From: Isosphaeraceae bacterium
GTDB lineage: Bacteria > Planctomycetota > Planctomycetia > Isosphaerales > Isosphaeraceae
Direction of reading: 5' to 3'
DNA length: 39,647 nucleotides
NCBI GenBank assembly: GCA_025356475.1
Contig: JANXSX010000080.1
Location: forward strand, 1 to 39,647
The notes below the pieces were generated by a model that saw only the letters and a list, made by a program, of their open reading frames with translations, did not search any database and was not told the origin of the DNA. Of the stretch, positions 1 through 39,647 are shown piece by piece. Position 1 is the first letter of the stretch. Every line of letters begins with the position of its first letter. The position numbers and the translations under genes are program-made.

Positions 1-391
<391 letters not shown>

Positions 392-624
392 GTTGCGATT
401 CGCTCTAAGGCAAGCCTTAAAGCATTCTCGCTCCCCACCCTATGGGTTGAGGATTACTATCATTTGGTCTAGCATGAAAACCCGCGACCGAAGCAACTCA
501 AACAAACTCTTGCGAGTTCGATCGAATCCACCCCGATTCAACAAGGCCCCACGCCGGCTTCCCTCAAGGGATGCTCACTAAGCGATTTGGCTTTCATTGA
601 TCGAATGTCGATCACCAACGACCG

Positions 625-663
625 GATTGTCAAAGAAACTCACATCGCTAATTTTCATTAGCG
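625..663 (-). promoter_or_regulatory. boxB/boxA-like antitermination site in the rRNA leader
   Basis: On the minus strand a perfect 7-bp hairpin (CGCTAAT, loop GAAA, ATTAGCG; 663-646) is followed immediately by a boxA-like element (GTTTCTTTGACAATC, 640-626). This is the order seen in rrn leaders of other bacteria, where NusB/NusE bind boxA and the complex prevents early termination. The GAAA loop resembles the GNRA-type fold of lambda boxB. The element lies about 235 nt upstream of the 16S start. The boxA match is by eye to the TTCTTTGA-type consensus; the role is inferred from position. Confidence 0.55.
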
Positions 664-725
664 TCGCGGACAGAGCTACCAAAGCCTTGTGAGGCTCTTA
701 TTGCTCTGTTCTTTACTCATCTTTA

Positions 726-805
726 CTGTAGAGCACAGTTGGACTGGTCTACAGTTTCGATGAGAAATGACCACTGTGAGATGGTCACAACTGACGAGTC
801 AGTTG
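726..805 (-). other. Cluster of hairpins in the rRNA leader
   Basis: Three inverted repeats lie close together between the rRNA promoter and the boxA-like site. They are CTGTAGA/TCTACAG at 726-754, with an inner CAGT/ACTG; TGACCA/TGGTCA at 768-787; and CAACTGA/TCAGTTG at 788-805 with a 4-nt loop. They probably fold in the nascent leader transcript. Whether they serve processing, pausing or antitermination cannot be told from sequence. Confidence 0.45.
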
Positions 806-857
806 ATCGCTTTCCGGCCCGTTTCTTGTTAACGGCACCGTGTGGGCGACAAGGGAC

Positions 858-885
858 ATAATAACCGGGATCGCTTCCCAGTCAA
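858..885 (-). promoter_or_regulatory. sigma-70 promoter of the rRNA operon
   Basis: The minus strand shows TTGACT (885-880), a 16-nt spacer and TATTAT (863-858), a close match to the sigma-70 consensus. It points at the 16S gene, with transcription expected to start near 851, giving a leader of about 460 nt. No other promoter as good was seen between 391 and 1236. Confidence 0.65.
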
Positions 886-1236
886 TGATTTGGTGAAGCG
901 TTGCAACTTTCGTTTCATCTAAAGCATAGCTATGAAATGAGTTATCTCTTGAGAAATTCTTAGAATCCTTCCGGTATTCCTTGTGTTCAGCGGCAGCGAC
1001 ACCGTTCTTCATCCTGGTTTACGTCTCTATGTTTCATCCTTTGTGAAGCTCATCCCCGTGTGATTTCCTAATGCAGTCGTGTTTTCGAGTCCCTTGTGCT
1101 TCTCTGCACTTCCGGTTCGTTTATGATAGAAGACCCTTCGCCATTTCACTCAGCAGCACACGAACTGTCTTGGGCGAGACCACTTATCTCCTCGGGCACT
1201 CAAGATGTGTGATCGAACCTTTGGGATACCCTCAAC

Positions 1237-2304
1237 ATGCAAAGTTTTCGTTCTTGGGTTCTCACACTCCTAAGCTTCATCCCCATTGCTCTCATAGGTT
1301 GTGGTTCCGAGGCTTCGAAGGACTCTCAAGCCACGCCATCGGGCGAGTCGAGGTCTGCGAGTCGGGCCGTGAAGTTTGTTGGGTTTGACGCGAGCCCGCC
1401 GTTGATCGACGCACTTCGCCAAGGCAAGCTGCTCGGTCTCGTGGTCCAGAATCCACTGCGGATGGGCGAACTAGGTCTCAAGGCTGCCGTGCTGGCTCTC
1501 GAAAAGAAGCCTGTCGAGAAGAAGATCTCGACGGGCGAGACATTGGTGACGCCCGACAACATGCTCGCGACGGACGTCGTGCCTCTGCTCAACCCCCCTA
1601 AAGTCGAGCATGCCGAGAATGCGAGCGCAGCAGGTGCAAAGACCAAGAAATGGCGAGTTATGGTGATTCCCAAGGGAACAACCCACGAGTTCTGGAAGAC
1701 GATTCATGCAGGAGCAGTCAAGGCTGCGAACGAACTTGGAAACGTCGAAGTCATCTGGCAAGGGCCTCAGAAAGAAGATGACCGGGCTCTGCAAATTCAA
1801 TACGTTCAGAGCGCCATTGCAACGGGAGTTGATGCCCTTGTGTTGGCTCCGCTGGACGCGAAAGCACTGAAAGCGCCGGTGGAAGAAGCACTTGCGAAAG
1901 GTATCCCCGTGGTGATCATCGATTCTGCGCTCGATTCCGAACGACACACGAGCTATGTCGCGACGGACAATTACCACGGTGGAGTTCTGGCGGCGGAGCG
2001 TTTGGGCGAGGTTCTCAACGGCGAGGGGAAGATCATCTTGATGCGATACGCGGTCGGCTCCGCCAGTACCGATGAGCGAGAGAAGGGTTTTACCGATACG
2101 ATCGCCAAGTTTTTCCCCAAGATTACCTATCTCTCAAGCGACCAGTACGCCGGTGCGACTGCGGATTCCGCTCAGCGGACTGCCCAGAGCTTGGTGACTC
2201 GTTACCGTGGGCAGGTGGACGGGGTCTTTTGTCCCAACGAGTCGAGCACACTTGGCATGCTCCGCGCGCTTGACGCTGCAAGTATGCTCACGAGTAAACC
2301 ATGA
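1237..2304 (+). CDS. Circularly permuted sugar ABC transporter substrate-binding lipoprotein (RbsB-like)
   Basis: This 355-residue protein is the extracytoplasmic binding component of a ribose/xylose-type sugar importer. A lipoprotein signal ends at Cys22 (lipobox LIGC). The type 1 periplasmic-binding fold then appears in the wrong order. Residues 45-110 (VKFVGFDASPP... to TLVTPDNM) correspond to the last ~65 residues of a normal RbsB (VMVVGFDG onward). Residues 111-136 form a linker. Residues 137-355 (KKWRVMVIPKGTTHEFW... to LRALDAASM) correspond to the normal mature N-terminus up to the point just before VVGFDG. The protein thus ends where the usual C-terminal segment would begin. The stop codon overlaps the ATG of the ATPase gene (ATGA), so the order is unlikely to be a simple trimming error. 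Start chosen for the signal peptide; no strong ribosome site is visible. The sugar is unknown. Confidence 0.92.
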   Translation: MQSFRSWVLTLLSFIPIALIGCGSEASKDSQATPSGESRSASRAVKFVGFDASPPLIDALRQGKLLGLVVQNPLRMGELGLKAAVLALEKKPVEKKISTGETLVTPDNMLATDVVPLLNPPKVEHAENASAAGAKTKKWRVMVIPKGTTHEFWKTIHAGAVKAANELGNVEVIWQGPQKEDDRALQIQYVQSAIATGVDALVLAPLDAKALKAPVEEALAKGIPVVIIDSALDSERHTSYVATDNYHGGVLAAERLGEVLNGEGKIILMRYAVGSASTDEREKGFTDTIAKFFPKITYLSSDQYAGATADSAQRTAQSLVTRYRGQVDGVFCPNESSTLGMLRALDAASMLTSKP

Positions 2305-3797
2305 GTGTTGCCCTACTTCGCATGTCCGAGGTCTGCAAAAGCTTCGGAGCCAACAGGGCTCTCGATGGTGTCTCGTTGGAATTGAACTCGGGCGAAGTCC
2401 ACGCCCTGGTCGGCGAGAATGGCGCTGGCAAGAGCACATTGATGAGGATCTTGAGCGGGGCGCATTCCCCCGACTCGGGTACCATGGTGTTGGCTGGCCA
2501 ACCCTACCGACCCCGATCACCGCGCGATGCTCGAGGCGCCGGTGTGGCGATGATTTATCAAGAGCTGACGATCGCGCCTCATCTCACCGTCGAGGCCAAT
2601 ATCCTCTTAGGCCAAGAGCGGAGTCGGTTCGGGCTGATCCGAATGAGAGAGTCGCGGAGGCTTGTCAAGGAAGCGCTTTCGGAGCTGGACCATCCTGAGA
2701 TCGAGCCGACGACCCTGGCAGGGAGTTTGAGTGTTGGCCAGAAGCAACTCGTCGAGGTTGCACGTGCTCTGGCGATGGATGCAAAAGTGATTGTCTTTGA
2801 CGAGCCGACAAGCTCGTTGACCGAAAGCGATGCTCAACGGCTATTTACGTTAATTGACAAGCTCCGGGAGCGGGGGCTGGCGATTGTCTACATCAGCCAC
2901 TTCCTCGAAGAGGTTCGCCGAGTCGCAACACGATTGACCGTACTCCGCGACGGTCGATCTGTCAGTTCGGGGTTGGTGAGCGAGATGTCCCAGCAGTCGA
3001 TCATTCAGGCGATGGTGGGGAGATCTCTCGACGAACTCTTCCCGCGAATTCCTCGGACGATTGGCGAACCGATTCTGAACTTGGAAGGTTTGAGCGGTGT
3101 GAAGCTCCCCGTTCAAGCGAATCTAACGTTGCGACGGGGCGAGATCCTCGGGATCGCCGGGTTGGTGGGCGCAGGTCGAACCGAATTACTCCGCGCCACC
3201 TTTGGCCTCGACGCGGTCCGGTCGGGTCGAGTCATGTTGCGAGCAATTGATGCGTCACGCGATTCCGTCGGTCGGCGGATTCACCTAGGTCTCGGCTTGG
3301 TGAGTGAAGATCGGAAGGGAGAAGGTCTCGCGCTGGGTCGTTCCATTGAGGATAATATGACCCTTTCCGCCCTGGGAAGGAGCGCGTTCCTCGGTTGTCT
3401 GAGGTTTCGCGAGCGCCGGCGAGAGGTTTTGAAGTGGATGGAACGGCTCCGAGTGAAAGCAGAGGACCCCGGCCAGGACGTTGGTCTGCTCTCGGGCGGG
3501 AATCAGCAGAAAGTGGCCTTGGGACGCCTCTTTCATCAGCGAGCGGACATCTTCCTCCTTGATGAGCCGACTCGTGGGATCGATATCGGCTCGAAGGTCG
3601 AGATTTATCGCCAAATTGGCGAACAGGCGGCGGCTGGCAAGGCCGTTCTGATCGTTAGCTCCTACCTTCCTGAACTGTTCGGACTCTGTGATCGTTTGGC
3701 CGTGATGCGTCGGGGCGAGTTGTGTCCAGCACGACCGATTGAAGACTGGACCGAGCATAGCGTGATGGAGTTTGCAACAGGGGCCAACGCTGGCTGA
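2301..3797 (+). CDS. Sugar ABC transporter ATP-binding protein (RbsA/MglA/XylG type)
   Basis: This 498-residue protein carries two nucleotide-binding domains in tandem, as usual for the monosaccharide importer family. The first has Walker A GENGAGKST, signature LSVGQKQ and Walker B VIVFDEPTSSL. The second has the degenerate loop GLVGAGRTE, signature LSGGNQQK and Walker B IFLLDEPTRGID, the normal pattern for this family. It would power the permease encoded at 4645. Its ATG overlaps the stop of the binding-protein gene by four bases (ATGA), suggesting translational coupling. Length is typical (about 500). Confidence 0.95.
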   Translation: MSVALLRMSEVCKSFGANRALDGVSLELNSGEVHALVGENGAGKSTLMRILSGAHSPDSGTMVLAGQPYRPRSPRDARGAGVAMIYQELTIAPHLTVEANILLGQERSRFGLIRMRESRRLVKEALSELDHPEIEPTTLAGSLSVGQKQLVEVARALAMDAKVIVFDEPTSSLTESDAQRLFTLIDKLRERGLAIVYISHFLEEVRRVATRLTVLRDGRSVSSGLVSEMSQQSIIQAMVGRSLDELFPRIPRTIGEPILNLEGLSGVKLPVQANLTLRRGEILGIAGLVGAGRTELLRATFGLDAVRSGRVMLRAIDASRDSVGRRIHLGLGLVSEDRKGEGLALGRSIEDNMTLSALGRSAFLGCLRFRERRREVLKWMERLRVKAEDPGQDVGLLSGGNQQKVALGRLFHQRADIFLLDEPTRGIDIGSKVEIYRQIGEQAAAGKAVLIVSSYLPELFGLCDRLAVMRRGELCPARPIEDWTEHSVMEFATGANAG

Positions 3798-3843
3798 AAT
3801 GACTTTGCGAGTGACCACGACATTGAGTGCGGAGGGGTAACCG

Positions 3844-4539
3844 ATGCGAACGATCCGACGTGCTGCCGCTCGGGGCCACTTTGACCACGGTTGGCTCAAC
3901 ACTTTTCACACATTCTCGTTCGGCGAGTATCACGACCCCAACCAGATGGGCTACCGCTCGCTCCGAGTCATCAACGACGACGTGATCGCCCCTGGAATGG
4001 GATTAGGTACCCATGGACATCGCGATATGGAAATTATTACTTATGTTCTGGAAGGATCTCTGCGGCACGAAGATAATATGGGGCATGGCGAAACATTGAC
4101 CCCTGGTGAGGTCCAGTACATGTCGGCGGGAACAGGGATTCGTCACAGCGAGTTCAACCCCTCAGCCGATGAACGGACGCATCTCTACCAGATCTGGTTC
4201 CTACCCGATCGATCGGGTCACACACCGCGCTACGCTCAGAAAAGGTTCGATGATGAGTCGACCTGCAACAAGCTCGGTCTCGTCGTCTCCCCTGATGGTC
4301 GCGACGGCTCGATTGCCATTTATCAGGATGCGGAACTCTGGCTAGGCCGGCTCGATCCAGGGTCTCGCGTTCATGTCGAGGCAACTCCAAGACGAGCCAT
4401 GTGGGTTCAGGTCGCTCGAGGAACCGGGATGGCGTCGGACATCCCACTGGTCCAGGGCGATGGTCTCATTTTGGAAGACGAGTCGCTCGAATTCGTGGCA
4501 GAATCGGCCTCCGAGTTGTTGGTCTTCAAGTTGAGCTGA
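3844..4539 (+). CDS. Pirin family protein (YhhW-type, possible quercetin dioxygenase)
   Basis: This 231-residue bicupin protein keeps the four metal ligands of the pirin N-terminal cupin: His57 and His59 (HGHRDMEIITY), His101 and Glu103 (RHSEFNPS). Bacterial relatives such as YhhW bind a metal and can open quercetin, but the physiological role of most pirins is unknown. A strong ribosome site (GGAGGGG) precedes the ATG by about 7 bases. The gene sits 46 bp after the transporter ATPase and 105 bp before the permease, so it interrupts an otherwise ordinary sugar transport operon in the same direction. Confidence 0.93.
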   Translation: MRTIRRAAARGHFDHGWLNTFHTFSFGEYHDPNQMGYRSLRVINDDVIAPGMGLGTHGHRDMEIITYVLEGSLRHEDNMGHGETLTPGEVQYMSAGTGIRHSEFNPSADERTHLYQIWFLPDRSGHTPRYAQKRFDDESTCNKLGLVVSPDGRDGSIAIYQDAELWLGRLDPGSRVHVEATPRRAMWVQVARGTGMASDIPLVQGDGLILEDESLEFVAESASELLVFKLS

Positions 4540-4644
4540 ACTGCGGCGAATGACGTACCCTTGGGATGAGATCCTCGCCAGTCGCATTCCATCGTTCGCT
4601 AATCCGTTTGCAGATCTTTACGTTACAGAGCGGGGTATCGGGAC

Positions 4645-5670
4645 GTGTCGCTACTTGATCTAAAGCAGAAACCGCCGAACTCACGGCTTCGTCCTTGGGG
4701 TCGAGCCATCGCCGGCGCGGTCGGCCCATTCGTCAGTCTGATCCTTCTGACGATGCTCTTTGCGGGGATGACCCGAGCGTCCGGCCAATTCCTAACGGCC
4801 TTTAATTGGCAGACCATCGCCGTCCAAACCGTGATCGTGGGAACAGCCGCGCTGGGAATGACTTTGGTGATGATCGCGGGGGGAATCGATCTCTCGGTAG
4901 GTTCGGGGGTAGCCTTGGTGACGGTCTTGATCGGGGTTCTCGTCCGGGACGCGAAGCTACCGATGGCAGTGGCGATGGCGGCGGGGGTCGGGCTCGGAGG
5001 CTTGTGTGGGCTGATCAACGGAGGACTAATTACCGGTTTAGGAGTCGTTCCTTTTATCATTACTTTGGGAAGTTTGAAGGTTTATCGTGGGCTCGCCAAA
5101 TGGTTGGCCAGTAGCACGATCGTTTATATCGAGGATCCGCTTGCGAAGCCTTGGTGGCTCGACAAGGTGATGGCGACCGAGCCCAGACCGTCGTGGCTTC
5201 TTGTAGCACCCGGGGTGTGGTTGATCGTGATCCTGAGTATCGCGGTGTTCGTGATTTTAAGATTCTCGGTCTTGGGACGTTACGTATATGCGATAGGTTC
5301 CAATGAGTCGACAGCGCGGCTCTGCGGAGTCAACGTTCCCGGGGTGAAGCTTCTGGTTTACTCGTTTGCGGGCCTCTTCACCGGTCTTGCGGGGGTCATG
5401 CAGTTTTGTGTGATGAACGGAGCGGGTGATCCGGTCACAGCCGATGGGCTTGAGCTTCAGGTGATCGCGGCAGTTGTGATCGGAGGAGGGAGCCTCTCTG
5501 GTGGTGAAGGAACCATCCTTGGTACGTTGGTGGGGTGCCTCTTCATGTCCGTGCTCAATAACGGTTGTGTTCATGCGGGGATACCGAACGCAGCACAAGA
5601 TGTGATCATTGGTGTGATCATCGTGGTCGCTGTGACCGTTGACCGCTTGCGTAATCGCCATAGTTCCTGA
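4645..5670 (+). CDS. Sugar ABC transporter permease (RbsC type)
   Basis: This 341-residue integral membrane protein has about ten hydrophobic segments and belongs to the BPD_transp_2 family of monosaccharide permeases. Family-like stretches include GGIDLSVGSGVAL, GLGVVPFIITLGSL and the late loop GGGSLSGGEGT. It would form the channel with the ATPase at 2301 and the binding protein at 1237. The start is GTG at 4645, after a weak GGGA ribosome site. About 105 bp separate it from the pirin gene, so a separate promoter is possible, but none was recognised. Confidence 0.93.
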   Translation: MSLLDLKQKPPNSRLRPWGRAIAGAVGPFVSLILLTMLFAGMTRASGQFLTAFNWQTIAVQTVIVGTAALGMTLVMIAGGIDLSVGSGVALVTVLIGVLVRDAKLPMAVAMAAGVGLGGLCGLINGGLITGLGVVPFIITLGSLKVYRGLAKWLASSTIVYIEDPLAKPWWLDKVMATEPRPSWLLVAPGVWLIVILSIAVFVILRFSVLGRYVYAIGSNESTARLCGVNVPGVKLLVYSFAGLFTGLAGVMQFCVMNGAGDPVTADGLELQVIAAVVIGGGSLSGGEGTILGTLVGCLFMSVLNNGCVHAGIPNAAQDVIIGVIIVVAVTVDRLRNRHSS

Positions 5671-5696
5671 ATGTTCTTTTCCAGGGAGTCGATGTT

Positions 5697-6419
5697 ATGC
5701 CCGGATTAACGCGCACTGTTTCGGTTGTCGTGATCTTGGCCGCAGCAGCCGTCGCTGGTAATGCTGCGGAAGAACCTCCAACCGTTCGGGTCACAGGTGT
5801 CGGCAAGGTCTCGGCAATCCCCGACCTTGTTGAGATTTCCATTGGTGTCACGTCGCAAGCACCCACAGCGCAAGTGGCGCTCGCTCTGAATAACAAGGAG
5901 ATGACGACGCTCTTTGAGGCTCTCAAAGCGAACAAGATCGCGGAAAAAGATATTCAGACGAGCCAGATCCAGGTCAATCCCCAGTATTCCGTCCCTCCGC
6001 AACAGCCGAGGGAAGATTACGTTCCTCGCGTGATCGGTTATCGGGTGAGCAATAGCGTGAATGTCAAGGTCCGGCAGGTCAGCGCTTTGGGACCCTTGCT
6101 CGATGTCGTCATCAAAGGCGGAATGAACCAGATCAACGGGATCCACTTCAAGGTCGCCGACTCAGAGAAACTACTCGATCAAGCCCGAACTAACGCAGTG
6201 ATGGATGCCAAGCGAAAAGCCGAGCAGTTGGCGAAGGACGCGGGAATCAAGCTCGGGCCAGTCCGGCAGATTCTTGAAGGGGAAGCGACCTACCCAAATC
6301 CTCAGCCGCTCGCATTTTCGGGACGAGCCATGATGATGGCCGCTCCGACAATGCCGGTCTCCGCCGGTGAGCAAGAGTTGCAGATCTCCGTCACCATGAC
6401 CTTTGGAATCCAGCCTTGA
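5697..6419 (+). CDS. SIMPL domain (DUF541) exported protein
   Basis: This 240-residue protein has an N-terminal signal peptide (hydrophobic residues 8-22, probable cleavage after GNAA). A SIMPL/DUF541 domain fills the rest (TVRVTGVGKVSAIPDL, IGYRVSNSVNVKVR, ARTNAVMDAKRKAEQLAKDAG). Family members are periplasmic or outer-membrane proteins linked to oxidative stress or cell-surface functions, with no settled activity. A GGGAG ribosome site precedes the ATG. It lies only 26 bp after the permease and is probably cotranscribed with the transporter, though a functional tie is not evident. Confidence 0.9.
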   Translation: MPGLTRTVSVVVILAAAAVAGNAAEEPPTVRVTGVGKVSAIPDLVEISIGVTSQAPTAQVALALNNKEMTTLFEALKANKIAEKDIQTSQIQVNPQYSVPPQQPREDYVPRVIGYRVSNSVNVKVRQVSALGPLLDVVIKGGMNQINGIHFKVADSEKLLDQARTNAVMDAKRKAEQLAKDAGIKLGPVRQILEGEATYPNPQPLAFSGRAMMMAAPTMPVSAGEQELQISVTMTFGIQP

Positions 6420-6484
6420 TTTGACGATTTTGTGGGCTGGAACGGATGGAGGATCTCGCCGATTCTCCATGGCTCACTTGACCA

Positions 6485-6512
6485 TTGTATGAACGCACGG
6501 ACACCGTAAAAT
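6485..6512 (+). promoter_or_regulatory. Possible promoter of the HD-exonuclease gene
   Basis: TTGTAT (6485-6490), a 16-nt spacer and TAAAAT (6507-6512) lie about 70 bp before the ATG at 6582. The -10 matches five of six consensus bases but the -35 only about three, so the call is tentative. Confidence 0.35.
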
Positions 6513-6581
6513 CGATAGTGTTCCAAACGGCCTGATCATCGCATTGATCGAGGCACCTGGCGTATTTCGGAGGTCAAGACC

Positions 6582-7643
6582 ATGGCAACTGTTGAGGTCG
6601 ATGTGACCCGATTCTCCGACCTCTTCCGGCTGGAGCTTGAGTCCGAAGCCCATTGCTATGCGTTACTGGCGACCAAGCAAAGGGCCAAGACGAAGTACGA
6701 CTCGCCCTACCTTCGCTGCACGTTTCGGGACAAGCATTCGACTCGCGACTTTATGATCTGGTCGAACGATGGGCTGTTACCGATCGCGGAAGAATGGACC
6801 GAGGGGGGGGTCTTCCAGATCCACGTCTCGCTCAAACTCAATAAGAATCGGCAGCCCGAATACAAACTTATCCATGCGCGAGCATCGATTCCCGAAGATG
6901 AGGGGCGTTACGAACTCACCGAACTTTACGAGAGTTCACGGTTTGAGGCGGACGAGTGCATCCTCTCGATCCGCAAAATCGTTCAGAACAGTATTTCCGA
7001 CCCTCTGGTCGCCCAACTCGTGAATTCGATCCTTGATGAACACGACGTCCTCATCCGCAAGATGCCCGCTGCCTCGAACATGCACCATGCCTTTACGGGA
7101 GGGCTTGTCGAACATACGTGGAGCATCGCCCGCATCACTTGCTGGCTTGCAGGGCACTACTCCAAATATTATCACGAATTGAACCCACCGCTGAACAAGG
7201 ATGTGATTATCGCTGCGGGGATCTTGCACGACCTGGGTAAACTGATTGAACTGGAGTTCAACCCGGTCTCCGCGAAGTATACTGTGATGGGAAGGCTGAT
7301 TGGGCACATTGTGATGGGCCGGGACATGGTTCGTGAGGCGGCGGCCAAGATCGAGGGCTTCCCGCCCGAGACTTTGCTCCACCTTGAACATGCGATCTTG
7401 GCGCATCACGGGCGACGAGATTATGGGTCGCCGGTTGTCCCGGTGACTCTAGAAGCGCTGATTGTCGCGTTCGCGGACGACCTGGACGCCAAGGTTAATA
7501 CGTACGCCCAGGCCAGAATCAAGTCTACGACTGAGGATGCGTTCACTGAGGACGTGTATGTCGGCGGTGAGAAGCGAAGGATCTACAAGGGAATCCCGAT
7601 CGACGCTCCCACTGCCACGAGCGATGAAACACCTTTATCTTGA
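6582..7643 (+). CDS. HD-domain 3'-5' exoribonuclease, YhaM family
   Basis: This 353-residue protein has an N-terminal OB-like nucleic-acid binding region (about residues 10-105) and a C-terminal HD phosphohydrolase domain. Metal-binding residues are visible as His168/His169 (NMHHAFTGGLVEHT), His216-Asp217 (ILHDLGK), His242, His275/276 (AILAHHG) and Asp299/Asp300. This layout is that of YhaM/CBF1-type 3'-5' exonucleases acting on RNA or single-stranded DNA. A GGAGG ribosome site stands 8 bases before the ATG. Its stop codon overlaps the ribosome site of the next gene, so the two are likely translated together. Confidence 0.9.
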   Translation: MATVEVDVTRFSDLFRLELESEAHCYALLATKQRAKTKYDSPYLRCTFRDKHSTRDFMIWSNDGLLPIAEEWTEGGVFQIHVSLKLNKNRQPEYKLIHARASIPEDEGRYELTELYESSRFEADECILSIRKIVQNSISDPLVAQLVNSILDEHDVLIRKMPAASNMHHAFTGGLVEHTWSIARITCWLAGHYSKYYHELNPPLNKDVIIAAGILHDLGKLIELEFNPVSAKYTVMGRLIGHIVMGRDMVREAAAKIEGFPPETLLHLEHAILAHHGRRDYGSPVVPVTLEALIVAFADDLDAKVNTYAQARIKSTTEDAFTEDVYVGGEKRRIYKGIPIDAPTATSDETPLS

Positions 7644-7653
7644 GGAGACGCAT

Positions 7654-8019
7654 TTGCCAGCCAATCGGAAGCTTCGAACCACGGGATTTTTGGCCGCTAG
7701 CCTGCTTGCCTTCGCGGGTTGCCAGGACGTACCGGAACAAGCGACGAACGCCCCGTCCGTGGCCGTTGTGAAGCCTGTTCTCACGACCGTCGACTTGAAC
7801 ACAGACGAGTTGAGTTCGATCGCGGAACTTGAAGAAGCGGACCAGCCCGTAGCCAAGACCCAGAAGACTTGCATCATCTCGCGGAAGAACCACCTGGGCT
7901 CAATGGGCTTGCCTATCAAGGTCACGTTCAAGGGCAAGGTCGGATTCCTTTGTTGCGGAGGCTGCAAAGAAGCCTTTGACAAAGACCCTGCGGCGGCATT
8001 CGCTAAGGCTGGGCTCTAA
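7654..8019 (+). CDS. Small lipoprotein with a cysteine-rich metal-site (YHS/TRASH-like) domain
   Basis: This 121-residue protein begins at TTG 7654. That start is supported by a GAGGAG ribosome site (7642-7647) six bases upstream, overlapping the TGA of the previous gene, and by a good lipoprotein signal ending at Cys23 (LAFAGC). The C-terminal half holds Cys73 and the cluster Cys100, Cys101, Cys104 (FLCCGGCKEAF). This pattern resembles small YHS/TRASH-like domains common in planctomycete exported proteins and thought to bind metal. Upstream ATG 7624 is in frame but would bury the signal peptide. The 3' end overlaps the convergent gene at 8003 by 17 bp. Function is unknown. Confidence 0.85.
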   Translation: MPANRKLRTTGFLAASLLAFAGCQDVPEQATNAPSVAVVKPVLTTVDLNTDELSSIAELEEADQPVAKTQKTCIISRKNHLGSMGLPIKVTFKGKVGFLCCGGCKEAFDKDPAAAFAKAGL

Positions 8020-10213
8020 GCGTAAGCGACTGCGAGGCTGGTAGGGCGTCCCACATATTCGAAAACTGGTCTGTCCACGCACGCCGACCCTGGCGTGCGG
8101 TTCGCCAGCGGGGGTCGGTTGCGATCGGACCTAGATCGGCCAAGTCCTGCGCGACGACTGCCCAGATCGAACCCTGTTTCCCTGCCTTCGACTCTTCTCG
8201 TGTCAGATCCGTGTCGTAACGGACTCGACAGGTGAGTCCCGATTCCTGGGCTGCCGAGCCGATGATTGGCTCAAGGCTCAGGTAACGGTTTGTGATTTGA
8301 AACGCAATCAGCCCCTTGTGTGCGAGCTTGCGTCGATACAGATCAAGTGCTTCTCGTGTGAGCAAATGGACCGGCACCGCATCCGAGCTGAACGCATCAA
8401 GGACGATCAAGCCAAAGGAATGGTCGGGAGCCTCTTGAAGTTTGAGCCTCGCATCGCCGAGGACGATCTTCGTCTGCGAGGCCCGAGAGTCTTTCAAAAA
8501 CGTAAACCAGCTCGGATTTGAGGCGACGGCAGCAACTGCGGGGTCAAGTTCGTAAAAGGTCCAAGCTTCGTCCGACTCGGCGTAACAGGCCATGGCACCT
8601 GCCCCCAGGCCGACGATCCCCACCGATCTGGGCGCTGCTGACTCGTGGAATGCTCCGTAAAGCTGACCGAATGGGCCAGACCTTGTGAAATAGGCGAGCG
8701 GTTCATCACGATTCTTGGGGTCCAGCGACTGAATCCCATGCAGCGTACTGCCGTGAAAGAACCTGCGATACTGACCGTCATCGGAAGTCGTGACACGGAG
8801 CGTACCGAAGAAGCTTCGCTCGCGCCTGAGGAACTGGCCATTCACTCCCGAAGACAAACCGCTGGCCGTAAGGGCGGCCCCGACCGTCAACGCAAATCGA
8901 GCAGGAGAGGACTTCTGCTTCCAGGCCGCGAAGGCGATCAGACCGATCGCCAACATCGCTGAAAGAACAGAAAGGAGCGAGTCTCCTGCCCCTCCCAGGT
9001 CGGTCACAGCGATTGCGATCGCAACTCCGACGACACATGGGAGCGCAAACTCGCTTCGAGATCGCGGCCAAGCCATCGGCAACGCGAACAGACCAAGAAC
9101 CAGAGCCAACGGATATTCGGCGATCCGGTCAAAAATCAGGGGGGCGATCAGGGTATTCAATGCACCCCCCAGGACACCACCGACACAGAGAGCCAGATAA
9201 AATCCCGTCAGAAAGCGAGACTCAGGCCGACTCCTCGCCAATTGGCCGTGACAGACCATGGCAACCATGAAAAAACCGATCAAATGGATCGGAATCCACC
9301 AGGCTTGAACCAGTCCGAATCCGAGCGCGATCGCAAGTGCAGAGACGACCAGGGGTAGCCAACGCGAGCAGCGCAAATCGAACTTGAAACTATTCTGAGC
9401 GAAGACAATGATGAACGAGAGTTGATAGAGTGCCAGCGGGATAATCCAGAGCAAGGGAATCGCCGCAATGTCGGTCGAGAGGTAGGTCGTCACCCCCAGC
9501 ATCAGGCTGGCGGGGACCGTCGCAAGCGCGATCCAACGGGCAAACTGTCGCCAGCCGGGACTAGGTCCTTCGCTCATGTGTTCAGGAACTTTGGACTCGC
9601 CACTCTTCACGGACCGCCAAGTGAGCAAACCACAGAGGAACACCAGCCCGAGAAAAAAGCGGTATCCCCACGCCCAGAGTCTCCCCTGTTCGCTCAGCGT
9701 GAGAAAAGGCTCGATGACCACCGGGTACGCAACCAGGCCGAGCAACCCACCGAGATTGCTCGACGCATAGAGTGGATAAGGGTTCTGCGCGACCTTATCG
9801 CCCGGAAGAGAGAACCAGTTCTGGAGCGTTGGAGCGATGGTTGCAATCGCAAGGAAGGGAAGCCCGACCATTTTTGCCAAACACAGTAAGAGCCAGAATG
9901 TGGGGCGACTCTCGGTGAGTGGGGCAATCGATAAAGGGTCGGACGGATCGAATGGTAGCAATATCAGAACTGCACTATAGCCAATCAGCAATATGATCAA
10001 CCGGGCACGACCTGGGATCGTGAGGACCAAACCATGAGCCAGGGCGTATCCGCCTAGCAGTGCCACCTGGAAGAAGAGAACGCATGTATTCCAGACACCT
10101 GGCGAACCACCAAGGATCGGCAGTAAGCCCTTGGCCGTCATGGGCTCGATGAGGAACAACAACGCGGCCGCCATGAAGGTGGCAAGGGCGAAAGGGAGCG
10201 ATCTGGTCACCAC
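8003..10213 (-). CDS. Fused membrane transporter-like / spermidine synthase-like protein
   Basis: The first ~460 residues of this 736-residue protein are a multi-span membrane region (about a dozen hydrophobic segments). The rest is an aminopropyltransferase-type Rossmann domain with the SAM-binding motif (VGLGAGAM), the acidic strand FYELDPAV and the family-specific IVLDAFSSDAVPVHLLT. Such fusions are widespread in Planctomycetes. Polyamine synthesis has not been shown for them, so the reaction is uncertain. GTG at 10213 is preferred because CCGAGG lies six bases upstream. A TTG at 10237 is in frame and would add 8 residues but lacks a ribosome site. The stop overlaps the convergent gene ending at 8019. 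Confidence 0.88.
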   Translation of the reverse strand: MVTRSLPFALATFMAAALLFLIEPMTAKGLLPILGGSPGVWNTCVLFFQVALLGGYALAHGLVLTIPGRARLIILLIGYSAVLILLPFDPSDPLSIAPLTESRPTFWLLLCLAKMVGLPFLAIATIAPTLQNWFSLPGDKVAQNPYPLYASSNLGGLLGLVAYPVVIEPFLTLSEQGRLWAWGYRFFLGLVFLCGLLTWRSVKSGESKVPEHMSEGPSPGWRQFARWIALATVPASLMLGVTTYLSTDIAAIPLLWIIPLALYQLSFIIVFAQNSFKFDLRCSRWLPLVVSALAIALGFGLVQAWWIPIHLIGFFMVAMVCHGQLARSRPESRFLTGFYLALCVGGVLGGALNTLIAPLIFDRIAEYPLALVLGLFALPMAWPRSRSEFALPCVVGVAIAIAVTDLGGAGDSLLSVLSAMLAIGLIAFAAWKQKSSPARFALTVGAALTASGLSSGVNGQFLRRERSFFGTLRVTTSDDGQYRRFFHGSTLHGIQSLDPKNRDEPLAYFTRSGPFGQLYGAFHESAAPRSVGIVGLGAGAMACYAESDEAWTFYELDPAVAAVASNPSWFTFLKDSRASQTKIVLGDARLKLQEAPDHSFGLIVLDAFSSDAVPVHLLTREALDLYRRKLAHKGLIAFQITNRYLSLEPIIGSAAQESGLTCRVRYDTDLTREESKAGKQGSIWAVVAQDLADLGPIATDPRWRTARQGRRAWTDQFSNMWDALPASQSLTLRAQP

Positions 10214-10240
10214 GAAGAACCTCGGGACGAGTGTCAAACG

Positions 10241-10287
10241 GCGACCGCTCTTGACCAGCCAGACTCTGGCTGGCCTCGAGTGGTCGC
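10241..10287. other. Nested stem-loop between two minus-strand genes
   Basis: An outer 10-bp stem with one mismatch (GCGACCGCTC at 10241-10250 with GAGTGGTCGC at 10278-10287) encloses a perfect 9-bp inner stem (CCAGCCAGA at 10255-10263 with TCTGGCTGG at 10265-10273). It lies between the end of the SulP gene and the start of the spermidine-synthase-like gene. It could end SulP transcription or shape the leader of the next gene. No T-run follows on either strand, so a classical terminator is not evident. Confidence 0.5.
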
Positions 10288-10362
10288 TTGTTCGTCAAGA
10301 TCGTCGATCAGTTCCACGGCGGCGTCAAGCCGATCGAGTCCTGCTCTCGGTAGGGACGACAA

Positions 10363-11994
10363 TCAAACTGCACTCCGTCGGCGGGCGGCGAACTCGTGTG
10401 AGGAGAGCTTCTGGTGATTCTCCAGGCCGACCAGTTCCAGCTTCAGCCCTTCGCGTTCGAACTCCTCTTGAAGCTCATGAAGCTTTTCCATCACGCTATG
10501 ATCCACAAGACGCGTGTCGGAGAGATCGATCGTCAAATTCGTGCGCTGGACCAGGCCAATCTGCTCGATCTGTCGCTTGAAAGGAATCCAGTTACTGAAC
10601 ACGGCCGACCCGTGGGCGCTGATCAAGGTCGTTCCGTCGGCCTGTTTCTGGATGTCGAGAAACGGCTTGAAGAGCGAACGGAGCGGAACTCCGTTGAGGA
10701 TGTGAATGGTAAACTTCACGGCGATACCGATCCCAACCCCAACGAGCAGATCGGTCGCGAGCACTCCCAACAAGGTTGAGATAAATATGAACAACTGCTC
10801 TTTGCCCGTCTGAAAGACGTTCTGAAACTCTCGGGGCGAGGCCAGGCGAAAACCCGTGAAGACCAGCATTGCGCTGAGGGCCGCCAAAGGAATCCGGTGG
10901 ATCAGGCCCGGCAGAATCGCGACAAATGCCAGCAAGAAGAAGCCGTGGTACATGTTGGCGTATCGGGTACGACCGCCGTTATCCACATTGGCCTTACTCC
11001 GCACGATCTCAGAAATCATTGGCAGTCCACCGATCGCCGCCGCCGCCGTGTTCGCAACGCCGATGGCGAGGAGGTCGCGGTTCATGTTCGTCTTCCGCTT
11101 CCATGGATCGAGGCTATCGACCGCCTTGGCGCTGAGGAGCGATTCGAGAGTTCCGATCAAGGCGAATAGAAACACCCACTTCCAGCCCGCAAAGCTCGTC
11201 AGACCTCGAAAGTCGGGGAACGTCACGGCCTTGAACAGATTTCCGGGGACGGAGACCAGGAACTTCTCCCCGAGCGCGAAGTTCTGCCCACCCATCGAAT
11301 AGGTATGCTCGTTGGTCAGGTCAAAGTACATCCCCAAGGGGACGGCGACCATAATCACGATCAAAGGCGCAGGGATCAACCGCACGTATTGATTCTTGAT
11401 CAGTGGCTTCACAAACAAGATGATCAAGCTCACGAAGCCGATCAAGGCGATCTCCGGATTCATCGATCGGAACGACTTAGGAATCTGGGCGATCAACTCG
11501 AACGGATCCCCCTTCACACCCATCACGCCCATCGCAATGTGAATTTGCTTGGAAATGATGATCACGCCAATGGCTGCCAACATCCCGTGTACGACGCTGG
11601 TGGGGAAAAATTCCCCGAGAATGCCCGAGCGTGAGAGTCCAAAGATGATTTGCAAGATCCCAGCGGTAACGCCAACCCCCAAGACCACCTGGTAAGCGAG
11701 TTCTTCTCCGTAGATCTGTTTCATCTCGGTGATCGCTCCCAGAGCGATCACGATCAAGCCCGCCGCAGGGCCCTTGATCGTCAACTCCGAGTTGCTGATC
11801 CACGGAGTGAGCAGCCCCCCGATAATCGCCGTGAAGACCCCCGCGATGGCAGGATAGCCGCTCGCCAACGAGATCCCCAGGCACAGGGGTAGGGCGATCA
11901 AGAAGACGAGAAAACCCGACTGGAAGTCTGACCTGAAGTACTTGAAAAAACCGGTGCGGTCTCCGCGCGGAACATCCACTGGACTTACTGACAT
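10363..11994 (-). CDS. SulP family anion transporter with STAS domain
   Basis: This 543-residue protein moves an inorganic anion (sulfate, bicarbonate or similar) across the inner membrane. The N-terminal part has the conserved SulP start (SGFLVFLIALPLCLGISLASG), followed by about twelve membrane segments. A C-terminal STAS domain spans about residues 430-530 (LTIDLSDTRLVDHSVMEKL). ATG 11994 is chosen because AGGGG stands nine bases upstream and the protein then begins at the normal distance from the first membrane segment. An in-frame TTG at 12090 would add 32 atypical residues. No carbonic anhydrase gene is adjacent, so the substrate stays open. Confidence 0.92.
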   Translation of the reverse strand: MSVSPVDVPRGDRTGFFKYFRSDFQSGFLVFLIALPLCLGISLASGYPAIAGVFTAIIGGLLTPWISNSELTIKGPAAGLIVIALGAITEMKQIYGEELAYQVVLGVGVTAGILQIIFGLSRSGILGEFFPTSVVHGMLAAIGVIIISKQIHIAMGVMGVKGDPFELIAQIPKSFRSMNPEIALIGFVSLIILFVKPLIKNQYVRLIPAPLIVIMVAVPLGMYFDLTNEHTYSMGGQNFALGEKFLVSVPGNLFKAVTFPDFRGLTSFAGWKWVFLFALIGTLESLLSAKAVDSLDPWKRKTNMNRDLLAIGVANTAAAAIGGLPMISEIVRSKANVDNGGRTRYANMYHGFFLLAFVAILPGLIHRIPLAALSAMLVFTGFRLASPREFQNVFQTGKEQLFIFISTLLGVLATDLLVGVGIGIAVKFTIHILNGVPLRSLFKPFLDIQKQADGTTLISAHGSAVFSNWIPFKRQIEQIGLVQRTNLTIDLSDTRLVDHSVMEKLHELQEEFEREGLKLELVGLENHQKLSSHEFAARRRSAV

Positions 11995-12584
11995 CGGATT
12001 CAGCCCCTGGGTTTCTGGTTGTGCGTGAAATTTCGAGATGAAAACGGACGGATCTCGGGGGGAAAGACCATCGTTCACGTGGAGACGCAAAGCGTACAGA
12101 TCGAGTGATAAGATTCTTGAGGCATCGAGTCAACGAGGGACTTCGGTGCTCAGCGTGGGGTCGTCGTAACGAGCGAACCGTTCCGCATTGGCGACATCTG
12201 CGGATTCTGAGCGAGGTTCGTCAGCTTCCGAAAGATCAACAGGGGGGCGGGCTTGAGGTTGGGCAAGGTTGGCTGATCATGATCGACTGTCTCGCGCTCA
12301 AAGTGAAAATGACGCGCGGGGGGATCGCGGACGGAAACGAACCCACGACTCCATGGGTACTCATCCCGATTGGCTGAGCTTACTCATTCTAACGCCAGGA
12401 AGCCATTCCATTTCTTGAGTCCATTTGCCCTCATTTCTCGTATTCCCGTCCCCTGTTTGTTGCAAATTCGGGAAATGCCGGGAATTTCGCGATCTTCGTC
12501 TCTATTCTTTTTCGTGTGAACTGATACATACTGTGGACGCAAAGTCAGTATCCAGATGGTCACTGTCGGAGTTGAATCAACGTC
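11995..12584. other. Intergenic region between divergent genes
   Basis: This 590-bp stretch separates the minus-strand SulP gene from the plus-strand SRAP-like gene and should carry promoters for both. A small inverted repeat (AAATTC 12464-12469, GAATTT 12482-12487) was seen. No clear -35/-10 pair and no protein-like frame were recognised. Confidence 0.5.
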
Positions 12585-13052
12585 GTGTGCCTGGGGATTG
12601 CCTTGGCATGGAGCGAATTGCCCACGGAGATGATTGGGCGACATGGCTTGGACCGGCGCGTTCACGAACGCGGCGGCGAGCGAGAGATCCAATTCCTGTA
12701 CCGAGATCGAGCCCCTCGGCTTCCCGTCTGGCGTGATGGGCAACTGCAAATCGCGCGCTGGGGCAATGGTCGTGGCCAGAGTCAATTCTTACCCAAGACC
12801 GGTTGGACTTGGCTCTCAACGATCCAGGAGGGAGGCTGGCAAGGCTCAGATGCCGTCACGGTCGATATCCCAGCAATGCTTGCGCTCGATCGTGGTGTCT
12901 GGTATCGCGTCCGGCAAGGATTTCGTGGGTTACTCGTGCCTGATGAGTGCGGTAAGGCCGTTGTCTATGTCATCTGCGAACCCGCCAGCCACTACTATCG
13001 GATCATGACACGGTCAGATCGGATGCCCGTATTGATCGAGGAGCAGATTTGA
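12585..13052 (+). CDS. Short SRAP-like protein (possible HMCES/YedK relative)
   Basis: This 155-residue protein starts with Met-Cys, and its C-terminal part ends with a strand and RSDRMPVLI. SRAP proteins (YedK, HMCES) crosslink abasic DNA through Cys2 and carry a late HDRMPV-type motif; their WGL motif may match RWGN at about residues 58-61 here. The protein is much shorter than YedK (about 220) and has Ser where the catalytic His of the late motif would be. The first start, GTG 12585, is required to place Cys at position 2; the ribosome site is weak. The protein reads as a genuine conserved gene, but SRAP membership is inferred from short motifs and could be wrong. Confidence 0.7.
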   Translation: MCLGIALAWSELPTEMIGRHGLDRRVHERGGEREIQFLYRDRAPRLPVWRDGQLQIARWGNGRGQSQFLPKTGWTWLSTIQEGGWQGSDAVTVDIPAMLALDRGVWYRVRQGFRGLLVPDECGKAVVYVICEPASHYYRIMTRSDRMPVLIEEQI

Positions 13053-13133
13053 GCCGATGACAAGTTCAATTGGGGGCCACGCTTATTAGGTCAAGTGCGC
13101 CCAACGTTCGCCCCTCCCGAGCCGGAGCCACCG

Positions 13134-13652
13134 ATGCCGCGTCACATTTTCTGGGTCGGATTGCTCGCTTTCTCTGCAATCGTCGATAGGGCTCAAGCCC
13201 AGCAACCTGTCGCTCCACTGACCGCCGGACGGATTCTTGAGATGAGCCGGCCCGAGTTGGACGGGCTTTTTGCCCAAGGAACAGCGACCTTATTGCCCTC
13301 GGGGAAGGTGCGCGGGACGCCAATCACCGCTCCTGGCACAAGCCTCGGCCCAGCACGATCGAAGGCCGCGCGGATCCTCTGGCAAGGGAAAGTCGTTGAT
13401 GCCGAGCATGCGACGGCTGTGAATCGGTTTGTCGGGATCAAGCTTATCCGAGGCGACTTGCAGTGGGGGACGAGTTGGATGGATGGCCGCCCTGCCCTCT
13501 TGCTCGATTACCAGGCGACCTCGCGGATCTATGCACGAAACCGAGACGAAATTCGCCAAGTTGGACCAGGGCTCTACCTCGGTCGAATGTACTCCCGAAC
13601 CTCACCCCAGCCGACATTTGTCATGGACTTTATCCTCGAAGTCGTCAATTGA
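13134..13652 (+). CDS. Exported protein of unknown function
   Basis: This 172-residue protein has a signal peptide (MPRHIFWVGLLAFSAIVDRA, probable cleavage near AQA-QQP). The mature region is predicted to be a soluble mixed fold with a hydrophobic C-terminal strand (FVMDFILEVVN). The residues GRILEMSRPELDGLFAQG near the start of the mature part and TSWMDGRPALLLDY in the middle look conserved in style, but I do not recognise the family. ATG 13134 is preferred over an in-frame upstream GTG because GGAG precedes it and it starts the signal peptide exactly. Confidence 0.75.
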   Translation: MPRHIFWVGLLAFSAIVDRAQAQQPVAPLTAGRILEMSRPELDGLFAQGTATLLPSGKVRGTPITAPGTSLGPARSKAARILWQGKVVDAEHATAVNRFVGIKLIRGDLQWGTSWMDGRPALLLDYQATSRIYARNRDEIRQVGPGLYLGRMYSRTSPQPTFVMDFILEVVN

Positions 13653-13696
13653 GTAGGACGATCGGGCCAAGAGGGGAAAGGGAAGATGGTGTCCGT

Positions 13697-14170
13697 TTAT
13701 TTTTCCTTATTTGGCCTCCCCTTGGGACGGGTCGGCCACTCTGGTAGACCCAGATGCTTGGCCGTTGCTCGATCCATTCCGGTTTTCCTATCGGTCGGTC
13801 GCTGACGCTTGCCGTACGTACCTCCGAAAGTGTAGTACCATCCCACGGGGTAGCGACCCGTTGCCGCCACGGCTCGCCTCGCACCGAGCCCGCTCGTCGG
13901 CACCTAGTTCAGTCCACTCGGGTAATTTGTCCAACAGGGGGTCGGGGTCGACAACAAGTCCAATGAGGCTCGCGTGGCTTGACCAGCGATTTTCGCCAGG
14001 CTAGCCACCATTCCGGCGCGGAGCGGGTTCGCCTCAATGTAGGCAAGCACCGTCAGAAGATAGTCGCCATCCTGGACGGCGGGGCTTTTGAACCGCCCTT
14101 GCCAGACGTGTCCCGCATCGCAACTACTGGGCCAAGCAGGGGACTGAACGGTTACGATGGAGTTTGCCAA
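13697..14170 (-). pseudogene. REP-associated tyrosine transposase (IS200-like, RAYT), decayed fragment
   Basis: On the minus strand, 14125-13990 reads as the middle of a Y1/RAYT transposase (GHVWQGRFKSPAVQDGDYLL, then YIEANPLRAGMV). Its characteristic basic tail (ATAKHLGLPEW, RPKGRPNKEK, stop at 13697-13699) lies in another frame near the left end, and the part between lies in a third frame. At least two frameshifts are therefore present. The N-terminal third, including the HUH motif, is missing at the right end, where the sequence meets the sppA fragment. The gene cannot encode an active transposase. It is a remnant of the family that mobilises REP palindromes. Confidence 0.75.
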
Positions 14171-14513
14171 GCTTGAAAAGCTTACTGGGGGCCGGGTCTA
14201 CACCGGTCGGCAGGCCAAGGCAATTGGACTGATCGATGAGCTGGGAACACTCGACGATGCCATCGCTGCCGCCAAGGGGATGGTAGGTCTCTCATCGGGC
14301 GAGAAGACCGAGTTGCTGATTCTTCCCGAGGCCCGGAGTGTGCTGGAATCGCTGCTCGGGCCGCTCGAAGGACTGGATCTGACCGCGCCGACGATCACCG
14401 TGCCGATCCCCGAAATCCTTCAGCCGGCTCTGGCCAAGGTCAACACGTTTCTAAACTTGGTCGGCAAAGAGCCGGTGATTTTGGCGCTTCCCTACGACCT
14501 ACGCATTCGCTAA
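14157..14513 (+). pseudogene. 5'-truncated sppA (signal peptide peptidase), C-terminal remnant
   Basis: The 118 codons match the C-terminal part of SppA-type serine peptidases, with the conserved GGRVYTGRQAKAIGLIDELG followed by a helix (TLDDAIAAAKGMVGL). The catalytic Ser/Lys dyad and at least 200 residues normally found upstream are absent. Upstream sequence instead belongs to the decayed RAYT gene on the opposite strand. The join lies between about 14125 and 14170. This looks like a deletion linked to a mobile element. The frame is intact to its stop but is unlikely to be functional. Confidence 0.75.
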
Positions 14514-14530
14514 CCGTTGCGGTATATTCA

Positions 14531-14567
14531 AACGGCCCTCGACTTCGCGACGAAGTCGGGGGCCGTT
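14531..14567 (+). terminator. Strong hairpin after the sppA remnant
   Basis: A 17-bp stem with one G-T pair (AACGGCCCTCGACTTCG, loop CGA, then its complement) ends in GTTTCC. It lies 18 bp after the sppA stop and about 28 bp before the rraA-like ATG, and would stop transcription coming from sppA. It could also act in the leader of the following gene. Confidence 0.6.
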
Positions 14568-14594
14568 TCCATTTCGAAGTTGGAGCTCTCCGCG

Positions 14595-15296
14595 ATGTCG
14601 TCTCTCTTGACCGCCGATCAGATCGAAGGCCTTCGCAAGTACAACACACCGACGATTTCGAACGCGATCGAGACTTTTAATGTCCGACCCCGACATATGG
14701 GCTTTTTGCCTCACTTCATCCGTTGCTTACTCCCCGATATCGGCGTCATCATTGGGTATGCGGTGACCTCACAGACCCGCGCCCTGCCCGCGACCGAGAA
14801 GGAACAAGATGTCGCTTCCGATTACTTCCGCTACGTGGCCTCGATCCCCGGCCCCAAGATTGCGGTTGGTGAAGACCTCGACAACCCCCCCGGCCTTGGC
14901 GCCCAGTTCGGTGAGGTGACCGCGACCATCCACCAGAAGCTTGGCTGTGTTGGTCATATCACGAGCGGCTGCCCTCGCGACATCGACGAAGTCCGTGGTC
15001 TCGGCTTCGGCCTCTACGGCTTGAATCCTTGTGTCAGTCACGGCTATGTACGGATAGTCGGGTTTGGACGGCGAGTGAACATCGGTGGAGTTGATATTCA
15101 TCCCGGTGACTTGATCCATGCGGATAAACACGGGGTTTGCATCATCCCTCACGAGATCGCACCCAAGCTTGCCGATGCCTGCGCCGAGGTTGAAAGGCTA
15201 GAGCGCCCCCTCCTCGATATCTGCAAGACTGACGATTTCGACCTTGAGGAATATCTCCGCCGCCGGGTCGCGATGAAGACCGCAATCAATGAGTAA
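14595..15296 (+). CDS. RraA family protein (aldolase-like / RNase regulator family)
   Basis: This 233-residue protein has the RraA fold. It shows the conserved N-terminal TISNAIE, a central VTSQTRALPA and the metal/carboxylate site HPGDLIHADKHGVCIIP. Family members include the RNase E inhibitor RraA and 4-hydroxy-4-methyl-2-oxoglutarate aldolases. Divergent RraA-like proteins of this type are more often metabolic, so RNA control should not be assumed. ATG 14595 follows GGAG by ten bases. The gene lies just after the hairpin at 14531-14567 and is probably transcribed separately from the sppA remnant. The HpcH/HpaI aldolase and hydroxyacid dehydrogenase further on handle related compounds, but are far away. 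Confidence 0.85.
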   Translation: MSSLLTADQIEGLRKYNTPTISNAIETFNVRPRHMGFLPHFIRCLLPDIGVIIGYAVTSQTRALPATEKEQDVASDYFRYVASIPGPKIAVGEDLDNPPGLGAQFGEVTATIHQKLGCVGHITSGCPRDIDEVRGLGFGLYGLNPCVSHGYVRIVGFGRRVNIGGVDIHPGDLIHADKHGVCIIPHEIAPKLADACAEVERLERPLLDICKTDDFDLEEYLRRRVAMKTAINE

Positions 15297-15338
15297 CCTT
15301 TCAAGCATTCGTTGAAGCATTCTTCGGACTTCTGTTCC

Positions 15339-15367
15339 TTGATGACTCTGTACGGTCGTCCTACAAT
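15339..15367 (+). promoter_or_regulatory. sigma-70 promoter of the GH13 gene
   Basis: TTGATG (15339-15344), a 17-nt spacer and TACAAT (15362-15367) form one of the best promoter-like pairs in the window. It gives a leader of about 140 nt before the start at 15518. The leader contains two stem-loops: CGCTTTCAAC/GTTGAGAGCG (15402-15428) and AATTCTT/AAGAATT (15437-15453). Confidence 0.6.
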
Positions 15368-15517
15368 TATATCCTTCGTGAAGCGGCGGTCGTCGATCCT
15401 TCGCTTTCAACTCTTGGTGTTGAGAGCGATCGGCACAATTCTTGCTAAGAATTTGACCGCCCCGCCCCTGCTCATATTAGAAATTCCCGATCGACTCAAA
15501 AGTCGAGGAGCCCTTTG

Positions 15518-17359
15518 GTGTCTACAGTTGCAAAGGCTGAAGTTCGCGGGGGAATGGGAGCGCTCCCGCATGAGTCCGGAGTCGCGTTTCGGGTCTGGGC
15601 GCCTCATGCCGACGCTGTGTTCGTGTCCGGATCATTCAACAAGTGGTCGGCCGATGCTCATCCGATGAGCAAAGAGGAGGAAGGCTACTGGTACCTTGAT
15701 GTACCCGAGGCCACCATCGGCAACGAGTATCGCTATCGGATCGTCAGCGGAGATAAGGAGCTTTCACGCCTTGATCCCTATGCACGTCAGGTCACGAGCT
15801 CGGTAGGCAACTCGGTCGTGCACGATCCGAAGTTCGACTGGGGCGGGGACGATTTCAAGCTTCCACTGATCAATGAGATGGTGATTTATGAAATGCACCT
15901 GGGAACCTTCCACGATAAGGAAGGTAGCTCGTCGGACAAGTTTGCAGAAGTTATTGAGAAATTTGGCCACCTCCAGCGCCTCGGTGTGAACGTGATCGAA
16001 GTCATGCCTCTCGCTGAATTCTCAGGCGAGTTGTCGTGGGGATACAACCCGTCAAGTATTTTTGCGGTCGAGACCAGCTACGGCGGACCGGTCGGCTTTA
16101 AGCGATTCATCAAGGCTGCCCACCAGGCCGGTATCGGAGTCATTCTCGACGTCGTCTATAACCACTTTGGCCCAACCGACCTGGACCTCTGGCAGTTTGA
16201 CGGATGGAGCGAGAATGGAATGGGCGGGATCTACTTCTATAACGACTGGCACGCCGAGAGCCCCTGGGGCTCGACTCGTCCTGATTACGGTCGAAAGGAA
16301 GTCCGTCAATTCATCCGTGACAATGCTCTGATGTGGCTGGAGGAATATCATGTCGACGGCCTTCGGCTCGACATGACGTTATTCATGCGTAGTGTCCGTG
16401 GAAACGGAGATCCCGGCGGCGACCTACCTGATGGTTGGAGTCTCGCCCAGTGGATCAATCGCGACGTCAAAGCGAAGTTTCCCCAACGCATCACGATTGC
16501 CGAGGACTTACAGGACGAGCCCCGAATCACCTCGCCAGCCGACCAGGGTGGCGCGGGGTTTACGGCTCAGTGGGCCGCTCGCTTCGTGCATCCCGTGCGG
16601 GCTGCCGTCATCACACCCAACGATGAGCACCGCTCGCTCGATAGCGTTCGAATGGCGATTGAGGACCGCTACAACGGCGATCCCTTCCAACGCATCATCT
16701 ATAGTGAATCTCATGACGAAGTCGCAAACGGAAAGGCTCGTGTCGCCTCAGAAATCGATCCCAACGATCCCGACAGTTGGTTCGCGCAGAAACGGACGAC
16801 CTTGGCAGGGGCATTGGTACTCACAGCCCCCGGCATCCCGATGCTGTTCCAGGGCCAGGAATTCCTTGAGGACGGCTGGTTCCAGGATTCGGTTCCGCTC
16901 GATTGGGACAAGTCCAAAGAGTTTAGTGGCCTGGTGCGGATGTATCGGGACATGATCCATCTTCGACTTAACAAGTCGGGTGTAAGTCGTGGTCTTTCCG
17001 GATCTGGTCTGAATACGTTCCATCAGAATCAGGCCGATAATGTCATTGCCTACCATCGTTGGCACCAGCGCGGACCCGGGGATGACGTCGTGGTCGTCAT
17101 GAACTTCTCACACCTTCCCCACGAGAACTACAAGCTAGGCTTTCCCACCGCAGGAACGTGGCATCTCCGACTCAATAGTGATTGGAACGGGTACAGCCAT
17201 CGCTTTGGGAATCAAGCCTGTTCCGATGTCGTCATCGAAACAGCACCAGGCACAGACTCGAAGGCTGAAGGACGCGATGGCTTCCCCGTCGCTGCCACCG
17301 TCAACATCGGACCGTATAGCGTTTTGATCTTTTCCCAGGACAAAACGAACGGATCGTGA
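15518..17359 (+). CDS. GH13 alpha-glucan enzyme (1,4-alpha-glucan branching enzyme-like)
   Basis: This 613-residue enzyme has an N-terminal CBM48/early-set domain (about residues 18-105, FRVWAPHADAVFVSGSFNKW) and a GH13 TIM barrel. The catalytic nucleophile lies in DGLRLDMT (about Asp285), the acid/base in ITIAEDL (about Glu329) and the stabilising Asp in SESHDE (about Asp400); a C-terminal beta domain follows. The layout fits a GlgB-like branching enzyme or a related alpha-glucan hydrolase, and the exact reaction cannot be fixed from motifs. GTG 15518 is preferred because GAGGAG (15505-15510) stands seven bases upstream; TTG 15515 is the alternative. The promoter at 15339-15367 fits, and a long hairpin follows at 17384-17455. 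Confidence 0.9.
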   Translation: MSTVAKAEVRGGMGALPHESGVAFRVWAPHADAVFVSGSFNKWSADAHPMSKEEEGYWYLDVPEATIGNEYRYRIVSGDKELSRLDPYARQVTSSVGNSVVHDPKFDWGGDDFKLPLINEMVIYEMHLGTFHDKEGSSSDKFAEVIEKFGHLQRLGVNVIEVMPLAEFSGELSWGYNPSSIFAVETSYGGPVGFKRFIKAAHQAGIGVILDVVYNHFGPTDLDLWQFDGWSENGMGGIYFYNDWHAESPWGSTRPDYGRKEVRQFIRDNALMWLEEYHVDGLRLDMTLFMRSVRGNGDPGGDLPDGWSLAQWINRDVKAKFPQRITIAEDLQDEPRITSPADQGGAGFTAQWAARFVHPVRAAVITPNDEHRSLDSVRMAIEDRYNGDPFQRIIYSESHDEVANGKARVASEIDPNDPDSWFAQKRTTLAGALVLTAPGIPMLFQGQEFLEDGWFQDSVPLDWDKSKEFSGLVRMYRDMIHLRLNKSGVSRGLSGSGLNTFHQNQADNVIAYHRWHQRGPGDDVVVVMNFSHLPHENYKLGFPTAGTWHLRLNSDWNGYSHRFGNQACSDVVIETAPGTDSKAEGRDGFPVAATVNIGPYSVLIFSQDKTNGS

Positions 17360-17383
17360 TACGAATCGCAGTTGTGAACGCAT

Positions 17384-17455
17384 GAGTGAGACGGTGATCT
17401 GTCCGTAGCCTGACAACTGTGCGATCGGATGTCATGGAAGCTCACCGTCTCGCTC
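17384..17455 (+). terminator. Long-range hairpin downstream of the GH13 gene
   Basis: GAGTGAGACGGTGA (17384-17397) pairs with TCACCGTCTCGCTC (17442-17455) across a 44-nt loop, with one G-T pair. A second, interleaved pairing (CAGTTGT near 17369-17375 with ACAACTG 17413-17419) is possible. No T-run follows, so this is a termination candidate by position only. The stretch from 17360 to 17649 holds no gene. Confidence 0.45.
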
Positions 17456-17649
17456 TGAGCCCTGGACGATCGATTCCGAGATTGCCGAAGGGTGCGAGGT
17501 CTCCTCAACGTCATGCCCAGCCTTCATGATTAATCAATTGCGAAAGCGTAGACTTGCCACAAGCCATCGCGGCCCTCATCATAGGTCGATCCGGGCGGCA
17601 CCTCCTAAAACCGAGACGACGCGGACCCCACAACGGGAGACTCTGACAT

Positions 17650-18069
17650 ATGGCTCAGTATATATGGGTCCAAGATCCGCATTCTGGCGGCAACAAGATT
17701 CCCGAAAGCATTCGCTTGGAGACCATCAAACGGCTGGAGCGGCATGCCGAAGCGAATTTTGCGGGGCGGTACACCCGCCTGGGTGTCCGGTTCCGAGGTC
17801 CCCTGTGCTACATCGATGCGTTCACCGAGCCTCTGGAGCCTTCGGATGCCTTACTCAAGTCCAGAGATGAGACTCGGGAGGAGTTCATGACCCTGTTTCG
17901 TGAAATGCCGCACCATCTCTGTCGACTTCGCTACTTCGCTCCCGATCGATGGAGCCTGGCGTTCTTTACCTACAGCAACGAGAAATACGAGCCCGCCTGC
18001 TTTAAAAATGGGACGTTCTTTGGTACACCTGAGGAGGGGTTCGACATCGGGAGCATGTACCTAGCTTAA
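17650..18069 (+). CDS. Conserved protein of unknown function
   Basis: This 139-residue protein has a distinctive composition: YIWVQDPHSGGNKIPESIR at the start, RYTRLGVRFRGPLCYIDAF in the middle, and ends in FFGTPEEGFDIGSMYLA. It looks like a well-kept small soluble protein, and I recall similar proteins in Planctomycetes and other bacteria, but no function is known to me. No signal peptide or membrane segment is present. The ATG at 17650 follows GGGAGA by about ten bases. A perfect 9-bp stem lies just after the stop (18076-18096). Confidence 0.85.
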   Translation: MAQYIWVQDPHSGGNKIPESIRLETIKRLERHAEANFAGRYTRLGVRFRGPLCYIDAFTEPLEPSDALLKSRDETREEFMTLFREMPHHLCRLRYFAPDRWSLAFFTYSNEKYEPACFKNGTFFGTPEEGFDIGSMYLA

Positions 18070-18075
18070 GAAGTG

Positions 18076-18096
18076 AGACCGGAGATACTCCGGTCT
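18076..18096 (+). terminator. Tight stem-loop after the conserved small gene
   Basis: AGACCGGAG, loop ATA, CTCCGGTCT: a perfect 9-bp stem six bases after the stop codon. No T-run follows, so it may be a weak terminator or an mRNA end stabiliser. Confidence 0.45.
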
Positions 18097-18181
18097 GAGC
18101 CACCGTTGTCCGTCGACGACTCAACGTCTTATGTTCTGATCCGTTCAGGATCGAATTTGATCATTCCCAACATTGGTCGGA

Positions 18182-18985
18182 TCAGAACTCAACCTGATAT
18201 TTCAAGGTCATCTTGCGACGTAGATCGGCGGCTTTCTGTGCTAGGACTGACCAGACGTGAGTCTGCTAGGACTGGGCGGCAGCACTCGCCTGACTGTTGA
18301 GGGTATTCACCTCGATTGTCAGTGATCCACCGCCGCCGCCCATTCCATAAAAGTCGTTGAAACCATCGAAGCCACCACCCTGTTGTCAAGCGATATCGGC
18401 GCGGCGGAAATTGCGATCAAAGGTGGCGATGAGTGCGATATTACGGAGGTATTGGCTTTGGCGCGGAAATCCTTCAACAAGGTGGTCACTTGTGTGAAGT
18501 AACGCTTGGATGTCTCCACTCGCAAGGATTCCGCCCTGCTGTCGGCCCCTCCCTCGCCAAGGCAGACGGAGCCCGATGGGATTAGGATCAGCATCACGAG
18601 CGTACTCAGAGTCTCGGTCGACACTCGTCCCCCGAGCGTAATCGAGTCCCCCGAATCACCCGTCGCCCAATCCTTGATCTCATCGATCATGAGACCCTGT
18701 TGGGCGATCGACGCAATGACCAGGTCTTTGCCGATTTGTGACAACGGGCTGGTCGGCTGGTCGAAGTCAATCTCAAGAATCCCGTCGAGTGCTCCGCTGG
18801 CGGTAATGCTCAACGTCAAGCCCTTGGAACGCTGACGAAATAACCTCCCTCTTTTTGAGCCGATCTGCTCACGAGACTCGTTCCCGCAGTCCTCCGTGGG
18901 AACGAGTTTTGGTGCGTGATTCGTAAGGCAGAGCAATTCGTGAATGGGCGAGAAATCGGGAAGTTGTTTCGTCAGCATTCCTAAG
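18182..18985 (-). pseudogene. Decayed planctomycete-type gene, several frameshifts
   Basis: Read on the minus strand, one frame (about 18830-18460) gives a protein-like region with LTLSITASGALDGILEI, GKDLVIASIAQQGL and SKRYFTQVTTLLKDFRAK. The sense then moves to another frame at about 18450 (RNIALIATFDRNFRRADIA), which meets a TGA at about 18391. The same frame then continues as a glycine-rich stretch (GGGFDGFNDFYGMGGGGG). A further piece (VLAQKAADLRRKMTLKYQVEF, stop at 18182-18184) lies near the end. The pieces line up in order, so this is one gene broken by at least two frameshifts and stops. I recall a planctomycete family with similar blocks but cannot name a function. Confidence 0.65.
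18877..18906. repeat. Inverted repeat within the decayed gene region
   Basis: CTCGTTCCC at 18877-18885 and GGGAACGAG at 18898-18906 form a 9-bp perfect stem around a 12-nt loop. It sits near the 5' end of the broken gene and could be part of a small inserted palindromic element; no second copy was seen in the window. Confidence 0.45.
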
Positions 18986-19364
18986 GCTGGCGATCACTCG
19001 GGCGGTCGCATCGACATCATAGGCCTTACCCTTGATCGAATCGACATTCGCTCTTGATCTTGAGTACCTGCCAGCCCAAGGAATAGTCATACTTAATGAT
19101 CGACAACCAATAACGCAATTGGGTTGCTCTGCACATAATCGAAGCGACAAGATTTGAACAAACGTTCTTGCGATCGTGAGCCGCAAGGTTGACGAACTGG
19201 TAATTTTGTCTTAGCAGCATCGTCCTACCACTCGCCCGTGGGTGCGTTCGGTCAGGAGAAGAATCCTCCCCATTGCCTAACTTGGCTGCTCCATGCTCTC
19301 TGCCGTTGCATAGAATAGGAAATGGCTCGCAAGATTTTCCAGAACAATCACGGGGTGAGGACGA
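18986..19364. other. Region without a supported gene
   Basis: Minus-strand frames here contain stretches that look once-coding (for example QLRYWLSIIKYDYSLGW, then ATARVIASLRNADETTSRF in another frame), suggesting that the decay at 18182-18985 extends into this stretch. No frame is long enough or recognisable enough to call. No clear promoter for the SRPBCC gene was found, although CATAGAATAGG lies at 19309-19319. Confidence 0.4.
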
Positions 19365-19856
19365 ATGCAATTTGTCAAAGAGACGCGGATCGCCGTATCC
19401 CCCGAGGTTGTGTTCGCATTTCACGAGAGTCGGGGAGCCCTTGCTCGCTTGACTCCGCCTTGGGAGAAGGTCAAGGTCGTCGAAGGCGGGACGTCGATCC
19501 AAGTCGGATCTCGTGTCGTACTACAGACGATGTTGGGCCCGATCGCACTGAACTGGGTCGCCGAACACATGGAGTACGATCCGCCTCGAATGTTTGCAGA
19601 TCGCCAGGTTTCCGGCCCATTCGCCTCTTGGTACCATCGTCACTTAATGATTGACGATGGCCAAGGTGGCACTCTTCTGCGAGACGAAGTGGAATATGAA
19701 CCGCCACTGGGTTGGATTGGGAACTTGGTCGCGGGGGGATACCTAAGAAGGAAACTGCAAAAGATGTTCGACTACCGGCATGCGAAGACCAAGGAAATCA
19801 TCGAATCGGGAGAGTTCCTGGCCAATACTCTGCGAAGCTCCGATGAATCGACTTGA
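19365..19856 (+). CDS. SRPBCC family protein
   Basis: This 163-residue protein has the START/Bet v1-like pattern of small ligand-binding SRPBCC proteins. The N-terminal strand FVKETRIAVSPEVVFAFHES is followed by the helix-loop TPPWEKV, a central VAEHMEYDPPRMFADRQVSG and the late YEPPLGWIGNLVAGGYLRRKL, then a long C-terminal helix. Relatives are often annotated as cyclase/dehydrase-like or are linked to a cell-division-inhibitor fusion (COG4276). No ligand is known. It has no signal peptide and probably acts in the cytoplasm. The gene stands alone. Confidence 0.88.
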   Translation: MQFVKETRIAVSPEVVFAFHESRGALARLTPPWEKVKVVEGGTSIQVGSRVVLQTMLGPIALNWVAEHMEYDPPRMFADRQVSGPFASWYHRHLMIDDGQGGTLLRDEVEYEPPLGWIGNLVAGGYLRRKLQKMFDYRHAKTKEIIESGEFLANTLRSSDEST

Positions 19857-19997
19857 TTCGGATGATTTTTGGGTGTGCCCTGCTCCCGGGTGGTCGGTAG
19901 GATAGAGTTGGCGTGTTAACTTCAATCAGTTTGTGAGTTGCTTGATCCGAACTCCTCGACCTCTCCTCGACTTCCCGTTTGTCGGGGCCATGACACC

Positions 19998-20960
19998 ATG
20001 CCTAGTACGATCCAGTGTGAACATTGTGGGGTCGTGCTCAACGTACCCGCCGAAGCTCGTGGGAAGCGGCTCAAATGTCCCCGCTGCGCCCAAAGAATCG
20101 AGCCTGCGGTTGGAGCCCCCCCTCCCCCAGCCTCGGCTGGCCCTGCCAAAGGAACTGCCCGACCGGCCTCCTCAACGTTTCAAACGGCCTCCGAAAGCTT
20201 CGGAGGGATCGACATCCCGCTGGCGACGGCGTCCGGCGATCTCCGGGAGAGCTTTGACCTTTCCTCAATGACGGGCGAGGCGGATACCAACCCGGCGGCC
20301 GATGCGGTTGCACTGTTCAAAGAGGATAAACCAACCCCGCGGCGGGTCGGTGGGGGCGACGCAAGAAAGCAGTCCCGCCGTTGCCCGACCTGCGGCGGAT
20401 TCGTCCCCCAAGGGATGTCGCTTTGCGGGAGTTGTGGGTTTGACCTGGATACCGGGCTTCGCGTCGGTCTGGAAGATGATCTGCTTCCGATGTCTGTTCC
20501 CAGGCGCAGTGGTGGGCCACCCATCGGGGTGTCGGTGGTTGGAGGAGTGTCGCTGCTCGGAAGTATTGGACTGGCCGCAGTGGCCCTGGTCCACTGGAAA
20601 AACGGTCTAGATGGTGCTCAATACCTGGCGTTTGTCTGCTTTTTTGGGATCTTTGCCTCTGCGCAATTCCTACGAGGTAAGACGGCTCGATACTTGATCG
20701 TCGCCTTGACGATTGGGGTCATGTTTGACGTGGTGGCGATGATCGCAATGCCGATCTACGACGCTCAAAATCAAGCGACGACGTTCACCCCGAATAAAAA
20801 GCCTACAAGTGACGATGACGACATCACCGGGGTCACCGCCCCGATCTCGGACTACCTCAACACCAGTAAGATTGGGTGGGGTGTTGCCCTGGTCCTCTCG
20901 TACGCTGCTGTGGGTGCATACCTGAATTCACCCCCTGTGCGGCGCTATTTCGAGAGATGA
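19998..20960 (+). CDS. Zinc-ribbon membrane protein of unknown function
   Basis: This 320-residue protein starts with a zinc ribbon whose Cys7, Cys10, Cys27 and Cys30 (CEHCGVVLNVPAEARG, CPRC) match the MJ0042-like ribbon common at planctomycete N-termini. A disordered, proline/alanine-rich linker follows, then a second ribbon (CPTCGGFVPQGMSLCGSCG) and about four membrane segments from about residue 180 (VSVVGGVSLLGSIGLAAVAL onward). The family is typical of Planctomycetes but its role is unknown. ATG 19998 is chosen because the ribbon begins there. A GGTAGGATA motif lies about 100 bp upstream. Confidence 0.82.
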   Translation: MPSTIQCEHCGVVLNVPAEARGKRLKCPRCAQRIEPAVGAPPPPASAGPAKGTARPASSTFQTASESFGGIDIPLATASGDLRESFDLSSMTGEADTNPAADAVALFKEDKPTPRRVGGGDARKQSRRCPTCGGFVPQGMSLCGSCGFDLDTGLRVGLEDDLLPMSVPRRSGGPPIGVSVVGGVSLLGSIGLAAVALVHWKNGLDGAQYLAFVCFFGIFASAQFLRGKTARYLIVALTIGVMFDVVAMIAMPIYDAQNQATTFTPNKKPTSDDDDITGVTAPISDYLNTSKIGWGVALVLSYAAVGAYLNSPPVRRYFER

Positions 20961-20974
20961 CGAGCACGGAACGG

Positions 20975-22243
20975 TTATGCCTTGGGTGCATCAAGGGGAC
21001 TTCGCCAGATCGCTCGCTTGGGGAACAATATTCGGGCGGCATCGACAGCGGTTGCCGTCGATGTCTCGGCTCCATCTTCGGCTAAGGCCTTGTCGATGCC
21101 CGTGTGTCCCATCACTAACCGAACAAATGCGGCTGGACTTAGTGTAAGGTGACGACGGCTCAGCTTGTCGGGTTCGACTCGTGACTTGTTCGCCTCAATA
21201 TGAACCAGAAACCGCCGATCGCCGACCGTTAGGCCGAGTTCTACCGGTTGGGTCACTCCTGCAGTGACGGCACGATGGGTCAATTCCGGCAAGACAGCCG
21301 TCAAGAAGCCTGCGACGTTGGGAATATGCGCCATCGTAATCTGACCGTCGATCTCGCCTTGGTCGACGACTTTGCCACCAGCTAGCCGGAAGGCCTCCAG
21401 GCCAGGATGATTCTCTGGAGCGTGCAACGACACCTCGGGATAGGCGCGCTCCAAGGCTTCCGCTCGCACTCGACCCAAAAGGGCTTTCAGTGCTTGAGGG
21501 TATGTCGGGTCGGTCGCCAGCTCAAGGACCTTGTGATCCTTGACAAACGCATAACCCCGAACGGTTTCGCCTTGGCAGGCAACCCAAATCACATGGGCAT
21601 ACTTGCGCCCGATAATCCAGCGCCAGTAATCTTCTGAGCGAACGACCGCTCCATTTGCCTCGCTAAATTGACGCTCGTAGAGCGCCATGAGATCGCCGAG
21701 TTCGACCTGCCGCCAGGGTCTTACGTGCCAGAAGCCCCCCTTCCCCTCAATAATGCCATCGCTGGCCTGGGGAAGATTTCGACTCAAGGCCAGTCCGACT
21801 GTCTGTCTTCCTGAAACACCCCATCCGAGTGCCTTATAGAATCGGGGCATGCTCGTCGAGAGAGTTTGGTAAACGACGCCACTTTCTCGGGCGCGTGCGT
21901 CCGCCAGCCGGAGCAAGTTTTGGGCGAGGCCCAGCCCGCGATACTCCGGAAGGGTACCTACCCAAGCCACACCGTTATTGGCGAGCCGACAATTTCCGTA
22001 GCGGACTTGCCGATCGGTCAGGTGGACGTGACTCACCACCCGGTGCTCGACCTTGGCGAGCAGCCACTGCTCGGGCTTATATGCAGGGTCACTCAGGGTT
22101 GCCAGGAAACCGTCGCGATCCGGTCCTTGGAAGACGTGGAGTAACGTTTGATAGACCATTTCATGGTCGGCCTCGGTGCCGAGGCAAAACTCGGCGGAGC
22201 CGCGTCGCAGGGGCAGCCGCACGCTCGGCTCGGGGGCTTTCAT
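20975..22243 (-). CDS. GNAT N-acetyltransferase, Eis-like
   Basis: This 422-residue protein has an N-terminal GNAT domain with the acetyl-CoA loop in LPEYRGLGLAQNLL, an upstream HLTDRQVRYGN strand and a substrate region MPRFYKALGW. A second acetyltransferase-like half and a sterol-carrier-like C-terminus follow (AFVRLVMGHTG). This triple layout matches Eis/enhanced intracellular survival-type acetyltransferases, which acetylate amines. The target is unknown. ATG 22243 is preferred over GTG 22255 because GAGGTG precedes it by about nine bases. It is transcribed after the 529-residue protein, with a 149-bp gap. Confidence 0.88.
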   Translation of the reverse strand: MKAPEPSVRLPLRRGSAEFCLGTEADHEMVYQTLLHVFQGPDRDGFLATLSDPAYKPEQWLLAKVEHRVVSHVHLTDRQVRYGNCRLANNGVAWVGTLPEYRGLGLAQNLLRLADARARESGVVYQTLSTSMPRFYKALGWGVSGRQTVGLALSRNLPQASDGIIEGKGGFWHVRPWRQVELGDLMALYERQFSEANGAVVRSEDYWRWIIGRKYAHVIWVACQGETVRGYAFVKDHKVLELATDPTYPQALKALLGRVRAEALERAYPEVSLHAPENHPGLEAFRLAGGKVVDQGEIDGQITMAHIPNVAGFLTAVLPELTHRAVTAGVTQPVELGLTVGDRRFLVHIEANKSRVEPDKLSRRHLTLSPAAFVRLVMGHTGIDKALAEDGAETSTATAVDAARILFPKRAIWRSPLDAPKA

Positions 22244-22392
22244 CGGGACGACCACCTCACCTCAACGGCGAAACGTATGGACAAAATGGCAGCCCGAGCG
22301 GACCAATCGGCTCTAGGGCTGAAGTCAATATTGTATGAGGCCGGAACGTCCGACGCCGCAACCAACGTCCGGATCCGATCGGATTTTTTGAC

Positions 22393-23982
22393 TCAGCCCA
22401 GACCAACCATCAATTGGACTGCCTGACGGAGCCTCGTTGATGAGTGCAGGACCGAAGCATAATCCCGGCTTCTCGCCTGCGCATCACGCTTGAGACTCAA
22501 CAGGACCTGCTCTCTTTGCGTTTCCAGCTCGGCACGAAGCCCAACCGTCAAAGGTAAGAAGGCTTCATTCGCCTTACGGATCGCGCGAAACCGAAATAGT
22601 CTGTCTGAATCCGACTCAATCGGCAACCCCATTGCCTCTTTTTTCTTCAGGATAAGGTGTTCTGGAATATCGCTGAGGACCCGGTCGGGGTTGTAAATGA
22701 GGTCGCGGAGCCGCCGACCCAAGGTGTGGTACTCGTCCAGAGTCGCCTCGGAGGTCTCTAGCCCGAGCCATAGCGTCATTGACATGGTCAAGAATGTCGG
22801 CGGTTCGATTCCGAAAAAACCTCGGACCACTTCGTCGCCGAGTTCATCGTACTTCGCGCCCCCAATTCCATGGACGAACAGGTCACCGAGCATCAAGCGA
22901 GCGAACATCGTCGTGGTCAGAGCCCGGCTCCGGAGTCGGATCCCTTTCCCCGGAAGTGTCTTAAGTTCCTCCACTGCGCAGCAGGCTTCTCGGTCTGGAC
23001 TGAGCGGCAGTTCGATCAAGAGATCGTTCTCACCCGCGATTCGGAGTTGCAAGACCGGACCCGCCTGGCGGGCCATCAGGGGTTGGCGTCGGGGTGCTGC
23101 TTCACGCCAAGCCCAAAAAGGAGACTCCAGCCAATCTCCTTGGCGAGCGAGGGCTGGTACGGGATGATTCTTGCTTCTTATATGATACATCGCCCGATAC
23201 CGAGCGAGCGAAGCATTATGCACCGCTTGAAATCGCGGCAATTGGGCGAAGAGATGAGACATGAACCATAAGAATGCGTCGGTCTCACAGATCGCACTTA
23301 AGGGGACTTCCCAGTTGTGGATCCCCCACTTTGCCTCAGTCGCCCTGCGTGCCAACGCGAAACGAAGGCCGATCTGTTGAGTCGTCTCAGCCGCCTCAAG
23401 GACTCGGGGCCAGAATTCGTCGATAAGTGGATCTTGGATCGAAGGGTCGAGCGTTTTGTGAACCTCATCGCCGAACTGAGCGAAGAGTTTGTCTTCGACG
23501 ACCGACCAATCCTCAAAGGGGATTTCTCCGGGCCATGGATCGAATTCGACGTGTTTGATTCTTAATGCACTGGCATTGCCCGACGGGACTCTGAGGGTCG
23601 ATGACTTGGGAATGTCGTTGTCAACGATCAGGTTGAGACCGACTCCTGACACCGATTGGGCGATCCGAGCGACCGCAAAATTCTTGATCCAAACACCGGG
23701 GTGGAACAACTCGGGTTGATGGCCGGTGACAATCAGCGGGAGATTCAGTTCCGGTAGGGCTCTGCTATCGATCCCATGACGTTGATGGAAAGCTTGCGCC
23801 GCTTCGTATGCCTGGAAGCGGGCCATGGCCCGAATGCGGTGGGCGGGACGGCCTTGAAAGTCATATTCCCAGCGGTCCAACCGTTTGCGATTCCGATCTA
23901 ACGCCGCTGGGGCCTCCGCCAAGGAAGGGTCCGAGAGGATCGCGCCGTCTTGTGCTGGAGCCCTCAGGCGATGGGGGACCAT
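22393..23982 (-). CDS. Large conserved protein of unknown function
   Basis: This 529-residue protein has no signal peptide or membrane segment. Distinctive blocks are LPLIVTGHQPELFHPGVWI near residue 85, LIVDNDIPKSST, and a late LMLGDLFVHGIGGAKYDEL. The first block has some resemblance to the VLTGQQPG region of BshC-type bacillithiol ligases, but the rest does not obviously match, so no activity is proposed. The start ATG overlaps the stop of the upstream glycosyltransferase gene (TAATG) and follows GGAGG by nine bases, so the two proteins are probably made together. That coupling suggests a linked role, perhaps in modifying a sugar-carrying product. Confidence 0.82.
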   Translation of the reverse strand: MVPHRLRAPAQDGAILSDPSLAEAPAALDRNRKRLDRWEYDFQGRPAHRIRAMARFQAYEAAQAFHQRHGIDSRALPELNLPLIVTGHQPELFHPGVWIKNFAVARIAQSVSGVGLNLIVDNDIPKSSTLRVPSGNASALRIKHVEFDPWPGEIPFEDWSVVEDKLFAQFGDEVHKTLDPSIQDPLIDEFWPRVLEAAETTQQIGLRFALARRATEAKWGIHNWEVPLSAICETDAFLWFMSHLFAQLPRFQAVHNASLARYRAMYHIRSKNHPVPALARQGDWLESPFWAWREAAPRRQPLMARQAGPVLQLRIAGENDLLIELPLSPDREACCAVEELKTLPGKGIRLRSRALTTTMFARLMLGDLFVHGIGGAKYDELGDEVVRGFFGIEPPTFLTMSMTLWLGLETSEATLDEYHTLGRRLRDLIYNPDRVLSDIPEHLILKKKEAMGLPIESDSDRLFRFRAIRKANEAFLPLTVGLRAELETQREQVLLSLKRDAQARSRDYASVLHSSTRLRQAVQLMVGLG

Positions 23983-24698
23983 TAACAACAGCCTCCGGCC
24001 ACGGTCAGTCCCGAACGAGCCAACGCATCCTCGAAGACCTTCCGATAGTGATTGAGCCGATATGTGGCGTCGTCGAGCGACCCACCAAAGGCTCGATTCT
24101 CATCGAGATAGATCAAGGGCACAGGCTCTTCCACAATCGTGAGGCTGTGCTCGACAGCCTGCACCCAAAGTTGCAAGGGCATCGCATATCCAAAGTCCGT
24201 GATGTCGAACTTGCTGAGTGCCGGCGTTTTGTATGCCTTGAAACCGCAGAAGCCATCCGTGAGGTTCAAGTTGAGGCACTCGTTGAGCCAACGCGTAACC
24301 TCAATATTGATCCGGCGTCGCTCAATGGGAGGGACCTGCGAGGGGTCGAAGATTTTGAGGTACCGACTCCCAGAAACGATGTCGGCATCCGCCAGGCGGC
24401 TGCCAATCTGCGGAATCAGGGACGGTTCGTGCTGACCATCACAGTCGAGCGTGACGAGTCCGTCATAATTCCCTTCGATAGCCGCCTGGAAGGCACTGAC
24501 AAGTCCCGCGCCATAGCCTCGATTGATGGGGTGCCGGATGACCTGGACTTGTGGGAACTCCGCCAGTATCGCCGGCGTCTCGTCCGTTGACCCGTCGTCG
24601 ACCACCAATATGTGTTCTGCGTACTTGAGAACCTCGGTCAGAACCGGCTCGATATGCGAGGCTTCGTTATAAACCGGGATGGCTGTCAGAAGACGCAT
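23982..24698 (-). CDS. Family 2 glycosyltransferase (dolichyl-phosphate mannose synthase-like)
   Basis: This 238-residue protein begins directly with the GT2 N-terminal strand (TAIPVYNEASHIEPVL). It shows VVDDGSTDET, the DxD-type TLDCDGQHEPS, and GSRYLKIF, all typical of the DPM1/polyprenyl-phosphate glycosyltransferase group; no membrane anchor is seen. It would transfer a sugar from a nucleotide donor to a lipid carrier or protein, but the donor is unknown. ATG 24698 is chosen because the GT2 fold starts there; an upstream GTG or TTG would add a 39-residue tail with no family likeness. The stop overlaps the start of the next gene (TAATG). Confidence 0.92.
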   Translation of the reverse strand: MRLLTAIPVYNEASHIEPVLTEVLKYAEHILVVDDGSTDETPAILAEFPQVQVIRHPINRGYGAGLVSAFQAAIEGNYDGLVTLDCDGQHEPSLIPQIGSRLADADIVSGSRYLKIFDPSQVPPIERRRINIEVTRWLNECLNLNLTDGFCGFKAYKTPALSKFDITDFGYAMPLQLWVQAVEHSLTIVEEPVPLIYLDENRAFGGSLDDATYRLNHYRKVFEDALARSGLTVAGGCC

Positions 24699-24999
24699 GG
24701 CGCTCGTTGCCTCGGTGCAATGGACTGGCGACCTGGTCATAAGCGGTCGGACACTCATGCAAATCGCGGACCTGGCCATTCTAGATGAACGGACCATGAA
24801 GTCAACGTACAGCAAAAACGCTCGTAAAAACCCTAGTGCATCTGCCCCCTCGTCGCGTTGAGGTACAACAAGTCCGGCTTGCAGTTTGCCCGAGGAACGC
24901 TGACGGGCGTCTCATGCCCCTTGCTCTGAGCTTCCCTGGGTAGGATACTCATTTCATCAATGGCTGATCTCACAAAACCTCAGGGCGAGGACTTCCTCA
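24699..24999. other. Intergenic region between divergent genes
   Basis: This 301-bp region separates the minus-strand glycosyltransferase from the plus-strand lipoprotein. It contains the promoter candidate at 24921-24949 for the latter. No gene and no promoter for the minus-strand operon was recognised. Confidence 0.5.
24921..24949 (+). promoter_or_regulatory. Possible promoter of the lipoprotein gene
   Basis: TTGCTC (24921-24926), a 17-nt spacer and GATACT (24944-24949) lie about 50 bp before the ATG at 25000. Each hexamer matches about four of six consensus bases. The motif GGTAGGATA across the -10 also occurs before two other genes (19896 and, on the minus strand, 32941). Confidence 0.45.
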
Positions 25000-25503
25000 A
25001 TGAAAGTTTCCGCAAAGTTCCTTTCGATTTTCATGGGTTTCGCACTAACCACCTTGATCGTCGGGTGCGAAGATGATCCGCCTAAGCGGAAGGTTCAGTC
25101 CCGTGAAACGATCGGCAAGACAACCCAGGAGGTTCGTGACCTCAAAGCCGAGATCTCCAAGGGGGGGCAAGTGACCGATGGGAAGATCCACGCCACAGAC
25201 TATATTACGATCCAAGCCGATGCTTATCGAACGACTGTCGCCAAGATCGCCAAGATGAGAGTCCAGGCGGACATCAATCTGTATGAGGCGGCCAACGACA
25301 CGAAGATCAAGACCTACGACGAGTTCATGCAGTTCATTATCAAGAAAGGACTGGCGGAGGGCATCCAACTGCCCATGCTGCCATTCTATCAAGAATATGG
25401 ATATGACTCGGATAAAGCCGAACTCGTGGTGATCGAATATCCCGCCAAGAAGAAAGAGTTCGACGAGCAATGGGACAAGGAGCTTGGTCGCGAGAAGAAG
25501 TGA
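25000..25503 (+). CDS. Lipoprotein of unknown function
   Basis: This 167-residue protein has a lipoprotein signal ending at Cys23 (LTTLIVGC). The mature part is highly charged and mostly helical (VRDLKAEISKGGQVTDGKIH, later KKKEFDEQWDKELGREKK), without cysteines or recognisable domains. A moderate promoter lies upstream and a nested inverted repeat lies just after the stop. The gene is not obviously in an operon with the PEP-CTERM protein 297 bp downstream. I do not recognise the family. Confidence 0.8.
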   Translation: MKVSAKFLSIFMGFALTTLIVGCEDDPPKRKVQSRETIGKTTQEVRDLKAEISKGGQVTDGKIHATDYITIQADAYRTTVAKIAKMRVQADINLYEAANDTKIKTYDEFMQFIIKKGLAEGIQLPMLPFYQEYGYDSDKAELVVIEYPAKKKEFDEQWDKELGREKK

Positions 25504-25536
25504 GCATTTGAGATATGTTTAAGAGAGTCATCATCG

Positions 25537-25605
25537 CTCTCACTCGCAGATCGGGCTCGGAATGAAAAAAAGCCCGGCTTGAATCGCTTAAAGTGCGAGT
25601 GAGAG
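25537..25605. terminator. Nested inverted repeat after the lipoprotein gene
   Basis: CTCTCACTCGCA (25537-25548) is exactly complementary to TGCGAGTGAGAG (25594-25605). Inside it a second stem CGGGCT/AGCCCG (25552-25576) encloses an A-rich loop. The structure lies about 30 bp after the lipoprotein stop. The outer arms are long and the core is A/T-rich, so it may serve as a terminator. The stretch 25504-25800 contains no gene. Confidence 0.5.
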
Positions 25606-25800
25606 AGTCAGGAGAATGTTTCGAAATTGCATCAGAGAGATCACAGTCTGATCTTATTTTCAAGCTTGTGTGGCATTTCGATCGCGTCGAATGATTCTCT
25701 GTTGCATTTGGCTCGTCGGATTGTTCTCATGATGAGTCAAGGATTACGTCCCATTTCCTTGTAATCCTTCGTGAGATGTCCTCCTTCCCAAAGTTTCATC

Positions 25801-26811
25801 ATGAGAATCGCCCCGCAGCTCGCAGTGATTATGCTGATGTTGGTTGCTACCTCGTCTTACGGTGATGTCACATTCAACTTGATTCCTGATCAGGGAATGG
25901 ATCCCAAAGCGGTTGCGGGATTTAGTACTGCGGCTCAGCTCTGGTCGCAGGTGCTGAGCGATAACATCACGGTGAACCTCAAGATCGGCTTCACCAACCT
26001 GGGCAGTAACATTCTCGGCCAGAGTTCGGCGGCATCTTCGACATTTGGCTACAGTCAATATCGCGCAGCACTCGCTTCGAAAGAATCCTCGGTGCAGGAT
26101 ATCCAGGCGGTCGCCAGCTTAACCACCGCCAATAGCTTCAATGTCCTGCTCAATGGGACGACGACGAATAGCGCCAACCATGTCGTTGCTGAGAACTTGA
26201 TCGTGATGACGGCTGCAAATGCCAAGGCCCTCGGATTGCTCAGCGCGCAGAATGCCGGAATCGATGCTTCGATCACATTCAATAGCGCCTTCAACTTTGA
26301 GTTCAATCGGGCAAATGTTGCCGGCTCTGCGAATTATGACTTCATCGGAATCGCGGCACACGAGATCGGTCATGCCCTTGGCTTTGTGAGCGGAGTTGAC
26401 TTGCTTGACACCTATTTCAATACGCAAACCGATGCATTTTGGAATGGTTTCGTGACTCCATTGGACATGTTTCGGATGTCGACTCGGGTGAGTGGTGGGA
26501 CCATCGATTGGACAGCGGACACCCAGGACAAGTACTTCTCGATCGATCAAGGTGCGACGAGCCTCGGATCGTTCTCCACCGGGGTGGTTCATGGGGACAC
26601 AAGACAGGCGAGTCACTGGAAGGATCAGGTTTTGACCCTCGGAATCATGGACCCAACGGTCGCCCCGGGCGAAGTCCTCGCGATCAACGGACGCGACATG
26701 CTTGCGATGGATGTCATCGGTTACACAGTTGTCCCCGAACCGAGTGCCTTCATCCTGCTCGGGGTCGGCGGAATCACCCTGAGTTTGTTCCTGAGGCGAT
26801 CTCACCTCTGA
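25801..26811 (+). CDS. PEP-CTERM metalloprotease (NF038122-like)
   Basis: This 336-residue exported protein has a signal peptide (QLAVIMLMLVATSSYG). Its catalytic zinc motif is HEIGHALGF, preceded by DFIGIAA, a metzincin-like HExxHxxGF site whose third ligand is likely missing or replaced. The C-terminus carries a PEP-CTERM sorting signal: VPEPSAF, a hydrophobic stretch and a terminal RRSHL, the signal recognised by exosortase. It is therefore probably an envelope-attached peptidase. ATG 25801 is chosen because the signal peptide starts there, though no strong ribosome site is seen. No exosortase gene lies in the window. Confidence 0.88.
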   Translation: MRIAPQLAVIMLMLVATSSYGDVTFNLIPDQGMDPKAVAGFSTAAQLWSQVLSDNITVNLKIGFTNLGSNILGQSSAASSTFGYSQYRAALASKESSVQDIQAVASLTTANSFNVLLNGTTTNSANHVVAENLIVMTAANAKALGLLSAQNAGIDASITFNSAFNFEFNRANVAGSANYDFIGIAAHEIGHALGFVSGVDLLDTYFNTQTDAFWNGFVTPLDMFRMSTRVSGGTIDWTADTQDKYFSIDQGATSLGSFSTGVVHGDTRQASHWKDQVLTLGIMDPTVAPGEVLAINGRDMLAMDVIGYTVVPEPSAFILLGVGGITLSLFLRRSHL

Positions 26812-27013
26812 AATCGTCCTGAAATTGAGCTCTCGTTGGTCCCAACATGGGTCAGGATTCCCGACAGTCGGGGATTGATTGGCACCTGTCACCCACTTGA
26901 CCCGTTCGGCGTTGGCGACTTAGCATGCTAATGTTGTTACTCTATCCAGGGTGTCGCAAGCTTGTGCGGCGTTCTGTTCGATCGACCATACATCCTGCGG
27001 TTAATTCCATCCG

Positions 27014-30000
27014 ATGACCGACCCGAAGTCCGACCAGAGCCCGGCAGCGGACGCTGAGGCTGCACCGATCGAGCCCACCGAACATGAGGTTGTGGTCGTC
27101 AAACCACCGCCAATCCCGTGGACACCGGAACGCGTCCTCGAATGGAATCGGTACTATGATTTATATATCGTCGCCGGCGTCCTGTTCATGGTCTTCGTTG
27201 CCTCCGCCAATGCTCTCAACAATCCGACGTTCTGGTCGCATCTGAAAACCGGTCAATTGATCGTCCAGGCCGCTGGCCCGATCACGACGGAACCCTTTAG
27301 CCTTACGGAATATAACCAGCCCAAAGTCAATCCGACCTGGCTCTTCGACGCCTGTTCGTGGTTGGCATACCGAGCTTTTAGTAGCATCGCCTCCTCCGAC
27401 CCGGACCAAGCTGTTGCCGCCGCAAAGTCGGAGCAATGGGGCGTTGGCGGGTTAATCGCGATTCACGCTTTGGTACGCGTTCTGACTGCGGTCTGTTTGA
27501 TTTTGATCCGGCGTAAGGGGCCCTCCCTCTGGTGGTCGGGACTTTGTGCTCTCGCCGCAGTGGGGATGTTTTACGGTCCAAGCGGCTTCCAACCGGGTGG
27601 TATCGCCGAACCTGCGAGCCTGAACGCGGAGACCTGGGGGATCTTTTTCCTCTCGATTGAGCTCTTTCTGCTACATCGTGCCATCAATCTTGGAAAGCAA
27701 GGTCTCAGCTACGGCCTGGTTCCGTTGTTCTTGGTTTGGGCCAACGTCGATGAGTCGTTCTTGATCGGACTCGCCATTTTGGCTACCCATGTGGTCGGTC
27801 TGCTGGCGAAAGCAACGAGTGAGAATCCCCAGACTCGGCTGACATTCAAGCAAGGGCTGATCTTACTGTGCGCTTGCTTCCTTGCAACTTTCGTAAATCC
27901 TTGGATTTATAAGATTTACGAACCGGCACTCGATCCATTTATTAATCTCACTGCATCAGCCACGACGGAAACCTTCCGAGAAGAAGTCTCGTTCTTCGGC
28001 CCCGGCATGCAAAAAATGATTGGCAAGGAGAACGTCTGGTTCGCCCAAGCGTATTTTTTGCTCCTCGTTGCTGCGGGCTTGGGTTCATTCTTTGTCAACA
28101 GCCGCCGAGCAACGTTGAGTCGATTCTTGACCTTTGTCTTCGTCGCGATTCTCTGGGGGGTTCTGACGAGGACAGGTGCTTCATTTGCCTTGGTCCTTGC
28201 AGCGACAATTGGCCTCAATGGACAGGAATGGTGGCTCGACACCTTCGGCTCCGAAGGCAGGATCGGCAAGAACTGGACAGTGTGGTCGGTTGGTGGCAGG
28301 TCGGTTACCTTGATCCTTCTCGCGTTAGGCCTCTATCAAGGCTTGACCAATACGACCTCAATTCCAGGCCTACCCTCGTTCGGTTTTGGTTTTAATCCCG
28401 ATGACTTCGCCTTTGAAGCAGCAGACTACTTGCGGGGTGCGGCAATCGAAGGGAATGTCCTGAATACGACCGGGGCGCAGGGCGATGCAATCGTCTGGCG
28501 AGCGACCCCCATGCGTAAGCCTTATCTTGACTCGCGTTCACACGTCTATTCCCGTGACTTTCGAATCGCCCAACTCCAGATCCGAAAAGCGCTCAGCGAC
28601 GATGATGTTGCTGCCTGGAAGCCCATTCTAGACGACCAAAAGATCTCAGTAGTCATGATTGATGCGGATGCAGCGCCGAAAACCTATCAGTCGTTGAGCA
28701 CAAGTCCGAACTGGATTGGGTTCTACGATGATGGTCAAGTTGTCATGTTCGGAAGATCAGATGCGTCGAAAGCGGATGTTGAGTTCTTCGAAAGCGAACG
28801 GCTCGACCCCGACTATCTCGTCTATAAGAAGCCCAAGCTGGTCCCCCCTGTCACTGTTTCGCCTACCCCACCCGATTGGCTCGGTTCTCTGGTTGCAGGC
28901 CGGTCTGTTCGACCGGGTGCTCATACCCTGAGTGCAGGTCGATGGCTTCGAGTGTCGGGGATGGACCAGATCGGTGCTGGCATGCCGGACCCTGCTCGTT
29001 GCTACTTAGCAATACGTGAAGCACGCACGGCCCTGGTCAAGAACGCCAACGATACACTCGCCTTCCGTCGGTTGGCAGACGCATACCGATACTTGATGGT
29101 GCAGGAGTCCGCCCTGCTCTCCGGGCTCGAGCTCACTCCTGAAAACGCGGCAAAGATCACTCAGGTTCAACCCCAGACTGTGCTTCTCCAAACGCGTTAC
29201 CAACAACGCGTAACCGCTTTGCACTATGCAATCCAGACAAGCCCGCCCCCCGAGAACGCTGTGGATCGGTTCTTGCTCCGCGGGCTAAGGCTCGAACTTG
29301 CCCAACTCTACTTGACCGCGAATGTTCTGGACCTCGCGCGAGATCTCCTCAAAGAAGTCCTCGAAGAGCCTCCCTTCCGGTCCGATCCGGCGGACTTTCG
29401 GATGGCGGATGAGTTTCGAGTCCAGCTCAGCCAGGAACGGGCTCGGCTGGACGAACAAATCGCGACCGTCACGAAGCAACAGGAGGACTTCGCACTTGAG
29501 CGACAACCAGGACCTCTCGACCTCGCGAATATGGCCCTCCAAGCCGGCCTCGTTGGACAGGCAATCACCAAGCTCGAAGAGGCTCAACTCGCAGGCACAA
29601 ATCCTCAGGCTGTGAACCCTCGGTTGCTGGACCAGTATTGCCGGATCGGCCAGCCTGATCGAGCACTCGACCTGATCAGTGGAGAGAATGACGATCCGAA
29701 CCTGAGCACGGGAGCTGGCACTTCGGCCTATCGCAACGGAATGGTCAGCTACTTGATCGGCAATTCCCAAGTAGCCGCCTTCCGTTGGCAACGGACAGCC
29801 ATCCCCCAGGTCCAAAGTGAGCAACTGGGAATGGGCCTCACGGCGGGGGTTTCCGTCACCCGAGGCGATATCAAGGCAGCGACGAACGCGTTCTTGGAAC
29901 TCCCGAACAAGGTGAACAATCAGGCGAGCTGGGAGTTTGACCTAGGGATGTGCCTTCTAGAAGGTGGCCAGTCCCCCGACCTCGCCGCAGAGCATCTGTC

Positions 30001-30151
30001 AAGATGCCTTACCCTCGTTCCAGATCTCGCACTCCGACCGTTGATTGCGTATTACCTCGAAAAGCTAGACAAGCCAGTGCCATCAGAGATTCGGGCGGAA
30101 TCGCCACCCAAGGTCGAGCCTACACCAACTGAGCCTGAAGTAAAGAAGTAG
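27014..30151 (+). CDS. Large membrane protein with C-terminal TPR-like repeats
   Basis: The first ~440 residues of this 1045-residue protein carry an acidic proline-rich cytoplasmic start (residues 1-45) and about ten membrane segments. Residues 455-610 form a soluble domain (YLRGAAIEGNVLNTTGAQGD). From about residue 640 the helices are predicted to repeat with a TPR-like pattern (ALSAGRWLRVSG, DTLAFRRLADAYRYL, LANMALQAGLVGQAITKLEE), and the tail is rich in proline and lysine. The membrane part resembles planctomycete glycosyltransferase-39-like proteins, but no DxD motif was identified. The role is unknown. A possible -35 (TTGACC, 26897) lies upstream without a good -10. Confidence 0.85.
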   Translation: MTDPKSDQSPAADAEAAPIEPTEHEVVVVKPPPIPWTPERVLEWNRYYDLYIVAGVLFMVFVASANALNNPTFWSHLKTGQLIVQAAGPITTEPFSLTEYNQPKVNPTWLFDACSWLAYRAFSSIASSDPDQAVAAAKSEQWGVGGLIAIHALVRVLTAVCLILIRRKGPSLWWSGLCALAAVGMFYGPSGFQPGGIAEPASLNAETWGIFFLSIELFLLHRAINLGKQGLSYGLVPLFLVWANVDESFLIGLAILATHVVGLLAKATSENPQTRLTFKQGLILLCACFLATFVNPWIYKIYEPALDPFINLTASATTETFREEVSFFGPGMQKMIGKENVWFAQAYFLLLVAAGLGSFFVNSRRATLSRFLTFVFVAILWGVLTRTGASFALVLAATIGLNGQEWWLDTFGSEGRIGKNWTVWSVGGRSVTLILLALGLYQGLTNTTSIPGLPSFGFGFNPDDFAFEAADYLRGAAIEGNVLNTTGAQGDAIVWRATPMRKPYLDSRSHVYSRDFRIAQLQIRKALSDDDVAAWKPILDDQKISVVMIDADAAPKTYQSLSTSPNWIGFYDDGQVVMFGRSDASKADVEFFESERLDPDYLVYKKPKLVPPVTVSPTPPDWLGSLVAGRSVRPGAHTLSAGRWLRVSGMDQIGAGMPDPARCYLAIREARTALVKNANDTLAFRRLADAYRYLMVQESALLSGLELTPENAAKITQVQPQTVLLQTRYQQRVTALHYAIQTSPPPENAVDRFLLRGLRLELAQLYLTANVLDLARDLLKEVLEEPPFRSDPADFRMADEFRVQLSQERARLDEQIATVTKQQEDFALERQPGPLDLANMALQAGLVGQAITKLEEAQLAGTNPQAVNPRLLDQYCRIGQPDRALDLISGENDDPNLSTGAGTSAYRNGMVSYLIGNSQVAAFRWQRTAIPQVQSEQLGMGLTAGVSVTRGDIKAATNAFLELPNKVNNQASWEFDLGMCLLEGGQSPDLAAEHLSRCLTLVPDLALRPLIAYYLEKLDKPVPSEIRAESPPKVEPTPTEPEVKK

Positions 30152-30166
30152 TCGCGTGCAAATTTG

Positions 30167-30207
30167 ATCGTCGCGAAGTGGACCTTTTAGGTACACTCCG
30201 CGGCGAT
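30167..30207. terminator. Stem-loop between convergent genes
   Basis: ATCGTCGCG (30167-30175) pairs with CGCGGCGAT (30199-30207) with one G-T pair. Inside it are AGTG/CACT and CCT/AGG pairs around a TTTT loop. It lies between the stops of the 1045-residue protein (30151) and the minus-strand peptidase (30226) and could end transcription from both sides. Confidence 0.6.
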
Positions 30208-30225
30208 TTCACTTCTTCGACTCCT

Positions 30226-32880
30226 TCAAATGTCAGTCACCAATTCGATCTGTCCCCAGCCGATGCGTTCCAGATCGGCTCGGACGGAGACTGCATCAGC
30301 AACGACCACGGCGATCATCTCGCGAGGTCTTAGATGTCTTGCCGCAGCAGCGTCGAGGCTCGGCTTGGTCACCGCATCCAGCCTCTGGGCATAATGGCTG
30401 TGGTGGTCGGGCTCGAATCCATAAAGGCTGAGTGAGCCATAGCGAGAGACCAGCGAGGAGGGGGTCTCGAAATGTCGGGCCTGCCCTTCGATCAACGCCC
30501 TCCGCGCGTCATCGATCTCGCTGATTGTCGGGAGTCGGGAGTCCAGGATCGCTTCAACCTCGCCCCGGATGTCAAGCAACGCCTCGCCGAGCTTGTCCGC
30601 TTGCAGAGACGCGGTAATTGCGAACGGCCCATCGCTCCTCCGGAAGTCAAACTGACTGCGAATCCCGTAGGTGAAGCCCTTTTCCTCGCGAAGTTTCGAG
30701 TTCAGTCGCGACGTGAACTGACCACCGAGTAGCTGGTTGAGGATTGCCAGCTCCGAGAAATCCGCCGTCATCCGATCGGTTCCGATGTGACCGATCCGAA
30801 CTACAGCCTGAGGGGCTCCCGGCTTATCGAAAAGGAGAATTCTCGGAGTCAGTGAGCCCGGTCGTTCGAGTCTTGGGAGATCGGCAGCTCGCCCCGTCCA
30901 TCCTGAAAGCCGCTCATCAAGCATCTTGGCGATCGTGTCTGGATCGACGTCCCCCGCGAAGATCCAGGTGGCTCGGCTCGGTCCGTAGGCTTCACGGTGA
31001 AATGCGATCAAGTCGGTTTGTGTCAAGTGCTCGACAGTCGGGATTCCTCCATCGGCGGGCATTCCATAGGGATGCGCAGGACCATAGATCGCCCGCAGCA
31101 TGGCCCGATAGGCTCGATTCTCACCACTGTCGCGAGCAGCCTCCAGGCCCGCTAAGACTTGCCCCTTAATCCGGCTGAACTCCGGTTCCGGGAACGTGGG
31201 ATTCAGGAGGACATCAACCGCGAGATCCAGGCTCTCGCCAAGGTGAGGTGTGAGACATTGGAGGCCGACGTAACAGCCGTCCCAGCCACTGGTGACGGAG
31301 ATGGCGGTTCCAATACGCTCGGCCGCGAGAGCCAGCTCTTGACTCGATCGTTGGGTGGTCCCCTCGTCCATTAAGTCGGACGTCAAGGAGGCGAGCCCGC
31401 CGCGATCCGGCCCATGGAGGCTCGCGCCTCCCGGCATCACCACGGTCCCCGCGACAATGGGGAGATCGGGACGTCGGATGACCCAAAGGGGCACTCCACA
31501 GGCAAGCGTCCGGATCTCTGGGACCGGAGCACGAAACGACGCTGCGACCTTCGAACTCGGAGGAATCGAGCGATCGATCGGGGGCATCAAGGTTGTCACT
31601 TTTCTGCCGTGGACGGTCAGCACAACCTCGGGGCACTCATGGAGATAACGTCGCGCAGCCTCTCGGACATCTTTCGGAGTCACTGCTTGGAATCTCTTGA
31701 GGTCGGAGGTAATTCCGCCAGGATCTCCCAGGTAAACGTTGTAGGCATTCAAGCGATCCGCAACACCTCCGAAACCACCGATGTTATCAAGCGCATACAG
31801 AAAGCCTGCAATTCGCGAGTTAACGACACGATCGAGTTCCTCAATGGTCGGTCCATGATTGGCGAGGTCATCGAGTTCGGTATCGATCGCCGCACGGGCC
31901 CGGTCGCTCGATTTTCCAGGTCTCAGGGTCACCGTAAAGCCAAAACTCCCGGCAAGCTCGCGCCCTGAGTGGTAGGCGGAGGCATCTTGTGCGAGAGCCA
32001 GATCAACGACGAGTTTGCGGTAGAGCCGGCTCGACTTTCCTCGGCCGAGTACGTCCGCGAGGACCGTGAGGGGGGCGTCATCGGGGTGAAACTGGGGGAC
32101 AGTTGGCCAGGAACGGTAGAACCGATCAAGTTCGACCCTTTCGTTGAGCCCGATCTCACGCGTGGAGTTGAGATCCACAACCGGGGTCCAAGGTTTCAAG
32201 GCCTTGATACCTCCCGGCAAACCACCGAAATACTGCTCCGCGAGTCCAAGGGCCTGGTCCTCGTCCAGGTCTCCAACGAGACAGAGACTGGCATTGGCAG
32301 GTACGTAGAAGCGTCGGAAAAAGGCTTCGACATCATCTTTTGTGGCGGCCTCAACATCCTCCATGACCCCGATTGTGAGCCAGCTATAGGGGTGGCTCGG
32401 GGGATAGAGAGCCTCGGCCAGCAGGCGGCCAACCTGTCCGTACGGGCGATTGGCGTAGTTCTGGTGGTACTCGTTCTTCACAACATCCTTCTGAACACGA
32501 AGTTTGTGCTCGGACAACGCAGGCAGGAGATGACCCATCCGGTCCGACTCCATCGCCAATGCGACTTCGAAATGCGCAGACGGAATATCCTCGAAGTAGT
32601 TGGTCCTGTCGGTCGATGTCGACCCATTAATCGCCGCGCCAAGTCGTTGCAACGGCTTGAAAAAGTCGCCGGGATAATGCTGCGAGCCTTCAAACATCAG
32701 ATGTTCAAAGAGGTGAGCGAAACCGCGTTGCCGACGCTCTTCGTCCTTGGAACCAACGTGATACCAAAGGTTCACTGCGACCATGGGGAGGAACGGTTGC
32801 CGACGAACGATCACGTCGAGACCATTGCCAAGGGTGAGTTTGGTATGGGCCAAAACCGGGAGCTGAAAGTTCGAGCGCAT
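30226..32880 (-). CDS. M16 family (insulinase-type) zinc peptidase, two-lobe
   Basis: This 884-residue protein fuses two M16 halves. The N-terminal half has the inverted zinc motif HLFEH (His56, Glu59, His60) and the third ligand Glu137 (VVKNEYHQN). The C-terminal half keeps the fold (for example the GGQFTSRLNSKLREEKGFTY block) but no HxxEH, as expected for the inactive lobe of processing-peptidase-like proteins. No signal peptide is obvious. The enzyme would degrade peptides. The start ATG is at 32880, and the gene is convergent with the TPR protein. The motif GGTAGGATG lies upstream (32941-32933). Confidence 0.92.
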   Translation of the reverse strand: MRSNFQLPVLAHTKLTLGNGLDVIVRRQPFLPMVAVNLWYHVGSKDEERRQRGFAHLFEHLMFEGSQHYPGDFFKPLQRLGAAINGSTSTDRTNYFEDIPSAHFEVALAMESDRMGHLLPALSEHKLRVQKDVVKNEYHQNYANRPYGQVGRLLAEALYPPSHPYSWLTIGVMEDVEAATKDDVEAFFRRFYVPANASLCLVGDLDEDQALGLAEQYFGGLPGGIKALKPWTPVVDLNSTREIGLNERVELDRFYRSWPTVPQFHPDDAPLTVLADVLGRGKSSRLYRKLVVDLALAQDASAYHSGRELAGSFGFTVTLRPGKSSDRARAAIDTELDDLANHGPTIEELDRVVNSRIAGFLYALDNIGGFGGVADRLNAYNVYLGDPGGITSDLKRFQAVTPKDVREAARRYLHECPEVVLTVHGRKVTTLMPPIDRSIPPSSKVAASFRAPVPEIRTLACGVPLWVIRRPDLPIVAGTVVMPGGASLHGPDRGGLASLTSDLMDEGTTQRSSQELALAAERIGTAISVTSGWDGCYVGLQCLTPHLGESLDLAVDVLLNPTFPEPEFSRIKGQVLAGLEAARDSGENRAYRAMLRAIYGPAHPYGMPADGGIPTVEHLTQTDLIAFHREAYGPSRATWIFAGDVDPDTIAKMLDERLSGWTGRAADLPRLERPGSLTPRILLFDKPGAPQAVVRIGHIGTDRMTADFSELAILNQLLGGQFTSRLNSKLREEKGFTYGIRSQFDFRRSDGPFAITASLQADKLGEALLDIRGEVEAILDSRLPTISEIDDARRALIEGQARHFETPSSLVSRYGSLSLYGFEPDHHSHYAQRLDAVTKPSLDAAAARHLRPREMIAVVVADAVSVRADLERIGWGQIELVTDI

Positions 32881-33062
32881 GGGGAGAGGGATGTCCCGTT
32901 GAGCAAATTGGACAACTTCTTGGTCACAAGTTCATCCTACCGAATGTATTCTCTTTGTCCTATCCGATCAGCAACTGGGATTGACTCTCGGTTCGACCCC
33001 GATTGATTGCACTCCTAATAATCCGACCGTTCGGGCAGATTTCTCTTTGCGCGTTGCCGCGG

Positions 33063-34349
33063 ATGGATACAATGCAGCATCGTGATCACCGTACGAGTAT
33101 GGTTGACAGCATCCACCAAAGATCGCCGGGTCCGGGTACCTCCGTCACCCCCATTGGGAGAGGCGGCGGGTCTCAAACTGGCAGAGTCGAGCAGCAAGGC
33201 TGGGTCGTGAACTGGGACGACTTCCTCTTCGATGCCGCAACCGATACGGGAATGCGGCGCATGAATAATCAGGATAGCCACGCCATCGTTCGGGCCTCGA
33301 CCCAGGACGCTTGGCAAACCCGTGGCCATCTCTTCATGGTTGCCGACGGCATGGGTGCGCACGCTGTTGGTGAACTCGCCAGCAAGCTAGCCTGCGATAA
33401 TATCCCCCACAACTATCGCAAGTCGAAGGGGGTTACCGCGACTGAGGCGATTGTTAAAGCCTATAAAGAGGTCGGCGGTCTGATCCATGGTAAGGCGACT
33501 GCCAATAAAGAGTTTCATGGAATGGGCACGACGTGCTCTACCCTGATCCTCCTGCCTGAAGGTGCTCTCCTTGCCCATGTGGGTGATTCCCGGGTCTACC
33601 GGATCCGTAAAGAGACGATCGAGCAGTTCTCGTTTGATCATAGCCTCGTTTGGGAACTCGTGAGGCGAAAACACCTCAATCCCGATCAAGCGTCCCGGGC
33701 TGTTCCTCGCAATGTGATCACCCGGAGTCTCGGCCCGGACCCTAATGTTGAAGTCGATATCGAAGGCCCTTTGCCTGTTGAGCAGGGTGACGTCTTCTTG
33801 CTCTGTTCCGACGGATTATCGGGACCAGTCACTGACCCAGAACTCGGGGTTTTCGCAGCGAATTTCCAGCCTTCCGACGCCTGCCAGTATGTCTTGCAAC
33901 TGGCGAACCTCCGTGGAGGGTACGACAACATCACAGTCGTTATGCTCAGGATCGGTCAATGGGCCGAGCCGGGGACGGATGAGCACGCGGCCCTCAACGG
34001 TCGAGCTCTCCAACAGGTCGCCAGCAACCAAGGTTGGAAATCCAAACTCACGGGCATGCTCTCTCGTAAATCCGCCAAGCCCGCCATTGAGCCCCCTACC
34101 CCGCATCGAACAGCCTCGTGCTTGATCACCGAGGAGATCATCTCCCAACTTGATGCAGACGTCAAAAAATCCCAGGACATGGCGGTTGCTCAGACCTGGT
34201 CACTCGATTGGACGAAGTTCGCCGAAGCCAGACGCATATTCACAGAGGCACGCGCCACGTCAAACCTCAGAACAGCTCTCAAGAGCCTCGGCGAGCAGAT
34301 CGTAATGCTCGGTATTGCGGGTCGTTTACACAAAAAAGCGGTTAACTGA
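33063..34349 (+). CDS. PP2C-type serine/threonine phosphatase
   Basis: This 428-residue protein has the metal-dependent phosphatase motifs in order: DTGMRRMNNQDSHAIV, VADGMGAHAVGELAS, GDSRVYRIR, LLCSDGLSG and GGYDNITVVML. These match the Asp residues that bind two Mn/Mg ions in PP2C/Stp enzymes, which remove phosphate from Ser/Thr. A C-terminal ~90-residue extension is predicted to be helical and has no recognised domain. ATG 33063 is one of several in-frame starts (33072, 33099) and no strong ribosome site decides among them. The gene is divergent from the M16 peptidase. Confidence 0.92.
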   Translation: MDTMQHRDHRTSMVDSIHQRSPGPGTSVTPIGRGGGSQTGRVEQQGWVVNWDDFLFDAATDTGMRRMNNQDSHAIVRASTQDAWQTRGHLFMVADGMGAHAVGELASKLACDNIPHNYRKSKGVTATEAIVKAYKEVGGLIHGKATANKEFHGMGTTCSTLILLPEGALLAHVGDSRVYRIRKETIEQFSFDHSLVWELVRRKHLNPDQASRAVPRNVITRSLGPDPNVEVDIEGPLPVEQGDVFLLCSDGLSGPVTDPELGVFAANFQPSDACQYVLQLANLRGGYDNITVVMLRIGQWAEPGTDEHAALNGRALQQVASNQGWKSKLTGMLSRKSAKPAIEPPTPHRTASCLITEEIISQLDADVKKSQDMAVAQTWSLDWTKFAEARRIFTEARATSNLRTALKSLGEQIVMLGIAGRLHKKAVN

Positions 34350-34369
34350 CACCGCTCAATTTCTCAGTC

Positions 34370-35143
34370 TCAGCCGAAAAACTCCGAATACCGCTCCTTC
34401 GTCGCGCGAATTCCGGCGTGGACTGCATGGTGATCGAACCCGAGCACGAACATCGTGCAGCCCCAGCTTGCAGCTCGGGCGGCATACTCCGGTCCACGAG
34501 GCACGATCCCCCAAGGCTTCTTCGCTCGTGCGCAGGCTTCGCCAATCCGCTTGATTGCGTCCAGGCATTTGGGATTCTCAAAGTCGCCGGGGACTCCAAG
34601 GACCTGACTGATGTCGGCTGGTCCGACGAAGAGCAAGTCGACATCGGGGACCGCCGCAATCGCTTCCACGTCGGCCATCGCGCTGGCGGTTTCAATCTGG
34701 ATCCCGACGAAAGTCGAAGCGTTGGCTTGAGCCACGTAATCGCCGATCGGCATGAGACTGAATCGACCGTCGCGGTTTGAACCGTTCAATCCACGCTCAC
34801 CTCTAGGCCAGAACTTCGCCCACCGTACCGCCTGTTCGGCGTCGGCTGCCGATCGGACCATGCTCACCATGATCCCGCCCGCCCCAGCTTCAAGCACGCG
34901 CATCACCGAAGCGTAATCGGTGGCCGGCATCCGTACAAAGTGGTCGATTCCGTACGAACGAGCGGCCATCGTCCCCAACTCGATCTCCTTGATGCTCAGG
35001 CCGGCGTGCTCCAGATCCATCCAAAGGCCGTCGAACCCACCGTGCTCGCCGACGATCTCGATCAGCTTGGGCGAAAAGAGTTGTCCAACGCCAAAAAGCC
35101 GGACGACTTCGCCTCGGGCAAGCTTATCCTTGATCAGTCCCAT
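34370..35143 (-). CDS. HpcH/HpaI family aldolase
   Basis: This 257-residue protein shows the class II pyruvate aldolase pattern: WMDLEHAGLS (with the active-site His), RMPATDYASVMRVLEAGAGG, GIQIETASAMADVEAI, and the phosphate/sugar-end FVGPADISQVLG. Family members cleave 2-keto-3-deoxy sugar acids or HHED to pyruvate plus an aldehyde, using a divalent metal. The exact substrate cannot be told. It stands alone on the minus strand between the phosphatase and a plus-strand membrane protein. It may share physiology with the hydroxyacid dehydrogenase at 35897, but the two are on opposite strands. Confidence 0.92.
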   Translation of the reverse strand: MGLIKDKLARGEVVRLFGVGQLFSPKLIEIVGEHGGFDGLWMDLEHAGLSIKEIELGTMAARSYGIDHFVRMPATDYASVMRVLEAGAGGIMVSMVRSAADAEQAVRWAKFWPRGERGLNGSNRDGRFSLMPIGDYVAQANASTFVGIQIETASAMADVEAIAAVPDVDLLFVGPADISQVLGVPGDFENPKCLDAIKRIGEACARAKKPWGIVPRGPEYAARAASWGCTMFVLGFDHHAVHAGIRATKERYSEFFG

Positions 35144-35255
35144 GATGCTCTCACTCTTTGTGAACGATGGATTCCGGTCCGCGACGCGTTGAACCTACCG
35201 TCTTGATCAGCGATAAGGTAGTAGTGAGTGATTGCCGTAGGTTGGAGATGTGCTC

Positions 35256-35876
35256 ATGGCGAAGAGTCAGGTGCGGTTGGCGTTCGGGACCATGCTCTGG
35301 CGTGTGACCTTAGGATTATTCATGCTGATCGAGATTTCGATCGCCGTTCAGATTTTTCGACGGGTTCGAGGGGGAGCACCTCGGTTCCTGCTCCTCCTTG
35401 CGAATTCCCCGGCGGCGATCGTCGTTTCACTCGCGATCGCGGCAGGTCTCACCGTTGCTACCGACCTGTTCGTCCGGTTTCTGCTCCAACCGATGGTTGA
35501 TACGTGGCATCGACCGCGGGTCGAACCCAATCACGGCGGGTTCCACCTCGAAGCTCGCGAGAAGCTGATTGAGTCGATTCCCGCTCGTTTACGAGCTGGC
35601 TTCCTCTGGAAAACCGGCACGCTTGCCCTGACCGATCGCCGGCTGTGGTTCTTTCCGGAGGCGTGGGACGCGGAACCGTGGTCGAACCCGCACGACCAGC
35701 GAGGTTGGCTCTCGCTCGATCCGAGTCCGTCCTGGCTCGGCGGCCTGGTTCGCGGCCTTCCCGATCGACTTGTAATCGGCCCCGATCCAGAACATCGTAC
35801 GACGTTCGCATTGGCGGATGCCGAGGAACTCGCCAAGCAGCTTCGTCGGCTCGAACCAGTCTCTAGCACTGTCTGA
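35256..35876 (+). CDS. Membrane protein of unknown function
   Basis: This 206-residue protein has two hydrophobic segments near its N-terminus (about residues 15-30 and 50-70), followed by a charged soluble part (RAGFLWKTGTLALTDRRLWFFP). ATG 35256 is preferred over an in-frame TTG or GTG six bases earlier because GGAG stands about eight bases upstream. It ends 21 bp before the hydroxyacid dehydrogenase and is probably cotranscribed. I do not recognise the family; the soluble part resembles PH-like/DUF domains only loosely. Confidence 0.78.
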   Translation: MAKSQVRLAFGTMLWRVTLGLFMLIEISIAVQIFRRVRGGAPRFLLLLANSPAAIVVSLAIAAGLTVATDLFVRFLLQPMVDTWHRPRVEPNHGGFHLEAREKLIESIPARLRAGFLWKTGTLALTDRRLWFFPEAWDAEPWSNPHDQRGWLSLDPSPSWLGGLVRGLPDRLVIGPDPEHRTTFALADAEELAKQLRRLEPVSSTV

Positions 35877-35896
35877 ATCGATAAGGGTTCTCAATC

Positions 35897-36892
35897 ATGG
35901 CCGATAAGTTCAACGTCCTGATCGCCGATTTCGTGACGGATTCCGAGGTAGAGACTCCGATTCTGTCCGACATCGCCAACATCGAAGTTGCCAACGCCCA
36001 CGACGAGGCCCACCTCGCGAGGCTGCTCCCCCAGGCCGATGCGATGATCCTGTTCCATGACATTGCGAAGCTCACGGACACGAGCTTCGCGATCGCGCCC
36101 CGGCTCCGAGGAGTTGTCCGCGCAGGCGTTGGCTTCAACAACGTGGATCTCAAGGCGGCTGGCTCGCGCGGAATTGGCGTCTGCAATGTGCCCGATTACG
36201 GGACAGAAGAGGTGGCCGATCATGCCATCGCGCTTCTACTAGCCCTGACTCGCCACCTGCTTTTGTGCGATCAAGCGATGCGAAAGGGCGTCTGGGACTA
36301 CAAAATCGGTGCCGATGCCCCCCGGTTAAGGGGGAAGACCCTGGGGATTATCGGTTGCGGTCGGATCGGTGGGGCAACAGCGATCCGAGCCAAGGCGTTC
36401 GGACTCGACGTGGTTTTCTTCGACCCGTTCGTCCCCCAGGGGACCGAAAAGATGCTCGGCATCCGCCGCGCTTTCTCACTCGACGAACTCTTGAAGCAGT
36501 CGAACTTTTTAAGCCTTCACTGCTTCCTCGACGAGAAGACACATCACTTGATCAATGCATCGACCCTCGCCATGCTTCCAAAGGGAGCTGTGATCGTCAA
36601 CACCGCCCGAGGGGGATGTATCGATCAGTCGGCGTTGATGGATGCCCTTGACACAGGTCACATCATGGGAGCGGGTCTTGATGTCTTTGAGGTCGAGCCG
36701 CTGGAAGACGAACGAGTCCGGAACCACCCCAAAGTCATTCTGACGCCTCACTCAGCGTTCTACAGCATTGAGGGTTGGGTGGAACTCCGCACGAAGACTG
36801 CGCAGGAAGTGCGTCGACTGCTGAGTGGGGAAGCACCACGCAACCTCGTGAATCGCTTAGAGTTAAGTGCTCCTCGGTTCAAGATCGACTAG
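35897..36892 (+). CDS. D-isomer-specific 2-hydroxyacid dehydrogenase (CtBP/SerA-like)
   Basis: This 331-residue protein has the NAD-binding GCGRIG (Gly153-Gly158) and the catalytic triad Arg238 (NTARGGCID), Glu267 (DVFEVEPLED) and His285 (TPHSAFYS). It reduces or oxidises a 2-hydroxy/2-keto acid such as phosphoglycerate, glyoxylate or a sugar acid. It lacks the ACT domain of full-length SerA, so a serine pathway role is not certain. The start ATG at 35897 lies 21 bp after the membrane protein. A terminator (36978-37013) follows. Confidence 0.93.
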   Translation: MADKFNVLIADFVTDSEVETPILSDIANIEVANAHDEAHLARLLPQADAMILFHDIAKLTDTSFAIAPRLRGVVRAGVGFNNVDLKAAGSRGIGVCNVPDYGTEEVADHAIALLLALTRHLLLCDQAMRKGVWDYKIGADAPRLRGKTLGIIGCGRIGGATAIRAKAFGLDVVFFDPFVPQGTEKMLGIRRAFSLDELLKQSNFLSLHCFLDEKTHHLINASTLAMLPKGAVIVNTARGGCIDQSALMDALDTGHIMGAGLDVFEVEPLEDERVRNHPKVILTPHSAFYSIEGWVELRTKTAQEVRRLLSGEAPRNLVNRLELSAPRFKID

Positions 36893-36977
36893 GGTTTGCC
36901 CAAAAGATTTGCGCGGATTTGAAAGATATTTCGATTTCGCGCGAACATTCTGGTGTCGTATTCTGTCTAAGTGGCGT

Positions 36978-37013
36978 GACCGGTTCCCGAGTGTCCCGGT
37001 CCGATTGTTTTTT
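36978..37013 (+). terminator. Rho-independent terminator after the dehydrogenase gene
   Basis: GACCGG (36978-36983) and CCGGTC (36996-37001) form a stem around a 12-nt loop, followed within seven bases by a run of six T (37008-37013). It lies about 85 bp after the dehydrogenase stop. Confidence 0.6.
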
Positions 37014-37188
37014 CTCCAAGCATGGGTTGGCGAACGTGTCGCCTTCCCAATGAAACGTTTTGAGGAATCGGAGCTTTCCCAAGCTTCTTCGCTCCTCCGA
37101 GGACATCTGTCCTCAAAGCAGCGGCCCCCGATTGGGTCGTTGTCGCCTCCCCAACCCCGCCCCTAAGGGTGGACGCGAGGGTATCGCC

Positions 37189-37695
37189 ATGTTGATGAAC
37201 CGCACGAACCGGACGCTGTCGGCCAACACCTTTGGTCTCAACCTCCCAACGCGGTCCTACGCCCTGAATATGGGCCTCAACGCCAATGGCGCTACCCAGT
37301 CCCTGCGCGTCCGCCATCGCCATCTAACAAGGATGGCGGATGTGATGCGGGTCGATGTGGCAAAGGATGTACGAAAGTCACCTGCGATTTCGAAACGTTG
37401 GATTTCGATTCCGAGTGCAATTTCGGCGTCATTTACCTCGATCGGCTCGTCCCTGCCCGGCAGCCTCGCCTGCGAGCTCACCCCGAGCATGCAGAGCTGG
37501 CCGCTACCAGCGCAGGTCCAGTGGAGTGCTATGCAGCCTACTTTGGGCCAACCGATCGCCACTTTAGGCGGTTCGGGCGACTCGAGGACGATGCGTCGAG
37601 GTCTGAGCAGGTCGGTCGTTAGACCGGTCGTTGGGACCAAACAGATCGAGGCCGTTGAGCGCTTCAACGCGACCGGTGCTTATTCGGAGGGATGA
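37189..37695 (+). CDS. Doubtful gene, possibly frameshifted
   Basis: ATG 37189 has a good ribosome site (GAGGG, seven bases upstream), and the first ~45 codons (MLMNRTNRTLSANTFGLNL onward) have G/C-rich third positions like real genes here. After about 37330 the open frame reads as low-complexity serine-rich text. A neighbouring frame over 37329-37622 instead gives a more protein-like reading with five Cys close together and then FGVIYLDRLVP. Either a frameshift separates the two parts or the frame is accidental. No family was recognised. Confidence 0.3.
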   Translation: MLMNRTNRTLSANTFGLNLPTRSYALNMGLNANGATQSLRVRHRHLTRMADVMRVDVAKDVRKSPAISKRWISIPSAISASFTSIGSSLPGSLACELTPSMQSWPLPAQVQWSAMQPTLGQPIATLGGSGDSRTMRRGLSRSVVRPVVGTKQIEAVERFNATGAYSEG

Positions 37696-38020
37696 GTGTG
37701 ACCCCGTAAACGAGGCCCCCGTGAGCGAATGAAGCGATCGAGCCACCTGTCGTCGAACAGGAACTCGCTTCGTTCATTTGTCGCTAGGGCTTCAAATCCG
37801 GTGTTACCCCGTGTCGTTGTCGCTTGAGCACTGACCGGAGAATTGTTCTCCGCCCAGCCTGCCAAACGCCAACGCACTGAGTCGTCAACGTCGATCGTTG
37901 AGTGTGATCTCGCGCTGGGACCCCTACGTCCTAGCCGTTGACATCGCCTCAGCGACGGTTTACCGATTTCGTGCGCACTGATCTGGCCCCCAATACCTTA
38001 AGGGCCTGGTCAGCTTGGGG

Positions 38021-38040
38021 ACCCAGCGAGCTGGCTGGGT
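38021..38040 (+). promoter_or_regulatory. Hairpin and GT repeat at the sigma-factor start
   Basis: ACCCAGC/GCTGGGT (38021-38040, loop GAGCTG) ends directly before GTGTGTGTGT (38041-38050). The possible starts GTG 38041, 38047 and 38056 lie within or just after the repeat and none has a Shine-Dalgarno site. The structure may limit translation of the sigma factor, or it may mark a gene with leaderless-like initiation. Confidence 0.35.
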
Positions 38041-38055
38041 GTGTGTGTGTATTCA

Positions 38056-38718
38056 GTGACGACCGCAACCTTGATCAGGCCCATCGCCGCCCCCGAGGCG
38101 GCCTGGGATGAAGTCGCGACTCTCGTTCGACGGGCCCAGCGTGGGGATCGCGCCGCGTTTGGTGTCCTCGCGGAGCAATTCCAGAAGACGGTCCATGCCA
38201 TCTGTTTGCGTCGATTGAGTAACCCCAGCGAAGCGCTGGAACTGACTCAGGAGGTGTTCCTTCACGTCATGCAACGGATCGATCAGCTTCGCGAGCCCGA
38301 GCGATTCGCAGGCTGGATTCGCCAGGTCGCTGCTCGCATGGCCATCAATCGGGCCACCCGGCGAGTCGCTCCTTCGTGTGTGGAATCCGAGATCCTCGAA
38401 GGGGCGTCGCTAGGCGCGGATTGTGTTGGACCCCTCGACACACTCATCGCCCGAGAGCGTGCAACCCGGCTCTGGCAGAGCCTCGACCGCTTACGAGCGA
38501 TCGACCGTGAGGCACTCGTCGCGTTCTACATCCAGGGTCAAACACTGAACGAAATCGCCGATCGGCTCGATGCCCCACTTGGGACCATCAAGCGGCGGCT
38601 TCACACCGCACGTCGGCGACTCCGCGAGGATCTCATGGAGTCGTCTACCGATCTCAACGAATGGACTGACCCCGCAGAGTGTGAACACGAGGACGACCTC
38701 TCAGCGGTCTTCGCATGA
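38056..38718 (+). CDS. ECF-like RNA polymerase sigma-70 factor
   Basis: This 220-residue protein has sigma region 2 (AQRGDRAAFGVLAEQFQKTV, LTQEVFLHVMQRIDQL, FAGWIRQVAARMAINR) and region 4 with its helix-turn-helix (LNEIADRLDAPLGTIKRRL). No region 3 is present, as usual for the ECF group. The C-terminal tail is short and acidic, ending in DDLSAVFA. No anti-sigma gene follows; a strong terminator does. GTG 38056 is chosen because homologues I remember begin near TATLIRPIA; GTG 38041 would add five residues. It lacks a ribosome site. Confidence 0.88.
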   Translation: MTTATLIRPIAAPEAAWDEVATLVRRAQRGDRAAFGVLAEQFQKTVHAICLRRLSNPSEALELTQEVFLHVMQRIDQLREPERFAGWIRQVAARMAINRATRRVAPSCVESEILEGASLGADCVGPLDTLIARERATRLWQSLDRLRAIDREALVAFYIQGQTLNEIADRLDAPLGTIKRRLHTARRRLREDLMESSTDLNEWTDPAECEHEDDLSAVFA

Positions 38719-38740
38719 GCGAGATTAAACGAGTCGATCA

Positions 38741-38781
38741 GGTCGGAACCTCAAGCAGCGTTTGGGGTTCCGACCATTTTT
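38741..38781 (+). terminator. Rho-independent terminator of the sigma-factor gene
   Basis: GGTCGGAACC (38741-38750) pairs perfectly with GGTTCCGACC (38766-38775) and is followed by ATTTTT (38776-38781). It lies 22 bp after the stop codon. This is the clearest intrinsic terminator in the window. Confidence 0.85.
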
Positions 38782-38910
38782 GTCACTCCCTTGGATTGCA
38801 AGTGCTTGCATGAAACCAAATAAGGCGAAATGGGTTCATTTCATAGTTTACCAAGTGGAAGTAACTGCGTGGCAATGGGGCGTGTTTTGGTATTTGGTCG
38901 GAAAGACGCA

Positions 38911-38935
38911 ACCTGACCTGACCTGACCTGACCTG
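38911..38935. repeat. Tandem ACCTG repeat (five copies)
   Basis: The 5-bp unit ACCTG is repeated five times without change. Such arrays vary in copy number by slippage. It lies outside any recognised gene, just before the REP-like pair. Confidence 0.85.
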
Positions 38936-38944
38936 CAGTCCTCC

Positions 38945-39090
38945 TTGGTCTTGGAACCCTGTAAGGGCGGCCACAAATCAGCCCACGGGCAACGCCCTGG
39001 GGAACGATGATTGACATAACCTATTGTCCTTATTGGTCTTGGAGCACTGTAAGGCCGTCTACAAATCAGCCCACGGGCAACGCCCTGGGG
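38945..39090. repeat. Pair of REP-like direct repeats
   Basis: Two 58-bp copies (38945-39002 and 39033-39090) differ at five positions and lie 88 bp apart start to start. Each contains a palindrome CAGCCC, GGGC, loop AAC, GCCC, and GGGC/TG-type right arm, so each can form a stem-loop. The first also has CCCT-GTA-AGGG. The layout resembles REP elements mobilised by RAYT transposases, a relative of which lies decayed at 13697-14170. No further copies were noticed in the window. Confidence 0.65.
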
Positions 39091-39245
39091 CTGGATGCCA
39101 CATGAAAACCCCGCCAACCCACCCACCTTTCCCCTAATCCAAAAATCTTCGCAGATTCCCCCAGAATCTCCAAAGTCTCAATTACCGCAAGTCGATGGTA
39201 ATCCCGTTACGTGCGATGTTGCACCCTATTTACGAGATTACGACG

Positions 39246-39647
39246 ATGTCACTCTCAACGACGGCCACACTCGCGGGAGCCATCCCCGCCTCTCAGATCG
39301 CCAGGCGTACGATTTGCCAGGTCGATCACTCCATCAAACTGGAACGTGAACGACTTGCAATGTTGCAAGAACGGGCCGATACCAAGAGGGCATGGCTCAT
39401 TCGGAGAGCCGACTTGGTCTGGGATGCCGACCATCGCGATAAGGTCGAAGCCCTGGCGTCAAGGATCAAAAGCCAACCAGGCCGCGTGGTCGCTCGACTG
39501 ACGACCACGTATCACGGCTGTCTTTTCTTGATGAAGCGCTGGAGCTACCTTCACCAGAAAGTGGTCTCAAAGAAGTTCAAAGGCGAGCTAAGTAAGCGCG
39601 ACCACATGACTGCCCACTGCCTGTTGGGGATTCCTCCCGACGAGTGG
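39246..39647 (+). CDS. Protein of unknown function, 3' part beyond the window
   Basis: The frame is open from ATG 39246 for 134 codons to the last base. It reads as a helical, charged protein (ASQIARRTICQVDHSIKLER, LIRRADLVWDADHRDK, VVARLTTTYHGCLFLMKRW). The part VARLTTTYHGCLFLMKRW resembles a conserved segment of large planctomycete proteins of unknown function, but no activity can be named. No strong ribosome site is seen. The C-terminus is missing, so size is unknown. Confidence 0.7.
   Translation, partial: MSLSTTATLAGAIPASQIARRTICQVDHSIKLERERLAMLQERADTKRAWLIRRADLVWDADHRDKVEALASRIKSQPGRVVARLTTTYHGCLFLMKRWSYLHQKVVSKKFKGELSKRDHMTAHCLLGIPPDEW

Follow-up and report, generated by a model that had tools for sequence, protein, structure and literature searches.

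A Predicted SRAP-Fold Miniature Protein as a Probable Partner of a UmuC-like Y-Family Polymerase in Planctomycetia

Introduction

SRAP proteins (PF02586) include E. coli YedK, human HMCES, and B. thetaiotaomicron BT_1218, and are usually seen as covalent guards of abasic sites. The consequences of mutating YedK are set out in an excerpt of PMC9436759. Glu105 is essential, with the E105D substitution impairing the protein only modestly, and the C2A and C2S variants still form a Schiff base. The H160A variant crosslinks at least 10-fold more slowly but is not inactive, and N75A has a very modest effect. The abstract of the same paper says that human HMCES inhibits mutagenic translesion synthesis.

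SRAP genes also occur close to those of DNA polymerases. They have been known since 2013 to neighbor UmuCD, DinB, and ImuAB-DnaE2 (PMC3765255, in excerpt), a location near polB2 is given in an excerpt of PMC11791011, and in 2026 SRAP-like proteins were proposed as PolY-binding regulatory subunits (PMC12926913, in excerpt). The group in the last of these comprises an SRAP-related protein and a UmuC-like Y-family polymerase. UmuD′ and YolD/YqjX are small proteins encoded beside Y-family polymerases with RecA-NT-like and tail motifs (PMC6511836, in excerpt). They are built on an SH3-type core with an N-terminal arm, according to excerpts of PMC6511836 and PMC12926913. Given the neighbor reports of 2013 and the more recent proposal, the association between SRAP-related proteins and UmuC-like polymerases has probably been noticed already.

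We have studied a planctomycete gene whose initial annotation, made from the DNA letters, described a miniature SRAP-like protein that might be a new short branch of the family. A literature search over titles and the starts of abstracts found no description of a planctomycete mini-SRAP. The family analyzed here is likely to be the SRAP-related group of PMC12926913, as far as the excerpt of that paper describes it, and it displays the same kind of association with a polymerase.

Results

The window is the whole stretch of DNA analyzed, 39,647 nucleotides of an Isosphaeraceae bacterium. On its forward strand the positions 12585–13052 form an open reading frame of 155 amino acids, with a GTG start and a TGA stop. 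The product begins with Met-Cys (GTG-TGC), contains the C-terminal motif RSDRMPVLI, and ends ...RSDRMPVLIEEQI; the frame was present as first described. An in-frame TGA occupies 12573–12575, and the GTG at 12585, three codons after that stop, is the sole ATG, GTG, or TTG start ahead of the conserved part. The cysteine is therefore residue 2. The open reading frame is a real gene and more than a chance frame, because a search of 59 whole genomes, among them that of the window, gave a match in 39 (E ≤ 0.001) and because its differences from the nearest named relative (L045) are distributed 20, 16, and 80 over codon positions 1, 2, and 3. These correspond to 66 synonymous and 31 nonsynonymous codons.

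The closest match in another genus reaches up to 81% identity over all 155 residues. The best matches in other members of the window's family are 58–82% identical, that in G005 stopping at a contig end. When 392 genomes from across the phylum were sampled, 14 had the small gene (E ≤ 0.01), and each of these belongs to the family or class of the window. Scanning of named contigs with one degenerate pattern, which relatives lacking the pattern escape, gave 50 loci whose titles are mostly those of planctomycetes. Three MAGs (L067, L068, L070) are labelled Kuenenia, itself a planctomycete; the remaining loci are one contig of a Peribacteria MAG (L079) and two labelled only 'bacterium' (L071, L091). 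Because the named loci overlap the relatives' genomes and one assembly supplied several of them, they do not count as independent samples, and linked genes inside one phylum are not independent events. The small gene had no match in the phage and viral collections searched (IMG/VR and phage records). Extra copies of the gene were seen in G013 (three copies in the genome) and in G047 (two copies, L030 and L031). Both G047 copies have Met instead of the acidic residue 102. A further extra copy (L032, at G036:C1:3401218–3401681) is split across two frames.

Sequence searches did not recognize the protein. The window protein had no match in Pfam, NCBIfam, PHROGs, or PDB sequences. The PF02586 model found nothing in it at E ≤ 10, nothing in 50 members at E ≤ 1, and no match across the window's genome. 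When the 50 members were compared with Pfam no fitting family emerged, the best E-value being 0.035 for a NUDIX model, in 3 of 50. One profile match, to beta-lactamase inhibitory protein II (E = 2e-4), was rejected because it falls in a repeat of that protein and spans 43 residues. Another genome of the window's family, G066, has 11 matches to ordinary SRAPs, several of them partial, including two equal-score pairs on contigs C3 and C4.

Comparison of profiles gave a different outcome. Aligned by hhalign against 35 ordinary SRAPs, the small family matched at the HDRMPV segment with E = 3.7e-4. A profile of 72 rows scored 29.0, whereas none of 60 column shuffles exceeded 22.5 and reversing the profile gave 13.6. 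The profile search that had been suggested for this protein thus divides: there is no PF02586 match, but there is a signal between families. Since the sequence model finds nothing and the counterpart of YedK His160 is replaced (see below), we do not assign the small protein to PF02586.

The structure of the window protein was predicted with AlphaFold2, giving a model with pLDDT 94.2 and pTM 0.89. Foldseek returned only three PDB matches at probability >0.9, all SRAP, with an E-value of just 0.027. Superposition by VIA-align placed SRAP entries in all of the top 15 positions, with Z = 8.8–10.5 and rmsd 3.1–3.8 Å over 125–140 of the 155 residues, and the first row after these was an unrelated protein with Z = 2.2. 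Those of the 15 that are titled hypothetical protein, or have no SRAP in the title, match the SRAP profile. The superposed spans run from model residue 2 or 3 to 153 or 154, and from chain residue 2 (10 in 2icu) to 169–219. In 14 of the 15 rows model residue 2 falls on chain residue 2 at the start of the superposition. A viral fold library gave nothing at E ≤ 0.001, the best probability among the matches listed being 0.44.

The predicted fold bears out the resemblance to SRAP, and the proposal of a short, separate branch is also supported. On the basis of the structural superpositions and of the hhalign signal at HDRMPV, seen where libraries gave no match, we consider that the window protein, as modelled, is an SRAP-fold protein whose sequence has drifted past the reach of sequence searches. 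It resembles SRAP over nearly its whole length but is 155 residues long, compared with 220–260 for SRAP proteins (PMC3765255, in excerpt), and has no equivalent of the part of YedK beyond about residue 169.

Open reading frames were compared across the 50 named loci and the window, and a Y-family polymerase of about 400–430 amino acids was found to adjoin the small gene. It is present at 49 of 50 named loci, and lies within 200 bp of the small gene at 48. The exceptions to close linkage are L049, where the polymerase is 2.7 kb off, and L053, whose contig extends only 242 bp upstream. The polymerase is upstream on the same strand in 43 of the 49 loci, and divergent in the other 6 (L062, L064, L066, L069, L073, L075). 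At seven loci, including three of Gimesia, the polymerase match ends 3 positions ahead of the start codon of the small gene; several polymerases at named loci stop at a contig end. Every cluster of reading frames shared by between 16 and 51 loci corresponds to the small gene, to the polymerase, or to reversed or shifted frames of either, and the next largest cluster is common to just 6 of the 51. Beside the second copy in G047 (L031), no such polymerase was found.

The two genes also occur together in whole genomes. All 39 genomes that have the small gene also have the same polymerase subfamily (at least 47% identity): adjacent to it in 35, 2.7 kb off in G016, and unlinked in G007, G025, and the window's own genome (G000). 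In the last of these the polymerase is on another contig (C26:13000–14229), and is for that reason invisible from the window sequence. Among the 20 genomes without the small gene no full-length copy of the polymerase subfamily was found. Eighteen have no member of the subfamily, their polymerases being at most 37% identical or absent at E ≤ 1e-20. In G051 there is a partial polymerase match, 62% identical over about 200 residues, and no small gene was found. In G017 a polymerase with stop codons adjoins a remnant of the small gene. The retention of both genes when unlinked, and their decay together, argue for a functional pair beyond simple linkage.

Within the window, at 13904–14170 (reverse strand) and 14157–14510 (forward strand), a frame GHVWQGRFKSPAV...YIEANPLRAGMV overlaps a truncated peptidase S49 (SppA-like) fragment. 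The frame has no Pfam match, and is presumably of the kind typical of REP-associated (RAYT) transposases. Rearranged ground near 13904–14510 may explain the separation of the small gene from its polymerase.

The three polymerase copies that were scanned contain IMS (PF00817) and IMS_C (PF11799) domains. Their scores are far under the NCBIfam cut-offs for DinB and UmuC, and we therefore treat the polymerase as a subfamily of its own. Motifs were sought with simple patterns: all 44 full-length polymerases, that of the window's genome included, have the catalytic D[AS]DC[FY]Y and S[IV]DE, 38 of 44 a RecA-NT-like INxRxGR, and 36 of 44 an [LFI]F[DEGN] at the place expected for a clamp motif. The strict tail pattern CD[IVLM]RG[KR]xCF is present in 24 of 44. 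The names RecA-NT and clamp motif follow the usage in excerpts of PMC6511836 and PMC12926913. With this outfit the protein looks like a UmuC-like multisubunit polymerase, and like a working subunit of a mutasome.

Of 46 regions upstream of the polymerase gene, 19 contain the element TTGAC-N-GTnCATG with fixed spacing; these come from loci among L045–L064, L114, L116, L117, L122, and L123. In these 19 regions there is a promoter-like TTGAC ... TAnACT, with GTnCAT repeats lying over the −10 and the start codon. The element is possibly an SOS-type operator. A matrix was built from 13 of the 19 sites, of equal length, which themselves score 39–57 bits. The best score upstream of the window gene is −10 bits, ranking 23rd in the window, so that the polymerase promoter consensus is absent there. 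Upstream of the polymerase gene at L090 lies the sequence GAACACATGTTC, which we take to resemble a Gram-positive LexA box.

Active-site positions were counted in near-complete members only, with identical ones taken once, reducing 97 rows to 72. Alignment A1 leaves out the window's own row (L001), L007, L032, L037, L038, and L039 (the last five truncated, broken, or partial), and genome-search matches whose locus was not fetched; alignment A2 leaves out L050, with its divergent C-terminus. The Cys2 codon (12588–12590, forward strand), where the superposition begins, is the counterpart of YedK Cys2. Position 2 is Cys in 58 of the 72 non-identical members, Ser in 6, Leu in 3, Met in 2, and Ala, Tyr, and Phe in 1 each, with start codons uncertain for some of the 14 members without Cys (L053, L090, L105). 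The tree places at least 8 changes between Cys and non-Cys. Among the reference SRAPs Cys2 is invariant by construction, since the 34 sequences other than YedK were all taken to begin at Met-Cys. The initial annotation had named homologs without a conserved Cys2 as counting against its proposal, and such homologs were found. An SRAP enzyme in miniature was thus too strong a description for a family in which Cys2 varies, and what survives of it is a relative with the SRAP fold.

The HDRMPV counterpart is Ser144-Asp-Arg-Met-Pro-Val149 (13014–13031, forward strand), with Ser144 where YedK has His160, and the reported absence of the His is confirmed. The His of this motif is kept in 7 of 72 members, with 5 changes on the tree. 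At another position, His136 (PASHYY; codon 12990–12992, forward strand), the residue is His in 68 of 72.

Asp102 (IPAMLALD; codon 12888–12890, forward strand) belongs to a position that is Glu in 47 members, Asp in 22, Met in 2, and Thr in 1. It is probably the counterpart of YedK Glu105, because the order of strands and the I-P-A-x4-acid spacing are common to the two. A C-terminal fragment (residues 88–155), modelled from 39 of the 50 rows of alignment A2 and mapped by the end points of its superpositions, agrees with this assignment within 3 residues. SRAP alone ranks first for the fragment, with low Z (3.5–4.0, against 2.1). In three HMCES rows Asp102 falls on residue 127, and the YedK and BT_1218 rows begin 3 residues earlier than these. 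We take HMCES residues 127 and 210 to be the catalytic Glu and His; the BT_1218 Glu is residue 112 as counted in the alignment. The global hhalign alignment, of low confidence, instead lays LPKTGWTW on the Glu105 strand and Trp76 on Glu105, with no acidic residue there. We provisionally rejected that register in favor of Asp102, because fragment 88–155 by itself covers YedK 88–169 and Glu105 lies within this.

Asn75, of the NAR.ET motif, is invariant in 35 of 35 reference SRAPs. The window protein reads WGNGRGQS, and some members WGNARGES or WGNARGQS, near to NAR.ET. Its Trp59-Gly60-Asn61 (ARWGN; codons 12759–12767, forward strand) has Trp in 72 of 72 members and Asn in 64 of 72. hhalign puts Trp-Gly on the W-G strand of SRAP and, with low confidence, Asn61 on YedK Asn75. 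Judged by its distance from Trp59 and by the superposed fragment, however, the Asn75 counterpart would fall at residues 72–74.

Could the small protein nevertheless be a genuine SRAP enzyme that mainly crosslinks AP sites in single-stranded DNA, with Cys2 as the reactive residue, acidic residue 102 as the general base, and no need of His160? Most members have both Cys2 and Glu or Asp at 102 (58 and 69 of 72), some retain the HDRMPV His, and those with WGNARGES or WGNARGQS, together with the low-confidence placement of Asn on Asn75, point the same way. Moreover, the N75A, H160A, and E105D variants of YedK all retain activity (PMC9436759, in excerpt). Set against this are the 14 members with Cys2 replaced and the repeated changes on the tree, and these members adjoin the same polymerase (for example L068, L070, L071, L072, and L074–L077). 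In addition, where the second residue is large, the initiator Met should not be cleaved off. We therefore regard crosslinking as the main job as doubtful. Taking the residue pattern with the effects of the YedK mutations, AP-site chemistry is possible in the window protein, and unlikely in some of its relatives.

A thiol autopeptidase, turning the polymerase on by self-cleavage in an SOS response as UmuD does, would suit a gene adjoining a UmuC-like polymerase, and a Cys2/His/Glu triad has been proposed for SRAP (PMC3765255, in excerpt). Yet the triad His is missing from the window protein and from 65 of 72 members, and the Cys from 14, and later YedK work describes AP-site chemistry (PMC9436759, in excerpt), so that we consider such a switch highly improbable. 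Finally, the absence of library matches, the modest Foldseek E-value, and the failure of Foldseek to match the C-terminal fragment alone might suggest a coincidence of a small beta-rich fold with two short motifs, but this is scarcely credible against 15 leading SRAP superpositions far above the next row, a fragment that again ranks SRAP first if at low Z, the hhalign shuffle control, and an SRAP-like gene context.

Discussion

We think it probable that in Planctomycetia the small protein is an SRAP-fold accessory dedicated to a single Y-family translesion polymerase of the UmuC-like kind. Since it is nearly always encoded beside one polymerase subfamily, its likely place is that of a small subunit assisting this polymerase, and not that of a complete SRAP enzyme. 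By analogy, the best reading of its role would be one comparable to that of UmuD or YolD in a UmuC-like mutasome. We base this on the fold of the model, linkage, co-occurrence, and conservation of motifs. The window gene itself, which is not in an operon with the polymerase and lacks the promoter consensus upstream, is evidence against it. So are the second G047 copy, beside which no such polymerase was found, and G051, with part of the polymerase but no small gene found; the loci, moreover, are not independent.

The protein is like SRAP in its Met-Cys start, W-G strand, DRMPV segment, acidic residue at the probable Glu105 position, and DNA-repair context. It differs in having no match to the Pfam model, a replaced His160, a variable Cys2, and an uncertain Asn75 counterpart. 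With UmuD′ and YolD/YqjX it shares small size and a place beside a Y-family polymerase carrying RecA-NT-like and tail motifs, but its modelled fold is that of SRAP and not an SH3-type core with an N-terminal arm.

An accessory subunit might act in the following way. Where synthesis stalls at a primer-template junction, the small protein would associate with the polymerase, much as UmuD′ does with UmuC and as YolD is thought to do for YqjW. Its SRAP DNA-binding face would keep hold of the single-stranded template, either at the lesion or close to it. The C-terminal motifs, clamp-binding-like and RecA-NT-like, would be the polymerase's own contribution. Members with Cys2 could, as an optional activity, shield an abasic site in the template covalently. 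Since Cys2 and the acidic residue at the probable Glu105 position remain in most members, including that of the window, this activity may have been kept. Complex formation, binding of DNA, and chemistry are all inferred here.

More tentatively, and with rather less confidence than in the partnership itself, we suggest that in Planctomycetia the SRAP fold may have been shrunk and reused as a UmuD-like polymerase subunit, with the Cys2 chemistry lost repeatedly and the partnership kept. If this is so, it would to our knowledge be the first branch of SRAP in which the chemistry is dispensable.

The new elements are the planctomycete range of the family, the loss of His160, the variable Cys2 beside a retained acidic residue, the joint decay of the two genes, and the pairs that persist unlinked. 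A likely role is thereby given to a family that goes unrecognized in Pfam, PHROGs, and NCBIfam. Because the same polymerase is accompanied by members that have or lack Cys2, and that have or lack the His, the family makes up a natural series of mutants in which chemistry can be set against partnership. An SRAP fold wired one-to-one to an error-prone polymerase suggests a use opposite to that of the covalent guard, helping or licensing bypass.
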